Of a stretch of 64,000 nt of DNA, positions 1 to 64,000 are shown piece by piece. Both the position numbers and the translations under genes were made by a program. This DNA comes from Thermococcus zilligii AN1 (lineage in GTDB: Archaea; Methanobacteriota_B; Thermococci; Thermococcales; Thermococcaceae). Location: contig NZ_AJLF01000001.1 of assembly GCF_000258515.1 (NCBI RefSeq), positions 310,001-374,000 of the forward strand. The letters are read 5' to 3'. Below the pieces are notes generated by a model. That model worked only from the letters and a program-made list of their open reading frames with translations. It did no database searches and was not told the origin of the DNA. The first letter of the stretch is position 1; each line of letters opens with the position of its first letter.

Positions 1-2819
1 AGTCGGAGATTGAGAAAACTGAGGAGGCACTCAAAAATCTTGTGGCGGAGATAATAGCAAAGGAGAGGGAGCTCTCGTCTGTTGAGGGAGAACTTGAGGA
101 GAAAAGCGGGGGCGGAATCCTTGAAGTAAACAGAAAGATCAGCGAGGTTAAGTCCAGGCTTGAGGTGGCCAGAAGAAACATCGAGAGCGCCCAGAAGGAG
201 ATAGAGGAAAGCCAGAGGAGACTTGTAAAGGCCAAGGAAGAGCTTAAGCGGGTTTCGGATGAAATAGAGAAGAGCACGGGTGCGATAGCGAGGTGGGGCA
301 AGCGCAGGGAAAAGCTGGTGGCTGATATAAAAGAGAAGGAAACGGCCAGGAATGAGCTGTTGGTTAAACTCGGTGAGATAGACAGGAGCTACGCGATCGC
401 CAGGGAGGAGTTCGACAGGGTCGCTGGGGAGCTCGATGAGGCCAGGAGGGAGCTCTACACGAGGGAGACTGAGGTGAAGAAGTTCGAGGAGGAGATAGAG
501 AGGGCCAGGGCTAAAATAGTCCAGGCAACGGTCAGGAAGAAGGCCCTGAAAGAGGCAGTAGAGGAGTCCAGAAAGGCCTTGGAGGCCAAGAAGTCTGAAC
601 TTGCTGAGATAGAGGGCAGGATGGAAAGGGCACAGGTCCGTCTTAAGAAAGCGGAGAAAGAGCTTGAGGAGAGAACAAAGGCATTGAAGAAGGTTGAAAA
701 AGAGCTGGAGGGGGCAAAGGAAGAGCTTATCAAGGCGGAGGCCCAGACTGAGGTCAGGGGGAACAGGGCAGTTGAGTTCCTCAAGTCGCAGCAGATTCCG
801 GGCCTCTACGGAACCTTAGGGGAGCTCATAAGCGTTCCGGATTCGACTTACGCTATCGCCGTTGAAGTGGCCCTGGGCGGGAACTACGATAACGTTGTCG
901 TTGAGGACGACCGTGTGGCTGAAAAGGCGATAACGCTCCTCAAAGAGAGAAAACTGGGAAGGCTGACCTTTCTGCCCCTCAACAAAATAAGGCCGAGATC
1001 AATGAGCGAGAGGCCAGAGCTTGGAACCCCTGCCATGGAGGTCGTTCAGTACGATCCAAAGTTCCAGAAGGCTGTGGCCTATGCCCTCGGGGACACGCTC
1101 ATCGTTGGTGACATGGAGGAGGCCAGAACTGTAGGCATAGGAAACGTCAGGATGGTTACCTTAGGAGGGGAACTCCTGGAGAAAAGCGGTGCCATAACCG
1201 GTGGACATTACAAACCGAGGGGGATGTTCGGCGTTAACGTGGATGAACTGAAGAAGAAAGTGGAGAGGCTGGAACGGGAGAGGGAGGCCCTTGAATCAGC
1301 GATAAACGCCCTGAAAGCTGAAATCAGGGGCATTGAAAACGAGCTCTTTGAGCTGCGCATGAGGAAGAGCGATGTGAACAAGGATCTTGAGGTACTCCAG
1401 AGGGACCTCGAGAGGCTTCTCCGCGAGGACAGGGGAATTGACGAAGAGGTCAGGAGCGCCGAGGGGGCAATAGAGTCCCTCAACGCTAAGATAGAGGAGT
1501 ACCGCGGCGAGATGGCCAAGCTCAGGGGGAGAATAGAGCGTCTTGAAAAGACCCGCGAGAAGCTGAAAAAGGCCCTTGAAAACCCAGAAGCCAGAGAACT
1601 GAACGCGAGGATCAGGGAGGTCGAAGCGGAGATAGCCAAACTCCGCGAGGAGCTCAGTGGGGTTGAGAGCAGGCTTGAAAGCCTCAACAGCATGATAAAC
1701 GGGGAACTCCTGCCAAGGAAGGCCGACCTTGAGGAGGAAATAAACGGTCTGGTGAACAGGATCAACGCCCTCAGGGCAAACATAAAGGAGAACGAGGAGG
1801 CAATAAAGAAGCTTGAGGCAGAGCTGGAGGAGCTTGAAAGGGTCGAGGAGAGAGTAAAGGAGGAACTCAGGGGGCTCCGTGAGAGGCGCGAAAGCCTTAG
1901 GAACGAAATAGCAGAACTCCGCGGGAGGAAGGACGAACTTACCAATAAGCTCCAGGAGATGAGGATCCAGGCAAACACATTGAAGATAAAACTGGCCCAG
2001 TACGAGGCTGAGTTGAAGGGGAGACAGGCTGAGCTCGGGCACTTTGACGGAAAGCTCATCAAGTCAATAAAGCCCGAGGAGATACCGGAGCCTGAAAAAC
2101 TTGAGGAGCTGAAGAAGGAAATCGAGAGGATGGAAGAGGAGATCCGCTCACTTGAGCCGGTTAACATGAAGGCGATAGAGGACTTCGAGGCCGTTGAGAG
2201 GCGCTACATGGAGCTGAGCAGCAAACGCGAGCAGGTTTTAGCGGAGAAGGAGAGTATAGAGGAGTTCATCGCTGAGATAGAAGGGCAGAAGCGTGAGGTC
2301 TTCATGAAAACCCTCAACGAGATAGCTAAGAACTTCTCCGAACTGTTCGCAAAGCTTTCGCCAGGAGGGAGCGCGAGGCTTATCCTTGAAAACACGGAGG
2401 ATCCTTTCAATGGAGGCCTCGAGATAGAAGCAAAGCCGGCGGGAAAGGACGTCAAGAGGATCGAGGCCATGAGCGGCGGCGAGAAGGCCCTAACGGCCCT
2501 GGCCTTTGTCTTCGCTATACAGCGCTACAAGCCGGCACCGTTCTACCTCTTCGACGAGATAGACGCGCATTTAGATGATGCAAACGTCAAGCGCGTTGCA
2601 GACCTCATAAAGGAGTCCTCCCAGTCGAGCCAGTTCATAGTCATAACCCTCAGAGACGTAATGATGGCCAACGCGGACAAGATAATTGGCGTAAGCATGA
2701 GGGACGGGATAAGCAGGGTGGTGTCGCTTAGCCTCGAAAAAGCCGTGAAGATACTGGAAGAGGCGAGAAAAAAGAGCCATGCCGAGCACGAGGAGATGTT
2801 CGGTCACCTGCCGGGGTGA
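1..2819 (+). CDS. smc: Chromosome segregation ATPase SMC (5' end outside window)
   Basis: SMC forms the ATP-driven ring of prokaryotic condensin that compacts and segregates the chromosome. The reading frame is open from the first base of the window, so the N-terminal Walker A head is missing and the valine/GTG near base 42 is not the true start. What remains is a long charged coiled coil, the hinge (about 770-1250 nt, including GTLGEL and SGAITGGH), the returning coiled coil, and the C-terminal head with the ABC signature AMSGGEKALTALAF and Walker B FYLFDEIDAHLDD. HEPN, MNT and scpA genes follow with gaps of a few bases or overlaps, so one operon is likely. Identification is very secure. Confidence 0.97.
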   Translation, partial: SEIEKTEEALKNLVAEIIAKERELSSVEGELEEKSGGGILEVNRKISEVKSRLEVARRNIESAQKEIEESQRRLVKAKEELKRVSDEIEKSTGAIARWGKRREKLVADIKEKETARNELLVKLGEIDRSYAIAREEFDRVAGELDEARRELYTRETEVKKFEEEIERARAKIVQATVRKKALKEAVEESRKALEAKKSELAEIEGRMERAQVRLKKAEKELEERTKALKKVEKELEGAKEELIKAEAQTEVRGNRAVEFLKSQQIPGLYGTLGELISVPDSTYAIAVEVALGGNYDNVVVEDDRVAEKAITLLKERKLGRLTFLPLNKIRPRSMSERPELGTPAMEVVQYDPKFQKAVAYALGDTLIVGDMEEARTVGIGNVRMVTLGGELLEKSGAITGGHYKPRGMFGVNVDELKKKVERLEREREALESAINALKAEIRGIENELFELRMRKSDVNKDLEVLQRDLERLLREDRGIDEEVRSAEGAIESLNAKIEEYRGEMAKLRGRIERLEKTREKLKKALENPEARELNARIREVEAEIAKLREELSGVESRLESLNSMINGELLPRKADLEEEINGLVNRINALRANIKENEEAIKKLEAELEELERVEERVKEELRGLRERRESLRNEIAELRGRKDELTNKLQEMRIQANTLKIKLAQYEAELKGRQAELGHFDGKLIKSIKPEEIPEPEKLEELKKEIERMEEEIRSLEPVNMKAIEDFEAVERRYMELSSKREQVLAEKESIEEFIAEIEGQKREVFMKTLNEIAKNFSELFAKLSPGGSARLILENTEDPFNGGLEIEAKPAGKDVKRIEAMSGGEKALTALAFVFAIQRYKPAPFYLFDEIDAHLDDANVKRVADLIKESSQSSQFIVITLRDVMMANADKIIGVSMRDGISRVVSLSLEKAVKILEEARKKSHAEHEEMFGHLPG

Positions 2820-2825
2820 GGAGGG

Positions 2826-3230
2826 GTGTTCGACAGGGAAGAGTTCGAGAGATGGCTGGCGCAGGCTGAGTATACACTGAAGAGCGCTCAAAACGATCTC
2901 TCCGCCGGGTTTTACTCATGGGCATGCTTCAAAGCACAGCAGGCAGGGGAATACGCTATGAAGGCCCTACTCTTAGGGATGGGGGTCATGGCTTATGGGC
3001 ACTCAATAAAAAAGCTCCTTGACATTTTATCCCAGTACGTCGAAGTTCCGGAGGAACTCTTCGACGAAGCGAGGCTTCTGGACAGACACTATATTCCCCC
3101 CAGGTACCCAGACGCGTATATAGAAGGGGCGCCCTACGAGTATTACGGAAAAAAAGATGCAGAGAACGCGATAGCTTCCTCAAAAAGGATTCTTGACTTC
3201 GTGCGGAGGGTTGCTGGTGAGATGGAGTGA
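2826..3230 (+). CDS. HEPN domain protein (HepT-like, toxin-side partner)
   Basis: 134 residues with the PF05168-type HEPN pattern: A-E-Y-T-L, then the helix FKAQQAGEYAMKALL and YGHSIKKLL, ending with RYPDAY. HEPN proteins paired with minimal nucleotidyltransferases act as RNase toxins or nucleotidyl-transfer substrates. An R-x4-H stretch (R83, H88) followed directly by Y89 is visible, resembling the RX4HXY signature of HepT toxins, although alignment of that stretch is by eye only. The start is GTG, 6 bases after the smc stop with GGTGAG upstream. The gene lies between smc and scpA and just upstream of its MNT partner. Whether it is an active toxin is unknown. Confidence 0.85.
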   Translation: MFDREEFERWLAQAEYTLKSAQNDLSAGFYSWACFKAQQAGEYAMKALLLGMGVMAYGHSIKKLLDILSQYVEVPEELFDEARLLDRHYIPPRYPDAYIEGAPYEYYGKKDAENAIASSKRILDFVRRVAGEME

Positions 3231-3231
3231 G

Positions 3232-3636
3232 ATGCCCTACAAACGCGATATTGAAGAGTACGTGAACGCCATCGTGGAGAAGTTAAGGCCTAAACTCGTG
3301 TTGCTCCACGGGTCGGTGGCAAAGGGGACCTTTGGGCTGGGAAGTGACGTTGACATATTCATAGTGGCCGAAAAACTTCCCAAGAACCTTAACGCCCGGT
3401 TGGAGCTACTCTACTCCCTTGACAGGACGAGGGCACCAATAGACGTCAAGGCCTATACGCCGGACGAGGTTAGGAGAATGCTCTCCAAGGGGCACCCCCT
3501 CATAATGGACGCGCTGGAGGACGGGAGGGTGCTCTACGCGGATGGGGAATATCTGGAAGAAATCCTTCGGGAGTTCAGAGAGGCGAAGAGGAGATTCCGG
3601 CGGTTTGAGAGAGGGTGGATTCGGGTTGAAGGGTGA
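3232..3636 (+). CDS. Minimal nucleotidyltransferase (MntA-like, antitoxin-side partner)
   Basis: 134 residues of the MNT/DNA polymerase beta fold. The motif GSVAKGTFGLGSDVD (residues 27-41) supplies the G-S and the first two metal-binding aspartates (D39, D41); D71 in APIDVKAY is the likely third. In characterised HEPN/MNT pairs the MNT protein neutralises the HEPN toxin by adding AMP to it. ATG 3232 is preferred over an upstream in-frame start at 3193 because that would run deep into the HEPN gene; it sits one base after the HEPN stop. The gene ends inside the start region of scpA, so all four genes are probably co-transcribed. Confidence 0.85.
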   Translation: MPYKRDIEEYVNAIVEKLRPKLVLLHGSVAKGTFGLGSDVDIFIVAEKLPKNLNARLELLYSLDRTRAPIDVKAYTPDEVRRMLSKGHPLIMDALEDGRVLYADGEYLEEILREFREAKRRFRRFERGWIRVEG

Positions 3637-3641
3637 TGAGG

Positions 3642-4301
3642 ATGGAATCCCGGTTTGAGGCGGAGATAACACCCGTTGATATACTGCTCCAGCTGGTTCA
3701 GATGGGAAAGGTCGACCCCTGGAACATCGACATAGTGGATTTAACCGAGAATTACCTGAAGATGCTCCGCGAGATGAGGGAGCTGGACCTCAGGATCTCC
3801 GCCAGGGCCATTCTGGCGGCTTCCATACTTGTCAGGATGAAAACCGAGGCACTGCTCAGCGAAGAGGATAAGGATGAAGAGGAGGAGACCGAAGAGCGCG
3901 TTAAGGTCGAGGTCGAACCTCTGGCCCCACCGATAAGGAGGAGCGAGCGCTACTACACCTTTGACGACCTGCTGGAGGCCTTAATGGACGCTCTGGAGGA
4001 GGCTGAGAGGAGGAAACCGAAGAGGAGGGAGAAGGAGGACATCGAGGAGCAGGTCTTCGTGGTGGACGATTTCCGCGTCGACATAGAGAAGCACGTCTAC
4101 AGGCTCCACGACATCGTGGTGGAGCTTTACAGGGAGAAGAGGGAGCCGATAAAGTTCTGGGAGCTCGTCTTCGATTCAAACCCTAAGATAGTTGCGAGAA
4201 CCTTCCTCTACCTCCTCTTCCTCTCAAACATGGGCAAGGTTGACCTAATTCAGGAGGAGCCCTTTGGGGAGATCCTGGTCGTTCCGCTCGGGGGCGCATA
4301 A
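3642..4301 (+). CDS. scpA: Segregation and condensation protein A (kleisin)
   Basis: ScpA is the kleisin that bridges the two SMC heads in prokaryotic condensin. About 220 residues with the typical N-terminal block FEAEITPVDILLQLVQMGK and DPWNIDIVDL, an acidic linker rich in E/D around residues 75-95, and a C-terminal winged-helix part containing KFWELVFDSNPK. Start ATG 3642 has GGTGAT four bases upstream, the spacing seen for many genes here; ATG 3636 and GTG 3633 are alternatives and overlap the MNT stop. Together with smc it makes the condensin operon, here interrupted by the HEPN/MNT pair. A GGCC stem with a CGGG loop (4306-4317) follows the stop. Confidence 0.95.
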   Translation: MESRFEAEITPVDILLQLVQMGKVDPWNIDIVDLTENYLKMLREMRELDLRISARAILAASILVRMKTEALLSEEDKDEEEETEERVKVEVEPLAPPIRRSERYYTFDDLLEALMDALEEAERRKPKRREKEDIEEQVFVVDDFRVDIEKHVYRLHDIVVELYREKREPIKFWELVFDSNPKIVARTFLYLLFLSNMGKVDLIQEEPFGEILVVPLGGA

Positions 4302-4331
4302 AGCCGGCCCGGGGGCCACCTTTTCCGCTCA

Positions 4332-4754
4332 TCACCCTCTCTCGTTCTTCTTCGCTGGCCTGAAGGTTATCGCCAGGAGGGGAGGTTCGCTCCCGATGTA
4401 GAGGCTCCCCTTTTCCCGGTTGATATAGAAGCAGTAAACGCCTTCCGGAAGCAGCTCGAGGAACTTTTCCGGAACGGTCTCTCTCACAAGCCTCCCGTCG
4501 AAGAAAACGCACTCGCAGGGGTGCTTTATCCCTTCAACTCTGCCTTTGATCTCCTCCAGCGAAAGCCTCTCGCAGTCGAGCCTGGTGCAGACGAGGCTCT
4601 TCCTTCCGTCCGTGAAAATCACGACCTTTTCGTTTATATTCGCTTTTACCGAGCGATCCAAAAACTCCCAGAGCCTGGAATAAACCAGCTCGAGCTTCTT
4701 TTTCTTTGCAAGCCTCTTGATGAGCCTTTCCTTCGCATGCCTCGTGAGGAGCAT
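4332..4754 (-). CDS. Uncharacterised protein, 140 residues
   Basis: No family recognised. The N-terminus is strongly basic ([20 protein letters not shown]), followed by mixed alpha/beta sequence with [30 protein letters not shown] and [15 protein letters not shown], so it is probably a small soluble protein. The start [14 protein letters not shown] resembles the opening of proteins that begin with a helix recognising nucleic acid, but that is only a suggestion. ATG 4754 is about 25 bp from a TATA box (4773-4784, reading leftward), so the mRNA is probably leaderless. It is divergent from the membrane protein gene at 4875 and shares the regulatory region 4755-4865. Confidence 0.7.
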
Positions 4755-4791
4755 GGTGGCGGTTGCGCTGGGGGCTTTAAACCCTTGCCGG

Positions 4792-4817
4792 CCTGCATAT
4801 GCACCTACACATGCAGG
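4792..4817. promoter_or_regulatory. Inverted repeat and 17-bp element shared with the cheR promoter
   Basis: CCTGCAT (4792-4798) and ATGCAGG (4811-4817) form an inverted repeat around a 12-bp centre. The inner 17 bp, CATATGCACCTACACAT (4796-4812), recur exactly at 45423-45439 on the other strand, upstream of the chemotaxis operon. The site lies between two divergent promoters, about 18 bp upstream of the rightward TATA box at 4835-4844 and about 8 bp upstream of the leftward TATA box. It looks like an activator or operator site. Confidence 0.6.
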
Positions 4818-4834
4818 TTATGACTATGGCAAAA

Positions 4835-4844
4835 AGTATTTAAG
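4835..4844 (+). promoter_or_regulatory. TATA box for the 4875 membrane protein gene
   Basis: AGTATTTAAG, preceded by an A-rich BRE-like stretch (CAAAA). The expected start of transcription is near 4865, giving a very short leader before the ATG at 4875. Confidence 0.55.
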
Positions 4845-4874
4845 ACTTGGCGGGAAACAAGTGGTGTGATCGAA

Positions 4875-5240
4875 ATGAAGGCCGGAACCGGGGGGTTAAA
4901 ATACGTCCTCCTCTTCACGGCGTTTTCCTCTGCCGATGCCCTAACTACCTGGCTGGGCACCCGTAGAGGGTTCGCCGAGGCCAATCCGGTGCTGGCGGAG
5001 AGGCTGTCGAGTCCCCTCCTGTTTTTTGGCAGCTTTGCGCTCTTCACGCTCCTTGGAGTGGTGGTGATAGTGCTTTCCCTCCATCTAACTAAAAGGGTCC
5101 CGGCCATGGGCTACTTCCTTGATTTATTTGTGGCCCTGAAGGCCCTCCCCGTGCTGAACAATGTTTTTGTTCTCGCTGGCCTCTCCCCACTGGAGTTAAC
5201 GGTGATGACAACGGCCCAATGGCTTTTGGGCTTCACATGA
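4875..5240 (+). CDS. Small integral membrane protein, DUF5658-like
   Basis: About 121 residues with three to four hydrophobic segments: YVLLFTAFSSADALTTWLG, LLFFGSFALFTLLGVVVIVLSL, a segment after AMGYFLDLFVALKALPV, and a C-terminal one. The first segment with A-D-A-x-T-T-W and the following G-x-x-E-x-N-P-V is the layout I associate with the DUF5658 family, whose function is unknown. ATG 4875 is chosen because the TATA box predicts transcription from about 4865; GTG 4866 in frame is an alternative. The upstream element shared with the chemotaxis promoter suggests common control. Confidence 0.7.
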   Translation: MKAGTGGLKYVLLFTAFSSADALTTWLGTRRGFAEANPVLAERLSSPLLFFGSFALFTLLGVVVIVLSLHLTKRVPAMGYFLDLFVALKALPVLNNVFVLAGLSPLELTVMTTAQWLLGFT

Positions 5241-5244
5241 GAAG

Positions 5245-5254
5245 CTTTTTATCC
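5245..5254 (+). promoter_or_regulatory. TATA box for hef
   Basis: CTTTTTATCC centred about 25 bp before the ATG at 5275, which predicts a leaderless hef transcript. No GGTG-type ribosome site precedes that ATG, which agrees. Confidence 0.5.
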
Positions 5255-5274
5255 TTCGCATCGTTTTTGGAAAC

Positions 5275-7665
5275 ATGCCCTATCTCCGCAGGGATTTAAT
5301 CGAGCCCCGCGTTTACCAGGAGGTCATCTACGCGAGGTGCAAGGAGCGGAACTGCCTCGTCGTCCTTCCCACAGGGTTAGGAAAGACGCTCATAGCCATG
5401 CTCATAGCGGATTACCGGCTCTCGAAGTACGGGGGAAAGGTTCTCATGTTGGCCCCGACAAAGCCCCTTGCGGTCCAGCACGCCGAGAGTTTTAGAAGGC
5501 TCTTCGACCTCCCTCCGGAGAAAATAAATGTGCTAACCGGCGAGCTTCCCCCCGAAAAGAGGGAGGAGCTCTGGGAGAAGAGCGTTGTGATAACAGCCAC
5601 ACCCCAGACGATTGAGAACGACGTCTTAACAGGCGGGATTTCCCTTGAGGATGTCGTTCTGCTCGTCTTCGACGAGGCCCACAGGGCCGTCGGCAACTAC
5701 TCCTACGTCTTCATCGCAAAGGAGTACCTGAAAACGGCAAAACACCCGCTTGTTTTAGGTCTAACCGCTTCACCGGGAAGCGACGAGGAGAAGATAAGGG
5801 AGATAATCAGAAACCTCGGGATAGAGCACATCGAGGTCAGAACGGAAAGCTCCCCCGATGTGAAGCCCTATGTCCACGGCATTTCCTTTGAGTGGGTCGG
5901 GGTTGACCTCCCCGAAATTTACAGGGAAGTCCGCTCAATCCTCAGGGAGATGCTGAAGGAGAGCCTCAAACCCCTCGCAAACGCTGGCCTCGTCAGTTCC
6001 GCCTCACCTGACATACCCAAGAGGGAAGTCCTACAGGCCGGTTCAAGGATAAACCATGCGCTCTCCCAGGGCGACCACTCCCTCGGTTCCCTCATGAAGC
6101 ACCAGGCGAAGGCTATGAAACTCCACCACGCCATAGAACTCCTTGAGACGCAGGGTCTGACGGCTTTGAGGGCCTATCTGAAAAAACTCCACGAAGACCG
6201 CTCCAGATCGAGCAGGGAACTCATGGAAGACCCCCGCATGAGGAAAGTGGTTTACCTCCTTGCCCAGGCAAAGGAGAGCGGAATTGACCACCCGAAGATG
6301 GAGAAGCTGAAGGAGCTCATAAGGGGCCAGCTCGGGAGAAAGCCCAACTCCAAGATAATCGTCTTCACCAACTACCGCGACACCGGGAAGAAGATCGTCG
6401 AGGAACTCAGGAGGGAGGGAATCTCGGTTGAGCGCTTCATAGGCCAGGCCAGCAGGGCCGACGACAGGGGAATGAGCCAGAGGGAGCAGAAGGAGATACT
6501 TGATAAGTTCTCTCGTGGAGAGTTCAGCGTTTTGGTGGCGACGAGCGTCGGCGAGGAGGGTCTGGACGTCCCGGAGGTTGACCTCGTGATCTTCTACGAG
6601 CCGGTGCCTTCGGCAATAAGGAGCATCCAGAGGCGCGGGAGAACGGGGCGTCACAGGCCCGGAAAGGTCGTCATCCTCATGGCGAAGGGAACGCGGGACG
6701 AGGCCTACTACTGGAGTTCGAGGAGAAAGGAGAGGGGCATGCTCGAGGCCATAAAGAAAATTGCCCGGGAGCTTGAGTCAAAAACTAAAGAGGAGCGGGC
6801 TGAAATAAGGGAAAAAGCCCCGGAGAGTGCTGATATGGGCAGGGGAAAGATAGCACCCCTGGACGCATTCCTGAAGCCGAGACGGGAGGAGTTGCCCAGG
6901 GTGAGTGAAAGTAGAGAAGGGGAAAGCCCGAATATCGAAAAAGCGGAACCCGAAGGGCCCACAGGGGAAGCCAGGGAGCCCCCAATAAAGCCGATCTTCG
7001 CTGGGAGGCCCCAGGGCATCGTCGTCTATGTTGACTCCCGCGAGCTGAAGAGCGGCGTGCCAAAGCTTCTGAAGGAGCTTGGGGCTGAGATTGAGGTCAG
7101 AACTCTGGACGTTGCCGATTACGTCGTCAGCGAGGAGGTTGGAATAGAAAGGAAGAGCGCCAACGACTTCATACAGTCGATAATCGATGGAAGGCTCTTC
7201 GACCAGGTTGAGCGGCTAAAGAAAGCCTACGAGAAGCCGGTGATAATCATCGAGGGCGAGCTTTACGGCATAAGGAACGTCCACCCCAACGCGATAAGGG
7301 GAGCTATAACGGCCGTAACGCTCGACTGGGGCGTTCCCATCCTGTTTTCCTCGGGCAAGGAGGAGACCGCCCATTTCATTTACCTGATGGCAAAGCGCGA
7401 GCAGGAGGAGAGGAAGAAAGAAGTCCGCCTCAGGAGCGAGAAGAAGGCCCTTACTTTGGCGGAGAGACAGCGCCTGATAGTTGAAGGCCTCCCGAACGTC
7501 TCAGCAACCCTGGCGAAGAGACTCCTGAAGCACTTCGGCAACGTGGAGAGGGTTTTCACCGCCACCGAGGAGGAGCTCAGGGAGGTCGAGGGAATCGGCG
7601 AGAAAAAGGCGAGGGAGATAAGGAAGGTCATTACCGCACCCTACGTCGAGGATGAGATTGAATGA
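5275..7665 (+). CDS. hef: Hef: fused superfamily 2 helicase and XPF-type nuclease
   Basis: Hef processes stalled replication forks and branched DNA in Euryarchaeota, as an archaeal relative of FANCM and XPF. In order: helicase domain 1 with Walker A LPTGLGKT (31-38) and VFDEAHR, LGLTASPGS, helicase domain 2 with VATSVGEEGLDVPEVD and SIQRRGRTGR, a polar disordered linker (about 510-580), the ERCC4 nuclease domain with VDSRE and ERKSANDF near residue 622, and tandem helix-hairpin-helix at the C-terminus (about 732-790, LPNVSATLAKRLLKHFG and VEGIGEKKAREI). At 796 residues it is slightly longer than the roughly 760 I recall for Pyrococcus Hef. The linker contains APLDAFLKP, a degenerate PCNA-binding-like motif. 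Confidence 0.97.
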   Translation: MPYLRRDLIEPRVYQEVIYARCKERNCLVVLPTGLGKTLIAMLIADYRLSKYGGKVLMLAPTKPLAVQHAESFRRLFDLPPEKINVLTGELPPEKREELWEKSVVITATPQTIENDVLTGGISLEDVVLLVFDEAHRAVGNYSYVFIAKEYLKTAKHPLVLGLTASPGSDEEKIREIIRNLGIEHIEVRTESSPDVKPYVHGISFEWVGVDLPEIYREVRSILREMLKESLKPLANAGLVSSASPDIPKREVLQAGSRINHALSQGDHSLGSLMKHQAKAMKLHHAIELLETQGLTALRAYLKKLHEDRSRSSRELMEDPRMRKVVYLLAQAKESGIDHPKMEKLKELIRGQLGRKPNSKIIVFTNYRDTGKKIVEELRREGISVERFIGQASRADDRGMSQREQKEILDKFSRGEFSVLVATSVGEEGLDVPEVDLVIFYEPVPSAIRSIQRRGRTGRHRPGKVVILMAKGTRDEAYYWSSRRKERGMLEAIKKIARELESKTKEERAEIREKAPESADMGRGKIAPLDAFLKPRREELPRVSESREGESPNIEKAEPEGPTGEAREPPIKPIFAGRPQGIVVYVDSRELKSGVPKLLKELGAEIEVRTLDVADYVVSEEVGIERKSANDFIQSIIDGRLFDQVERLKKAYEKPVIIIEGELYGIRNVHPNAIRGAITAVTLDWGVPILFSSGKEETAHFIYLMAKREQEERKKEVRLRSEKKALTLAERQRLIVEGLPNVSATLAKRLLKHFGNVERVFTATEEELREVEGIGEKKAREIRKVITAPYVEDEIE

Positions 7666-7674
7666 GGAGTTCGG

Positions 7675-7747
7675 AATGTGCCCCCGGGGAGCGAAGCGGG
7701 CTCACGGCTCGCCGAGCGCTCACCCGCCGCGGTTTCCCGGGGGCAGT
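7675..7747 (-). ncRNA. Candidate H/ACA guide RNA
   Basis: Reading leftward, a 9-bp lower stem (7736-7744 with 7680-7688, all G-C) is followed directly by ACA (7679-7677). Above it is an internal loop of 8 nt (7735-7728) and 7 nt (7695-7689), an upper stem GCGGG/CCCGC (7723-7727 with 7696-7700), then UGAG facing UGAG, which can form the tandem G.A pairs of a kink-turn, and a small GC hairpin cap. This is the architecture of archaeal H/ACA pseudouridylation guides. A TTTAAA box (7766-7771) sits about 25 bp upstream of the predicted 5' end. It occupies the hef-archaemetzincin gap, antisense to both genes. Confidence 0.6.
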
Positions 7748-7784
7748 CCGGATTGGTTTTCCCCCTTTAAAGGTTTGACGCAAA

Positions 7785-7794
7785 ACTTAATAAC
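7785..7794 (+). promoter_or_regulatory. TATA box for the archaemetzincin gene
   Basis: ACTTAATAAC preceded by CAAA, centred about 26 bp before the ATG at 7816; a leaderless transcript is predicted. Confidence 0.45.
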
Positions 7795-7815
7795 GCACCC
7801 GGGTTTTCTTAGAAT

Positions 7816-8454
7816 ATGCACCATTCGGGGGAGCGCGGATTAACCTACATAGGGGCTACCTATATCGGGAACTTCGCTGACAAGGAGCTTATATTTGAGG
7901 CCTTTGACGAGGCCAACCGCCACCTGGGCCAGAACAATCTTCCGGTGAGGTTCGTCTACCTCGGAAAGATCGAAGTCGGCCCAGGATACCTGATAAACAT
8001 CCCCGTTGGGGAGGATCAGGTAAAAGGCTACCCCCTGGAGGCGATCATAGAGACGCTCTACGCGAGACTCCTGAAGGAGACCAGCAGAGATGAAGACTTT
8101 CCAATGAGGCGGATCTTCGGGCTAACGACATTCCCCCTGGTATCCCGAAACCGGTACTTTCCCATTTACGAGAAGTTCCTCGGCTTCCAGCAGGAGATCC
8201 TCGGGATGAAGATAATGGTCCTCTCGATGAAGCCCTTTGAAAGTAAAAACCGGGAGCTCATGAAAGCGCGGATTTTAAAAGGGATCCTCCACGAGCTCGG
8301 CCACGGCTTTGACCTTGAGCACTGCTCCAACAGCTGCGTCATGAACCCGCCCCGCGACCTTGACGACTGGGACGGAAGGCCCATATCCTACTGCCCCTCG
8401 TGCATGAGAAAGTTCCAGAGTGCCCTCACGGCGGAGCTTGTTCTTAGAAAATGA
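7816..8454 (+). CDS. amzA: Archaemetzincin-type zinc metalloprotease
   Basis: 212-residue predicted zinc peptidase of the archaemetzincin family. The zinc site is HELGHGFDLEHC (starting at residue 159), continued by C-x3-C-V-M and a C-x2-C pair (YCPSCMRKF) that bind the second, structural zinc in this family. The catalytic glutamate is present. The usual glycine at position 8 of HExxHxxGxxH is aspartate here. The rest of the protein (TYIGATYIGNFADKELI, FGLTTFPLVSR) matches the family layout. No signal peptide is visible, so it acts in the cytoplasm. The in vivo substrate of this family is not known. The start ATG fits a leaderless promoter. Confidence 0.9.
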   Translation: MHHSGERGLTYIGATYIGNFADKELIFEAFDEANRHLGQNNLPVRFVYLGKIEVGPGYLINIPVGEDQVKGYPLEAIIETLYARLLKETSRDEDFPMRRIFGLTTFPLVSRNRYFPIYEKFLGFQQEILGMKIMVLSMKPFESKNRELMKARILKGILHELGHGFDLEHCSNSCVMNPPRDLDDWDGRPISYCPSCMRKFQSALTAELVLRK

Positions 8455-8523
8455 GGGGTCGGAAACGGCAGGGCTCTTCATTGCCTTGCGGCTCGTATAG
8501 CGAAATTCTCGTCATCCCCTCCA

Positions 8524-9093
8524 TCATTTAAGTCTCCGGTAGGCAGCCCACATTCTCTGGACGACGGTTATCCACGCGAGTACCCCCACCAGGTAGACCC
8601 CGTATTCCACGTATTTCACCCCGGCAAGGGAAAAGGCTATGAGGATGAGCAGTCTCTCGGCCCTCTCCGCTATCCCAACGTCAAGCTTCCCGGATCCGGC
8701 GAGTTCTGCTCTACAGCGCTCGTAGCTCACCAGGTAGGCACCCATGAACGTCAGGAAAACCCAGCGCCAGTCGGCCAAGCCCCCAAGGGCAATGCCAAAG
8801 AGAACCGCTCCGTCGCTGATTCTATCGAGGGTGGAATCCAGGAAAGCACCGAAGCGGCTCACCTTTCCGGTCATTCTGGCGAGGGTTCCGTCGAGTGCAT
8901 CTACGAGCGAGCCCGAGATCAGAACAAGCGCGGCAAGCCTCGGCTCGCCGAGGTAGAACAGGTAAGCCCCCAAAAGGCTTACCAGCATCCCAAGGACTGT
9001 TATCGTGTTGGGGGTGATGCCGATTTTGGCGAGGGGCCTCACCATTGCCTCGAGGTAGCCTTTGACGTTTTCCCTGTATCTGTTGAGCACCAT
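8524..9093 (-). CDS. Archaetidylinositol phosphate synthase (CDP-alcohol phosphatidyltransferase)
   Basis: Membrane enzyme that joins inositol 1-phosphate to CDP-archaeol to make archaetidylinositol phosphate, a step in archaeal phospholipid synthesis. About 189 residues with several membrane segments and the full family motif D-x2-D-G-x2-A-R-x8-G-x3-D-x3-D, seen as DALDGTLARMTGKV then FGAFLDSTLDR. Assignment to the archaetidylinositol branch is by general resemblance; another CDP-alcohol acceptor cannot be excluded. ATG 9093 has GGTGGT four bases upstream; a GTG at 9102 is the alternative. It follows aTrm56 with a gap of about 12 bases and is surely co-transcribed. Confidence 0.85.
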   Translation of the reverse strand: MVLNRYRENVKGYLEAMVRPLAKIGITPNTITVLGMLVSLLGAYLFYLGEPRLAALVLISGSLVDALDGTLARMTGKVSRFGAFLDSTLDRISDGAVLFGIALGGLADWRWVFLTFMGAYLVSYERCRAELAGSGKLDVGIAERAERLLILIAFSLAGVKYVEYGVYLVGVLAWITVVQRMWAAYRRLK

Positions 9094-9105
9094 ACCTACC
9101 ACCGC

Positions 9106-10496
<1,391 letters not shown>

Positions 10497-10561
10497 ATGG
10501 TCTGCCCGGGCCGTGAAGGTTTATCTACCCCGAATCCAAAATTTCAGGGGTGGGGGGAAAT

Positions 10562-10762
10562 ATGAAGAGCTGTTTGGTTGATTCCCCCGTTATCCTTGAG
10601 GCTCTTAAAGGCAATCCGCGGGAAAAAGACACCTTCAAGTTTCTCATGGAAAACTTTGTTGAAGTCCCCCTGGCCGAGGAGATAAGCGACATGGCATTTG
10701 AGTTGATGACAAAGCACGCGCTTCTCCCGAATTTCCTGGTCGGAGGTGAAGCCGATGGTTAG
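10562..10762 (+). pseudogene. Decayed VapC-type PIN domain gene
   Basis: 66 residues that keep only parts of a PIN-domain ribonuclease: the N-terminus SCLVDSPVILEALKGN with the first catalytic aspartate, then FVEVPLAEEISDMAFELM and KHALLPN. A full VapC PIN domain is about 130 residues; the centre after the first alpha helices, with the second acidic residue, and the part after LLPN with the last acidic cluster are missing. Two internal or terminal deletions explain this. ATG 10562 has GGGGGGAAAT upstream. The frame runs 8 bases into nadM. No VapB-like gene is seen nearby. A shortened but functional protein is unlikely. Confidence 0.65.
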
Positions 10763-11321
10763 GCGCGGTCTCTTCGTCGGCCGTTTTCAGCCGGTGCACA
10801 ACGGCCACGTTAAGGCGCTCGAATTCGTTTTCTCCCAAGTTGATGAGGTGATAATAGGCGTCGGAAGCGCCCAGGCGAGCCATACTTTGAAGAACCCCTT
10901 CACGACGAGCGAGAGGATGGAGATGCTCATAAGGGCCTTGGACGAGGCGGGATTGACCAAAAAGCGATACTACCTCATCCCGCTCCCGGACATAAACTTC
11001 AACGCCATCTGGGCTACCTACGTTGTCAGCATGGTTCCCAGGTTTGACGTCGTCTTCACAGGAAACTCCCTGGTTGCCCAGCTCTTCCGCGAGAAGGGCT
11101 ACGAGGTCATAGTCCAGCCAATGTTCAGGAAGAACATCCTCTCGGCGACAGAGATAAGGCGCCGCATGGTGGCGGGCGAGCCCTGGGAGGAGCTCGTGCC
11201 GAAGAGCGTGGTGGAGTTCATAAGGGAGATTCGCGGCGTCGAGAGGATTCAGATGCTCGCGACTGACCTCGAGAAGGACGAGAAAGAGCTGCAAGCGCCG
11301 GTGAGGATCCCGGAGTTTTGA
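10755..11321 (+). CDS. nadM: Nicotinamide-nucleotide adenylyltransferase
   Basis: Makes NAD from NMN and ATP. 188 residues with the nucleotidyltransferase signature GLFVGRFQPVHNGHVKAL near the N-terminus and the C-terminal LSATEIRRRMVAG motif, as in archaeal NadM. ATG 10755 is chosen because GGAGGTGAA lies four bases upstream; the in-frame GTG at 10746 is part of that site. The gene overlaps the end of the PIN remnant and seems to depend on the same promoter, which carries tandem palindromic sites; a link between those sites and NAD status is plausible but not shown. Confidence 0.95.
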   Translation: MVRRGLFVGRFQPVHNGHVKALEFVFSQVDEVIIGVGSAQASHTLKNPFTTSERMEMLIRALDEAGLTKKRYYLIPLPDINFNAIWATYVVSMVPRFDVVFTGNSLVAQLFREKGYEVIVQPMFRKNILSATEIRRRMVAGEPWEELVPKSVVEFIREIRGVERIQMLATDLEKDEKELQAPVRIPEF

Positions 11322-11344
11322 TCCCTTCCCCTTCCGCTCACCTC

Positions 11345-11371
11345 TGAGCAAAAACCCTTTAGGGTTGAGCA
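11345..11371. promoter_or_regulatory. Promoter with direct repeats and a palindrome around the TATA box
   Basis: TGAGCA occurs at 11345-11350 and 11366-11371, 21 bp apart start to start, on both sides of the palindrome AACCCTTTAGGGTT (11353-11366) that holds the TATA-like core CCTTTAGG. The ATG at 11386 is about 26 bp from that core, so the transcript is probably leaderless and the site may mediate autoregulation of the winged-helix protein. Confidence 0.4.
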
Positions 11372-11385
11372 GACAAACAACCATC

Positions 11386-11835
11386 ATGTCAGATGAAGAC
11401 CTCGCCAGAGAAGTCCAGGAGCTCAGGAAGGCCCTCGAAGCCATAAGGGCGAGCTTCGAAGTAGTCTCCAGGATGGCCCAGGCCTACCTCAGGCTCCTCA
11501 ACGTTTACGCGGAATACGGGGGCCTGGGCATAGACGTTGTCATTCCCGAGATAAAGCACGACCCTATAGCGAGGGAGATTGTTAAGGTTCTCTTCGACCT
11601 CAGGAGGGCGAACGTGAGCCAGATAGCGCGCGAGCTGAGGGGCAGGCGCGGAAAGGCCTCAAGGAACACGGTCCGGGCGAAGCTGGAGGAGCTTGAGAGG
11701 CTTGGTATTGTAAGGGAAATTCCAGCAGAAAGGGGCAGGGTCTATGCTCTCTCAAGGGATGTGGTCAAGAGGTGGTTAGAGATGATCGGAATGCCGATTA
11801 GGTTTGAGCAGACTAACGATTACTGGGGTGGTTGA
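11386..11835 (+). CDS. Winged-helix transcriptional regulator
   Basis: 149 residues. The N-terminal half is a helical segment (REVQELRKALEAIRASFEVVSRMAQAYLRL); the C-terminal half is a winged helix, IVKVLFDLRRANVSQIARELRGRRGKASRNTVRAKLEELERLGIV broken here as the HTH and RGRVYALSRDVV as the wing. Regulators of this arrangement are common in Thermococcales; the target is unknown. ATG 11386 fits a leaderless start; an in-frame TTG at 11365 lies upstream of the predicted transcript. It is followed by the 11837 gene with one base between stop and start, so the two form an operon. The promoter repeats around the TATA box hint at self-regulation. Confidence 0.8.
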   Translation: MSDEDLAREVQELRKALEAIRASFEVVSRMAQAYLRLLNVYAEYGGLGIDVVIPEIKHDPIAREIVKVLFDLRRANVSQIARELRGRRGKASRNTVRAKLEELERLGIVREIPAERGRVYALSRDVVKRWLEMIGMPIRFEQTNDYWGG

Positions 11836-11836
11836 T

Positions 11837-12364
11837 ATGGTGGACGTTGAGGTTGAGAAGAAGGCCCCGGCCCAGCTGGAGAAGCTCCTTGCGGAGCTTG
11901 TGGAGGAGATGAAGAGCGCCAAAACCGAGGAAGAGCTTGGGCTACTTAAGAAGAAGGCCGACATCGTTGAAGACCTCATAGAGGCCTACTACGGCGACAG
12001 GGACATTGAGCAGGCGGCAAAGCTCATGGACAGGCTCGGCCCGATGATAGAGGACATCCTTAAACCGCTGAAGGATCTCCTGAGCGAGCTCTACAGTCCC
12101 GAGAAGATGCAGGCCATGGGCAAGAGCGTGGCGGAGTTCTACAAGAACCTCGTCGAGGCCGGCATGGACAAGGAAACCGCAGCCGAGCTTACCCGGGAGT
12201 ACATGAAGAGCATCAACGCTCCCAAGGCTCTCCTTGAGACATTGACCGGGCTGATGAAGGGAAGGGGCGGCCCTTCCGGGCCGATAAACATAACTTCGGG
12301 GAAGGCAAAGCCAGAGAACGCCGGAGAGGAGAGGGTGGAGGGTGAGCATCCTTCCCTATCTTAA
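11837..12364 (+). CDS. Uncharacterised helical protein, 175 residues
   Basis: No function recognised. The sequence is almost all helical and acidic, with repeated amphipathic stretches: LEKLLAELVEEMKSAKTEEEL, EDLIEAYYGDRDIEQAAKLMDRLG, MIEDILKPLKDLLSELYSP and TREYMKSINAPKALLETL. The C-terminal 25 residues are polar and probably disordered. No membrane segment. ATG 11837 has GGTGGT four bases upstream. It is coupled to the winged-helix gene before it and overlaps the next gene by about 23 bases, so it may work with either. Some resemblance to the helical DUF1641 type is possible but I cannot establish it. Confidence 0.75.
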   Translation: MVDVEVEKKAPAQLEKLLAELVEEMKSAKTEEELGLLKKKADIVEDLIEAYYGDRDIEQAAKLMDRLGPMIEDILKPLKDLLSELYSPEKMQAMGKSVAEFYKNLVEAGMDKETAAELTREYMKSINAPKALLETLTGLMKGRGGPSGPINITSGKAKPENAGEERVEGEHPSLS

Positions 12365-12680
12365 ATTTCTCTTCTTTCACCTCCCGAGAATCCTGCTCCA
12401 GGTTGCCGGCCTATTCCGGGCCATAAACCGGGGCAAGAGGGCCTTTAGAAAGGGCCTTGAGAGCGAAGACCTCCCGAAAGAGCTGGTAGAAGAGCTCCTG
12501 GGGGATTTTGATCCTCTGGAGGGCTTTGGTCTGCGGGAGGTTTTGAGCTTTTCCAGGGGACGGAAAGGGCAGGGCTGGTCCATCCCTCAGCCCCTCTCCT
12601 TGGAGATCTCCACAAACATACCCGGCCAGCGGGGAGGGGGCCAAACTAAAGGCGTAGGCTCGCCAGGAAGCCGGCGGTAA
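12342..12680 (+). CDS. Uncharacterised small protein, possibly truncated
   Basis: 112 residues beginning MSILPYLKFLFFHLPRILLQVAGLFR, a single hydrophobic N-terminal segment that could anchor it in the membrane, followed by a basic patch (NRGKRAFRKGL) and an acidic helix (DLPKELVEELLGDFDP). After residue 75 the sequence turns low in order and rich in G, R, S and Q, unlike normal protein, which suggests a frameshifted or decayed C-terminus. Start GTG 12342 overlaps the preceding gene. Another short frame (12681-12779, starting at the base after this stop) has no recognisable content. The N-terminal two thirds look real; the end is doubtful. Confidence 0.5.
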   Translation: MSILPYLKFLFFHLPRILLQVAGLFRAINRGKRAFRKGLESEDLPKELVEELLGDFDPLEGFGLREVLSFSRGRKGQGWSIPQPLSLEISTNIPGQRGGGQTKGVGSPGSRR

Positions 12681-12840
12681 ATGGTGAGGAGATGCCGATT
12701 ACATTTCTGTAGCGTGAGAACCCTTGCTGTTTCCGGCGGGCGGAGGTGCCTGGCAGAGGAGGTTAGGGAAATAAAGTAAGCCTTGGCGTCGCAGAGCTTC
12801 CACCTTGGAGCAGGTTTTCACTCCCATCGCGGTTTTAGGC

Positions 12841-12850
12841 AAAATATTTA
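12841..12850 (+). promoter_or_regulatory. TATA box for the 12886 gene
   Basis: AAAATATTTA preceded by AGGCA; transcription is expected near 12872, giving a leader of about 14 bases with GGGG before the ATG. Confidence 0.55.
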
Positions 12851-12885
12851 AAAGGATTTTGAACACTCTTTGTCTGGGGATTACG

Positions 12886-13404
12886 ATGCGAAGGAATAAG
12901 ATACTGGCTGCACTGCTGGTGGTTCTCCTCGTCTACTCGGGCTTTGCGACCTGGAAGTGGCAGAAAGCGGAAAAATCTAAGGAGAAGACCCTTAGCTACC
13001 TCGAGGGAACCGCCAACCGCGCGGCAATGTGTCTTGAAGAGTCCGGGGTGGTCTCTTATCTGCTTGATAAAAACGCCTCCGATGAAACGCTCCGGGGTTA
13101 TTCACGGTTGTTTGAAGAGTGTGCATACGTCCTCGAAACGACGGAGTTTGAACTTTTTGCACTTACCAAAGACCCCAGGCACTATGATCTCCATGTCTTC
13201 GGGGCCACTCTGGAGACCCTCTTCAACAAGGCGAGGCTCGATCCCATAAACGGGCCAAAACCCATTCTCCTTAAAAACAAAGACCGCATCGCCAGCATCT
13301 CCAGAACTCTCGAAGACCTGATTGTGAAAAGAACGGGGCTCTGGAACCTGACTCCGGAGGACGCCAAAAAGCTGAGGGCGATGGCGGAGGAGATTGAATA
13401 CTGA
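12886..13404 (+). CDS. Membrane-anchored extracytoplasmic protein, unknown
   Basis: 172 residues: a basic N-terminus (MRRNK), one hydrophobic segment ILAALLVVLLVYSGFATW, then a soluble helical domain likely facing outside (for example DETLRGYSRLFEECAYVLETTEF and LEDLIVKRTGLWNLTPEDAKKL). Two cysteines in that domain (AAMCLEE, FEECAYV) could pair. No family recognised. ATG 12886 is taken rather than an in-frame start at 12805 because it follows a TATA box (12841-12850) at the right distance. It stands alone before the ArsR-type gene; a separate promoter for the latter lies at about 13422. Confidence 0.7.
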   Translation: MRRNKILAALLVVLLVYSGFATWKWQKAEKSKEKTLSYLEGTANRAAMCLEESGVVSYLLDKNASDETLRGYSRLFEECAYVLETTEFELFALTKDPRHYDLHVFGATLETLFNKARLDPINGPKPILLKNKDRIASISRTLEDLIVKRTGLWNLTPEDAKKLRAMAEEIEY

Positions 13405-13469
13405 GTTTATGCAGTTTCTTCACGTTTTTAGGGCGTTTTCTATCTTCACCGCCCTTATTGAGTGATAAC

Positions 13470-13769
13470 ATGGACGTCGAGGAGCTCGCAAAGTTGTTCG
13501 ACGGTCTCGCTCATCCCCTTCGGCTCGGGATAGTGGCCCTCCTTTCCAGGGAGAGGAGGCCAATTTACCTCAACGAAATAGCCAAAGAACTCGGGATAAG
13601 CAGGGGACTGGCTAAAATTCACCTAAGGAAGCTTGAAAAGGCAGGCATAGTCAAAAGCAGGCTTGTAATTGACGAGGAGAAAGGAAAGGCGCTCAGATTT
13701 TACGAGCTGATCCCTTTTAGCGTTTTCGTTTCCCCGGAATCCCTTGGGAGGTGGTTGTATGGAGACTAA
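13470..13769 (+). CDS. ArsR-type winged-helix regulator
   Basis: 99 residues with a single winged-helix domain: LFDGLAHPLRLGIVALL, the recognition region YLNEIAKELGISRGLAKIHLRKLEKAGIV and the wing RLVIDEEKGKALRFYEL. No cysteine or histidine metal site of the classical ArsR sensors is seen. ATG 13470 follows GAGTGATAAC; the TTG at 13458 is an alternative. Its 3' end overlaps the next gene, a small membrane protein, by 11 bases; pairs of ArsR-like regulator and two-helix membrane protein are frequent in Thermococcales, and the membrane partner may sense the signal. Confidence 0.85.
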   Translation: MDVEELAKLFDGLAHPLRLGIVALLSRERRPIYLNEIAKELGISRGLAKIHLRKLEKAGIVKSRLVIDEEKGKALRFYELIPFSVFVSPESLGRWLYGD

Positions 13770-14043
13770 GCAGATACCTATCGCTGGAGTGTGGATCGTA
13801 GCCGTAGTAACCGCCATTGGTTTGATATGGGGAATGGATTTGACTGCAGGTGATGCCCTCTTTGGACTCATCTTAGTTCTACTGCTCTCCGCAGGCATCT
13901 CCGTTGGAATTGCCCATGCCCTCCCAGAAAGAGGGAGAGCTGAGGTGCCGTCCCAACTTGATTCAAAGCTGGAGGAAATTGAGAGAAGGCTTCGCAGTAT
14001 TGAGGAGAAAGTCGAGAAGATAGAGCGCTTTATTGAGGAGTAG
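13759..14043 (+). CDS. Small membrane protein with C-terminal coiled coil
   Basis: 94 residues: two membrane helices (GVWIVAVVTAIGLIWGM and LFGLILVLLLSAGISVGIAHAL) and a charged heptad-like C-terminus (LDSKLEEIERRLRSIEEKVEKIERFI) that should form a coiled coil in the cytoplasm. Function unknown. The gene overlaps the ArsR-type regulator gene, so they are translated from one mRNA; the protein could tether or modulate that regulator. ATG 13759 is the natural start. A T-rich run at 14060-14065 shortly after the stop may end transcription. Confidence 0.75.
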   Translation: METKQIPIAGVWIVAVVTAIGLIWGMDLTAGDALFGLILVLLLSAGISVGIAHALPERGRAEVPSQLDSKLEEIERRLRSIEEKVEKIERFIEE

Positions 14044-14156
14044 CTTCCCCTCACTGAACTTTTTTCAAACCCTGCCCCACTCGGGGCGAAGGTGTTCTCG
14101 GCGTATCCTCGGCTGTTTCCCTTGCCCGCGGGCTCACCGAATCGCCAGACTTCGGA

Positions 14157-14780
14157 TTAGTCCAGCCACCCCTCCAATGCCCGGTTCACCAGCTCCAGGA
14201 ACTCCTTTTTCGTCCCGCCCTTCTTGTAAAACTCCTCCAGGAGCTCCATGAAGCGCCTTTCCTCAGCGGTGAACTTCTCGCCTTTCCACCCGAAGATCCT
14301 GAACCTCTCGCCGAGGAGCTCAACGGTGTGAAAGGCCATGCCGTTGGAGGGCCCCAAGTCCTTCGTCAGCTCGACCGTGTTTATCACGTCGTAGCCGAGC
14401 CTCTTCCAGAACCCTATGGCGTCCTTATCCTGGGGCAGGACAAGGAGATAAAGCGATGAGTCATGCTTTTTCACCTCTTCCTCAACCCTCTCGACGAGTG
14501 CCCTCCCAATGCCCTTCCCTCTGAACTCCGGTCTGACGTATATCTCCTCAACCCAGAAGCAGCCTTCCCTGCTTGAGACCCGGATGAAGCCGACCGCATT
14601 GGCGCCTTCCAGGGCAAGAAAAATCAAATCACCCCGCCTGAAGTATCTCTCGGCCTCTTTCCTGTAGGCTTCTTCTTCGGCTGGCTTCCAGCCCTGTTTT
14701 CCCCTGAGCTCCATGAAGAACTCGGTGTAGAGGGTCTGGAAGTCGGGGAGGCGTTTTTCGGTGAGGCACAGTATCTCCAT
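14157..14780 (-). CDS. GNAT family N-acetyltransferase
   Basis: 207 residues. The acetyl-CoA binding core is clear: FWVEEIYVRPEFRGKGIGRALVERVEEE with the R-G-K-G-I-G-R pyrophosphate loop, preceded by NAVGFIRVS and followed by LYLLVLPQDKDAIGFWKRLGYDVI. An extra 60-residue C-terminal helical part (GERFRIFGWKGEKFTAEERRFMELLEEF) is unusual for a minimal GNAT. The substrate is unknown. Start ATG 14780 comes directly after the stop of the upstream acetyltransferase gene with GGTGGT four bases upstream, so the two are translationally coupled. Confidence 0.85.
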   Translation of the reverse strand: MEILCLTEKRLPDFQTLYTEFFMELRGKQGWKPAEEEAYRKEAERYFRRGDLIFLALEGANAVGFIRVSSREGCFWVEEIYVRPEFRGKGIGRALVERVEEEVKKHDSSLYLLVLPQDKDAIGFWKRLGYDVINTVELTKDLGPSNGMAFHTVELLGERFRIFGWKGEKFTAEERRFMELLEEFYKKGGTKKEFLELVNRALEGWLD

Positions 14781-15602
14781 TCACACCACCTTTACGAGCC
14801 CCTTCCTAAACACAAGCACGTTAGGCTCCTCAGTTTCGTCCCAGAGGAAGAGGCCCATCTTTTTCAGCCCGGGAAGGGCGGGCTTCATCCCTTCGGGAAG
14901 CATCAGGTCGAACTCCTCCCTGCCTTTCTCCCCCGCCACCCACGCCATCGCCGGCAACATCGCCCTTATGCACCCTAAACCCGTTGAGAGCGGCGTGAAG
15001 GTTGCGCCGCCCCTGGTCGCTAAAAACTTAAGGCCGTTCACTTCGTAGGCTTCCCCATTCTCCCTGAGCCACTCCAGCGCTTCCTCGCTCCTGTGAACGA
15101 ACTTCCAGCCGAGCGGGATTATCCCGGGGGTTAAGTCTTCCATCCCAAGCTCCACAGGGCCCGGTTCCTCGGGAGAGAAGTGCTCTACTTTCCCGCCGAG
15201 GTTGAAGAACCTTGCCATAACTGAAAAGCCGTCCTTCCTGACCATCGCCAGGCTTTCTTTGTTCAGGAAGTAGGTGGCTAACTCGAGGGCCTCTATTTTC
15301 CCCTCTTCCGCGAGCTTCTTCCCGAGGTCGAGCATGAAGTTCTGGATAAACCTCCCGAACCCTCGGCCCCTGTAGTCCGGGTGAACCCTCAGCCCCTCAA
15401 GCCAGCCTACTTTGCAGGGCAGAAAGGTGAGCTTTGCCGTTCCGACCACCTTTCCCTCAAGCTCGAGGACGTAGAAGTTGCCGTCCTTTACCCACTCGTC
15501 GAACACTTTCGCCAGGTAATCTTCGCCTCCCCACGTCAAACGCGCTATCTCCTCAATGAAGGGCCTGTCTTCGGGTCTGGCCTCGCGCATTGCTGGGCCC
15601 AT
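14781..15602 (-). CDS. GNAT family N-acetyltransferase, two-domain
   Basis: 273 residues. N-terminal GNAT domain: MREARPEDRPFIEEIARLTWGG, VGTAKLTFLPCKVGWLEGLRVHPDYRGRGFGRFI cut here as the acetyl-CoA loop R-G-R-G-F-G-R. The C-terminal half (about 150-273) resembles a second, degenerate GNAT fold without an obvious acetyl-CoA loop (SVMARFFNLGG, GLKFLATRGG, MKPALPGLKKMGLFLWDETEEPNVLVFRKG). Substrate unknown. ATG 15602 has GGTGAT three bases upstream; ATG 15590 is a close alternative. First gene of a two-gene operon with the GNAT gene downstream; divergent from the ABC exporter genes. Confidence 0.83.
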   Translation of the reverse strand: MGPAMREARPEDRPFIEEIARLTWGGEDYLAKVFDEWVKDGNFYVLELEGKVVGTAKLTFLPCKVGWLEGLRVHPDYRGRGFGRFIQNFMLDLGKKLAEEGKIEALELATYFLNKESLAMVRKDGFSVMARFFNLGGKVEHFSPEEPGPVELGMEDLTPGIIPLGWKFVHRSEEALEWLRENGEAYEVNGLKFLATRGGATFTPLSTGLGCIRAMLPAMAWVAGEKGREEFDLMLPEGMKPALPGLKKMGLFLWDETEEPNVLVFRKGLVKVV

Positions 15603-15671
15603 ACCATCACCGGTGCACTATAATCGCCTGAGGTTTTAGGCTTTTCTTCTCAGATGGACATCTTAACAGGC

Positions 15672-15683
15672 AAATATTTATAA
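15672..15683 (+). promoter_or_regulatory. TATA box for the ABC exporter operon
   Basis: AAATATTTATAA, a strong match to the Thermococcales TATA consensus. The predicted transcript starts near 15703, so the ATG at 15707 has almost no leader. Confidence 0.6.
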
Positions 15684-15706
15684 GAACGGAACCTTACTTG
15701 TCTACC

Positions 15707-17443
15707 ATGGGAGGGTCGTTCAAAGGGCTTGCCAGACTGCTTGGGTACCTAAGGGGGCATGCCTTCCAGTTCTCTCTGGGCGTAGTCCTGGTACTCCTCA
15801 TGTCGTACACCAACGGTGTAGTCCCCGACCTCATAAGGAAGGCCATAGACATGGGGGTAACCGCCGGGGACTACGGCCAGGCCCTCCACTATGCACTCCT
15901 CATACTCCTCGCTGGCGTACTCAACGGGGTCTTCAGCTTTACCGGGAGGTATCTCCTCGTTAAATCTGCCCAGCACGCAGTTTACCGCCTCAGGATGGAC
16001 GCCTTCAGGGCAATTCAGCGGCAGAGGATGGAGTTTTTTGATAGAACCTTCTCCGGCCAGCTGATAAGCAGGGTAACCAACGACACGGAGAGGATAACCA
16101 GTTTTCTGTCGAACCAGTTCAGGATGTTCGTCTACTCGCTCTTCCTGATAGTGGTCTCGCTCTACTACATGCTCCGGATGAACACCCTCCTGGCCCTGGT
16201 GGCCCTGGTTACAATAGGGATCGTCGTGGCCCTGAACTCGGCCTATGCCATGAAAGTCCGCCCCATCTACGACAGGATAAGGTACCAGACGGGGGTCATA
16301 GCTTCCACGGCCACGGGGACGATAGCCGGGATAAAGACGATAAAGGCCCTTTCGGCGGAGGAAGAGATCAGCAAAAAGTTCGAGAGGGAGAACGAGGGGC
16401 TCTACTCACTCAACGTCGAGGCCACAAGGATAGTGGCGATATACGGAAACGCCTCCTTCCTGATCCTCGGAATTGCGATGAGTTTTATGCTGTACTTCGG
16501 CGGAAGGGCCATCATAGAGAACACGCTAACCGTTGGAGAGCTGGCGGCCTTTCTCACGTATATGCTCACCATGACCTGGCCCCTCAGGACGCTCGGCTTC
16601 ACAATAGCCGACATCCAGAGGAGCCTGGCCGCGGCTTCGAGGCTCTTTGAGGTCATGGACTCAGCCCCCGAGAGCGCTGATCCCCCGGACGCTGTCGAGC
16701 TGGAGAACCCGAGGGGAGAGGTGGAGTTCAGGGACGTGTGGCTCACTTACCACACGGGAAAGACCGTCCTTAGGGGGCTGAGCTTTAAGGTAATGCCGGG
16801 CGAGAAAGTCCTCATAACCGGACCGCCGGGCTCGGGAAAGAGCACGGTTCTGAAGCTTATAGCCAGGCTCTACGAGCCAGAAAAGGGGGAGGTGCTCTTA
16901 GACGGGATCGACGTGAGGAAGATAAAGACGGAGAGCCTGAGGAGGGCAGTAGCTTATGTCCCGCAGGAGCCCTTCATATTCAACAGGAGCGTAAGGGAGA
17001 ACATCGCCCTCGCCAAGCCGGACGCGACGATGGAGGAGATAGTAAGGGCCGCTAAGATAGCGAAGATACACGATTTCATAGCCTCCCTCCCGGAAGGCTA
17101 CGAGACAATCCTTGGAGAGAAGGGGATAACCCTTTCCGGCGGCCAGAGGCAGAGGATAGCGCTGGCGAGGGCCCTGCTCCTCGACCCAAGGGTAATCCTC
17201 CTCGATGACCCCGTCTCGAACCTCGACGCCGGGACAGAGAAGCAGCTCGTGGAGGACCTGAGGGAGATACTGAAGGACAGGACGGCGTTGATAGTCTCCC
17301 AGAGGCCGTCGCTCGTTAAGCTCGCCGATAGGGTTATCGTGATGGCCGAGGGCAGAATAGTGGAGGACGGAAAACCTGAGGAACTGGCCAGGAAAGGTGG
17401 GGCCTTCAGCGATATGCTCAGGGCGGTGGGGGAAAATGAATGA
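15707..17443 (+). CDS. ABC exporter half-transporter with degenerate ATP site
   Basis: 578 residues: six-helix exporter membrane domain (with FFDRTFSGQLISRVTNDTERI, the usual coupling region) and ATPase domain. Walker A GPPGSGKST and signature LSGGQRQRIALARALL are normal. The residue after Walker B is aspartate (ILLDDPVSNLD) instead of the catalytic glutamate, and the switch histidine is glutamine (IVSQRPS). These replacements mark the non-hydrolysing site of heterodimeric exporters such as TM287/288. It overlaps the partner gene by 8 bases. Cargo unknown; multidrug, lipid or peptide export are all possible. ATG 15707 fits the TATA box. Confidence 0.92.
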   Translation: MGGSFKGLARLLGYLRGHAFQFSLGVVLVLLMSYTNGVVPDLIRKAIDMGVTAGDYGQALHYALLILLAGVLNGVFSFTGRYLLVKSAQHAVYRLRMDAFRAIQRQRMEFFDRTFSGQLISRVTNDTERITSFLSNQFRMFVYSLFLIVVSLYYMLRMNTLLALVALVTIGIVVALNSAYAMKVRPIYDRIRYQTGVIASTATGTIAGIKTIKALSAEEEISKKFERENEGLYSLNVEATRIVAIYGNASFLILGIAMSFMLYFGGRAIIENTLTVGELAAFLTYMLTMTWPLRTLGFTIADIQRSLAAASRLFEVMDSAPESADPPDAVELENPRGEVEFRDVWLTYHTGKTVLRGLSFKVMPGEKVLITGPPGSGKSTVLKLIARLYEPEKGEVLLDGIDVRKIKTESLRRAVAYVPQEPFIFNRSVRENIALAKPDATMEEIVRAAKIAKIHDFIASLPEGYETILGEKGITLSGGQRQRIALARALLLDPRVILLDDPVSNLDAGTEKQLVEDLREILKDRTALIVSQRPSLVKLADRVIVMAEGRIVEDGKPEELARKGGAFSDMLRAVGENE

Positions 17444-19178
17444 GTCGTCGCTCTCGCTGGTAACGCGCTTCGTAAGGGAAGCCCTCTCCGAGAGGAAAAC
17501 CCTCGCCATAGTGGTGGCGAGCATCGTAGGCTCGGCTTTGACTAACCTGGCCTCCCCCTACCTCCTGAGCGTGGCAATAGACCGCTACATATTGCCGGGG
17601 AGATACGGGAAGCTCGGGCTCATAGCGGCCCTTTACCTCCTCACCCTCGTTGCGCAGTGGTTCTTCATGGTGCTCCAGACGTACTACACGGAAGTTTTCG
17701 GCCAGGGGGTTCTCAGAAGGCTCAGGAGCAGACTGCACGAGAAAGTTCTTTCCGCGAACCTCGACTTCTTCAAAGAGAGGTCCACCGGCGATCTCGTGTC
17801 AAGGATAATCAACGACACCGGCGCGGTGAACGACGTCCTCGTTTCCGGCCTGCTGGGCGGGCTCGGGAGCCTGCTGAGCCTGGTGGGAGTGATAGTTGCC
17901 ATGTTAATACTCGACCTCAGGCTAACCCTCGTAACCCTCACCAGCGTCCCGCTCATGGTTGCCGTCGCCTATTACTTCGGTGGAAAGATGAGGGAGGCCC
18001 ACCTCGAGGCGAGGACGAAGATAGCGAGGATCTCCAGCGTGGTCGAGGAGAGCGTCGCGGGAATAGAGACGATACGCGCCTTTGGAAAGGAAGGGCACGT
18101 CGAGAAGGAGTTCTCGGAGGCGTCACGGGAGACCATCAAGGCTTACCTACGGGTCGCGGTTTACATGGGCCTCTTCTGGCCCCTCATGAACATAGCGAGC
18201 CTTCTCTCGGTTGTGGTGGTCATAGCCTACGGCGGCTACCTCGCCTACCAGGGAAGCGTCAGCATAGGGGTAGTAGTGGCATTCATCCAGTACGCCCAGC
18301 GCTTCCGCGGGCCGATAAACGAGGTAGTAAGCCTCTACGACAGCTTACAGTCCGCCCTGGCCGCCCTGGAGAGGATATACGAGATCCTGGACGACGAGAG
18401 GGTTGAGGACTACGGCGGAAAAACCGTGGAAAAGCTCAGAGGCGGGATAGAGTTCAGAAACGTCTGGTTCGAGTACGAGAAGGGAAGGCCTGTGCTCAGG
18501 GGGATAAACCTCTCGATTCCCCCCGGCTCAAGGGTTGCCCTCGTGGGAAGGACCGGGGCGGGAAAAACGACAATCGCGAACCTGATAATGCGCTTTTACG
18601 ACCCGACCGAAGGCTCAGTCCTCTACGACGGAACCGACGGCAGGGAGATAAGCAGGAAGAGCCTGCGGATGAGAATAGGCTACGTTCCCCAGGAGACCTA
18701 CCTCTTCCCCGGGACGATAATGGATAACATCCTCATAGCGAACCCCAGAGCGAGCAGGGACGACGTGGTGAGGGTCTGCAGGGAGCTTGGGGTCCACGAC
18801 TTCATAATGAGGCTCCCCCAGGGGTACGAAACCCAGGCCGGGGAGGCAGGAAAACTGCTCTCCGTCGGGGAGAAACAGCTCATCTCGCTCGCGAGGGCGA
18901 TGCTCAAGGATCCGGACGTGATTATCCTCGATGAGGCCCTCTCGAGCGTCGACCCCAAGACGGAAAGGCTCGTTCAGGACGCGATGCTGAAGCTCATGGA
19001 GGGCAGGACGAGCATAATCATAGCCCACCGCCTTGGCATAACCCGCTTCGTGGACAGGGTTGTCGTGGTGGAAGACGGGGAGATCGTTGAGGAAGGCCCT
19101 CCCGAGGCCCTGCTCGAGAGGAAGGGCCCCTTCTACAGGCTCTACACTTCCCAGCTCAGCGGGGCTGAAGCGGACTGA
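17436..19178 (+). CDS. ABC exporter half-transporter with canonical ATP site
   Basis: 580 residues, the partner of the preceding protein. Six membrane helices with NLDFFKERSTGDLVSRIINDT, then an ATPase domain with Walker A GRTGAGKTT, Walker B followed by the catalytic glutamate (VIILDEALSSVD) and switch histidine (IIIAHRLG). Its signature motif is altered to LSVGEKQ. This is complementary to the partner: the altered signature pairs with the partner's defective Walker B/switch, giving one dead and one active ATP site. ATG 17436 has GGTGGG five bases upstream and overlaps the end of the first gene. A GC hairpin with five T follows the gene. Confidence 0.92.
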   Translation: MNESSLSLVTRFVREALSERKTLAIVVASIVGSALTNLASPYLLSVAIDRYILPGRYGKLGLIAALYLLTLVAQWFFMVLQTYYTEVFGQGVLRRLRSRLHEKVLSANLDFFKERSTGDLVSRIINDTGAVNDVLVSGLLGGLGSLLSLVGVIVAMLILDLRLTLVTLTSVPLMVAVAYYFGGKMREAHLEARTKIARISSVVEESVAGIETIRAFGKEGHVEKEFSEASRETIKAYLRVAVYMGLFWPLMNIASLLSVVVVIAYGGYLAYQGSVSIGVVVAFIQYAQRFRGPINEVVSLYDSLQSALAALERIYEILDDERVEDYGGKTVEKLRGGIEFRNVWFEYEKGRPVLRGINLSIPPGSRVALVGRTGAGKTTIANLIMRFYDPTEGSVLYDGTDGREISRKSLRMRIGYVPQETYLFPGTIMDNILIANPRASRDDVVRVCRELGVHDFIMRLPQGYETQAGEAGKLLSVGEKQLISLARAMLKDPDVIILDEALSSVDPKTERLVQDAMLKLMEGRTSIIIAHRLGITRFVDRVVVVEDGEIVEEGPPEALLERKGPFYRLYTSQLSGAEAD

Positions 19179-19208
19179 AGGGTTAACGGCGTTAGGGCTT
19201 TCATCGTG

Positions 19209-19229
19209 CCCGGCGGTGCCCGGGTTTTT
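19209..19229 (+). terminator. GC hairpin followed by T5 after the ABC exporter operon
   Basis: CCCGG (19209-19213), loop CGGTGC, CCGGG (19220-19224), then TTTTT (19225-19229), 31 bases after the stop codon. It looks like a bacterial-type intrinsic terminator; in archaea the T run alone can stop RNA polymerase, with FttA assistance. Confidence 0.45.
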
Positions 19230-19319
19230 GATGAAGACGGACACCCATCGCCTCGGCCGGGTGAGAAAACTCCCCTCAGGGGGCAACTTTAAATTGTTCA
19301 GGCATTAAGAATCTGGGGG

Positions 19320-19784
19320 ATGGAAATGTGGCCGTCTGCAAAGTTCGTCGATGAAAGCGTGGCCTTTTCAAGGATGCCAGCGGAGGGAGAGCTCGACGAG
19401 GTGGCGAAGAACTTCGACGCGGTAGTGGTTCTCGTTGAGGAGGGGGAGCTTCCTTACTCGCTCGAGGAATGGGGGAAAAGGGGAGTTGAGGTTCTCCACA
19501 GCCCGATCCCGGATTTCACGGCTCCAAACCTTGAGCAGCTCCTCGAAATCCTCCGCTGGGTCGACGCTAAGACCCGGGAGGGAAAGAGGGTATTAATTCA
19601 TTGCATGGGCGGCCTCGGGAGAAGCGGGACGGTGGCTACTGCCTGGCTCATGTACTCGAAGGGGCTCCCGCTCAGGGAAGCGCTGAGAAGGGTTCGCTCG
19701 GTAAGGCACGGGGCAGTTGAGACACCCGAACAGTTCGAAGTCCTGAAGGAGCTTGAAATGCACCTGTCACATCGACAATTTTGA
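19320..19784 (+). CDS. Dual-specificity protein phosphatase
   Basis: 154 residues, a cysteine-based protein tyrosine/serine phosphatase of the small archaeal type. The P-loop is VLIHCMGGLGRSGTVATAW, containing the C-x5-R catalytic loop; the general acid aspartate is probably in PIPDFTAP, at the expected distance before it. The length matches single-domain members known from Thermococcus. ATG 19320 follows CTGGGGG; a TATA-like CTTTAAATT lies at about 19289-19297. It is alone between the exporter operon and proC, and its last codons overlap the first of two TGTCAMATCGACA sites upstream of proC. Confidence 0.9.
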   Translation: MEMWPSAKFVDESVAFSRMPAEGELDEVAKNFDAVVVLVEEGELPYSLEEWGKRGVEVLHSPIPDFTAPNLEQLLEILRWVDAKTREGKRVLIHCMGGLGRSGTVATAWLMYSKGLPLREALRRVRSVRHGAVETPEQFEVLKELEMHLSHRQF

Positions 19785-19817
19785 GCCGTGTTTGCCCTGC
19801 TTTCTGTCAAATCGACA
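19765..19817. promoter_or_regulatory. Two TGTC-N5-GACA sites upstream of proC
   Basis: TGTCACATCGACA (19765-19777) and TGTCAAATCGACA (19805-19817) differ at one base and are 40 bp apart start to start, about four helical turns. The second ends about 14 bp before the TATA-like CTTTATCT region (about 19831-19838) of proC. The arrangement suggests cooperative binding of a dimeric regulator. Confidence 0.55.
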
Positions 19818-19873
19818 GGGTGTTAGGGGCAAGCTTTATCTTGAAAGATGGCGTGGATAGGGAGGGTGTTTGA

Positions 19874-20653
19874 ATGAGGGTTGCCGTGATAGGTGCCGGA
19901 ACGATAGGTAGCGCAGTTGCTAAAGCCCTGAGAGAGAGCGGGCACGAGGTCGTTGCCACGAGGCGGGATCTGGAGAGGGTTAGGGAGCTCGAGGAGTACG
20001 GGGTCAGGCTTACGAGTAACAACAGGGAGGCCGTTGAGTGGGCTGAGGCAGTTTTTCTGGCGGTGAAGCCGGATAAAGTTGGTGCCGTCCTCGAGGAGGT
20101 CTCCGAACTTCTGGAGGGAAAGTTTCTGATCTCGCTCGCGGCTGGCATAGGGCTTGACTACCTCAAAAGGCTGGCCCCGAAGGCCAAGCTCGTCAGGGCA
20201 ATGCCGAACATAGCGGTTCTCGTCAGGGAGTCCTTCACGGCGTACTCGACGGATTTAGAGGGTGAGGATTTAGAAACCGTTGAAGGCCTTCTCTCGTCCT
20301 TCGGTGAGTTCCTCCGCGTTGAGGAGGAGCACATGGACGCGATAACGGGGCTGAGCGGTTCAGGGCCGGCTTACGTTACCGTCTTCCTTGAGGCCATGAT
20401 CTACGGTGGTTTGAGGGCTGGCCTTCCGAGGGAAGTAGCCAGAAAAGCTTCCCTTCAGACCCTCTTAGGGACGGCCAAACTGCTTATGGAGACCGAAAAG
20501 CACCCTGCCGAGATAAGGGAGTGGGTGATAACGCCCGGCGGGACGACGATAGACGGGATCTTCGAGCTGGAGGAGGGCAAGATAAGGACGGCCGTGATGA
20601 AGGCCGTGGACGCGGCAACAAAGAAGTCAAAGATTCTGTCGAGGAGGGCCTGA
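19874..20653 (+). CDS. proC: Pyrroline-5-carboxylate reductase
   Basis: Last step of proline synthesis: NAD(P)H-dependent reduction of 1-pyrroline-5-carboxylate. 259 residues with the N-terminal dinucleotide fold MRVAVIGAGTIGSAVAKAL, the LAAGIGLDYL and RAMPNIAVLV segments, and the family signature region AITGLSGSGPAYVTVFLEAM with TPGGTTIDGIFELE towards the end. ATG 19874 has GGTGTT three bases upstream. It is monocistronic as far as can be seen, with its own promoter and the TGTC-N5-GACA sites. No other proline genes are nearby, so the precursor route is not evident here. Confidence 0.93.
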   Translation: MRVAVIGAGTIGSAVAKALRESGHEVVATRRDLERVRELEEYGVRLTSNNREAVEWAEAVFLAVKPDKVGAVLEEVSELLEGKFLISLAAGIGLDYLKRLAPKAKLVRAMPNIAVLVRESFTAYSTDLEGEDLETVEGLLSSFGEFLRVEEEHMDAITGLSGSGPAYVTVFLEAMIYGGLRAGLPREVARKASLQTLLGTAKLLMETEKHPAEIREWVITPGGTTIDGIFELEEGKIRTAVMKAVDAATKKSKILSRRA

Positions 20654-20911
20654 AACTCTCCTCCCGTATTTCGGCCCTGAATCGGCCAGATAACCTGCGG
20701 GAGTATCGTCTGGAGCTTACAGTCAGAACGCCTCTGCGTGGAAATTACAGCCCCGAGGCCGGGCCCTTTAAGGGTAAGAATCGCCTTCGGGATGTTCTCC
20801 TTCGGGGGTCTGCCGGGGAAGAGCTACCTCTCATAACCACTTAGCTAATTCGAGAACGCGCATGTCAGATTCTGCGGAAGATTTTTAGGTTAGGGGCCTT
20901 TAACTTCCAGC
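20654..20911. other. 258-bp gap, GC-rich, no gene seen
   Basis: No convincing reading frame on either strand. The middle is GC-rich with short repeated pieces (CCTTCGGGATGTTCTC and CCTTCGGGGGTC near 20785-20812, GGGCCC near 20761). The right end holds the promoter of the 20912 gene (TTTTTAGG near 20881-20888). A structured RNA or a worn-out gene could be present but no family signature is visible. Confidence 0.3.
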
Positions 20912-21682
20912 ATGAGGGTTGCGGTCATAACCAGGGATGCCCGGGCGTATTATCAAGCCGTAAACACGTTGAAAAAGTACGGGATAGGCTTTCACAGTTT
21001 GACGCCTGGGGATAAGATTCCTTTTGACGTTGAGGTCGTTCTCGTTGACGAGATTACCTTCAAACAGGTCGACTTCCCGGTCAAGATCCTCATCGGGGAG
21101 GGTTTCATAGACGAACTTCTGGCTGTCCTCGAGGGGAGGGAGAGATTTAACAGGGTTTACATAGCCATAGACCCGGGTGAGAGGCCCGGGGTGAGCGTAA
21201 TAGCCGATAACAGGGTTCTCGAAGTTCACAGACTTAAGGGGCCCAAGGACGTGGAGCCCATCCTTGAACTTCTGAAAAAGTATCCCGGGGCCAGGATAAA
21301 AATTGGCCATGGCGCTAAAAGGCAGAGGGTTCTCATGCTCAAAGCCCTTGGCCAGTTACTGGGCTACGACTACCACCTGATACTTGTCAACGAGTCAGGG
21401 ACAACCCCCCGGGTTGGGGATACTGAATCAAAGGGTGTTCAGGACATCGTGGCCGCGATAAACATCGGTTTGAGGCAGGGCAGGGAGGTCAGCATAGGGG
21501 AGCTTCTGGATCTGAGGGAGCCAACGAAGAGGGAAATTGACGACATAAAGAAAAGAAGCCGCGAGCTCAGTGGAAACATTACCATTTCATCAGACCTGGC
21601 CAGGGAAGTTGCCCTCGGGAACATAACACTCGAAGAAGCGCTTGAGAGGCAGAGGAGAAAGTCCAAACTCGGTGGGCAGTAG
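20912..21682 (+). CDS. Predicted RuvC/YqgF-like (RNase H fold) protein
   Basis: 256 residues. The central part has the order of acidic motifs of RuvC/YqgF-type nucleases: [15 protein letters not shown] (D87), the segment [26 protein letters not shown] (E161) and [12 protein letters not shown] (D178). The IDPG opening and the E-S-G-T-T block are especially suggestive. The N-terminal 80 residues are a separate alpha/beta part, and the C-terminus has a helical [18 protein letters not shown] segment. Function is inferred from motif spacing only; it could be an inactive member. ATG 20912; it lies 65 bases upstream of cdc48 with a separate promoter between. Confidence 0.65.
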
Positions 21683-21747
21683 CAAGGTATTTTAACCCTA
21701 AAAACCCAGTCTCTGAACGTGGAGAAAAAAGGCCGGAGGTGCGGGCA

Positions 21748-24255
21748 TTGATATTCGGGCACGAGGAGTCCGTCGATGAAATAAAGTTGAGGGTTGCCGA
21801 GGCCCTTAAGGTCGATGTCGGCCGGGGAATAGTGAGGTTTGACAGGTCTTACCAGAAGAAGCTGGGAGTGGCCGCGGGGGACATAGTTGAACTTGTCGGC
21901 TCGCGTTCAACGGCTGCTATAGTTGCCAACGCTCATCCCGACGACAGAGGGCTGGACATAATAAGGATGGACGGGTATCTTAGAAAGAACGCGGGGGTAA
22001 GCATCGGCGACTACGTTACGGTCAGAAAGGCCCAGGTTCAGGAGGCGAAGAAGGTAGTCCTCGCCCCCGCGCAGAAGGGAGTACTCCTCCAGATCCCGGG
22101 GGATCTCGTGAAGCAGAGCCTCCTCGGAAGGCCCGTTGTTAAGGGTGACATAGTTGTCGCGAGCAGCAGGGGGGAGACGGGTTACTACGGCGGTTCTCCG
22201 CTGGATGACCTCATAAGGGGTATCTTTGAGAGCATGCCCATCGCCTTTGGAGAGCTCAAGTTTGTCGTCGTTAACACCGTCCCTAAGGGTATAGTCCAGA
22301 TAACCTACAACACCGAGGTCGAGGTTCTTCCGCAGGCAGTTGAGGTTCATGAGGAGGCAATCCCCGAGGTTACCTACGAGGACATAGGCGGTTTGAGCGA
22401 TGCAATACAGAAGATCCGCGAGATGGTGGAGCTCCCGCTCAAGCACCCGGAGCTCTTTGAGAGGCTTGGCATTGAGCCGCCGAAGGGTGTTCTCCTTTAT
22501 GGTCCTCCCGGAACGGGTAAGACGCTCTTAGCTAAGGCCGTTGCCAACGAGGCTAATGCTCACTTCATAGCCATCAACGGGCCCGAGATAATGAGCAAGT
22601 TCTATGGAGAGAGCGAGGAGAGGCTGAGGGAAGTCTTCAAGGAGGCCGAGGAGAACGCGCCAAGTATAATTTTCATCGATGAGATTGACAGCATCGCCCC
22701 CAAGAGGGAAGAAGTTGTCGGCGAGGTTGAGAAGAGGGTTGTTTCACAGCTCCTCACGTTGATGGACGGCCTGAAGAGCAGGGGCAAGGTCATAGTAATA
22801 GCCGCAACCAACAGGCCTGATGCGATCGATCCGGCGTTGAGGAGGCCCGGCAGGTTTGACAGGGAGATTGAAGTCGGAGTTCCCGACAAGCAGGGGAGGA
22901 AGGAGATACTCCAGATCCACACCAGGGGAATGCCCCTGGAGCCTTCCTTTGAGAAGGGGGAGGTGCTTAAGGTTCTCGACGAGGTTGGGAGCAGAGTGCT
23001 TGAGCCCGAAGTTCTGACGAGGCTGAAGCTCCAGGTGGAGAGGGCGGGAAGCAGTGAGGAAATAAAGAGCATCCTGCAGGAGTACGGTGAGATATATTCA
23101 GACGTTAAGGCGAGGCTCGTAGACAAAATGCTCGAAAGGATCGCCGAGAAGACTCATGGCTTTGTAGGTGCGGATTTGGCGGCCCTCGCAAGGGAGGCGG
23201 CGATGGTCGTTCTGAGAAGGCTCATTGGAGAGGGGAAGATAAGCCCGGAGCAGGAGAGAATACCGCCGGAAGTCCTTCAGGAGCTACGCGTCAGGGAGGA
23301 GGACTTCTATGAGGCGCTGAAGATGGTCGAGCCTTCGGCCCTCAGGGAGGTCCTCATTGAGGTTCCCAACGTCCGCTGGGACGACATTGGTGGCCTGGAG
23401 GAGGTAAAACAGCAGCTTAAGGAAGCGGTGGAGTGGCCACTGAAGTATCCACGGGCCTTTGAGCGGCTTGGCATTGAGCCACCGAAGGGAATCCTCCTCT
23501 ACGGCCCGCCTGGAACCGGTAAGACGCTCTTAGCTAAGGCCGTTGCTACTGAGAGCGAGGCCAACTTCATAGCCATAAGGGGCCCGGAAGTGCTCAGCAA
23601 GTGGGTCGGTGAGACCGAAAAGAGGATCCGGGAGATCTTTAGAAAGGCCCGCCAGGCGGCACCGACGATAATATTCATTGATGAGATTGACGCAATAGCC
23701 CCGGCCAGGGGAAGCTACGAGGGAGGAAAATACCTCGACACCCTGATAAACCAGCTACTGACGGAGATGGACGGTATTGACAAGAACAGCGGCGTCGTCG
23801 TCATAGGAGCAACCAACAGGCCTGACATCATTGATCCGGCACTGCTGAGGCCGGGAAGGTTTGACAGGTTGATCCTCGTCCCGGCACCGGACGAGAAGGA
23901 GAGACTGGAGATACTCAAGGTTCACACCAGGAGGGTACCCCTGGCGGGAGACGTTGACCTGAAGGACATCGCAAAGAGGACCCAGGGCTACTCCGGCGCC
24001 GATTTAGAGGCTCTGGTAAGGGAAGCGGCATTGACTGCACTCAGACGGATGGTTAGCGGTAGCCCCGGTGCCGGGCCCGGCGAAGAGGAGTTCATAGAAA
24101 AGCTGACTGTTACCAGGAGAGACTTTGAGGAGGCCCTGAAGAGGGTCAAGCCGAGCATAACGCCCTACATGATAGAATACTACAACAACTTCGAGGAGAG
24201 CCGCAGGAAAGTCGTCGGTAAGACCGAGAGGTCTCCGGACTACTACACCTTCTGA
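21748..24255 (+). CDS. cdc48: Cdc48/VCP-type AAA ATPase
   Basis: Double-ring AAA unfoldase that feeds proteins to degradation. About 835 residues: N-terminal double-psi barrel part ([20 protein letters not shown], ending in the four-stranded clam domain), D1 with GPPGTGKT and [13 protein letters not shown]2 with GPPGTGKT and [12 protein letters not shown], both with arginine fingers ([18 protein letters not shown]). The stretch [20 protein letters not shown] is an insertion of about 60 residues after the D1 core. The C-terminus DYYTF is not a proteasome-docking HbYX end. TTG 21748 is preferred with GGAGGTG six bases upstream; GTG 21739 overlaps that site. The proteasome beta gene follows. Confidence 0.95.
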
Positions 24256-24275
24256 CCTCTTTCCTTTTCGAAAGG

Positions 24276-24283
24276 TTTAAATA
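24276..24283 (+). promoter_or_regulatory. TATA box for psmB
   Basis: TTTAAATA within AAAGGTTTAAATACC, a consensus-like Thermococcales BRE/TATA. Transcription should start near 24305, leaving a leader of about 40 bases. Confidence 0.65.
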
Positions 24284-24345
24284 CCCCCTGCCCAAGGTAG
24301 GGTTGTCAGATTTTTCTGTTCTACAGATTACAAGGGGTGTCAGAG

Positions 24346-24966
24346 TTGAACGAAGGTTTAAGCGCTGCGAAAGGCACCACGACAGTTGGTTTGATATGCA
24401 GGGACGGGGTTATCCTGGCCGCTGACAAGAGGGCCACGATGGGAAACATGATAACGTCAAAGGAAGTCACAAAGATCTTCCAGATAGACGACCATCTGGC
24501 GATAGCGGGTGCAGGACTCGTTGGGGACATTCTGAGTATGGTCAGGCTCCTGAGGGCAGAGGCAAGGCTCTACAGGGCAAGAGTGGGCAGGGAGATGAGT
24601 GTTAAGGTTCTAACAACTCTAATCGCCAACATTCTCCACGGTGGCAGGGGCTACGGCTACTTTGCCTGGTTCCTCGTTGGCGGCTATGACACAGAGCCAA
24701 GGCTCTACTCCATAGACGCCGCGGGCGGCGTTACCGAGGAGAAGTATGTAGCCGCTGGTTCTGGAATGGAGTTTGCCCTCGCAATTCTGGAAAACGAGTT
24801 CTCAGAGGGGCTTTCCCTTGAGGATGGGATGAGGCTTGCGGCAAAGGCCGTTAACGCGGCCATCAAGAGGGACGTTTACACAGGGGAGGGAATCACCCTC
24901 GTGGTCGTAACAAAGGAAGGCTACCGCGAGCTTGGAGATGACGAAATAAAAACCCTTCTCGAGTGA
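24346..24966 (+). CDS. psmB: Proteasome beta subunit
   Basis: Catalytic beta subunit of the 20S proteasome. A short propeptide ends in AAKG and the catalytic threonine follows ([24 protein letters not shown]). The active-site lysine in DKRATMG and aspartates are present; [12 protein letters not shown] and [14 protein letters not shown] are typical. It resembles the beta1-type of Thermococcales, which next to the other beta type makes mixed particles. TTG 24346 has GGTGTC four bases upstream; GTG 24337 is in frame and would add three residues. It stands between cdc48 and fttA, close to the latter (10 bases), so psmB and fttA are probably one transcript. Confidence 0.95.
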
Positions 24967-24976
24967 GGTGATAGTG

Positions 24977-26923
24977 TTGATCAGGAGGGAAACGTACGTC
25001 GAGGACATACTGAAGGACATCAGGGCCGTCATCGAGCAGATGGTTCCCAAAGAGGCCAGGGTAACTGAGGTGGAGTTCGAAGGGCCTGAGCTCGTTATTT
25101 ACGTAAAGAACCCCGAGGCCATAATGAAGGACGGAGACCTTATCAAGAATCTGGCAAAGGTGCTTAAAAAGAGGATAAGCGTCCGCCCGGATCCCGACAT
25201 ACTGCTCCCTCCGGAAAAGGCGGAGGAGATGATAAGGCAGATAGTCCCGCCGGAGGCAGAGATAACCAACATAAGCTTCGATCCATCGGTTGGGGAGGTC
25301 ATAATAGAGGCCAGAAAACCCGGCCTCGTGATTGGAAAGAACGGCGAGACACTCAGGTTGATAACCCAGAAAGTCTACTGGGCCCCCAAGGCCGTCAGGA
25401 CCCCACCAATTCAAAGCCAGACGATATACTCCGTCAGGCAGATACTCCAGTCCGAGGCCAAGGACAGGAGGAAGCTCCTCAGGCAGGTGGGCAGGAACAT
25501 ATACCGCAAGCCTGAATACAAGAGCAGGTGGATTAGAGTCACCGGCCTCGGCGGCTTCCGTGAGGTTGGACGGAGTGCCCTTCTCGTTCAGACCGACGAG
25601 AGCTACGTTTTGGTTGACTTCGGTGTGAACATTGCCTCACTTAAGGATCCCACCAAAGCGTATCCGCATTTCGACGCCCCGGAGTTCCGCTACGTCCTCG
25701 ACGAGGGCCTCCTCGACGCTATAATCATAACCCACGCCCACCTTGACCACAGCGGCATGCTACCCTACCTCTTCCGCTACAATCTCTTTGATGGGCCCAT
25801 CTACACGACTCCCCCCACCAGGGATCTGATGACCCTTCTCCAGCAGGATTTCATTGAGATCCAGCACATGAACGGCGTGGAGCCGCTCTACAGGCCGAGG
25901 GACATCAAGGATGTCATAAAGCACACCATAACCCTCGACTACGGCGAGGTCAGGGACATCGCTCCGGACATAAGGCTGACCTTCCACAACGCGGGCCACA
26001 TCCTCGGTTCGGCCATAGTCCACCTCCACATAGGGAACGGCCTCCACAACATAGCGGTAACAGGTGATTTCAAGTTCATCCCGACGAGGCTTTTCGAGCC
26101 AGCGACAAGCAAGTTCCCGAGGCTGGAGACCCTCATCATGGAGTCTACCTACGGTGCGGGCAACGACTACCAGATGCCGAGGGAAGAGGCCGAAAAGAGG
26201 CTTATGGAGGTTATTCACCAGACCATCAAGCGCGGCGGCAAAGTCCTCATCCCCGCTATGGCCGTCGGAAGGGCCCAGGAGATAATGATGGTACTCGAGG
26301 AGTACGCCCGCGTTGGTAGCCTCGAAGTGCCGATATACCTCGACGGCATGATCTGGGAGGCAACGGCAATCCACACGGCTTATCCGGAGTACCTCAGCAA
26401 GAACCTCCGCGAGCAGATCTTCCACGAAGGCTACAACCCCTTCCTCAACCCGATCTTCAAGAGCGTGGCCAACGGCAGGGAGAGGCAGGACATCATAGAC
26501 AGCGGCGAGCCTGCTATAATCATCGCGACCTCAGGCATGCTCGTGGGCGGCCCGAGCGTGGAGTACTTCAAGCAGCTTGCCCCCGATCCAAAGAACAGCA
26601 TAATCCTCGTCAGCTACCAGTCAGAGGGAACCCTTGGAAGGCAGGTCCAGAGGGGTCTGAAGGAGATACCCCTCGTCGGCGAGGACGGTAGAACAGAGGT
26701 CATCAACGTCAACATGGAAGTCCACACCATAGAGGGCTTCTCCGGCCACGCAGACAGGGGAGAGCTCATGAGCTACGTTGCCAAGCTCAAGCCCAGGCCG
26801 GAGCGCATTATCACCGTCCACGGTGAGGCCCAGAAGTGCCTTGACTTGGCCTCCAGCATACACAAGAAGTTCGGTCTCCCGACGAGGGCTCCAAGCAACC
26901 TCGACGCCATAAGGCTCAAGTGA
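24977..26923 (+). CDS. fttA: aCPSF1/FttA transcription termination factor, beta-CASP ribonuclease
   Basis: Archaeal homologue of CPSF73; FttA cleaves nascent RNA and ends transcription genome-wide. About 648 residues: two N-terminal KH domains (EARVTEVEFEGPELVIYVKN; GKNGETLRLI), the metallo-beta-lactamase core with IITHAHLDHSGMLPY, HNAGHILGSAIVHL and AVTGDFKF, and the beta-CASP insertion with ESTYG, GKVLIPAMAVGRAQE and the C-terminal HTIEGFSGHADRGEL and TVHGE motifs. TTG 24977 is chosen (MIRRETYVEDIL, GGTGAT four bases upstream); GTG 24974 and 24968 are alternatives. The gene follows psmB by 10 bases, an arrangement I recall from Pyrococcus and Thermococcus genomes. Confidence 0.95.
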   Translation: MIRRETYVEDILKDIRAVIEQMVPKEARVTEVEFEGPELVIYVKNPEAIMKDGDLIKNLAKVLKKRISVRPDPDILLPPEKAEEMIRQIVPPEAEITNISFDPSVGEVIIEARKPGLVIGKNGETLRLITQKVYWAPKAVRTPPIQSQTIYSVRQILQSEAKDRRKLLRQVGRNIYRKPEYKSRWIRVTGLGGFREVGRSALLVQTDESYVLVDFGVNIASLKDPTKAYPHFDAPEFRYVLDEGLLDAIIITHAHLDHSGMLPYLFRYNLFDGPIYTTPPTRDLMTLLQQDFIEIQHMNGVEPLYRPRDIKDVIKHTITLDYGEVRDIAPDIRLTFHNAGHILGSAIVHLHIGNGLHNIAVTGDFKFIPTRLFEPATSKFPRLETLIMESTYGAGNDYQMPREEAEKRLMEVIHQTIKRGGKVLIPAMAVGRAQEIMMVLEEYARVGSLEVPIYLDGMIWEATAIHTAYPEYLSKNLREQIFHEGYNPFLNPIFKSVANGRERQDIIDSGEPAIIIATSGMLVGGPSVEYFKQLAPDPKNSIILVSYQSEGTLGRQVQRGLKEIPLVGEDGRTEVINVNMEVHTIEGFSGHADRGELMSYVAKLKPRPERIITVHGEAQKCLDLASSIHKKFGLPTRAPSNLDAIRLK

Positions 26924-27016
26924 GCCATTCCCCTCCTTTCCTTTAGCTTATCTCCCCGGAGCACTTCCGGGAAAAACCTTAAACGTACTGACTCGTAAAA
27001 ACTCCCGGTGATACGG

Positions 27017-27766
27017 GTGATCGGGGTTCCCGGGGCACTGGCCCTTCTTCTGTACGTACTTGTTGTTATCGTAGTAGGAATACAACTCTACTTCAAAACC
27101 AGCTCCTGGCTTAGAAAGTTGGAGGGAGTATTACCCCATCCCGACAGCGGCTCCGCGGCAGGGTACACCCTCTTAGCACTGGCCCTCTCGACGATCATTG
27201 AACTCGGCGCATTGTATGGGTTCAGGAACTCCCCCCTTCTCATAGCCTCTGCGTTTCCTTTCATAGTGGGTTTCACCGAGGAAGGCTCAAAGCTCATCCC
27301 CTACTTCAGGCGGGGTGGCGATATTCTCCTCCGGTGGAGGCTGTCCCTCAGAGTCGCCCTCTACTTTGCAATCGTGGAAGCGGTTCTGTATGCCATATAC
27401 CTCTTACTCGTGGGCAACATCCTGGGTGTATTCCTCCGGATAATCGTCATAATGTTCCACGTTTCATTCACGGCCATAGCACTTTGTGGTGCCCTCTCCG
27501 GAGCCCGGATTTGGGGCTACCTGAAGGCGGCCATCCTCCACGCGTTATACGATGCCCCCGTTTTTGTGCTCCTCGGAATTGGGGAAGACCTTCCCGTGCT
27601 GTTTACAGTCATCCTCTCAACCGTAGGCGTCGTCTACACGTACAACTTCGTCGATAGAGCTTTCATGACACCGTATACCCTGGCGATGGAAAGGATGGAG
27701 GAGAAAAAGAGGGAAGGGGAGGCGGAGGCAGGGCCCACCGGGGGCTCTTTCACTTCTTTGCCTTGA
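27017..27766 (+). CDS. PrsW-like intramembrane protease, predicted
   Basis: About 249 residues with roughly seven membrane segments. The conserved polar residues of the PrsW family are in place: EEGSK (E88, E89, K92), ExxxY (E121-Y125, VEAVLYAIY), a histidine in [16 protein letters not shown] (H148) and HALYD (H175, D179). PrsW proteins are intramembrane glutamic or metal-type proteases that cleave membrane-tethered regulators in bacteria; the target here is unknown. GTG 27017 has GGTGAT four bases upstream; GTG 27008 is possible. A TATA-like CCTTAAACG precedes at about 26977-26985. Its 3' end overlaps the convergent ligase gene by 17 bases. Confidence 0.7.
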
Positions 27767-29438
27767 ACCTCTCCTGGAGCTCGTACAGTTCGGAGATCCT
27801 CTCTATCGTGTCGGCTTCCTCAGGGCTTTTGTCCTCCCTTAGGGCCACGTAGCGCGGGAAGCGCAGGGCGAAGCCGCTCTCGTACTTCGGGCTCTTCTGT
27901 ATCTCCTGGTATGTTACTTCTATGACGACCCTGGGCTCTATCTCAACGAATTTGCCCTCCTCCCTGACTATGAGGGGCTTGAGCATCTCCGTGAACTCCT
28001 CCAGATCCTCGTCCGTGAAGCCGCTTCCCACCTTTCCGACCGGGACGAACTCGCCCCTGTTGGGATCGTAGGCCGCAACCAGGAACGAGCCGAGAAGGTG
28101 TGCGCGCTTTCCCTCGCCCCATTCTGCACCTATTATGACCAGGTCGAGGTTCTCCATGGTCGGTTTTATCTTCAACCACTTCTTTCCGCGGTTTCCGGGT
28201 TCATAAACTGAGTCCAGCCTCTTGGCCATTAAACCCTCATGTCCCAGCTCGAGGGCCTTCTTATAAAATTCCTCGGCCTCTTCAGCCTTTTTCGTCACGA
28301 GTTGCTGGGCGAGCTTTACCTTTTCGTTCTCCTCGGCGGAGCTTTCCAGCCTCTTCCTCCTGTCCCTGAAGGGGGCATCAATGAGGCTCTCGCCCTCGGC
28401 GTAGAGTATGTCGAAGAGGTTCAGCTCGAGGGGGATCTTCTCCATCATCTCTTCGATGTTGTACTTCCTCCTAAAGCGCCTCAGCACGTACTGGAACGGT
28501 CTGGGCTTTCCTCCATTTCCAACGGCAACCAGTTCACCCTCCACTATGGCACGCCCCGGTTTCAGGGAGTTTCTTATTGCCTCAACAACTTCCGGAATCG
28601 AGCGGGTAACGTTCTCAAGCCTTCTCGAATAGACTATCACTTTGTCCCCGTTCTTGTGGATCTGAACCCTGGCGCCGTCGTACTTTATCTCGAAGGCGGC
28701 CTCGCCACCCATCTCCAGGAGGGCTTCCTTAACACTGGCAGCGTTCTGGGCCAGCATCGGCCGTATGGGTTTCCCAATCTGAATCTCGACCTTCAAAAGT
28801 CCCTCGTTGCCTTCCAGCTTTGCGATCTTTGCAACGTAACCAAAATCGCTCGTCAGCATGTAGGCCCTCTCAACGAGCTCGGGCTCGACCTTAAACGCCT
28901 CGGCTATCGCGTCCCTTAAGATGCCCTCCGCCACGCCGGTTCTCATGGTGCCCAGTATTGTTCTCGCTATGTACTTCCCCTCCTCCGGCTCGGCGTCCAT
29001 GAAGAGGTTTGCGAGGTATTTCATCTTTCTGTCCTGACTGCCCTCCCCCTGAGCTTCGGCGATTTTAACGAAGGTATCGTAAACCCTCTTTATCGTCAGC
29101 GGCTGGCTGAAAAAGCTCTTCTGCTTCCTCCTCTTTAAAGCTAAGGCCACGCTCTCCCCTAAATCGCCAGTGTCCTTTATCGAGTTCTCGATTTCCCTCT
29201 CGGGGACACCGGTTGCCATTGCGACGGCATCTATCAGGAGCTTTTCGCCAACGCCCAGTTCCCTTTCGTCCCAGTCAGGAAAGACCTTGCCAAGGATCAG
29301 GTAAGGAACAACCTCGATCAGATCCCCGGGTGTTTTCTTTAGGAAGTCCCCAACGAGCCTGGTTTTGAGGGTTTTTAGGGTCGTTTTCTCCAGCCCTCTG
29401 TAGAGTTCGCTCAGTTCCGAATAGCGCATGTCACCCAT
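27750..29438 (-). CDS. lig: ATP-dependent DNA ligase
   Basis: Joins nicks in replication and repair. 562 residues: N-terminal DNA-binding domain, adenylation domain with the active-site lysine in [13 protein letters not shown] (near residue 250), [19 protein letters not shown] and KWLKIKP, and C-terminal OB-fold (GEWGEG-like [18 protein letters not shown]) ending in ERFKAKK. The sequence resembles the Thermococcus ligase closely. ATG 29438 gives the start [13 protein letters not shown] and has GGTGGG four bases upstream; ATG 29429 and GTG 29447 are in frame. It lies downstream of the pantoate kinase and Rqc2 genes in the same direction. Confidence 0.96.
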
Positions 29439-29478
29439 ACTCCCCACCGAAGAGAATATGTTCGAAAGGAATAAAAGG

Positions 29479-30381
29479 TTAGCCAGCCCATCTCCCGACC
29501 TTTGGCCTTTCGGTGTAGATATCCGCTAATGTGTAGCTGATACCCATGTCCGAGACCAGGCCCCTGACTTTTTCAATCTCTTCCTCCCTTACCAGCGCGA
29601 AGAGGCCTTTTCCGAGCATGATCATCGAGCTGGGGAGCTTTAAAACCCTGTCGAGTTCCCTGGCTATCTCGAGCAGTTCCCCGTTCAGGAGACCCGTTTT
29701 TTCCGCAAACTCTCTCGCCAGAAACATCATCCTCTCTACCCTCGGGTCATTCAGGAGTGCGTCCATGGCCTTCGTTCCTTCCCTTTTTATTTCTTCAATA
29801 ACCTCCCCTTCCAGAACCTCCTTCGTGTGGAGCGGGCCCAGCGGGATCGCGAGCACCTTATAGCCCTCAAAAAAGAGGTTGTCGGTAACCCCTATTCCCG
29901 GACCGCCGGCTTTAACCCTGACCTCTATTCCACCGGCGAGCTGGCCGACTATGTCGCCGAGGCCCCCCTTATGGGTCACTTCCATCTCATGCGCCACTCT
30001 GGCGGCCTTTAACCACGTTCCCCCAAAGGAATAGCTTAAGGCCAGGGCTGTTCCCAGGGCCCCGCCGGCACTGTTTCCGAAGCCGTAGCCGTTTGGAAAG
30101 TCGAAGTACTGCCATACTTCCACCTCTCCAGCAAAATCGCTGGGAACCAGCCTTTCCGCTACGGAATAACTTATTACAGCCCCGTCCTTCTTCACGGGTT
30201 CACCGTTGAAAGCTACGTGGATGTGTCTCTCCAGGGTTCCCGTTTCGATGCTTACGAAGACGTTGGTTCCTCTGTCCAGATTAATGCCCGCTCCCAGGGA
30301 GCCCGCTTTAAGGGGATCCTCGTGGAAGACCGGGGCGAAGAAAGCCGTTATATGGGCCGGAACAAAGGCTCTGATCAGCAT
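29479..30381 (-). CDS. Pantoate kinase (GHMP family)
   Basis: First of the two archaeal enzymes that replace PanC in coenzyme A synthesis: it phosphorylates pantoate. 300 residues, GHMP kinase fold, with the ATP loop [18 protein letters not shown] and the N-terminal [18 protein letters not shown] typical of pantoate kinase, [27 protein letters not shown] broken here as the substrate site, and the C-terminal [11 protein letters not shown] motif. The partner phosphopantothenate synthetase gene is not in the window. ATG 30381 has GGTGAT three bases upstream. It follows the Rqc2-type gene by 4 bases and precedes the ligase gene. Confidence 0.92.
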
Positions 30382-30385
30382 GCAA

Positions 30386-32338
30386 TCACCCCACCACCTC
30401 TTCTATCTCTCCTCCCCCGGGGGGAAGGATAGCGTTGAGGTCTTCTTCCCTGACTTTGTAACCCCACTTTTCGAGGATTGCCTTTATCTTTTTGACGAGC
30501 TCGCCCTTTTTCAGCTTTCCGGGCCTTATGACGATGTAGCTCTTTGCGTGGGCTTTCACCGCATCAGGGGGGGCGCAGAGAATGAAGTCCTCGCCCTCAT
30601 AGTTTACAACGCCAACTGCCAGCTTCAGTGGCAGCCCGTGGAGCCAGTTCCTCTTGCCGTAGACCATGAAGGCGCCCTTACCCAGGTATTCCCCGCTTGG
30701 AGCTTGTTTCGTCACCTGCTCCGGATAAGCCCAGTAGGCGTCGGCCGAGTAGAGGCCCTGGCTCCATGCCCTGCTCATAGAAACCGCGAACTGGCAGGCT
30801 TCAAAGATTGTCTTTTCCCCTGCCTTCTGGCCGTCCTTGATGACGACGTGCGGTGCCCCGTAAACGTCGGCATGGCAGTAGAGGTCGTTCTTGTCCATGT
30901 GTTTCTTTACGAGGGTCTCGTTTGTGTTCGCGTCTTTACCCGCTAAAACTAAGAAGCCCTCGCTCGAAACGAACCAGCGGAACTTCTCGAACCACCTCTT
31001 CTTTCTCCCCTCGATTCTCCTGACGTTCAGTTCCTTCTTCATCTCCTCCTCTATCAGCTTCTCGATTTCCTCAATCTTCCGCCTGGTGTCCTCGTAGGCC
31101 TTAAGGGCCCCCTCGTACTTGTGCCTGAACTTCTTGGCGTTCTCATAGTAGAGTTCAGCGTTCTCACCGAGGCTCCTGTCGACGTGAAGCTTCACCTCCT
31201 TCCCCTCGAGCTCCACAGTCACAGCCTTCTCCTTTGGGTCGATTTCCTTCACCATCAGGGCAACCCTGTTTCCGGCCTTCTTGCCCTCCTCGATCCTCTT
31301 TTTGAACTCCTCCCAGCCGAGCTTTTCCGTGGCCCTTTTGAACTCCTCAAGGAGGCGCTCGACCACGGGATAGTTCGCGTAAATGAGGTCGCCCAGCTCC
31401 TGGTTCTCCTTCATGGCCTTTTCAAAGCCCCTGAGCATCTCCTCCTGCATCATGAGCGTCGTCAGGAGTTGCTTCTTCTTTGCTTCAAGCTTTTGAGTTT
31501 GCTCTATCCTGGCTTTTTCGACGGTTATCCTGCCAAAGTATTCATCGAGGGCCTCGCTGAAGGTGCTGAAATACTTCTTCTCAAGCCCCCCGTAGACCTT
31601 AAGCTCTATTGGGACGACGTCGTGCATGTTGCCGTCCTTGAAGACGATGTTGGGCCTTGGCTCGTCGTTGAAAGTGCCCAGCATGGCCTCGTAAACCTTT
31701 AGGAGATCCCCATCGCCCAGCTCCTTAACGGGTGTCGTCTTCTCGAAGCCGGCCCTTAGGGATATCTCCTCCGCGTAGAGGCCGCCCATATTGAGCTTTC
31801 TGGCCAGGGCCCTTACAAGCTCAAGGTCTCCCTCTTCCCTCATGAGCTCAAGAAACCTCTCGAAAGAGACCTCCAGCGGGTTCTCCCTCGCCGGCGGAAA
31901 GATGTACTCGGCGTTGGGCTTTATGGCCCTGTCCCTGTACTCTTCATAACGTAGAGCCGAGATTATCCTGTTCTCCGAGTCGACGAGGACGATGTTACCG
32001 CTCCTGAAGAGCTCGCCGATGAGGGTGTAGTCCCCGACTCTTATCTTCACGATCCTGTCGAACTGGTGTTGCTCTATGGCATCTATAAAGCCGCCGCTTA
32101 GGTGCTTCCTGAGGAGCATCGTGAAGCCTGAGGGCTCTTTCGGTGCCTCCTTGACGTAGCTCGTCAGGTGAAACCTCTTTCCCGCCTGGAGGACTAAATC
32201 TGCCCTGCCTTCTTTCGTGTGGAGCTTTATCCTTATCTCGTCCCCCTCGTGATATACCTTGTCAACGCGAGAGCCAACAAGCCACTGGAGTTCCCGGACT
32301 ATGTAGCGTATGTCAACGGAACTCATCTCTTCTTTCAT
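30386..32338 (-). CDS. Rqc2/NFACT homologue (ribosome quality control)
   Basis: Archaeal member of the Rqc2/RqcH/FbpA family, which binds split large ribosomal subunits carrying stalled nascent chains. 650 residues: NFACT-N domain (SSVDIRYIVRELQWLVGSRVDKVYH and LRKHLSGGFI), a long coiled coil with helices such as KLEAKKKQLLTTLMMQEEML and KAYEDTRRKIEEIEKLIEEE, and the C-terminal NFACT-R domain (WFEKFRWFVSSEGFLVLAGKD, HADVYGAPHVVIKDG, AYWAYPEQVTKQAPSGEYL cut into parts). ATG 32338 has GGTGGG three bases upstream; an internal ATG at 32326 is possible. Operon with pantoate kinase and DNA ligase. Confidence 0.92.
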   Translation of the reverse strand: MKEEMSSVDIRYIVRELQWLVGSRVDKVYHEGDEIRIKLHTKEGRADLVLQAGKRFHLTSYVKEAPKEPSGFTMLLRKHLSGGFIDAIEQHQFDRIVKIRVGDYTLIGELFRSGNIVLVDSENRIISALRYEEYRDRAIKPNAEYIFPPARENPLEVSFERFLELMREEGDLELVRALARKLNMGGLYAEEISLRAGFEKTTPVKELGDGDLLKVYEAMLGTFNDEPRPNIVFKDGNMHDVVPIELKVYGGLEKKYFSTFSEALDEYFGRITVEKARIEQTQKLEAKKKQLLTTLMMQEEMLRGFEKAMKENQELGDLIYANYPVVERLLEEFKRATEKLGWEEFKKRIEEGKKAGNRVALMVKEIDPKEKAVTVELEGKEVKLHVDRSLGENAELYYENAKKFRHKYEGALKAYEDTRRKIEEIEKLIEEEMKKELNVRRIEGRKKRWFEKFRWFVSSEGFLVLAGKDANTNETLVKKHMDKNDLYCHADVYGAPHVVIKDGQKAGEKTIFEACQFAVSMSRAWSQGLYSADAYWAYPEQVTKQAPSGEYLGKGAFMVYGKRNWLHGLPLKLAVGVVNYEGEDFILCAPPDAVKAHAKSYIVIRPGKLKKGELVKKIKAILEKWGYKVREEDLNAILPPGGGEIEEVVG

Positions 32339-32386
32339 CTTCCCACCGGAAAAGAGTCAGAAAGGGGGTTTAAAGAGTTGCCTTCC

Positions 32387-32641
32387 TCACCAGGCAAAAG
32401 CTATTAGAACCGCTACGCTTATCGCGAGGGCCGCCCTGTAAATATCGCTTCTGTCCCCTTCAAAGAGCTCCTGCAGGAAAACCCACAATGCCCCCGCTAC
32501 ACCTATGTCAAAAATGACCTTCCCAAGCTTTACGGCACCACCTATTGGCATTCCCAGGAGGGATATTATCTCTCCAAGTAGTAATGCCCCCACTATTCCG
32601 GCCAGGAGTCCACTGCCCGATTCCCCTTTTAAAACCTCCAC
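32387..32641 (-). CDS. Small membrane protein, unknown
   Basis: About 84 residues, three hydrophobic segments: GLLAGIVGALLLGEIISLLG, LGKVIFDIGVAGALWVFLQEL and YRAALAISVAVLIAFAW at the extreme C-terminus. No family recognised. Start is uncertain: GTG 32641 has GGTGAT four bases upstream, ATG 32647 overlaps that site, and an in-frame ATG at 32722 lies before a TATA-like TTTTAAGG (about 32690-32697, leftward), making it unlikely. It may be co-transcribed with the Rqc2-type gene 48 bases downstream. Confidence 0.6.
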   Translation of the reverse strand: MEVLKGESGSGLLAGIVGALLLGEIISLLGMPIGGAVKLGKVIFDIGVAGALWVFLQELFEGDRSDIYRAALAISVAVLIAFAW

Positions 32642-32756
32642 GTCCATCACCCCGCTAATTTTGGGGCCGTCTGGGATGAGGTGTTTCCCCTTAAAAGCTG
32701 TTTGCTCAAGTCCGATGTACATCTTTCAGCCAATGAGCGGGTGGGGACACGCTAAG

Positions 32757-32766
32757 GTTAAATACC
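32757..32766 (+). promoter_or_regulatory. TATA box for the GH57 branching enzyme gene
   Basis: GGTTAAATAC preceded by GCTAA; transcription is expected near 32788, just ahead of the GGTGATATA ribosome site and the ATG at 32795. Confidence 0.55.
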
Positions 32767-32794
32767 CGGATGTGTAACCACCGATGGTGATATA

Positions 32795-34783
32795 ATGAGG
32801 GGGCACTTTGCATTTGTACTCCACACTCACATCCCCTACGTTAGAAAGCACGGAAAATGGCCATTCGGAGAGGAATGGGTCTTTGAGGCAATAAGCGAAA
32901 CGTACGTGCCACTCCTCATGGAGTTGGAGCGTCTTGTGGATTCAGGAATCCAGTTCGGCCTTGTAATAAACGTAACCCCCGTACTGGCGGAGCAGCTGGC
33001 AGATGACTACATGAAGTCCGAGTTTGAAAAATACATGGAGAGAAAGCTTAGGGCCATGGAAGAAGACCTGAAGTCGGGCAAATACGATGAAAAAGCTGTT
33101 TCCCACATGCTTAACTACTTCAGGAAGGTCTACAGCTACTGGAAGGCAATAAACGGGGACATCCTCGGGAAGCTCAGGGAACTCCAGGATAAGGGCTACA
33201 TCGAGGTAATAACCTCCGCGGCGACGCACGGTTATTTGCCTCTCCTCGGAAGGGACGAGGCGATAAGGGCCCAGATAGCCAACGGCGTCGCCACATATGA
33301 GAAGCACTTCGGGAGAAGGCCGAGGGGGATATGGCTTCCAGAATGTGCCTACAGGCCTTCCGGCGAGTGGGAGCTACCGGGCGGGAGGAAGGTCAAGAGA
33401 AGGGGCATTGAGGAGTTCCTCGAGGAGTTTGGCCTCGAGTACTTCTTCGTTGAGAGCAGGCTCATTGATGAAGGCCCCGTTACTAAAGGGTACGGTGAGG
33501 TTGAGGTTTACGAAGGTGGGAAGAGCACGCTCAGGCCCTACTGGATAAAGGGTTCTAACGTTGCCGTCTTCGCGAGGAACAGGGAAACCGGCCACCAGGT
33601 CTGGAGCGCCCACTTTGGTTACCCCGGTGACTTCTGGTACAGGGAGTTCCACAAGAAGGCCCCGGAGAGCGGAGGCCAGTACTGGAGGATAACGAGCAAG
33701 GACGTTGATATAGGTGGAAAGGAGTTCTACGACCCCGATAAGGCCATGGAGCGCGTCGAAGAGCACGCGAGGCACTTCGTTTCACTGGTGGAGGGGCTCC
33801 TGAGGGAGTACGAAGAAAAGACCGGGGAGAAGGGCATAATAGTCTCGCCCTACGACACCGAGCTCTTCGGCCACTGGTGGTTCGAGGGCGTTAAATGGCT
33901 CGGAAGGGTCCTGGAGCTGATGGCCCTGAGGGGCATAAAGACAACGACGCTCTCGAGGTTCCTTGAGGATTACTCAGCTGAGAAGCACGAAATAGAGCTC
34001 CCCGAGGGCTCCTGGGGTGCCAACTCCGACCACTCAACGTGGTGGAATAAGGAAACCGAATGGACGTGGGAGCACGTCTACAGGGCCGAGGACAGGATGG
34101 TGGCTATAGCGAGCCGCTTTTACGGTAAGGACGGGCTGACCAACAGGGCCATCGAGCAGCTCGCAAGGGAGCTTTTGATTTTGGAGGCCAGCGACTGGCA
34201 GTTCCTGATAACCACCGGCCAGGCGAAGGAGTACGGCAAGAGGAGGGTTTTAGTCCACAGCAGGGACTTCCACAGGCTGGCGAACGAGGTCGTGAAGTAC
34301 GTGAAGAGCGGGGAGTTCGACGTGAAACTCCTCGAAGAGCTCGAGGAGCGCGACAACGCTTTCAAGCCGGTGCTGGTTGAGCACTACATCAGCGAGAATC
34401 CGCCGGAGCTTGAGGAGTACGTTGAACCGCCGGAAGTTCCGCCGGAGAAGGGGGAGGCAGAAAAGCCAGCCGAGACGAGGGCTTACTCAACTGCCATGGC
34501 CATGGAGGCAGTGAAATCAAGGGGGGAGAAGAGAGCCGTCGTCGAATCGTTAAAGAAGAAAAAGAAGGTCGCTGGAAAGTCCTCCAAAAAGGCCAAAAAA
34601 GGTGAAGGAGAGGAGGGCGACCTGCTCTCGATAAAGGGCATCGGGCCAAAAACGCTGGCAAAGCTCAGAGAAGCGGGCATTGAAAGCGTTGAAGACCTGA
34701 GAAAGGCCGATCCGGAAGAGCTCGCCAGAAAAACCCGGATCTCCGTGAAGAGGATCAGGAAGTTCATCGAGCAGGTTAAATGA
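32795..34783 (+). CDS. 1,4-alpha-glucan branching enzyme, GH57 family
   Basis: Introduces alpha-1,6 branches into glycogen-like polymers. 662 residues. GH57 motifs: HTHIPYVRKHG, the nucleophile in GIWLPECAY (E183), the acid/base in SPYDTELFGHWWFEG (D354), and EASDWQFL. These positions equal those I recall for the Thermococcus kodakarensis enzyme TK1436. The N-terminal catalytic domain is followed by a helical domain, a lysine-rich linker (about residues 585-610, KKKKKVAGKSSKKAKKGEG) and a C-terminal helix-hairpin-helix (LLSIKGIGPKTLAKLREAG). ATG 32795 has GGTGAT three bases upstream. No other glycogen genes are adjacent. Confidence 0.95.
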   Translation: MRGHFAFVLHTHIPYVRKHGKWPFGEEWVFEAISETYVPLLMELERLVDSGIQFGLVINVTPVLAEQLADDYMKSEFEKYMERKLRAMEEDLKSGKYDEKAVSHMLNYFRKVYSYWKAINGDILGKLRELQDKGYIEVITSAATHGYLPLLGRDEAIRAQIANGVATYEKHFGRRPRGIWLPECAYRPSGEWELPGGRKVKRRGIEEFLEEFGLEYFFVESRLIDEGPVTKGYGEVEVYEGGKSTLRPYWIKGSNVAVFARNRETGHQVWSAHFGYPGDFWYREFHKKAPESGGQYWRITSKDVDIGGKEFYDPDKAMERVEEHARHFVSLVEGLLREYEEKTGEKGIIVSPYDTELFGHWWFEGVKWLGRVLELMALRGIKTTTLSRFLEDYSAEKHEIELPEGSWGANSDHSTWWNKETEWTWEHVYRAEDRMVAIASRFYGKDGLTNRAIEQLARELLILEASDWQFLITTGQAKEYGKRRVLVHSRDFHRLANEVVKYVKSGEFDVKLLEELEERDNAFKPVLVEHYISENPPELEEYVEPPEVPPEKGEAEKPAETRAYSTAMAMEAVKSRGEKRAVVESLKKKKKVAGKSSKKAKKGEGEEGDLLSIKGIGPKTLAKLREAGIESVEDLRKADPEELARKTRISVKRIRKFIEQVK

Positions 34784-34904
34784 CATTTTTTCAAAACCTT
34801 TTTCGGGGCTTTGCCCTGTTCATTGCTGTGAAGGTGGGGCAGGGCTAGAATCGCCGGAGCGCTCCTCATGCTATGGGAATGGAAGCGGAGATATAAGGGG
34901 CGGT

Positions 34905-35924
34905 TCACATCATTCCCATGCCGTACTTCATCATCTTGTTGACGAGCTTTCTGCCCTCCCTCGTCAGGTCAACGACCTTCCTTATCATGACAAGTTTGAG
35001 CAGCCCCTTGTCCATGAGTCTGTCATATATCTCCTCGAGCTCCTTCTCGCTTATCCCAAACATCTCGTGGAGCGTTAGGGGGTTCATGCCGGAATAGAGG
35101 GCCATTAGCACCTGTTGCTCCATTTCATCAAGACCGCCGAGCTCTTTGAGCTCGCGTTCGAGCTCCTCCTGGAACTCGGCTTTTACCTGGGGGAACTCCT
35201 CTGCGGCCTTTATTAGGAGCTCCATGTAGTCACTCCTGTATGTGAGGAGGTATCGGATTATGTACAGCTTCAACTTTTTGTCCTCCACGAGGAGGTACGA
35301 CACGACGCTCTCGTTTTCATGGAAGTGCTTTATCTTCCAGGCCTCGACCTTCTTATCGCCCATCTCTATCTCTTCGATATCCAGGTCCTCCATGTCAGCA
35401 AAAAGGGACACGGGTTTTCCTTCAACTAAAACTATTATGTTGCGCTCCATCCTGGCCCTCTTTATTGAGCGGACGGTAACTATCTTGAGCACACCGTCCT
35501 GCCACGTGGCGTCCATATTCAGAGCGCCGCCCCGCATTCTGGCCAGGAGAAGCTTCACGGGGGCACCGTTTATCAGAACCTCAAAGATCTGGTGAACAAA
35601 GGATTTGAACGTCTTTTCGTCGTATATCAGCATGTTCTTGCCAATCGTCAGGTAGAGGGTCTTCTCCCCGGAAGAGAGGTAGAACTTGAGACCGAAGTGA
35701 GGGAGCTCCGGATCCAATTTTACCTCGTCCGGTATTTTAATGGCGATATCAACCAGGGCGGAAAATGGAAAGACGTCTTCCCCCACGACTTCCCCCATCT
35801 TTAGGTACTTTAAGCCCAGTCTGTCTGGCTCGATGTAGGCTATGGCATCCCTCCAACTAACCCCGCCCGATCCTTTCCATGTGGACTGTATCGCTGCCCT
35901 AACTCTGGCCTGCATCAGTGGCAT
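34905..35924 (-). CDS. cheF: Taxis protein CheF (DUF439)
   Basis: CheF links the bacterial-type chemotaxis system to the archaellum motor; in Halobacterium it binds CheY, CheD and CheC2. 339 residues, beginning ARVRAAIQSTWKGSGG-like and with the family pattern VSWRDAIAYIEPDRLGLKYL, ESVVSYLLVEDKKLKLYIIRYLL and a C-terminal winged-helix part (LHEMFGISEKELEEIYDRLMDKGLL, VDLTREGRKLV). ATG 35924 is used, ATG 35915 is an alternative. Last gene of the leftward che operon, 12 bases after the X1 gene. Its presence shows that this chemotaxis cluster controls an archaellum encoded elsewhere. Confidence 0.9.
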   Translation of the reverse strand: MPLMQARVRAAIQSTWKGSGGVSWRDAIAYIEPDRLGLKYLKMGEVVGEDVFPFSALVDIAIKIPDEVKLDPELPHFGLKFYLSSGEKTLYLTIGKNMLIYDEKTFKSFVHQIFEVLINGAPVKLLLARMRGGALNMDATWQDGVLKIVTVRSIKRARMERNIIVLVEGKPVSLFADMEDLDIEEIEMGDKKVEAWKIKHFHENESVVSYLLVEDKKLKLYIIRYLLTYRSDYMELLIKAAEEFPQVKAEFQEELERELKELGGLDEMEQQVLMALYSGMNPLTLHEMFGISEKELEEIYDRLMDKGLLKLVMIRKVVDLTREGRKLVNKMMKYGMGMM

Positions 35925-35936
35925 TGCAATCCCTCG

Positions 35937-36677
35937 TCACGTGTTCATTTCTCCAAGCCTTTCTTCAAGCCTTTTAACCTTTTCCTGGAGTTTTTTCACC
36001 TCGTTGGAGAGCTTTATCTCCAGGGGCGTTATGGCCGGGCTCTCTCCGGCCCTCTCTATGAGCTCGTCCAGGATGGCCATGGCGCTGTTGAGGTATTCGG
36101 TTATCTTTATCAGCGCCTCCTCGTGTGTCAGGGTTATGACGCCTTTCTCCTTCGTTTTTACAGCCACCGGCAGTTTTGCCTTGGCGACGTAGCTCATCAT
36201 CAGCTCGAGCTTCTCCTTGTCATTCCTTGACGGGAACTTCATGAGCCAGAGCCTCTTGAATTCGTCAAGTTCGTTCAGTACCTTTATGAGGAAGGCGTTG
36301 TAGTCGTCCTCGCTAACGTAGCCGAGGGCATAGCCTCTGGCAAAGTCCAGCAGGGTAAGGAGTCTGCTCTTTTTCTCCTTTGCCTCGTCCAGTATTCTGC
36401 TCATTCTCTCGTTCAGGACTTCCCTGAGCCTGTTAACCAGCTCCTCTTCGTTTGCGGATGGCCTTGGAGCTGTCTGAGAAACTTTAGGCGCACTCTCCAC
36501 TGATGTAGACTGGGACCGTGCTGGAGCGCTTGCCTCCATTGACTCGGATCTACTGCTCCTGAGGAGTTCGTACACTTCGCTTGTGTAGGCGCTCATCATC
36601 CTGGACACCAGGATAACCACAACCGCTATCGTGCCCACGAACCCGCCGAGGATCAACAAAAGTGTCGAGGTGTCCAT
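35937..36677 (-). CDS. X1: membrane-anchored coiled-coil protein within the che operon
   Basis: 246 residues. One N-terminal membrane helix (STLLLILGGFVGTIAVVVILV), a Ser/Ala/Pro-rich linker (about 45-75), then helical sequence with a coiled-coil end (KLSNEVKKLQEKVKRLEERLG). Residues 157-246 align by eye with residues 250-339 of the 47377-48483 protein (X2): LP followed by K-rich turn, a long helix, AxT/TPxE, then a coiled coil ending in LG. The gene is packed between cheD (11 bases) and cheF (12 bases). I recognise no known chemotaxis or archaellum protein in it. ATG 36677 has GGTGAA three bases upstream. Confidence 0.8.
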   Translation of the reverse strand: MDTSTLLLILGGFVGTIAVVVILVSRMMSAYTSEVYELLRSSRSESMEASAPARSQSTSVESAPKVSQTAPRPSANEEELVNRLREVLNERMSRILDEAKEKKSRLLTLLDFARGYALGYVSEDDYNAFLIKVLNELDEFKRLWLMKFPSRNDKEKLELMMSYVAKAKLPVAVKTKEKGVITLTHEEALIKITEYLNSAMAILDELIERAGESPAITPLEIKLSNEVKKLQEKVKRLEERLGEMNT

Positions 36678-36688
36678 ACATTCACCCC

Positions 36689-37171
36689 CTAAAACACGGT
36701 CTCCGTTACTTTTCCGTCGGAGACCTTTCTCATGACAACCTTTCCGGTGCTAACGTCGAGGTATATTGTCCTCCCCCCCTTTCCCCCCGTATCCTCCGCC
36801 ACGAGCTTTATCCCGTGTTTTTTCAGCTCCCTCTTCGCTACTTCCACGTTCTTCTGCCCTATCTGGAGGTTCTCGCTGGTGATATTGGAGAACATGTGCG
36901 CCCCCCCGAAGAGCTTTGCCTCAAGCCTTGTTAGCGATGCACCGAGCTTAACCATGTCCTTGATCAGGAGTTCCAGGCCGGTGTCGACGTATTTTGCCGG
37001 GTTGCCACCACCGTAGCGGGCGCTCTCCGGGAGGAGGGCGTGGAGCAGGCCGCCCACCTGTGTGAGCCTGTCGTACAGAGTTATGCCCACGCACGAGCCC
37101 AACCCGTAGGTGCTTATTGTCCCGGTTTTCTTCGCCACTGCATAGTCTGCTATGCCGACCTTTATCTCCAA
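36689..37171 (-). CDS. cheD: Chemoreceptor glutamine deamidase CheD
   Basis: CheD deamidates glutamines of chemoreceptors and interacts with CheC. 160 residues; the catalytic cysteine is in TYGLGSCVGITLYD and the histidine in GGLLHALLPES, both conserved, and KLFGGAHMF and IGQKNVEVAKRELKK follow in the usual order. TTG 37171 is preferred (MEIKVGIADYAV; GGTGAC four bases upstream); GTG 37180/37183 are part of the ribosome site. It follows the mcp gene closely, and archaeal CheD typically acts on such receptors and binds CheC. Adjacent X1 and cheF probably share its mRNA. Confidence 0.92.
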   Translation of the reverse strand: MEIKVGIADYAVAKKTGTISTYGLGSCVGITLYDRLTQVGGLLHALLPESARYGGGNPAKYVDTGLELLIKDMVKLGASLTRLEAKLFGGAHMFSNITSENLQIGQKNVEVAKRELKKHGIKLVAEDTGGKGGRTIYLDVSTGKVVMRKVSDGKVTETVF

Positions 37172-37208
37172 TGCCGTCACCACCGTTCAAAAGCAAAAGG
37201 AAAGGAAA

Positions 37209-39452
37209 TCAAAGCTTGAAGTTGCTTGTTTCCCTGCGTAGCTCTCCCACAATGTTCTTGAGCTCCTCCGCGGCCCTCTTGAGTTCTTCTATAGCGGCCG
37301 TCTGCTCCTCAACGGCCGAGCTGACTTCCTCAGCGGAGGCCGTTGTTTCTTCTGCCGAAGCGGCGAGGGTCTCCAGGGCTTTCAAGGCCTTATCTATCTC
37401 CTCCTGCGTGCGGAGTATTTGCTCCTTGACGTGGCTGAGCTTGCTTCCTGTCTCGTTGATGAGCTCGGCTATGTTGGTGAGGTACTCCGTGGTCTCCCTG
37501 AGGGCCTTGGAGCTCTCGCCAACAACGCTCACACCACGCTGGGTGGCGCTAACTGCGCCGCGGACTTCCTCAGTCATCTTTCCGATGATGTTCTTGATGT
37601 TGTCGGCGGCCTTCTTGCTCTCCTCGGCGAGGTTCCTTATCTCCTGGGCAACCACAGCAAATCCTCTACCGGCTTCACCGGCCCTGGCCGCTTCAATGGC
37701 CGCGTTCAAAGCGAGCAAGTTAGTCTGCTCGGCGATGCCAGTTATGACGTTGGTTATCTCCTCTATGTTCCTGCTCATCTCGTTGACCCTGTTGACCGCT
37801 TGCTCTATTTCGCTCATCATCTCCTGGATGCTCTCGATCTGCTGGGCTGAGATTTCACCCTTCTCTTTGCCCTCGGAGGCTATGTTGATTATCTCCTGAA
37901 CAGCTCCCTCGAACTCCTCCATTGCCCTGACGCTCTCCTCACTGACGCTTGAAACGAGTTTAACGCCCTCAGTTATTTCGTTTATGTTCTCCTGCTGTCT
38001 CTGGGCCTCAACGCTCACCTGCTGGACAGCCTCGTTCACCTGGCTGATGGCCTCGGTGACATCGCTCGCTATCTGGGCCAGCATGTTGGAGTGCTTTTCA
38101 AGCTTCTCCGTGAGGCCAACTATGTTGCCGATTAACTGCCTCATCTTGGCGCTCATGTCCTTAACGTCCTCTATGATTTCTCTCAGTTCGCCCTTTGCCT
38201 CGACGCTCAGGCCGTTGCTGAGGTCGCCCTCGGCCAGGCGCTCAAGCTTCTCCGCTATGCCCTGCAGGGTTCCCACCATGTCCTTCGAGACGGACTCGAA
38301 GGCTTTTATGAGCATGCCTATTTCATCTTCCTCAAGGTACTTAACACCGCGGAGCTTCTCCCTGACCTCGCTCAGCTTACCTTCTGCGAGCGCCTGGGCA
38401 GCCGCCCCAAGGGCAACCATGGGAGCCATGGCCGAACCGATGGTCCTGTAGGCTATGAGGATCATCACCGCTGAGACCAGCAGGAGCAGGCCCATCATCA
38501 GGTAAGCGGTTCTCTGCATTTGCTCCGATACCGTGTTGATAACTTTTACTACGCCCTGGGTAACCTCTGCTGTGGGCACCCTTGCGAAGACGTACCAGCC
38601 AGTGCTGGGTATCCTATAGCCGGCCGCGGTGACCTGAACTCCGTTCCAGGTGTAGGTAACGACGCCGCTCGCCTTACCGCTCCTCACTATATCTGCTACA
38701 GGTTTGAGGCTCTCCTCCTGGAACACGTTGAGCTTCATGACGTAGTCCTTGTTCGGGTGGGCAATTGTTAAGCCTTCTTTGTTGACGACGTAGGCGTAGC
38801 CAGTGTCACCCACCTTAGCGTTCTTTATTTCCTCAACGAGCGTGTCTATGAAAACGTCGAGTCCTATAACACCAACGAGCTTGCCGTTCCAGTAAACGGG
38901 CACGGCATACGTAATGACCCACTTGCCAGTGGAGGCATCCTGATAGGGGTCGGTCCAAACTTCTTTTCTGGATTGCACCGCACCCTGGTACCAGGGCCTC
39001 ACGCGCGGGTCATAGCCGGGCGGAAGCTGCTGCTTGGGGTAGATGAACATGTTGCCGTTCACGTCACCGAAGTAAACCGAACTGACCTTACTCTCTGCAT
39101 CTGCTATCGCCTTGAAACGCTTCATCAGAATGTTGTCCAGGGCTTGGGCATAGTTTCCTTCTCCGAACCTGTAGCCTTCAGCTTCCATATCACTTATCGC
39201 TATCTGGATAAGGGAAGACGTTGCCCTTCCCAGGACCTCAACCCCCTGGAAGAAGGCTTCGAAATTATTCGCCAGTGCCTCGGACTTGGCACTTACACTC
39301 TGTTCGGCCCACCCCTGAATCAGGGGCCCGACCTCATTGTTTATCTGGCCTGCCATGGTGTTTTTGTTGTAAAGGAGCATCCCGCTGGCCAGCACTGCTA
39401 AGACAACTAATCCCAAAACTACGACGGAAAGGATTTTCTTCTTAAACTCCAC
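37209..39452 (-). CDS. Methyl-accepting chemotaxis protein with dCache sensor
   Basis: Transmembrane chemoreceptor, about 747 residues. Order: membrane helix [20 protein letters not shown], extracytoplasmic double Cache domain (about 35-330) with [35 protein letters not shown] and VGVIGLDVF, second helix [24 protein letters not shown] (about 345-400), then the signalling coiled coil with the conserved tip [33 protein letters not shown] split here. The R-x-W-Y plus later Y/D pattern resembles amino-acid-binding dCache domains. GTG 39452 has GGTGGT four bases upstream and overlaps the end of the second cheC. Confidence 0.93.
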
Positions 39453-40077
39453 CTTCACCACCCCCGGTTTCTCTAACCTGCTCCTCCAGTTTCGTTACGA
39501 GCTTTTCAAAGGATTTCTCATCTGGCACAAGATAAAAATAGCTCTCAAACCCGACGTTTTCTTCATAAAAGCGTGTTTTGAACAGCATGATGTTCTCGAC
39601 GTTCCTCAGGTCCGGTCTGTTGAGTTCTCTCTCGACGTCGTAGAGGGAAGCGATGGCTTTGGGGGGGCTCAGGGACACGGGCTCCCCCAGGAGTTTTGCA
39701 AGGATATCCGTGTAAACTGAGATGAGAATGTTGCCCACTTCCGTTACTGCCGACCTGCCCATGTCATCGAGCTCCTGCACTCCGGAAGGGTCCATCCCCA
39801 TGAGGGTGGCGGAGAGGTTTATCGCACTCCTCTCCGGGAACTGGAGGATCGCGAGGCCCCTGAGACCCTCGGTGATGTCGAAGCCCACAACGAAGCTACT
39901 TGATATTCTGTTCTGGAGTAGATGCTTCAGGAACTCAACGCGCGAGAGTATCTTCACCTCCGGGGGCTCCATCTCTATTGGCCCGCCTATCATCTGGGAG
40001 AGAGAAGTAACTGCGTGGCTCATCGCTATGTTGGATGCTTCCCGGAATATGTCCTTAAACCACTCGTCTATCTTCAT
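39442..40077 (-). CDS. cheC: CheC-type CheY phosphatase (second copy)
   Basis: CheC removes phosphate from CheY-P and binds CheD. 211 residues. The second phosphatase motif is intact ([27 protein letters not shown]-x3-E-x2-N then P); the first site [24 protein letters not shown] keeps the E-x2-N (E-A-S-N). Sequence between differs clearly from the neighbouring cheC, so they are diverged paralogues rather than a recent duplication; in Halobacterium different CheC types bind different partners, including CheF. ATG 40077 overlaps the stop of the first cheC; its own end overlaps the mcp start. Confidence 0.9.
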
Positions 40078-40697
40078 ACCATCCCCCCTGTGAGCTTTTC
40101 TATGACTTTGACCATGTCCTCGGGCTTGGGGAGGATGAAGAAGTGCTCCTTGAACTCCAATCCCTCCACGCTTATGGTCGTTCCGAGCAGTATCGTGTAG
40201 TCGCAGTGCTGTCCTATGTCTGCCAGGGCAAAATCGAGCACAGCGGGAAGGAAGTCTATCGCCATCTCTGGAGGAGTCTGCTCGATTGTCAGTCCGAGAA
40301 ACTCGCTGAGGGCGTTTGCGTAGGCTGAGATGAGTATGTTGCCCATCTCCATCACGGCGGACTGAACCATTTCGTTTATCTCCTTCGTCGTCCCGGGTTC
40401 CTGCATCGTCATGAGGTCGAACAGGGCACAGGCATCGTCGAAGTCCAGGATGAAGAACGCGTGCCCGCTGAACTCCTTTCCAAGGCCGACGTAGACTGCC
40501 ACCTTCACGTCCTCCCCAACCTTCTCTGGGAGGACTTTTATTGGGATCACTTCCAGGCCTGGGACAGTTATGCTGACCGGGTGGCCGATCATCTGGCTCA
40601 GTGTGTCCGCGGCCTTTGAAGCGCCTATGTTAAAGGTCTCAAGCAGGGCGCTCTTCTCGAAATCCCCGAGTTCTTTTATGCTCTTATCATAATCCAC
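40074..40697 (-). CDS. cheC: CheC-type CheY phosphatase (first copy)
   Basis: 207 residues, CheC family. Both active-site motifs are intact: KSALLETFNIGASKAADTLSQ with E and N three apart, and QSAVMEMGNILISAYANALSEFLG with the same pattern, each followed by the expected proline. Two intact sites are the mark of canonical CheC, able to dephosphorylate CheY-P, especially when bound to CheD. ATG 40697 lies 10 bases inside the end of cheA; the gene ends with a 4-base overlap with the second cheC gene, so translation is coupled. Confidence 0.92.
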   Translation of the reverse strand: MDYDKSIKELGDFEKSALLETFNIGASKAADTLSQMIGHPVSITVPGLEVIPIKVLPEKVGEDVKVAVYVGLGKEFSGHAFFILDFDDACALFDLMTMQEPGTTKEINEMVQSAVMEMGNILISAYANALSEFLGLTIEQTPPEMAIDFLPAVLDFALADIGQHCDYTILLGTTISVEGLEFKEHFFILPKPEDMVKVIEKLTGGMV

Positions 40698-43023
40698 CGC
40701 CTAAACCTCCCAGCAAGCTGTTTATGTCAACGATAAGAACAACACTGCCGTCTCCAAGAATCGTGGCCCCGGCAAAGCCCTTAAGGTTCGACAGGGCCTT
40801 CCCGAGGGACTTTATGACTATGTCCTTCTTGTGGAGTAGTTCGTCAACTCTAAGGGCAATCTTCTGCGCTCCGAAGTCCACTATTATCGCAGGGAACTCC
40901 TCTCTCTCAGGGTGTGGAAGTCCAAAGAGCTCGTTGAGGGAGATGAGGGGTATTATCTCGCCCCTCAGGACTATCACTTCCTTGCCGCCGATTGTCTTGA
41001 CGTCTTTCATTTTGACCTCCAGGGTCTCCAAAATGTTGTTTATGGGTATCGCGTAGGTCTCGTCTTCCACCTTGATGAGAAGGGCCTGCACGATGGCCAT
41101 GCTTATGGGGAGCTTAAGGGTAAAGGTCGTCCCCTTGCCCACTTCGGTCTGGACGCTTATGCTTCCGTTGAGGGCTTTGATGACGTCTTGGACGACGTCC
41201 ATGCCAACGCCCCTTCCGGAGACGTCGGTTACCTTTTCAGCTGTGCTGAAACCTGGCATGAAGATCAGGTTTATTGCCTCCTCCCTGCTCATCTCCGCCG
41301 CCTGCTCCGGGGTTATGATTCCCTTCTCGATTGCCTTCTTCTTCACCTTTTCCGGATCAATACCCCTGCCATCGTCCCTCACCATTATGACGACGTGGCT
41401 TCTCTCGCGCTTGGCTATGAGCTCAACCTTTCCTACCCTTGGCTTCCCAAGTTTTTCCCTCTCCTCCGGCGGCTCAATTCCGTGGTCTACTGCGTTTCTG
41501 AGCAGGTGAACGAGGACGTCGCCGAGCTTGTCGAGAATCGTCCTGTCGACCTCTATGTCGGCCCCCTCGATTATGAACTCGACCTCCTTGCCCATCTTCC
41601 TGGCAAGCTCGCGCACCATGCGCGGGAACTTGTTAAAGACCTCCTCTACAGGAGTGAGGCGCATCTGCATTATCTCGTCCTGGAGCTCGGCCATCAGGCG
41701 GGACGTCGTGGAGAGGCTCTCGAGGAGCTCCCTATCACCAAGCCTCTCCGCTATCTGTTCAAGTCTCCCGCGGTTTATCACGAGCTCGCCCACGAGGTTC
41801 ATGAGCTTGTCGAGGTGGGAGACATCGACTTTGATGAGCTTGGACATCTTGATCTTCTCTTGCTTGACTGTCTGGGAAGCCTTTGCTTCGGGCTTTCTTT
41901 CTGGTTTTTCCTCCTTTTCGGCCTCCTCTTTGGCGACGCTCTCCTCTCCTTTGAGAGCAACTTCCTCTCCAACGGCGACGCTCTCAACGTCTGGGTGTTT
42001 GAGTATCGCCGCTTTTATCTCTCCCATTGGCTTGGAGGGCACCATTACAACCTCAAAGTATTGGCCCTCAATAAGCTCGCCGTTCTGGATGGCATCGGGT
42101 GAAGGGTTTGTCTCGAGGACGTTCCCCATTTTCTGGAGATCCTGGAGGATGAGGAAGGAGCGTATTCCCTTTAGGGGAGCTTCCTTCTGGAGAACGACCC
42201 TGATGGTTACCTTTCCCGGGCCAGCCGTTTCTGCCCTCTTTCCGGTTTCCTCCCCCAGGGGGGTCACGATCGCCTCCTTGACCTCCGGATGCCTGGTCAC
42301 AATCTTTTTGATCTCCTCCGGAGGGACTTTCGTCCTGATCCTGAACTCAAGCTCGCTCTCATCGGCGGATCCATCCTCTATTACCTTTCTGTCCGGCTTT
42401 GTCTCCAGAACGTTCCCCATCTCCTCAAGGTCGCTCAGTATCAGAAAAGCCCTTACCCCTCTCAGCTGGGCGTCCGGATGGAACACAACCTTAACTAAGT
42501 ACTCCTTTCCCTCTTCGCCAGACGGTGGTATCTCCTCTTTTCTCTCTTTGGTTTCTTCCCTTTCCGGTGGTCTCTTCTCGGGCTTCTCCTCCCTCGGGGG
42601 CTCTTTTTTCTCCCGTCTGTACCCTTTCAGCAGTTTATCGGCCTCCTCAAAGAGGCCGTCTACGTCGACTTCACCTTCGTTCCCAGTTTCCTCTATGTTG
42701 TTGACCATGCTCTCGATCGCGTCTATAAACTCAAGGACGAGGTCCACTACCTCCGGCGTCGCTTCCACCACACCGTTCCTTATGGCGTCGAAGAGGTTCT
42801 CCATCTTGTGGGCCGTCTCGCTGAGCTTCATGAAGCCCATTGTGGCCGCTGTACCCTTGAGGGTGTGGGCATCCCTGAATATCTGGTCTATGCTCTCCCT
42901 CTTTGCCTCCTCGTCGCCTTCCTTGACTGCGTCTTCGAGCTTGAGAACGGCGTTGCTTATGCTGTCTATCCTGTCCCGGGCATCAGCGAGGAACTCCTCA
43001 ATATACTGAGACATGTCCTCCAT
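40687..43023 (-). CDS. cheA: Chemotaxis histidine kinase CheA
   Basis: 778 residues. Order: Hpt (P1) with the phosphorylated histidine in DAHTLKGTAATMGF (H53); an acidic linker; two similar CheY-binding (P2-like) modules at about 165-260 and 270-350, sharing RAFLIL-D-L-MGNVLET blocks; linker; P3 dimerisation helices (KLIKVDVSHLDKLMNLVGELVINRGRL cut here); P4 ATPase with HLLRNAVDHGIE, MVRDDGRGIDPEK, SGRGVGMDVV; and P5 CheW-like domain to the end. Tandem P2 modules are less common than a single one. ATG 43023 has GAGGTGA six bases upstream. Confidence 0.95.
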   Translation of the reverse strand: MEDMSQYIEEFLADARDRIDSISNAVLKLEDAVKEGDEEAKRESIDQIFRDAHTLKGTAATMGFMKLSETAHKMENLFDAIRNGVVEATPEVVDLVLEFIDAIESMVNNIEETGNEGEVDVDGLFEEADKLLKGYRREKKEPPREEKPEKRPPEREETKERKEEIPPSGEEGKEYLVKVVFHPDAQLRGVRAFLILSDLEEMGNVLETKPDRKVIEDGSADESELEFRIRTKVPPEEIKKIVTRHPEVKEAIVTPLGEETGKRAETAGPGKVTIRVVLQKEAPLKGIRSFLILQDLQKMGNVLETNPSPDAIQNGELIEGQYFEVVMVPSKPMGEIKAAILKHPDVESVAVGEEVALKGEESVAKEEAEKEEKPERKPEAKASQTVKQEKIKMSKLIKVDVSHLDKLMNLVGELVINRGRLEQIAERLGDRELLESLSTTSRLMAELQDEIMQMRLTPVEEVFNKFPRMVRELARKMGKEVEFIIEGADIEVDRTILDKLGDVLVHLLRNAVDHGIEPPEEREKLGKPRVGKVELIAKRERSHVVIMVRDDGRGIDPEKVKKKAIEKGIITPEQAAEMSREEAINLIFMPGFSTAEKVTDVSGRGVGMDVVQDVIKALNGSISVQTEVGKGTTFTLKLPISMAIVQALLIKVEDETYAIPINNILETLEVKMKDVKTIGGKEVIVLRGEIIPLISLNELFGLPHPEREEFPAIIVDFGAQKIALRVDELLHKKDIVIKSLGKALSNLKGFAGATILGDGSVVLIVDINSLLGGLGGGL

Positions 43024-43029
43024 GAGGCT

Positions 43030-44097
43030 TCACCTCGGGATCTTTTTTAGGGCCATAACAATGGTATCCGCGATTTTATCCAGCGGCACAACGTAATCAA
43101 CGACGCCAAGCTCTATGGCAGCTTTTGGCATTCCGAAGATTATCGAAGTCTCCTTATCCTGCGCTATGGTTATCCCGCCTTGCCTTTTTATCTCCGCCAA
43201 TCCCTCGGCCCCGTCACGCCCCATCCCTGTCATGACGACTCCAACGGTTTTCTTCCCGAAGAGGTTGGCCACGCTCTTCATCATTGGATCCGCGGCAGGC
43301 CTCACACCGTGGATCTTTGGGCCATTGTAGAGCCTTATCGTGGGCTTGCCGTTCCTCATCGTGACCTCCATGTGATAGTCGCCCGGTGCCACGTAGGCCC
43401 AGTTGTTGTAGACCACCTCCCCGTCTTCGGCTTCCTTGACGTTGATGTTTGATATGTTGTCCAGCCTCATTGCAAAGGATTTTGTGAACCCCGGGGGCAT
43501 GTGCTGGACGAGGAGAACGCCAGCGTCCAGCTCCCCGGGGAGCTTTTCAAAAACCCTGAGGAGTGACTGTGGCCCACCTGTGGAGGCGGCTATCGCAACT
43601 GCCCTCACGGCGGCCTCTTCCCTCTTTTTGACCTTGGTAATCTGCTCCCTGAGGAGCCTCTCCCTCCTGAAGTGGAGGAACTTCAGGGGAACTCTCGCCG
43701 CCTCCTTGACCTTTGCTATTATCTCCTCCCTGAGCTCCCTCATGTTCATTGAGATCGAGGAAGAAGGCTTGGGAATAAAGTCTATGGCACCGTATTCGAG
43801 GGCTTTTATAGTGGCTTCCGCTCCCTCCTGCGTCAGGGCGCTCACCATTATGACCGGGGTGGGGTACTTGCTCATTATGAACTTCAGCGCGTCCAGACCA
43901 TTCATGCGGGGCATCTCTACGTCCAGGGTTATGACGTCTGGTTTATGCTGTTTGACCTTTTCGATGGCCTCAGCTCCGTCCCGGGCTTCGCAACACACTT
44001 CAATCTCTGGATCAGACTCCAGAATATCCCGGAGTATCTTTCTCATGAAGGCGGAATCATCAACTACGAGCACCCTGATCTTCTTCTCAAGTGGCAT
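43030..44097 (-). CDS. cheB: Chemotaxis response regulator methylesterase CheB
   Basis: Removes methyl groups from receptors; activated by phosphorylation. About 355 residues: receiver domain with [11 protein letters not shown], phosphorylation site D59 in [13 protein letters not shown] and IPKPSS, a basic linker, and the methylesterase domain with the catalytic serine in [12 protein letters not shown], histidine in [10 protein letters not shown] and aspartate in [14 protein letters not shown] 44097 has GGTGGT four bases upstream, making GTG 44106 unlikely. It sits 12 bases after cheY and 6 before cheA. Confidence 0.95.
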
Positions 44098-44109
44098 TAA
44101 GACCACCTA

Positions 44110-44472
44110 TCATGAGGAAAGAACCCTGTTGACCTCTTCGATGACCTTTGGAGCCTGGAACGGCTTTACAATATACCCCTTGGCGCCGCTCTTCAGCGCC
44201 TCCATGACCTTAGCTTCCTGACCGACGGCCGTTATCATGATGATTCTGGCTTTGGGATCGATCTTCATGATCTCCTTGACCGCGGTTATGCCGTCCATCT
44301 CGGGCATGACTATGTCCATGGTAACGAGATCGGGCTTCAGTTGCTTGTACATCTCAACGGCTTCCTTTCCGTTTCCTGCTTCCCCAACTACCTCGTGGCC
44401 AGCCTGAGTCAGTATCTTCTTAACCAGCGTTCTCATAAAGACGGCATCATCAACTACGAGCACCTTTGCCAT
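44110..44472 (-). CDS. cheY: Chemotaxis response regulator CheY
   Basis: Single receiver domain of 120 residues that carries the signal from CheA to CheF and the archaellum. Key residues: D8 and D9 (VLVVDDAVFMR), phosphorylation site D53 (VTMDIVMPEMDG), T81 (IIMITAVGQ) and K103 (YIVKPFQAP). ATG 44472 follows the cheR stop by 6 bases with GGGGAGGTGAATTC upstream. It belongs to the long che operon read leftward from the promoter near 45400. Confidence 0.96.
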   Translation of the reverse strand: MAKVLVVDDAVFMRTLVKKILTQAGHEVVGEAGNGKEAVEMYKQLKPDLVTMDIVMPEMDGITAVKEIMKIDPKARIIMITAVGQEAKVMEALKSGAKGYIVKPFQAPKVIEEVNRVLSS

Positions 44473-44478
44473 TTGAAT

Positions 44479-45315
44479 TCACCTCCCCGGCAGGTTTTGG
44501 TTTTTCACATATATCCTTGCGACCAGGTCGTAGAGTTTAAACAGCTGGGCGGCGTTGCCCAGGATGGTTTCAGTCTTTCCAAGAATTAGATACCCGTGAT
44601 TCTCAAGGGAGTCGTAGAGCTTCCGAAAAACTCCCTCCTGCGCCTCCTTGGTCATGTATATCAGCACGTTTCGTATGAAGATCATGTCAAAGCCTCTGGG
44701 ATAAGCGTCCGACAGGAGGTTGAACTGCCTGAACTGAACGTGGCCCCTTATTTTCGGGGAGATGCGGTAGTGGTCCCCCATCGGAAGAAAGTACTTGCTG
44801 ATCATGTGCTTTGGAACGCTCTTCTCCACGATCTCCCTGGGGTAGATTCCCTTGATGGCCGTGTTCAGGGCCTCCCTGTCGATGTCGGTGGCCAGTATCT
44901 TAATATTGAACCGAGGTAGCTGATCCCCGAGGAACTCACTGAACATCATGGCTATTGAGTACGGCTCCTGCCCAGTGGAGCACGCCGCGCTCCAGACGTT
45001 TATGGTGCTGTCATGGTGCCGTTTTTTGAACTCAATGAGCTCGGGAAGGACTTTCCTCTCCAGCGTTTTCCAGACAATGGGATCCCTGAAAAATTCCGTG
45101 ACGTTTATGGCAACGGTAAGGAGGAGATCCTCGAGTTCCTGCTTGTTCCTCTTTATCAGCTGGTAGTACTCCATGAAGTCGTTTATTCCGAGCTTCCGCA
45201 TCCTTGCGCGTATCCTCCTGATGAGGTAGGAGTCTTTATACCCCTGGCCGCTGGTGTTCAGGTGCTTGAAGAGCTCCTGCTTTATAAGCTGATAGCCCCT
45301 GTCTTCGGTATCCAT
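44479..45315 (-). CDS. cheR: Chemotaxis protein methyltransferase CheR
   Basis: Methylates glutamates of chemoreceptors with SAM. 278 residues: the N-terminal helical domain (LIRRIRARMRKLGINDFMEYYQLI), then VTEFFRDPIVWKTLE, the SAM site in VWSAACSTGQEPYSIAMMFSE, ILATDIDREALNTA and the catalytic-domain end FIRNVLIYMTKEAQ. The length is normal. ATG 45315 has GGAGGT eight bases upstream. First gene of the che operon; its leader is about 60 bases and the shared 17-bp element lies just upstream of its TATA box. Confidence 0.95.
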   Translation of the reverse strand: MDTEDRGYQLIKQELFKHLNTSGQGYKDSYLIRRIRARMRKLGINDFMEYYQLIKRNKQELEDLLLTVAINVTEFFRDPIVWKTLERKVLPELIEFKKRHHDSTINVWSAACSTGQEPYSIAMMFSEFLGDQLPRFNIKILATDIDREALNTAIKGIYPREIVEKSVPKHMISKYFLPMGDHYRISPKIRGHVQFRQFNLLSDAYPRGFDMIFIRNVLIYMTKEAQEGVFRKLYDSLENHGYLILGKTETILGNAAQLFKLYDLVARIYVKNQNLPGR

Positions 45316-45396
45316 AACTTTAACCTCCGGCAGTTAGACCCCCCTTCAAAGGTTCTTCCGCGCGGTTAGACTTACTACAATTACTATGCCGTGCTC

Positions 45397-45405
45397 ATTA
45401 AAAAA
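45397..45405 (-). promoter_or_regulatory. TATA box for the che operon
   Basis: Leftward TTTTTTAAT. Transcription is expected near 45375, giving a leader of about 60 bases before cheR. Confidence 0.45.
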
Positions 45406-45410
45406 CCCTT

Positions 45411-45443
45411 GCGTGTATGTGTATGTGTAGGTGCATATGTAGG
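45411..45443 (-). promoter_or_regulatory. TACATA-like repeats and shared 17-bp element upstream of che operon
   Basis: Reading leftward, TACATA (45441-45436) is followed by three TACAC(A/G) units in 6-bp steps. The 17 bp at 45423-45439 are identical (opposite strand) to 4796-4812 upstream of two uncharacterised genes. The site abuts the leftward TATA box, the position used by the archaellum activator EarA, for which I recall TACATA-type sites in Methanococcus. The mcp-cheW promoter lies about 60 bp away on the other side. Confidence 0.55.
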
Positions 45444-45502
45444 GTTTATCAAGGCTTTTTTTCGCGAAATCGCTCAGCCCAGATTTGAAAACGCCCAACG
45501 AA

Positions 45503-45512
45503 AACTTTTTAT
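45503..45512 (+). promoter_or_regulatory. TATA box for mcp-cheW
   Basis: AACTTTTTAT preceded by CGAA. Predicted transcription start near 45533, leaving a leader of about 75 bases. The whole region 45316-45610 between cheR and mcp carries only regulatory sequence. Confidence 0.4.
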
Positions 45513-45610
45513 GTTCTTGTTGAATAGTAAACAGTGTTTGAGGGGCATTTTGATCAACCCCCAGCTTGGGCTCGAATCACACTTGGACTATCTCCAGTTC
45601 GGTGGTGAAT

Positions 45611-46927
45611 ATGAGAGCGACAATAGCCGGTGCCGTTGTAGCTCCCCCGGTAGTTGCCGGGCTCCTTGCGTATAGTGGACACCCCCTGATAGGACTCGCC
45701 GGTGGAGTTGCCGTCGGCGTTGTTGTGGCCGAGTACGTTGAGAACGCGTACATCCAGAGGAACAAGTATGCCCTCGTGAAGAAGGTTCTCGCGGCCCTCA
45801 GCAGGGGAGAAAGCGTTTCGATACCTCCGGAACTCAGTGATATTGAAGAATACTTAGTAACCCTGGAGAAGCGTGAAAGCCCAGATCTCCGCTCCCTCCT
45901 TGAGGATCTCAACAGGGTGGCCCAGGGCGATCTCAAGGCTAAAGTTCCTGCGACGTCGGCACTTCTTAAAGCTTACAACGAGGTCAAAAGGAACTGGATA
46001 GAAATGCTTGCAACTATAAAGGACACGCTTCGGGACATTAAGAATGACCTGGGTAGCATCGGTGAAGCCGCCGGATCCCTCGAGGCCCTGGAACGTGCTT
46101 ACGATGCTCTAAACAACCTCGTGTCCCGCCTTGAAACGCAGAGCCTTAAGATAGCTGAGCTCAACGACCACATACAGGCCCTTTCCGCTGCCATAGAGCA
46201 GATAAGCACCCAGACCCAGCAGGTTGCGGAGTTTACAATAGAATCCGCCAAAGCCGCTGAGGACGGGAAGAAGATTTCCGATGAGGCCGCCCTGAAGGTC
46301 GCCAAGATCAATGAGGTAAGCAAGGATATGGAGCAGGCGGTCAAGATACTCTCGGAGTACTCCGAGAAAATAGGACAGATCGTTGACGTCATCACGGATA
46401 TCGCTGAGCAGACTAACTTGCTCGCTTTGAACGCGGCCATTGAAGCGGCCAGGGCCGGTGAGCAAGGCAGGGGATTTGCTGTGGTTGCAGACAGCGTTAG
46501 GGAACTCGCGGAGCAGTCCCGGAGCTCAGCCAAGCAGATAGGTGACCTCATAAAGGAGATGCAGGAGAGTGTTGGTAGCGTTGTTTCCTCCATACACGAG
46601 AACACTCAGGTTACCTATGAAGTTGGGGAGTCCATACAGCACCTTATAGCGGCCTTTGATGACATCGCAAGGAGGGCGAATGAGATAGCCAACATGATGA
46701 ACGAGATATCCAAGGGCGTTGACCAGCAGGCAAGTGCCGTCCAGTACCTGGTGAGCGCCGTGGACGGTATATTGTCCGTTAACTCCGAGCTCTCAGAGAC
46801 CGCCAAAGAGGCCGTGGAGATCTCAAGCGAGGCGTCATCAAAGGCCAGGCCACTGAGGGGGATACTCAACCGGTTGGTTGGGCGGCTTGAAGGGCTTATT
46901 GGTATCGTTGAACGTATCAAGGTTTGA
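45611..46927 (+). CDS. Methyl-accepting chemotaxis protein without sensor domain
   Basis: 438 residues. Two close hydrophobic stretches at the N-terminus ([19 protein letters not shown] and [15 protein letters not shown]) with almost no loop between them, so no extracytoplasmic sensor. A HAMP-like region follows (about 60-115, [16 protein letters not shown]), then the signalling coiled coil with tip [21 protein letters not shown] and [21 protein letters not shown]. It may respond to membrane state or to a cytoplasmic partner. ATG 45611 has GGTGGT four bases upstream; the in-frame ATG at 45566 is less likely. cheW follows after 11 bases. Confidence 0.92.
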
Positions 46928-46938
46928 GGTGAACGGCT

Positions 46939-47376
46939 ATGGCTGAAGTTCAGGTTGTGGCCTTTAGGGTTGGAAACGAGGAGTTCTGCCTTGAGATATC
47001 CAAGGTTCGGGAGATAAAGGAGATGATGCCCATAACCAGGGTTCCCAACGCGCCGGATTACGTGGAGGGTGTCATAAACCTCAGGGGACAGATAACCACC
47101 GTTGTCAACCTCAAGAAGAAGCTCGGCTACTACGATGACGAAGGCCTCAGCAACAAAAAGATCATCATAGCGGAAGTTAAGGGCGAGGTAATCGGCATAA
47201 TCGTTGATGCCGTGTCGGACGTCGTGACCCTCACGGAAGATCAGATCGAGCCCACCCCTAAGACCCTGGTCTCAAAGATGGACACCCGCTTCATCAAGGG
47301 AATAGCAAAGATAAACAACGGGGAGAGGCTTCTCATAATGATCGACCTTGAGAAGCTCTTCGGAGAGGAGTGGTGA
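46939..47376 (+). CDS. cheW: Chemotaxis coupling protein CheW
   Basis: Adaptor between chemoreceptors and CheA. 145 residues, normal length, with VVAFRVGNEEFCLEISKVREI, the conserved VPNAPDYVEGVINLRGQI cut to its core and VDAVSDVVTL, ending RLLIMIDLEKLF. ATG 46939 follows the receptor gene with GGTGAA five bases upstream. The stop abuts the convergent X2 gene, so X2 may be counted as part of the chemotaxis island. Confidence 0.95.
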   Translation: MAEVQVVAFRVGNEEFCLEISKVREIKEMMPITRVPNAPDYVEGVINLRGQITTVVNLKKKLGYYDDEGLSNKKIIIAEVKGEVIGIIVDAVSDVVTLTEDQIEPTPKTLVSKMDTRFIKGIAKINNGERLLIMIDLEKLFGEEW

Positions 47377-48483
47377 TCAGAGGCCCAGCTCCTTCAGGAG
47401 CTCCTCGAGTTCTTTTTTGGATGATTTTTTCTCTGCTTTTTGGTCTTCCTCCGAGATTTTCTCCCCGCCGAGCCGCGACATCAGCATCTCGACCTGCTCT
47501 TCGAGCTTCCTCAGCTCCTCGAACTGGACCTTGAGCTTCTCGTAGAACTCCTTCTCTATCGGGGTTACCGGCACGGGCTCGTTTATCATCTCGGCCAGCG
47601 AATCTATCTCCCCAGCAACCTTGTAGATGATCCTGTGGATCTCTATGAAGCTCTTCTCCGGGTTCAGCTCCTTGCCGTTTTTCTCGTCCTTCATGGGCAG
47701 TTCAAGCCTCTTGACCAGGATCATTATGTCCCTGAAGCGCGAGTACACCTCCTCCTCTGGAACAGCTATTACCGTGAGCTTCCGCAGGTTTTTGAGGAGT
47801 CCAAGGAGGCTCTCTTTTAGGGAATAGAACTCATCCTTTCCCTTCTCCGTGAGAACGTAAACCTTCGCTATATCCCTTAGAGATAGGAGGGCCCTCTTTG
47901 CCTCCATGAGGCCGGAGTTTATCTTCTCTGGCTCAAGGGTTATTGCAACCGTTATGAGATCCAGGAACTCCTTTACTTCCTTTTCCTTCCTCCTCTCGAT
48001 CAAATCCTCCAGGTGCTCTATCTCCTCCTCGACCTCTCTCAGAAGCTCCTCCTTGAGCTGAGCCTTCAGCTCCTCCTTTCCTGTGAGCACCTTTTCCTCC
48101 AGGCTCTGCACCGAAGATTTAAGCTCCTCCACCTCTTTCCTTAGAGCTCCCACCTCGTACGTGGCCTGAACGTTTCCCTTCTCAAGCTCCTTGAGCTTCT
48201 CCTTTAAAGTCTCCTCGAGCTTTGCGACTTTCTCCGAGAGGGATTTAAGTTTCCATTCCTCAGCGGTCTCCCCTCTGTTGCTCTTCAACCTCTCAACTTC
48301 AGCGGCCAGGGAGTTTATTTTCTCGAGAACGTCCTTTTTGAAGGACTCTATATTTTCAAGGGAGCTCTCTGTCTCGTTTTTGAGCTCAAAAAAGCGCGAC
48401 TTTACCTTTTCAGCTATATCCGTGGCGTAGTAGACCGCGAAACCTGCGAGGGCAGTGGCGACTATTGAAAGGTACTCGATCAT
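47377..48483 (-). CDS. X2: membrane-anchored long coiled-coil protein beside cheW
   Basis: 368 residues. A single N-terminal membrane helix (YLSIVATALAGFAVYYA), about 150 residues of charged coiled coil (for example KKDVLEKINSLAAEVERLK, EELKAQLKEELLREVEEEI), a helical domain (about 165-250) and a region (250-339) that matches X1 by eye, ending in RLGGEKIS and a KKELEELLKELGL tail. It could span between receptor arrays and other cell-pole structures, but no known function is recognised. ATG 48483 has GGTGATC upstream and a TATA box at 48526-48536. Convergent with cheW, one base apart. Confidence 0.8.
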   Translation of the reverse strand: MIEYLSIVATALAGFAVYYATDIAEKVKSRFFELKNETESSLENIESFKKDVLEKINSLAAEVERLKSNRGETAEEWKLKSLSEKVAKLEETLKEKLKELEKGNVQATYEVGALRKEVEELKSSVQSLEEKVLTGKEELKAQLKEELLREVEEEIEHLEDLIERRKEKEVKEFLDLITVAITLEPEKINSGLMEAKRALLSLRDIAKVYVLTEKGKDEFYSLKESLLGLLKNLRKLTVIAVPEEEVYSRFRDIMILVKRLELPMKDEKNGKELNPEKSFIEIHRIIYKVAGEIDSLAEMINEPVPVTPIEKEFYEKLKVQFEELRKLEEQVEMLMSRLGGEKISEEDQKAEKKSSKKELEELLKELGL

Positions 48484-48822
48484 CCATGATCACCGCGTTG
48501 CCACTGTATTGGTTATTCCCCAAGTCCTATTTAAGGTTTCTCATCAAAGCTTGGAACCTCTCCAATCAAAGCGAGGTTTTCGGTGATATCCGCCGAATTT
48601 TGAGAGTTACTAATATGACATTCCGGATGACGTGGAGAGGCCCAATGAGACCGTAATCTCGGAGAGTTCGCCGAACTCCAGAAGAGGAATGCGAAGGTCA
48701 ACACCAGGGCCCAGTCGAAGCTGAGTAAAACATGAGATTCCTGAGGACGGGAAGATATTTTGTGACCCTGGCTGAAGGGCGATAAAAATAAGAACCGGGG
48801 AAAGGGGCAACGGGGCCCTCCA
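48484..48822. other. 339-bp gap: X2 promoter and possible gene remnant
   Basis: The left end holds the X2 promoter (leftward CCTTAAATAGG, 48526-48536). In the middle, a frame on the + strand ending near 48736 reads LGEFAELQKRNAKVNTRAQ after a stop near 48645, which looks like the end of a charged coiled-coil protein with its beginning lost; the adjoining frame (VERPNETVISESSPN) suggests a frameshift. No intact gene is seen. Confidence 0.3.
48526..48536 (-). promoter_or_regulatory. TATA box for X2
   Basis: Leftward CCTTAAATAGG; transcription is expected near 48505, about 20 bases before the ATG at 48483. Confidence 0.5.
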
Positions 48823-49557
48823 CTAAAGGAAAGCGTGCCTGTGTTTGTAGAGCCCCACGACCGAACTCAGCACAAGGTAAAGTTCCACGGCCGCTAGCAA
48901 CACGAGGACGATCAGGTAGCCCTTTGCAAAGGCTGTGCTCTTGCCGAGGTGCTGGGCTATTTCTGCTATCTTCGAGGGGTCGTTTAGGTTTCTCATGCCG
49001 TAACTCAGCGCCATGGCTCCAACTATAATAGGTATTGGGATGGCGGAATACGCAAGGAGGAGACCCAGGTAGCCCCTCCTCTGGAGGGAGAGCATTGAAA
49101 GGATTATGGGGATCGCCAGGATCAGGGCCGTTATTGAGAGGAATGGGTTCAGGTAGAAGCCGGTGAGCATGAAGAACGCCGTCATCCCGAAAAGGTACTT
49201 CCGGTAGACCCTCTTCAGTTCCTTCATCTTCTCGGGAACGAGGTCATACCAGGCCGAGCGAGAATAAAGGAGCATCCTCTCGGCGAGCCTCATGTAGTTC
49301 CTCTTTCCTTCCTTCTCAATGGCCTTGTCCGTGCTCATGGCCTTAAGCTCCTTCGCTTTCTTGAAAAAGAACTCGGCGAGCTCTTCGTTGTCATTCTTGG
49401 CCTCTTCTGCGAGCTTTTTGAAGTTCCTGGATGCCTCGCTTAGTATTTTCTTCACGCGCTCCTTTTCTTTACTGGTGAGGAGCGTGATGCCTTCAATTCT
49501 ATCGAGAATTGATTCGAGAACCTCGGCTGTTTCAAGCAGAATGTCCCTGCTCTTCAC
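48823..49557 (-). CDS. Uncharacterised membrane protein, 244 residues
   Basis: N-terminal half soluble and helical (EVLESILDRIEGITLLTSKEK, AEEAKNDNEELAEFFFKKA), C-terminal half with four membrane segments (LFGMTAFFMLTGFYLNPFLSI, ALILAIPIILSMLSLQ, LLLAYSAIPIPIIVGAMALS, GYLIVLVLLAAVELYLVLSSV). No family recognised. ATG 49557 lies 36 bases after the stop of the small MetS-like gene, so it is probably transcribed with the NSS transporter. A role with that transporter is possible but not supported by sequence. GGTGTTGACG precedes the start. Confidence 0.7.
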   Translation of the reverse strand: MKSRDILLETAEVLESILDRIEGITLLTSKEKERVKKILSEASRNFKKLAEEAKNDNEELAEFFFKKAKELKAMSTDKAIEKEGKRNYMRLAERMLLYSRSAWYDLVPEKMKELKRVYRKYLFGMTAFFMLTGFYLNPFLSITALILAIPIILSMLSLQRRGYLGLLLAYSAIPIPIIVGAMALSYGMRNLNDPSKIAEIAQHLGKSTAFAKGYLIVLVLLAAVELYLVLSSVVGLYKHRHAFL

Positions 49558-49593
49558 GTCAACACCTCCAAAATTTGAAAAGAAAAAAAAGGC

Positions 49594-49701
49594 TTAAGAC
49601 CCTTTTGCCTTCTCTGCTTTGAGGAGCCTTCCAATGCTCCAGCCTATCAAGGCGAAAATAACGAGCCATGCCGCTAGCATGTAGATTACCCAGCTTTCCA
49701 T
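49594..49701 (-). CDS. 35-residue membrane protein, MetS-like transporter subunit
   Basis: The frame MESWVIYMLAAWLVIFALIG then WSIGRLLKAEKAKGS encodes one membrane helix with a basic tail. It starts 10 bases after the NSS transporter stop, with GGTGGT four bases before the ATG, so it is translated from the same mRNA. Bacterial NSS transporters such as MetP of Corynebacterium need a small single-helix partner (MetS, PF16951-type); size, topology and position fit. Identity is inferred from context and architecture, since the sequence is too short for confident homology. Confidence 0.65.
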   Translation of the reverse strand: MESWVIYMLAAWLVIFALIGWSIGRLLKAEKAKGS

Positions 49702-49711
49702 TTTCACCACC

Positions 49712-51274
49712 TCAGACCCTTATGATGACCTCGTTCTTCTTCAGCTCCTCTGCGTACTTCTTCTTGATTGAGTAGTAGCTCTCTATGGCACCTAAGGCAA
49801 GCAGTACTATTATGGCTATCCTTGCAGGCCACTCCAGCGTTGATCCAACGAGATCCCTGAACATTCCGATTAGCGGGAGCAACAGTAGTATGGGGGCGAT
49901 GTAGAGGATTATTGGCTTGTACCAGCCGGGAACTTCCATCCATGCGCCCTCGTGGAGCTCCTTCCAGAAGTTGTCGGGCTTGAATAGGTAGACCGCTACT
50001 ATGATGTCAAAGAGAGCCAGCAGTGTCAGCTGGAAGCTGACCCAAGCGTCAGCCTGGTCCATATAGCCATCGATGTAAACGACTGGCAGGCCCATTACGA
50101 GGTATATCAGGAATACCAGCCAGGTGCCAATGCTCCTCTTGATGTTGAGGTCCTCCTCAAGCATTGCCGTTAGATAGTTGTACATGGCTATGGCCGATGT
50201 AAAGCCCGCGAACCAGAGGAGGAGGAACCAAACCGCACCGAAGAGCTTTCCAGCACTGCCCATGCTGACGAAGACGTTCGGCAGGCTGGTGTATGCGAAG
50301 CCAAGACCGAACTTCTGGCCAATCCAGGCGAGTGCCTCACTCTTGCCCTGGGCGAGGACATCCGCCGGAACGATCTTGGGAGCATAAGCAGTCGCCAGCG
50401 GTATGGCTATTGAACCGCCGAGGACAACTTCGGCGAACTCGTTGAGTGAAACAGTCGCGAGACCGCTCAACGCGACGTCATCCTTGGGGCCAAGGTAGCT
50501 GGCATAGTTCTGGATGATACCCATGCCGAGCGAGAGGGTGAAGAATATCTGTCCAGTTGCCGCGAGCATTACCTTCCACAGGTTGTTTCCGAGGTAGCTC
50601 CAGTTGGGGCTCCAAACGAACCTAAAGCCATCTATGGTGCTCCAGTTGGGGTCAACGGGGGAGCCTAGGACGAAGACGTAGCCGGCCAGGATAATGGCAA
50701 ATATGTAGAGCAACGGCATCATTACCTTGACCCATCTCTCTATTCCCTTGCTGACACCCTGACCAACGGCTATGGCGAGCAGTATCATTGTTATGCCCCA
50801 GAACAGGAAGACCTGGGCGTGGTTGCCGAGGTAGTTGCTGAAGAAGTCTCCCGGGTTCTGGTTGAAGTAGGCCCCGGTTATGCTGAACCAGGAGTACGCC
50901 GCTGACCAGCCTACGAGGTGCAGGTAGTAGCTGTTGAGGAGCACCGTCAGAGAGGAGGCGAGCATACCGCTGATGACGCCCAGCCAGAGCGCGCTCCTTG
51001 GTTTAAGGCTCTCCCTGGCCATGAGGTAGTACGTTGGGCCGAGGGTACCGTGGCCATACCTGCCACCGTAGCGACCCGCTACCCACTCAATCCACATCAC
51101 TGGAATGCCGAGGAAGAACAGTGCCACGAAGTACGGCACCATGAATGCGCCGCCGCCGTTTTGGGCCACCTGCGTCGGGAACCTGACGAAGTTGCCAAGG
51201 CCAATGGCGTTTCCAGCCATGGCCAAAATCAAACCGAGTTTAGTTGCCCATTGATCCCTCTGCTCCAATTCCAT
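49712..51274 (-). CDS. Sodium-dependent NSS (SNF) family transporter
   Basis: 520 residues, about twelve membrane helices; sodium-coupled uptake of amino acids or related compounds. The family's first helix is clear: ATKLGLILAMAGNAIGLGNFVRFP, containing the unwound G-N-A-I-G-L-G-N-F-V-R-F-P sodium and substrate site; FFTLSLGMGIIQNYASY is the helix 6 counterpart. Substrate unknown; methionine/alanine are candidates because of the MetS-like partner. ATG 51274 follows GGGGGGTGA. The promoter (TATA 51361-51372, leftward) is framed by direct repeats and the leader of about 65 bases can form two alternative hairpins. Confidence 0.93.
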   Translation of the reverse strand: MELEQRDQWATKLGLILAMAGNAIGLGNFVRFPTQVAQNGGGAFMVPYFVALFFLGIPVMWIEWVAGRYGGRYGHGTLGPTYYLMARESLKPRSALWLGVISGMLASSLTVLLNSYYLHLVGWSAAYSWFSITGAYFNQNPGDFFSNYLGNHAQVFLFWGITMILLAIAVGQGVSKGIERWVKVMMPLLYIFAIILAGYVFVLGSPVDPNWSTIDGFRFVWSPNWSYLGNNLWKVMLAATGQIFFTLSLGMGIIQNYASYLGPKDDVALSGLATVSLNEFAEVVLGGSIAIPLATAYAPKIVPADVLAQGKSEALAWIGQKFGLGFAYTSLPNVFVSMGSAGKLFGAVWFLLLWFAGFTSAIAMYNYLTAMLEEDLNIKRSIGTWLVFLIYLVMGLPVVYIDGYMDQADAWVSFQLTLLALFDIIVAVYLFKPDNFWKELHEGAWMEVPGWYKPIILYIAPILLLLPLIGMFRDLVGSTLEWPARIAIIVLLALGAIESYYSIKKKYAEELKKNEVIIRV

Positions 51275-51289
51275 TCACCCCCCTTATTT

Positions 51290-51324
51290 GGGTACCCCCC
51301 GGGAAAACAAAAATGTACCCGGGG
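51290..51324 (-). promoter_or_regulatory. Alternative hairpins in the NSS transporter leader
   Basis: Within the predicted leader, CCCCGGG (51318-51324 side) can pair with CCCGGGG (51297-51303) leaving a 14-base loop, or GGGTAC (51315-51320) can pair with GTACCC (51290-51295). The two pairings use the same bases and exclude each other. The ribosome site is 13 or more bases downstream. No known riboswitch family is recognised. Confidence 0.35.
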
Positions 51325-51351
51325 ACAAGATGGGACAGTAAATCTCTATGG

Positions 51352-51381
51352 CGGACATCCTTAAAACCTTTTCGGACATCC
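51352..51381 (-). promoter_or_regulatory. NSS transporter promoter with flanking 9-bp direct repeats
   Basis: CGGACATCC at 51352-51360 and 51373-51381, 21 bp apart start to start, enclose exactly the leftward TATA element AAAAGGTTTTAA (51361-51372). A protein bound to both would sit on one face of the DNA and cover TBP's site, as expected of a repressor. Confidence 0.6.
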
Positions 51382-51507
51382 ATCACGATTTTCGTTCAAC
51401 TTTTGACAGAATAATACAACCTGCAAGGATTTTCCGAAGTATATCTATGGCAGAAACGGTGAATACTACTCTGAATGACATAAGCAGCCCCTCCCCCGCC
51501 CGGCAAA

Positions 51508-51517
51508 GTTTATTAAT
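51508..51517 (+). promoter_or_regulatory. TATA box for the ABC binding protein gene
   Basis: GTTTATTAAT preceded by GCAAA; predicted transcription start near 51538. The remaining leader of about 30 bases is too short for a thiamine riboswitch. Confidence 0.6.
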
Positions 51518-51570
51518 CCCCGCAAAGACCAGGTTATGAAAAACAAAAACTTGATTTTGGAGGTGGGAGC

Positions 51571-52656
51571 GTGAGGTCAAAAACCCTTGCCATCCTGCTC
51601 GTGTTTGTGCTCGCCTTCTCCCTGGGCTGCATAGGCTCGGGAGGCGAAAAAACTGCCACCAGTTCCAGGCCTGAAACCCTTGTGGTGTACTCCTATGACA
51701 GCTTTGAATACATCGCCGGAGCCGCGTTTCCAAAGTTCGAGGAGAAATACGGGGTCAAGGTAAAGCTCATCACCGTTGGCGACGCAGGGCAGCTCCTGAA
51801 CAGGCTGATCCTTGAAAGGGACAATCCCCAGGCGGACGTGGTTATAGGCATAGACAACAGCCTCGCCGCAAAGGCCATAAAAGCCGGAATCCTCGAGCCT
51901 TACAAGCCGGCGAACATAGACCTCGTTCCGGAATGGCTCATCGAGAAGCTCGACCCAACCTACCACCTGATCCCCTACGACTATGGGTACATAGCCATAA
52001 ACTACAGACTTGACAGGGTCAGCGGGCCGCCGAAGAGCTTAGAAGACCTCACCAGGCCCGAGTGGAAGGGCAAACTCGTCATCGAAGACCCGAGAACAAG
52101 CTCACCTGGCGCGGCGTTTCTCCTGTGGACGATAGCCGTTTACGGCGACGACGGCTACCTTGACTACTGGGAGAAGCTCAGGGAGAACGGCGTTGTTATA
52201 ACAGAAGGCTGGAGCGATGCGTGGTATGGAAAGTTCATGAAGGAGGGCTATCCCCTGGTTCTGAGCTACTCCACATCACCAGCGGCCACGGTTTACTACG
52301 AAAACAACACCAACATCAGGGCGGTGGCCTTCGGGGAGGGCAACTACCTCCAGGTTGAGGGCGCGGGAATAGTCAAGGGCACCAAGAAGAAAGCCCTCGC
52401 CCAGAAGTTCATAGAGTGGCTCCTGACCGAGGACTTCCAGGGCGAAGTGCCAACCAACCAGTGGATGTATCCGGTCAATCCAGCCGTTAAGCTCCCGGAC
52501 GTCTACAGGTACGCCGTCCCGCTCGAGGATATCAAGCCGGTTAGCCTCGACCCGGAGTACGTGAGGGGGAACTTCGACCGCTGGATAAGGGAGTGGGTGC
52601 AGCTCATGGTCCAGGGCAAGAGCCCGGAGGAGATAAAGGCCTCAAGGAAGGGTTGA
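51571..52656 (+). CDS. tbpA: ABC importer substrate-binding lipoprotein, thiamine type
   Basis: 361 residues. A lipoprotein signal (KTLAILLVFVLAFSLGCIGSG) puts the protein on the outer membrane face, after which the mature protein follows. The fold is the iron/thiamine group: LVVYSYDSFEYIAG, VVIGIDNSLAAKAIKAG, IPYDYGYIAINYR and WSDAWYGKFMKEGYPLVLSYSTSP. It resembles bacterial thiamine-binding TbpA, but thiamine phosphate or another ligand is possible. GTG 51571 has GGAGGTG five bases upstream. The gene's end overlaps that of the convergent ATPase gene by 15 bases; permease and ATPase are transcribed towards it from the other side. Confidence 0.85.
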   Translation: MRSKTLAILLVFVLAFSLGCIGSGGEKTATSSRPETLVVYSYDSFEYIAGAAFPKFEEKYGVKVKLITVGDAGQLLNRLILERDNPQADVVIGIDNSLAAKAIKAGILEPYKPANIDLVPEWLIEKLDPTYHLIPYDYGYIAINYRLDRVSGPPKSLEDLTRPEWKGKLVIEDPRTSSPGAAFLLWTIAVYGDDGYLDYWEKLRENGVVITEGWSDAWYGKFMKEGYPLVLSYSTSPAATVYYENNTNIRAVAFGEGNYLQVEGAGIVKGTKKKALAQKFIEWLLTEDFQGEVPTNQWMYPVNPAVKLPDVYRYAVPLEDIKPVSLDPEYVRGNFDRWIREWVQLMVQGKSPEEIKASRKG

Positions 52657-53643
52657 GTAGGCTCTAACCTTTATCCCGACTTTTTTCGGAATTTCCTTCA
52701 GGTTAAAGGGCAACTCGGGTAAGGGAATTTCGGCCGTTATCTCTTTCTCCTCCAGCTCGAGGATCATCCGCACCCTGCCAGGCAGGATCTCGTATTCCAG
52801 AACCTCCGCATCGTCCCCTTCCGTTACGACAACGCTCTCGGGCCTGAAGAACACCCTGACATGCCCCTCTCTGCCAACTTCGAAGCACAGCCTGCCCAGA
52901 CAGGCCCTTCCGTTTTTGCTTTCGAGCTCGAGGAGGTTGGCCTTTCCAAGGAACCTGGCCACGAACTCACTCTTTGGCCGGTAGTAGAGCTCCAGAGGTT
53001 CCCCAACCTGGAGGATTCTTCCGGCGTTCATTACCGCTATCCTGTCGCTTATGGCCATTGCCTCCTCCTGGTCGTGGGTGACGTATACAGCCGTAGTCCC
53101 GGTTTCCCGCTGGATCCTCCTAATCTCCCGCCTTAGCCTTTCCCTGATTCTGGCATCCAGGTTGCTGAGCGGCTCATCGAGGAGGAGGACGAGGGGCTCT
53201 ATGACAAGGGCCCTGGCCAGGGCCACGCGCTGCTGCTGGCCACCGCTGAGCTGCTCCGGATAGCGTTTTTCCATCCCCTCCAGGCCAACTAATTCAAGAA
53301 CCTCCCTCACCCTGCGCTCTATCTCATCCCCTGGCAGTTTCCTCAGCTTCAGCCCAAAGGCCACGTTTTCAAAAACGGTCATGTGGGGAAAGAGCGCGTA
53401 ATCCTGGAAGACAAGGCCGATGTTCCTCTCGTAGGGTTCCTTGCCAGTAACGTCTTCCCCGCCGAAGAAAACCCTGCCCTCTGCCTTCTCCAGGCCGGCT
53501 ATTATCCTCAGCGCCGTGGTTTTACCGCAACCGCTCGGCCCTAAAATGGTGAGAAGCTCACCGTCCCTGACCTCAAGTTCGGGAATGCTCAGGGTGAACC
53601 CTTCCCTGACGAGCCTGATCCCCTCAAGCCTCACCTCTACCAT
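52642..53643 (-). CDS. thiQ: ABC importer ATP-binding protein
   Basis: 333 residues: ATPase with Walker A LGPSGCGKTTALRI, Q-loop FQDYALFP, signature LSGGQQQRVALARAL, Walker B LLLDEPLSNLD and switch VYVTHDQEEA, plus a C-terminal regulatory (TOBE-like) domain, as in importers for sugars, iron or thiamine. It overlaps the permease gene by 7 bases and is convergent with the binding protein gene. The name ThiQ rests on the binding protein resemblance and gene context. The start is ATG 53643, inside the ThiP gene's end, so translation is coupled. Confidence 0.88.
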   Translation of the reverse strand: MVEVRLEGIRLVREGFTLSIPELEVRDGELLTILGPSGCGKTTALRIIAGLEKAEGRVFFGGEDVTGKEPYERNIGLVFQDYALFPHMTVFENVAFGLKLRKLPGDEIERRVREVLELVGLEGMEKRYPEQLSGGQQQRVALARALVIEPLVLLLDEPLSNLDARIRERLRREIRRIQRETGTTAVYVTHDQEEAMAISDRIAVMNAGRILQVGEPLELYYRPKSEFVARFLGKANLLELESKNGRACLGRLCFEVGREGHVRVFFRPESVVVTEGDDAEVLEYEILPGRVRMILELEEKEITAEIPLPELPFNLKEIPKKVGIKVRAYSTLP

Positions 53644-55256
53644 ATCTCCTCACCGGTCTTCTCGATTATCAGGAAGCCAGCAAGGCTCACGAGGATTAGA
53701 ATCACCCCCATGGCCGATGCCGGGCCGAACTGCCTGGTTCCGAGGTACTTGTAGATGGCTATCGTGACGGTCGTGTATTCTGGTTGGTAGATCATATAGG
53801 TTGCCCCGAGTTCGGCAACGCTCATGGCGAAGGCGAATATGGCTCCGACGAGAAGCCCGCCGAAAGCTAAGGGGAGCTCCACCTTTAAAAATGCCGTTAG
53901 ATCCCTGGCACCTAAGGTTAAGGCCGCCTCGTGGAGGTTCCTCTTTATCTTGCCCAGGGATGCCAGCAGGGCCCTTAGGACGAAGGGGTAGGCTATGACC
54001 GTGTGGGCGAAGACTATTAAGTAGGGGCTGCCGAGCAGGAGGAGAGGTTCCCTGTGGAAGGCCTTTATGTAGCCCAGCCCTATGATTATCGCCGAAGAGC
54101 CCAGGGGGAGCATAACGGCGGTGTCAAAGATCCTCCTCCCCGGGAAACTCCATCTCCGCAGGGCGTAGGCTATCGGGAGGGCTATTAACAGGCTCAGAAA
54201 AACCGTTGAGAAGCCGAAGAGGAAGGTGTATCCTATCGCGTGCAGACTGTCGGAGGCAAAGAGGGGGTTGTATTCAGCCTCAAAGAGGCGCCTGTACCAG
54301 AGGAGCGTCGGCCTTCCGCCGTAGGTGAAGGACTCGTAGACGACAGCCAGGAGAGGGGCCACTATGAAGAGCGCAACCACGGCTGAGTAAAGGAGGATCA
54401 GAAGGCCTTTGACGCTGAGGATCTCCTTAGCGGTTAACCTCTCGGCCCTCCTGAAGACCTTCTGCTCTTCGGCTCTTGAGTAGAGCTCCAGGCTCTTGAG
54501 GTAGGCGTACATGAAGGTAAAGCTCAGCGCCAGCTGGATAACCGCTAAGGCCGAGCCCCTCCTGAAGTCCAGAAGGGTCATTATCTCGGTGAATATGGCA
54601 ACCTCGAGGGTGGCGTATTTGTAGCCGCCCACTATCAGCGGTATCGAAAAGCTGAGGAAGGAGAATATGAAGGTGAGCATGGAAGAGGCCAGTATTCCGG
54701 GATAAAGCATCGGGAGGGTAACTTTTCTGAAGAGCGTGAAGCCCCTCGCCCCGAGGCTCATGGCCGCTTCCTCGTAGTGGGGGTTTATCCTCTGCCAGAG
54801 GGCCGAGACCATCCTGACGACGACGGGGAAGTTGTAGAAGGCATGGGCCAGGATTATGCCTTTCCAGGAGTAGATTATCCCCGGATCCCTGCCGATCAGG
54901 TTTGTTACAACCCCGTTCCTGCCGAAGAGGATGATGAAGCCCATGGCGACCATTATGCTCGGCATGACGAATGGAACCGTCAGGAGGGCCTTCAGGAAGC
55001 GCTTTCCCGGGAAGTCGTACCTGGCGAAGAGGTAAGCCCCCGGGAGACCGAGGGCGAGCGTTAAGATGGTCGAAGCTATCGCCTGCTCGAACGTGAAGAG
55101 GATGACCTTTCTGTAGTAGGGGTCCCCCAGCACCTCGCCGAGGGCACCCGGGGACAGGCCGTCCCTTAGAATGAGGAATACCGGATAGTAGAAGAACAGC
55201 AGGAGAAAGACCAGCGGGGGGATGAGCATCAGGGGGCCCGGTCTCTTCCACTTCAT
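53637..55256 (-). CDS. thiP: ABC importer permease, fused double domain
   Basis: About 539 residues with two permease domains fused in one chain (about twelve membrane helices), as in bacterial ThiP. Each half carries an EAA loop that docks on the ATPase: YEEAAMSLGARGFTLFRKVTLP and LHEAALTLGARDLTAFLKVELP. ATG 55256 is used; ATG 55271 is in frame and would suit a leaderless mRNA from the TATA box at 55291-55300 (leftward), so both starts are possible. First gene of the permease-ATPase operon, facing the binding protein gene from the other end. Confidence 0.88.
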   Translation of the reverse strand: MKWKRPGPLMLIPPLVFLLLFFYYPVFLILRDGLSPGALGEVLGDPYYRKVILFTFEQAIASTILTLALGLPGAYLFARYDFPGKRFLKALLTVPFVMPSIMVAMGFIILFGRNGVVTNLIGRDPGIIYSWKGIILAHAFYNFPVVVRMVSALWQRINPHYEEAAMSLGARGFTLFRKVTLPMLYPGILASSMLTFIFSFLSFSIPLIVGGYKYATLEVAIFTEIMTLLDFRRGSALAVIQLALSFTFMYAYLKSLELYSRAEEQKVFRRAERLTAKEILSVKGLLILLYSAVVALFIVAPLLAVVYESFTYGGRPTLLWYRRLFEAEYNPLFASDSLHAIGYTFLFGFSTVFLSLLIALPIAYALRRWSFPGRRIFDTAVMLPLGSSAIIIGLGYIKAFHREPLLLLGSPYLIVFAHTVIAYPFVLRALLASLGKIKRNLHEAALTLGARDLTAFLKVELPLAFGGLLVGAIFAFAMSVAELGATYMIYQPEYTTVTIAIYKYLGTRQFGPASAMGVILILVSLAGFLIIEKTGEEIW

Positions 55257-55290
55257 CGGAATCCCTACCATTTTGGCCTTAAAACGTTGT

Positions 55291-55300
55291 CCTTTAAAAT
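55291..55300 (-). promoter_or_regulatory. TATA box for thiP-thiQ
   Basis: Leftward ATTTTAAAGG. Transcription is expected near 55270. The divergent 55359 gene starts about 60 bp away on the other side. Confidence 0.5.
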
Positions 55301-55358
55301 GTTAGGCTGGCCGAAAAGGTTTTAAGTTCCGTTCCCAACTGCCCAATGGTGGGTAGAA

Positions 55359-55643
55359 ATGTATTACATCGGAAGAGCGAGGAGCCCCTACGGCCCGCAC
55401 AAGACCCACGAGGTCATCCTGCAAAAGCTCAGGGGGGAGGGCTTTGACGTCGAGTTCACCAAGCACCACTGGGCCGGCGATCTGCCCTTCGGGTTGGTCA
55501 TCGTTGAGGGAAAGAGGGGCCACGTGGCCGTCAGGTGGTCCCTCGGCAGGGAATTCGCCCTTGAGCTGGAGGAAACCGACAGGGAAACGTTCGACGAGTT
55601 CATAGAGGACACGATAGAGTACACGAACGCGGACTCAGGATGA
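55359..55643 (+). CDS. Uncharacterised protein, 94 residues
   Basis: Short soluble alpha/beta protein: MYYIGRARSPYGPHKTHEV, VILQKLRGEGFDVEFTKHHWAGDL cut here, FGLVIVEGKRGHVAVRWSLG and an acidic C-terminal helix LELEETDRETFDEFIEDTIEY. No family recognised. ATG 55359 has GGTGGG five bases upstream. It is divergent from the thiP operon and its last 9 bases overlap the convergent HAD gene. The strand pattern and ribosome site support a real gene. Confidence 0.7.
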   Translation: MYYIGRARSPYGPHKTHEVILQKLRGEGFDVEFTKHHWAGDLPFGLVIVEGKRGHVAVRWSLGREFALELEETDRETFDEFIEDTIEYTNADSG

Positions 55644-56312
55644 GCGCTCCCGCTTGACCCTCTCGATGACATCCAGGACGCTCCAGAGGTCTCTGATCAC
55701 GTGCAGGTGGGGGATTAAAGCCAGCATTTCTCTCTTCTTCTCCACGAATCTGGCAGTTAACGGGAAGTAGTACCAGACGTATTCGGTGTTCCCGTCGCCG
55801 TGGCCGATGAAGCGCCAGGGCTTGTCGTCAACCCAGATGAAGGTGTCGTTTCCATACTTCTCGCGGACGAGCTGAAATGCTTCGGCTATCGTCATGTATC
55901 TTCCAAAGACAATTACGTCGTCGAAGAGGTCGTAGATGCCCATCTCCTTCAGCCTCCTCACCTTCATGCCCTCTATGGAGTCTTCGGCTGAGAAGGAGAT
56001 GACCGTATGGCCAGCTTCCTTGAGCTTCCTGAGCAGTTCCGGGGAGTTGTCTATCGGCCTCGTCAGCTTCGCCCTCTCCTCGAACCAGGCCTCAAAAAAC
56101 TTCGTTCTGAGGAAGAACGGCGGCTTCGAGTTCTTGTTGTGCTTTCCAAAGGCCGGCCTCTCTGTGAAGAGAACCAGTTTCGTCAGGAGCTTTGCCCAGA
56201 GGGCCTTTCCCGGGAGCCAGCGGTAGCGTTTCTCCAGCGTTCTCCTGAAGGCCTCCTCGATGCAGTAGTAGCTGTCAGCGAGGGTTCCGTCGAAGTCAAA
56301 CGCTATTATCAT
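55635..56312 (-). CDS. HAD superfamily hydrolase
   Basis: 225 residues. Motif I FDFDGTLADSYY supplies the nucleophile aspartate; motif II is VISFSAEDS (serine), a lysine lies in the K-V-R-R-L stretch, and motif IV is WVDDKPWRFIG with the double aspartate. The insertion around residues 30-80 forms a helical cap. Likely a phosphatase of unknown substrate. ATG 56312 has GGTGGT three bases upstream. It stands apart from the remnant and the glycine dehydrogenase genes to its right. Confidence 0.85.
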   Translation of the reverse strand: MIIAFDFDGTLADSYYCIEEAFRRTLEKRYRWLPGKALWAKLLTKLVLFTERPAFGKHNKNSKPPFFLRTKFFEAWFEERAKLTRPIDNSPELLRKLKEAGHTVISFSAEDSIEGMKVRRLKEMGIYDLFDDVIVFGRYMTIAEAFQLVREKYGNDTFIWVDDKPWRFIGHGDGNTEYVWYYFPLTARFVEKKREMLALIPHLHVIRDLWSVLDVIERVKRERSS

Positions 56313-56411
56313 TCAACCACCTCCGAGCGAAGAAGCGGCCGCCCTCACTTGCTTGCAGGAAGAGCATCATTGTCATGGCATAGCATGGGCCGGGCGTTTT
56401 AAAGCTTTGCT

Positions 56412-56662
56412 GACACCTCGGCTACATCTACACCCACGTCGACAAGGACGACTGGTTGGACAACGACGTTGACGGCTGGGCCATAAGAAACATCGAGCTC
56501 CACGCAAGCTTTGACGTCAATTCCCCCAGCGGCTTCAGAACCCTCGACGGGAGGGAGTACAGCAAGGTCCAGTGGGCTGTCTACGAGAGCATGGTCTACA
56601 CCATAAGGAGCGTGGCTGGCCTAATGGAGAAGTTCTTTGAGGACGTCGGCGTTGCCGGCTGA
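56412..56662 (+). pseudogene. C-terminal gene remnant of unknown family
   Basis: A frame open from about 56415 (after a TGA) to the stop at 56662 encodes HLGYIYTHVDKDDWLDNDVDG and, further on, ELHASFDVNSPSGFRTLDGRE and VYESMVYTIRSVAGLMEKFFED. No ATG, GTG or ribosome site suits the first half; the only initiator is TTG 56456. The sequence reads as the intact C-terminus of a larger protein whose beginning is gone. The parent family is not recognised. The gap on either side (56313-56411 and 56663-56711) has no gene. A TTTTAAAGC at 56398-56406 may be a chance TATA. Confidence 0.45.
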
Positions 56663-56711
56663 CTTTCCTTTTCTGCACACTTTTGTTCACGTGAGCGTTT
56701 CCAAGCATAAA

Positions 56712-56721
56712 GCATATATTT
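56712..56721 (+). promoter_or_regulatory. TATA box for the glycine dehydrogenase operon
   Basis: GCATATATTT; predicted transcription start near 56743, leaving a leader of about 28 bases with GGTGAT before the ATG at 56771. Confidence 0.5.
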
Positions 56722-56770
56722 CCCTCACCCAACCTTCAGCGAGCATCTTAAAGCTCAGAAGGTGATAGGC

Positions 56771-58132
56771 ATGGCCAGGCACTACATCCCGAACTCGGCC
56801 CATAAGGGGGAGATGCTGAAGGAAATCGGTTTTTCGTCCATCGAAGACCTCTTCTCAGACGTTCCCAAGGGCATGGTCAAGGAGTTCAACCTGCCGGAGG
56901 GAAAGAGCGAATACGAGGTCTTCACCGAGATGAACGAAATTCTGGGCAAAAACAGGACCGTCCTTGAGATGCCGAGCTTTTTGGGGGCGGGCACGTACTT
57001 CCACTACGTTCCAGCCCACGTCAAGTACCTCATCGAGAGGAGCGAGTTCCTGACCTCCTACACCCCCTACCAGCCCGAGATAAGCCAGGGCATGCTCCAG
57101 GCCCTCTTTGAGTACCAGAGCATGATGGCTGAACTCTACGGCCTCCCAATCGTCAACGCCTCCATGTACGACTGGGGGACTGCGATAGCGGAAGCGGCAC
57201 TGATGACGGTGAGGCTCCACAACGGCAAGAGGAAGCGCTTCCTGATCCCGAAGGCCCTAAGCCCGGAGAAGAAAGCCGTGATCAGAACCTACACCCTCGG
57301 GGCGGAGCTTGAGATAGTTGAAGTCCCCTGGGACGAGAGGGGGCAGCTCGACATCGAAAGGCTCAAGGCTGAAGTGAAAGACTCCGCCGGAGTTTACGTC
57401 GAGATGAGCAACTTCTTTGGCATTGTTGAGGAGAACGTCAGGGAAATCGGGGAAATTGCCCACGAGGCGGGGGCTTACTTCGTCGTCGGGGCAGATCCGA
57501 CTATGCTCGGGGTCTTTGAGGCCCCCGGAGAGCTGGGCGCCGACATAGCCGTTGGGGAGGCCGCGTACCTGGGCAACCCCATGAACTTCGGCGGGCCAAG
57601 GGCGGGCGTCTTTGCGGTGAGGAGCGATAGATCAATTATCCGCCAGATGCCGGGCAGGATAATCGGCATGACCAGAGATGCAGAGGGAAAGAGGGCCTTC
57701 GTGATGACGTTGCAGACGAGGGAACAGCACATAAGGCGCGCGAAGGCGACCTCGAACATATGCTCAAACGAGGCCCTCGTTGCAGTTGCAGCCGCCATAC
57801 ACCTCGCAACGCTTGGACCAAAGGGCCTGGCGGAGCTCGGAGAGATAATACTCAAGAACACCACCTACCTCAAGAAGCGCCTTTCCGAGGTCGGCGAGGT
57901 TCCCTTCGAGGGGCTCTACTTCAAAGACGTGCCAGTCCGCTTTGAGGTACCCTACGATGTAATCCACGAGAGGCTCCTGGAGAAGGGCATCCACGGCGGT
58001 TATTACATCGGAAAGCACTTCCCGGAGCTTGGCGAGACGACGCTCTTCTCAGCCACCGAGACTACGAGGAAGGAGTGGGTTGACAGGCTGATTGAAGCGC
58101 TGGGGGAGATAATAGGTGAGGCGGAGCTGTGA
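56771..58132 (+). CDS. gcvPA: Glycine dehydrogenase (decarboxylating) subunit 1
   Basis: One half of the P protein of the glycine cleavage system, which decarboxylates glycine with PLP; in archaea the P protein is split. About 453 residues: [58 protein letters not shown] in broken form as the typical start, [17 protein letters not shown] and [17 protein letters not shown] 56771 has GGTGAT four bases upstream; GTG 56762 is in that site. The gene stops 10 bases before subunit 2. No gcvH, gcvT or lipoate genes are in the window. Confidence 0.95.
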
Positions 58133-58142
58133 GGTGGTGGGA

Positions 58143-59645
58143 ATGTTCAGGCAGGCTAAATGGAACGAACCGCTCATATTTGAGCTCTCAAGGCCTGGCA
58201 GGGTCGGTTACACACTTCCGAGGCCGGTTGAGGACGTTAAAGTTGAAATCCCTGAAAAGCTGAGGAGAAAGAGCCCTCTCAACCTTCCGGAGCTGAGCGA
58301 GCCGGAGATAGTCAAGCACTACACAAGGCTGAGCGAGATGAACTACGGCGTTGATTCCGGCATCTACCCGCTCGGCTCGTGCACCATGAAGTACAATCCG
58401 AAGATAAACGAGGAGATAGCCTCCCATCCTGGAGTGGCTTACGTCCACCCATACCAGGACGAGAGAACCGTCCAGGGAGCGCTCAGGGTAATGTGGGAGC
58501 TGGAGCAGTGGCTGAAGGAAATAACCGGCATGGACCGCTTCACCCTCCAGCCGGCGGCAGGAGCAAACGGCGAATTCACGGGCGTTTTGATAATCCGCGC
58601 CTACCACCTCGACCGTGGGGATACCCAGAGGACGGAAATGCTCGTTCCGGACTCTGCGCACGGAACGAACCCGGCCAGCGCGGCCATGGCAGGCTTCAAG
58701 GTCATCGAGATACCCTCCAACGAGAACGGAACCGTTGATTTGGAAGCCCTTGAGAACGCGGTAAGCGAGAGGACTGCTGGTTTAATGCTCACGAACCCGA
58801 ACACCCTCGGCATCTTCGAGGACGAGATACTGGAGATAGCGAAGATAGTCCACAGGGCAGGGGGCTTACTCTACTACGACGGCGCTAACCTCAACGCGGT
58901 CCTCGGAAAGATAAGGCCGGGTGACATGGGATTTGACGTGGTGCACCTCAACCTCCACAAGACCTTCTCAACTCCACACGGCGGTGGCGGCCCTGGAAGC
59001 GGGCCCGTCGGCGTTAAGGACTTCCTGAAGGACTACCTCCCGGTTCCGCTCGTGAGCTACAACGGCGGGCGCTACTACCTCGATTACAACGTGCCGAAGA
59101 GCATCGGCAAGGTAAAGGAGCTTTACGGGAACTTCGCCGTGATGGTGAGGGCTTTAACTTACCTCAAGGTAATGGGGAGGGAAGGCCTAAAGGAGGTCAG
59201 CGAGGTGGCAGTCCTCAACGCGAACTATCTTACAAAGAAGCTGAAGGGAACGAGAGGCTACGAGTTGCCCGGGAAGGAGCTCAGGAAGCACGAGACCGTC
59301 TTTTCGGCCGAGCCAATGAAGAAGGAGACCGGTGTCACAGCGATGGACGTCGCAAAGAGGCTCCTTGACTTCGGAATGCACGCCCCAACGGTTTACTTCC
59401 CGCTGATCGTCCACGAGGCCCTCATGATAGAGCCTACTGAGACGGTGAGCAAGGAGGAGCTCGATGCATACGTTGAGGCCCTCAAGAAGATAAGCGAAGA
59501 AGCCTACACCAGCCCGGAGGCCGTGAAGGGCGCACCCCACAACACTGCCGTCAGAAGGGTTGACGACGTTTTGGCGGCGAAGATGCCCGTGATAACCTGG
59601 CGCATGTACAGGGAGCTCAGGGAGAAGGGAGAGATCGACATCTGA
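58143..59645 (+). CDS. gcvPB: Glycine dehydrogenase (decarboxylating) subunit 2
   Basis: Second half of the split P protein, carrying the PLP lysine in [21 protein letters not shown] (the H-K-T-F motif). 500 residues, with [56 protein letters not shown] and [11 protein letters not shown]. Normal family length. ATG 58143 follows GGTGGTGGGA; an in-frame start at 58116 overlaps subunit 1 and is less likely. Works as a heterotetramer with subunit 1. Confidence 0.95.
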
Positions 59646-59765
59646 TCCAGAGGGGTCAGCCAGTGCCAGTCTCTTCATCCGGTAGCGAATCCGGCCGGTA
59701 AACGCTCTTCATTCCCCTTTCTTCTTTTGGCGGTTGCTTTTTAAAAGGTTCCCCCAACTTGGGGA

Positions 59766-59833
59766 GGCCGATGACGAGCGTTAGCCACGCTGACCGGTGA
59801 GGAGAAGAGGGTTAGCCGAGGCCGCTCTGAATT
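59766..59833 (+). ncRNA. Candidate C/D box guide RNA
   Basis: CCGATGA (59768-59774) resembles box C, CTGA (59790-59793) box D', GTGAGGA (59797-59803) box C' and CTGA (59827-59830) box D. Spacings of 15 and 23 are wider than the usual 12; a CCGA box 12 bases after C' is an alternative. The TATA-like TTTTTAAAA (59738-59746) sits about 26 bp before box C, where a C/D RNA would begin. The rest of the 236-bp gap has no gene. Confidence 0.3.
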
Positions 59834-59839
59834 CCAGTG

Positions 59840-59848
59840 GTTTTATAT
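59840..59848 (+). promoter_or_regulatory. TATA box for the ABC-2 exporter operon
   Basis: GTTTTATAT, about 25 bp before the predicted transcription start near 59870. This supports the GTG start at 59882 rather than the upstream in-frame 59837. Confidence 0.5.
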
Positions 59849-59881
59849 CTCCCGGCGCGTTTCTTATTGTGGGTGGCTCAT

Positions 59882-60769
59882 GTGAAGGCCCTCGAGGTTA
59901 GAGAGCTGAGAAAAAGCTACGGGGACTTTACCGCTCTCAAGGGAGTGACACTCGAAGTTGAAGAGGGGGAAGTCTTCGCGCTCCTCGGGCCCAACGGGGC
60001 GGGCAAGACGACCCTCATGAGGATACTCGCCGAGGGGCTCTCCTACGATTCAGGCGAGGTAAGGGTCTTCGGTGAGCCGCTATCAAAGAAAACCGCCCGG
60101 TTGATTGGTTATGTCCCCCAGGAGAGCCTGGCGTACGATGCCCTGACCGTCAAGGAAAACCTGGAGTTCTACGCCGACCTCTACGACGTCCCGAAGGAGA
60201 GGGTCGGGGAACTCATCGAGAAATTCAGCCTCCCTGCTAAGAAGAAAGCGAAGGAGCTGAGCGGCGGCTTCAAGAGACGGCTAAACCTGGCGGTGGCGCT
60301 TCTCTACGACCCGAGACTCCTGATCCTGGACGAGCCCTCCACGGGACTGGACGTGCCGTCGCGGAGGGAGCTTTGGGAGCTGATTGGGGGCTTTAAGAGG
60401 GAAGGAAGGACTGTCCTCCTCGCGACCCACTACATGGAGGAGGCCGAAGCCCTGGCAGACAGGGTGGCGATAATGAACGAGGGGAGGGTAATAGCGGTTG
60501 GGACACCGGAGGAACTCAAAAAGCTGGCGGGAAACGGGAGCGTTATCCACATCGAGGGGATCCTCAGGGGAACCGAGGCAGTTACGAGGGAGTTCCGGGC
60601 CGTGGAGAGGGAGAACTCCCTGAGGGTTTCGGTGGAAGACCCGAGGAGCGTTCTGCCCTTGATAGTCGAGACCCTCGTGAAAAGCGGGAGCGAGATAAAG
60701 AGCATCCGGGTGGAGGAGCCAACGCTTGAAGACGTTTTCCTCAGGCTCACGGGGAGGGGGCTGGAATGA
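59882..60769 (+). CDS. ABC exporter ATP-binding protein
   Basis: 295 residues: single ATPase domain of the ABC-2 (drug/lipid/polysaccharide) exporters, with Walker A LLGPNGAGKTTLMRIL, signature LSGGFKRRLNLAVALL, Walker B LLILDEPSTGLD, and switch VLLATHYMEEAEALADR. The extra C-terminal part (about 220-295) is typical of this subclass. GTG 59882 has GGTGGC four bases upstream. The permease gene begins 4 bases inside this one. Cargo unknown. Confidence 0.92.
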   Translation: MKALEVRELRKSYGDFTALKGVTLEVEEGEVFALLGPNGAGKTTLMRILAEGLSYDSGEVRVFGEPLSKKTARLIGYVPQESLAYDALTVKENLEFYADLYDVPKERVGELIEKFSLPAKKKAKELSGGFKRRLNLAVALLYDPRLLILDEPSTGLDVPSRRELWELIGGFKREGRTVLLATHYMEEAEALADRVAIMNEGRVIAVGTPEELKKLAGNGSVIHIEGILRGTEAVTREFRAVERENSLRVSVEDPRSVLPLIVETLVKSGSEIKSIRVEEPTLEDVFLRLTGRGLE

Positions 60770-61992
60770 AGGCGAGGGCAGTTAAGGGGATACTCCTGAA
60801 AGACCTCCGGGAGGTCAGCAGGGAGAGGATGACGCTTTTCTGGATATTCGTTTTCCCTCTGATGTGGATAACCCTCCTGGGAAGCATATGGGGCGGCTCA
60901 AGCCCGCCGGTGGTCATCGACGTGGGGATAGTCCACTTCAACGAGAGCACACCCTTCAACGCCCTCAACGTGGTTGAGATAATGAAAAACGTCACAATCG
61001 AGGGGCAGAGGGTCTTCCGGGTAACTGAGTACCCAAACGAGAGCGCGGGTCTCGACGCGATAAAAGGAGGTAAGATCGACGCCCTGATAGTGTTCCCTAA
61101 GGGCTTCGGCGAAAACGTCAGCAACGGCCTTCAGGGGAAGGTCTACGCCTACTTTGACAGGAGCGACCCGCAGGAGTACCAGATAGCGAGCGGCCTCATA
61201 AAGGGCTTCCTCTCGGAGTTTGAGCGTGAGATGGCCTATAGGAGGCTCAACATGACCCTGGGTTACATGGAGGCCTACCTCCCCGGGAACCTCTCCAACC
61301 TCTCACCGGCCACGATGAAGGCCTACTTAGTGGGCCTCATCGACCCCCTCGACCTCAACGAGGAGCGGGTGAAGGGCAAAACGCCATCGCCGATACAGTT
61401 CTACGTGACGGGCTTCATAGGTATCCAGTTCCTCTTCGCGACCATGCTCACGGTTTCGGGCCTGGTCTTCGAGGAGATCGAGAAGGGGACGCTGAGGAGG
61501 ATAGCGGCTTCCCCTGCAACGGCCTGGGACTTTCTCGCTGGCAAGATGCTCTCGACCTTCACGGTGATAACGGTGAGCATACTTATAGGCATAGGCTACT
61601 CCAGGCTCGTCTTCGGCGAGACGGTCTTTCCGGGCCTGGCCGGCTGGGGCATAATAGGGTTAGCGGCGGTCTTTTCAATGGGCCTCGGCCTCGCAATAGC
61701 GATGGGGACGAGGAGCATGAAGGCCACCAATGCCCTCGTGAACCTGATCTCAATGCCCCTCCTCTTCTTAGCGGGCATCGTCATCCCGGAGAGCGTACTC
61801 CCCGGCTGGGCGAAGCCGATAGCGAACTACTTCCCGCTCGGAAGGGCGCTGAAGGACCTCCGCCTGCTGGAGCTCTACCACAGGCCCCCGGGCGAGGTGC
61901 TCCCCGATGTGGTGTGGCTCGCCGCCTGCTCACTCGGGATGCTCCTGATAGCGGTGCTCCTCTACAACTGGGCCGTTAAGAGGCTAACTTAA
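60766..61992 (+). CDS. ABC-2 type permease
   Basis: 408 residues: one N-terminal membrane helix (FWIFVFPLMWITLLGSIWG), a large extracytoplasmic domain (about 45-210, with several N-x-S/T sites such as FNEST, MKNVT, NMT), and five further helices (IGIQFLFATMLTVSGLVF, FTVITVSILIGIGYS, WGIIGLAAVFSMGLGLAIAM, ALVNLISMPLLFLAGIVIP, WLAACSLGMLLIAVLLYNW). Such permeases pair with the preceding ATPase. ATG 60766 overlaps it by 4 bases. The stop is 11 bases from the convergent hydrolase gene. Exported substrate cannot be told. Confidence 0.9.
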   Translation: MKARAVKGILLKDLREVSRERMTLFWIFVFPLMWITLLGSIWGGSSPPVVIDVGIVHFNESTPFNALNVVEIMKNVTIEGQRVFRVTEYPNESAGLDAIKGGKIDALIVFPKGFGENVSNGLQGKVYAYFDRSDPQEYQIASGLIKGFLSEFEREMAYRRLNMTLGYMEAYLPGNLSNLSPATMKAYLVGLIDPLDLNEERVKGKTPSPIQFYVTGFIGIQFLFATMLTVSGLVFEEIEKGTLRRIAASPATAWDFLAGKMLSTFTVITVSILIGIGYSRLVFGETVFPGLAGWGIIGLAAVFSMGLGLAIAMGTRSMKATNALVNLISMPLLFLAGIVIPESVLPGWAKPIANYFPLGRALKDLRLLELYHRPPGEVLPDVVWLAACSLGMLLIAVLLYNWAVKRLT

Positions 61993-62003
61993 GGGGGAGA
62001 GGG

Positions 62004-62867
62004 TCAGAGGTACTTCCTCAGGAACTCCCCCACTCTCTTCTTCCACTCCTCTGGGTGGAGCTTGAGAGTCCTTACGTGGGGTGCATCCGTCACCCAGAGC
62101 TCGACGTAGGGGTTTACGGCCCTGTTGCGCTCGTAGAACTCCCGAACCTCTTCCACAGCCACGAGCGGGTCTTTCTCTCCAGCTATCAGGAGGAGCGGCT
62201 TCCTTACTTTGTCGGCATAGCTTAGGGTGTAAACTTCCTTCCCGCCGCTGAAGAGCTTCGTGAACGGCTTGACAAAGACGTGGAGCCACTCAGGGAGGCC
62301 GGCGAAGTACTTGAGGCCCCTCGCACCGGTCTTATCTAACCTCACGGGCGGGGAATCAGCGATGCCGCAGCAGACCTCTTCAACCTCCACTAAGGAGCGT
62401 ATGGTGAGCATCCCGCCCATCGAGAAACCTAAGAGGGCTATTTTCCTCGCTTCTTCCGGGTGGTTTTCCTTCAGCCATCTCACGGCCGCCCTGACGTCGG
62501 CTATCTCTTTGTCTCCGATTGTCGTGTACTTTCCCCCGCTCTTCCCGTGGGCCCTGAAGTCAAAGACGAGGACGTTGTAGTTCTCTTTGAGGAGAAACTC
62601 AACGGCTGGCCTCATGTAGAGCTCGTACCACCTGCTTGCAGTATAGCCGTGCAGTGGAATGACCGTTTTATCGCTCCCCCCTGGAACCCACCAGCCGCTG
62701 AGCTTAAGCCCGTCCTCGGTCTCGAAGGTTATATCCTCGTAGTCGAAGCCGAGGTCTTTGGGTGTCCACTCTCCAATGAGCCTCGGCGGCTTCGCCATCT
62801 TATAGCCAACGAAGGCAGAGAAGGCGAAAAAGAGTAGGATAACAAGGAGCGCAGCCTCAAGGATCAT
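62004..62867 (-). CDS. Alpha/beta hydrolase, membrane-anchored
   Basis: 287 residues with an N-terminal membrane helix (EAALLVILLFFAFSAFVGY) and an alpha/beta hydrolase domain: oxyanion region HGYTASRWYE, FDFRAHGKSGG, the nucleophile serine in LLGFSMGGMLTI, aspartate in GEKDPLVAVEE and histidine in TDAPHVRTLKLHP. Probably an esterase or serine peptidase on the membrane; substrate unknown. ATG 62867 has GGTGAG upstream. It is downstream of the MFS transporter gene in the same direction with 2 bases between, so they are one operon. Confidence 0.88.
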   Translation of the reverse strand: MILEAALLVILLFFAFSAFVGYKMAKPPRLIGEWTPKDLGFDYEDITFETEDGLKLSGWWVPGGSDKTVIPLHGYTASRWYELYMRPAVEFLLKENYNVLVFDFRAHGKSGGKYTTIGDKEIADVRAAVRWLKENHPEEARKIALLGFSMGGMLTIRSLVEVEEVCCGIADSPPVRLDKTGARGLKYFAGLPEWLHVFVKPFTKLFSGGKEVYTLSYADKVRKPLLLIAGEKDPLVAVEEVREFYERNRAVNPYVELWVTDAPHVRTLKLHPEEWKKRVGEFLRKYL

Positions 62868-62869
62868 TT

Positions 62870-64000
62870 TTAGCTCACCTCAAGCTCCTTCATGCTCCAT
62901 ATGAGGGGCATGGCCATGAATATTAGCACAGCCCCGATGGGGAAGAGGATGCGGTAGTTGCCGCCCGCGAGGTCAACTATGGCCCCTCCTATCGTGCCAG
63001 CGAGAAGGACAGGGATGGACTTGGTGGCTTCATAGACTCCGTAGTAGCGGCCGGTGAAGGCCTCCTTCTCGAACTTTGTGAGGAGGTCACCAACCACAGG
63101 ATAGGAAGCCGCCAGGAGGGCACCCCACCCGATTCCGGCCACAAGAAGGGCGGCGTATATCTGTGCCGCAGTGTGGATGAACCAGCCCCAGAGCAGTGGG
63201 AGGGCAAAGATAAGACCGCCGAGGATTATGCTGAGCCTCCTTCCCACCTTGTCGTAGATATAGCCACCGGGCAGGGAGCCGAGCAGGACTGCGACGTTGA
63301 AGAGGGCCATGAGGTAGAGGCCCATGGGTGTTACTGTGTTTATGTTTTCCTCCGTGGCTGAGCCGTAAAGTATGAAAGCCAGTATGCCGTAGAGGAAGAT
63401 CGCTATGAACTCAAAGCTCATCCACCAGAGTATCTGGGCCGTGTAGAACTTTAGGAAGTCCCTCGTGGTGAATATGCTCTTCACGTACTCGGAGAGGCTC
63501 TCGTTCTCCTCTATCTCCGGTGCCTCCGGCTCCCTGACCTTGTAGTAGACGAAGGCAGCGGCCACGAAGAGGAACAGGGCAGCAAGCCCGAAGGGCCCGA
63601 TATAACCTTTTCCGTACTTTGCCACCAAAAAGCCGCCGAGGCCGAATAGGAACAGGTTGCCCGCCCACTCGAGGAGTGTAATTACCCCACTGGCCTTCCC
63701 CCGCTGTCCGCTCTCGACCGTGTCAGGCATCAAGGCCCTGAACTGGGCAGTGTAGAGGTGCAGAGAGAAGTAGAGGAACGCCAGGCTAAGTGCAAAACCC
63801 CAGAGCGGGACGCCCATCTTATAGGCCGTCCATATCATGAGCGTAGCTATGGCCGATAGAATACCACCGATGAAGATGAAGGGCCTTCTCCTTCCGTGCC
63901 CTGACTTCAGGGTATCACTGTAATACCCCAGGAAAGGCGGGACGAGCAGGCCAATAAACCCCTCGAGGGCAAGGATGCTGCCCTTAACAAAGGCGGAAGT
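62870..64000 (-). CDS. MFS transporter (5' end outside window)
   Basis: At least 376 residues of a major facilitator permease; the frame stays open to the window's right edge, so the start and first helix are missing. The motif between helices 2 and 3 is FLGYYSDTLKSGHGRRRPF, near the window edge, an MFS motif A variant (G-x3-D-x8-G-R-R-x). About ten helices are visible, for example AAALFLFVAAAFVYY, FIAIFLYGILAFILYG, LMALFNVAVLLGSLPGGYIYDKVGRR with a second motif A, and LFPIGAVLIFMAMPLIW. It resembles the sugar/GPH-like end of the MFS; substrate unknown. Downstream is the alpha/beta hydrolase gene. Confidence 0.85.
   Translation of the reverse strand, partial: TSAFVKGSILALEGFIGLLVPPFLGYYSDTLKSGHGRRRPFIFIGGILSAIATLMIWTAYKMGVPLWGFALSLAFLYFSLHLYTAQFRALMPDTVESGQRGKASGVITLLEWAGNLFLFGLGGFLVAKYGKGYIGPFGLAALFLFVAAAFVYYKVREPEAPEIEENESLSEYVKSIFTTRDFLKFYTAQILWWMSFEFIAIFLYGILAFILYGSATEENINTVTPMGLYLMALFNVAVLLGSLPGGYIYDKVGRRLSIILGGLIFALPLLWGWFIHTAAQIYAALLVAGIGWGALLAASYPVVGDLLTKFEKEAFTGRYYGVYEATKSIPVLLAGTIGGAIVDLAGGNYRILFPIGAVLIFMAMPLIWSMKELEVS

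Follow-up and report, generated by a model that had tools for sequence, protein, structure and literature searches.

A predicted EarA-type promoter element shared by archaellin and chemotaxis genes of Thermococcus zilligii and its relatives

Introduction

Why does a chemotaxis operon of Thermococcus zilligii AN1 share 17 bp of its promoter with a small membrane protein gene located 40.6 kb away? The sequence, CATATGCACCTACACAT, occurs at 4796-4812 on the plus strand and at 45423-45439 on the minus strand of the DNA analysed here (a stretch of 64,000 nucleotides, referred to as the window), exactly as reported in the initial annotation, in which the repeat was linked with the archaellum activator EarA and the divergent genes at 4332 and 4875 were tentatively placed in the motility regulon.

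EarA is essential for archaellation of Pyrococcus furiosus, and its sites have been proposed from the archaellin promoters of Thermococcales (PMC10665913); in Methanococcus such sites are required (PMC5512572). In both Methanococcus and Pyrococcus the protein has been proposed to help TFB onto a weak BRE (PMC5512572, PMC10665913). The Thermococcales motif of Stöckl et al. (2023; PMC10665913) reads A(C/G)(C/G)TACA(T/C) and is present in up to three repeats, 9 nt before the BRE of arlB0. It was described at arl only, the che operon being absent from the text although the reads of Villain et al. were used, and wider EarA targets in chemotactic Thermococcales (e.g. T. kodakarensis) were posed as a question. 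Villain et al. (2021; PMC8643681) reported a 23-bp motif, TTTGTGTABSTGBTTATGTAGGT, whose function was called unclear, at T. kodakarensis promoters that respond jointly to gyrase expression, i.e. those of fla, che, the MCP genes TK0156 and TK2147, the AAA ATPase gene TK1139 and the FprA-type gene TK1605. In that work EarA is not mentioned and an effect of DNA topology is considered. The fla and che genes are likewise co-regulated in T. kodakarensis histone mutants (PMC8155482).

Results

With their flanks, the two copies form the 24-mers CCTGCATATGCACCTACACATGCA and CCTACATATGCACCTACACATACA, which agree at 22 positions and differ at two, both G/A, as first described. Each copy is followed, in the same orientation, by a TATA box (TTTTTTAAT at 45397-45405 on the minus strand for the che operon, and TATTTAA at 4837-4843 on the plus strand for the membrane protein gene), in agreement with the initial annotation. 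The accompanying claim that chance recurrence of 17 bp is very improbable proved wrong: order-3 Markov simulations of the window contain on average 1.1 exact repeats of at least 17 bp, and the window itself contains 10, several of them between related coding sequences. What makes the case for an element is its position and conservation, not the repeat as such.

According to pattern and family searches, on which our genome-wide statements are based, the 1.76-Mb genome contains no exact copy of CATATGCACCTACACAT beyond the two in the window. When three mismatches are tolerated, a shuffled window would be expected to contain 0.02 matches to this particular sequence. At the same tolerance the whole genome contains five, at the che, DUF5658 (the membrane protein gene), arl (C1:389935) and DUF835 (C1:129907) promoters and at one further position. 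The shorter sequence CACCTACAC is found exactly 17 times in the genome; four of these lie in promoters, 20 or 26 bp from a TATA box, and all readable non-promoter copies lie within apparent coding sequence, so that the scatter over non-motility positions that would speak against a motility element was not seen.

The che copy is part of an element at 45412-45444 on the minus strand (CCCTACATATGCACCTACACATACACATACACG), built of ACCTACAY/TACAYA units in a 6-bp register and including the 17-mer. The distance from the end of CTACAC to the TATA box is 20 nt, as in the archaellin promoter. Pfam matches confirm the gene order proposed for the operon, which is encoded on the minus strand and begins with cheR (44479-45315; CheR, 8e-57), followed by cheY (44110-44472), cheB (43030-44106), cheA (40687-43023) and two cheC-type genes (40074-40697 and 39442-40077). 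The end of the operon is overlapped by an MCP gene with a dCache domain (37209-39461, minus strand; Pfam). A divergent MCP gene (45566-46927, plus strand; Pfam) has a TATA-like sequence of its own, CTTTTTAT, at 45505-45512, and in its T. zilligii promoter (45505-45565) no EarA unit in register was found. In relatives (e.g. loci L066 and L068) this promoter carries a ACCTACAT-type unit, CTACAT, about 9 nt before the TATA box, which is apparently missing in T. zilligii and in genome G018. The two MCP genes also share an exact repeat of 56 bp (window positions 37714 and 46406), corresponding to a conserved signalling domain.

A genome-wide search for the motif, particularly at the archaellum operon, had been recommended in the initial annotation, and it located the motif in the archaellin promoter. 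The arl match (CACATACATGTGCACATACACAACCACCTACACTACTAAGAACAAAAAAGGCCTTTATA) is located upstream of the first archaellin gene, at a distance of about 100 bp. The T. zilligii units ACCTACAC-TACTAAGAA-CAAAAAAGG agree letter for letter with the EarA motif of Stöckl et al. The earA gene (PF07381, 2.5e-33), present in a single copy, adjoins arl in divergent orientation, with che 34 kb from it. Among the loci compared (L013, 2388-2723, and the relatives L015-L044), seven relatives share this divergent arrangement, while in others earA precedes arl and has its orientation, a difference that reflects a rearrangement at the archaellum locus.

The fourth site precedes a gene encoding a 150-aa DUF835 (inactivated-KaiC) protein, and here again, as at arl and che, 20 nt separate CTACAC from the TATA box. 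Immediately upstream of the DUF835-promoter element we observed a C/D-box sRNA (L003, 1432-1486; Rfam sR14, 47.5 bits, above the gathering score), and nearly all relatives show a C/D-box-like block at the corresponding position. The same element, as GTGTAGGTTATTGTGTAGGC (L255, 1928-1948; G000:C2:238927-238947), is present in the promoter of an FprA-type metallo-beta-lactamase gene that has a soluble MCP gene behind it; in T. zilligii and two relatives (L237 and L243) its units have the opposite orientation to the gene.

A position weight matrix was derived from 17 distinct archaellin promoters, all from other species. Applied to the window, it gave its two top scores, 24.3 bits each, to the che and DUF5658 copies, the third-best site reaching 12.7 bits; the best scores in 20 simulated 64-kb sequences averaged 10.9 bits, with a maximum of 18.8. 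In the archaellin promoters of relatives the element takes the form ACCTACATATGCACCTACACAACCACCTACAC, and its first two units correspond in essence to CATATGCACCTACACAT.

Among 61 genomes of the genus, earA is present in 45, archaellins in 47 and a close cheR in 18, all 18 of the latter having earA. The element was found upstream of every one of these cheR orthologues (18/18), with CTACAY at a nearly invariant distance of about 20 nt from the TATA box. Its conservation (94% vs a median of 62%) exceeds that of every other 20-column stretch of the region. The element is kept both where che lies a few kb from earA and where the two are much further apart (34 kb in T. zilligii, 350-550 kb in G012, G016 and G018). 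The short DUF835 orthologue is preceded by the element in 27 of 27 genomes (damaged in two), in most of them at the same 20-bp spacing. An extended pattern gave 79 matches in the genus vs 3 for the reversed pattern, and its additional sites precede dCache chemoreceptor genes, a Vps4-like AAA ATPase gene and, inverted, the FprA-type gene with its MCP. When all GTDB genomes were scanned with the exact extended pattern, most matches came from unrelated bacteria, at a rate like that of chance, and Thermococcus MAGs were also among them. The looser pattern CTACAY-N17-29-TTTAWA gave 8 matches in the T. zilligii genome vs 6 for its reverse; a TATA box with a single unit is therefore too unspecific for naming new targets.

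Four genomes (G008, G015, G030 and G038) lack earA, archaellins and cheR and retain the DUF835 gene. In the two closed ones the DUF835 promoter is damaged (ACTTACAC in G008, and a deletion between element and TATA box in G015); in the drafts G030 and G038 the element is intact. A damaged core was seen in none of the 23 earA-positive genomes (Fisher p = 0.017, relatedness being ignored), which lends weak support to EarA dependence of this promoter. Co-occurrence of the DUF835 gene with earA across the genus was not significant (p = 0.09, with species that are not independent).

The second copy in the window belongs to an EarA-like element at 4792-4817 on the plus strand (CCTGCATATGCACCTACACATGCAGG; 17-mer included), located between the two divergent genes. 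One of them (4875-5240, plus strand, ATG at 4875) encodes a small membrane protein assigned to Pfam DUF5658 (8.4e-08), also in accordance with the initial annotation, and just downstream of it lies a hef-type helicase/nuclease gene (5275-7665; DEAD/ERCC4). The other (4332-4754, minus strand), with a TATA-like TTTAAA at 4776-4781 (minus strand), encodes a conserved 140-aa protein of no assigned family (no match in Pfam or NCBIfam), which has an orthologue in L256. This neighbourhood is preserved among relatives. The core of the DUF5658 copy is the che 17-mer, and its spacing departs from the arl-type 20-nt register, since the end of CTACAC is 26 nt from the TATA box, i.e. one 6-bp step further upstream. 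Moreover, the element has inverted-repeat arms (4792-4798 and 4811-4817), and the palindromic form TACATATGTACCTACATATGTAGGTTCTGACT is kept in most DUF5658 promoters of the genus.

Discussion

The most likely reading of the che element is that of a predicted EarA activator site, and every sequence test available for it (the archaellin-promoter motif, the published motif with its register, and the 18 of 18 cheR orthologues) gave a result in favour of the EarA assignment made in the initial annotation. In broader terms, we consider it quite likely that the 17-mer represents the core of a Thermococcales EarA-type activator element present at the arl, che, DUF835, FprA-MCP (inverted) and 4332/DUF5658 promoters; here we infer EarA binding and activation from the sequence, position, register and conservation observed. 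The element consists of TACAYA/ACCTACAY units on a 6/12-bp grid and is directly followed by a weak BRE. EarA, whose single gene adjoins arl, would bind the units at these promoters as at arl and, once bound, would recruit TFB to the weak BRE. Through its action at both arl and che, the genes for motor and steering would be expressed together, i.e. the chemotaxis genes would be made when archaella are made. Since the che element is a conserved element of archaellum-gene promoters, one regulator, most likely EarA, probably switches both. At the DUF5658 copy the motif may be recognised likewise, with an output that is perhaps different or even opposite. Several observations weigh against the overall reading: the DUF835 element is intact in G030 and G038, and the DUF5658 element is kept in G008 and G030, although these genomes lack earA and archaellins; TK1020, the probable DUF5658 orthologue, rises where fla and che fall; and the units at the FprA-MCP promoter are inverted.

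The predicted element resembles the EarA sites of arl in Methanococcus maripaludis and Thermococcales (PMC5512572, PMC10665913) in its motif, in adjacent repeats on a 6-bp grid, in the weak, A-rich BRE downstream and in the presence of earA in the genome. It differs in range: the published sites are those of the archaellin operon only, whereas in T. zilligii the che, DUF835, FprA-MCP and DUF5658 promoters are also included. The resemblance to the 23-bp motif of Villain et al. (PMC8643681) is equally close, as the reverse complement of the latter, ACCTACATAAVCASVTACACAAA, comprises two EarA units 12 bp apart, and both occur at the same kinds of promoter (fla, che, MCPs, AAA ATPase, FprA). In contrast, these authors named no binding protein, and the DUF835 and DUF5658 promoters are not in their list. 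The studies of 2021 and 2023 each contain half of the answer.

The place of the DUF5658 copy in a regulon switched on in motile cells is less secure. It may be that the 4332/DUF5658 element is read by another regulator, or by EarA acting as a repressor, the gene pair being independent of motility or reciprocal to it; we rate this as a serious competitor, with somewhat less than an even chance. It would account for the 26-bp rather than 20-bp register and for the palindromic arrangement (ACCTACATATGTAGGT), which is accompanied by an additional conserved TTCTGACT block, and it agrees with the retention of the element in G008 and G030, which have neither earA nor archaellins (in the closed genome G008 one base is missing from the TATA region, AGTATTAAG vs AGTATTTAAG). 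Against it stand the identity with the che copy over 17 bp, the equal score with the archaellin-derived matrix and the presence of earA in 28 of the 30 genomes that carry the DUF5658 gene.

Expression data point in the same direction as this competitor. In T. zilligii (G000) and in G012 the gene that directly follows DUF5658 is hef, which in T. kodakarensis is TK1021; from this gene order, the DUF5658 gene is probably TK1020. In strain TS622, TK1020, annotated as a 'hypothetical membrane protein', is the top enriched transcript after histone B (3.5-fold), and those of fla and che show some of the strongest depletion (PMC8155482). This contrast comes from a single condition and the assignment of TK1020 from its neighbourhood; nevertheless, as the transcript rises where fla and che fall, the DUF5658 copy, if read by EarA, may not be an activator site. 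Membership of the 4332 and 4875 genes in the motility regulon, as first proposed, is supported by the identical 17-mer and made less secure by the register, the palindromic variant, its persistence without earA and the opposite behaviour of TK1020. A dual role of EarA, which would activate the archaellum, chemotaxis, DUF835 and receptor genes and repress DUF5658 through the palindromic site shifted by 6 bp, thereby forming a reciprocal switch between motile and non-motile states, is a rather unlikely scheme.

Following the suggestion of Villain et al., the element could also be a promoter sequence sensitive to DNA topology or chromatin, with no dedicated activator. The strong and opposite responses of fla and che in T. 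kodakarensis to gyrase expression and to histone mutation fit this idea, which we nevertheless regard as improbable: the spacing relative to the BRE does not vary, the units correspond to sites of EarA that are required in Methanococcus and proposed at Thermococcales archaellin promoters, and topology might exert its influence via the level or binding of EarA itself. That the 17-mer is a functionless chance repeat, as the frequency of about one such repeat per simulated window might suggest, is refuted by the comparison of 18 che and 27 DUF835 promoters, with their near-fixed spacing and archaellin-promoter match.

In the papers cited here, EarA of Euryarchaeota appears as the activator of one operon; should it also drive the chemotaxis genes, it would be a master regulator of motility. 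The 'supercoiling' motif of T. kodakarensis would then gain a protein, and the sites found here provide specific promoters for the question of wider EarA targets. An ESCRT-like ATPase may be co-regulated with motility as well: upstream of the gene of the Vps4-like AAA ATPase (probably TK1139), five species (L236, L239, L241, L245 and L248) have the sequence AGCTACACAACCACCTACACAAAAGCGCTATAA, a textbook promoter of the EarA type.
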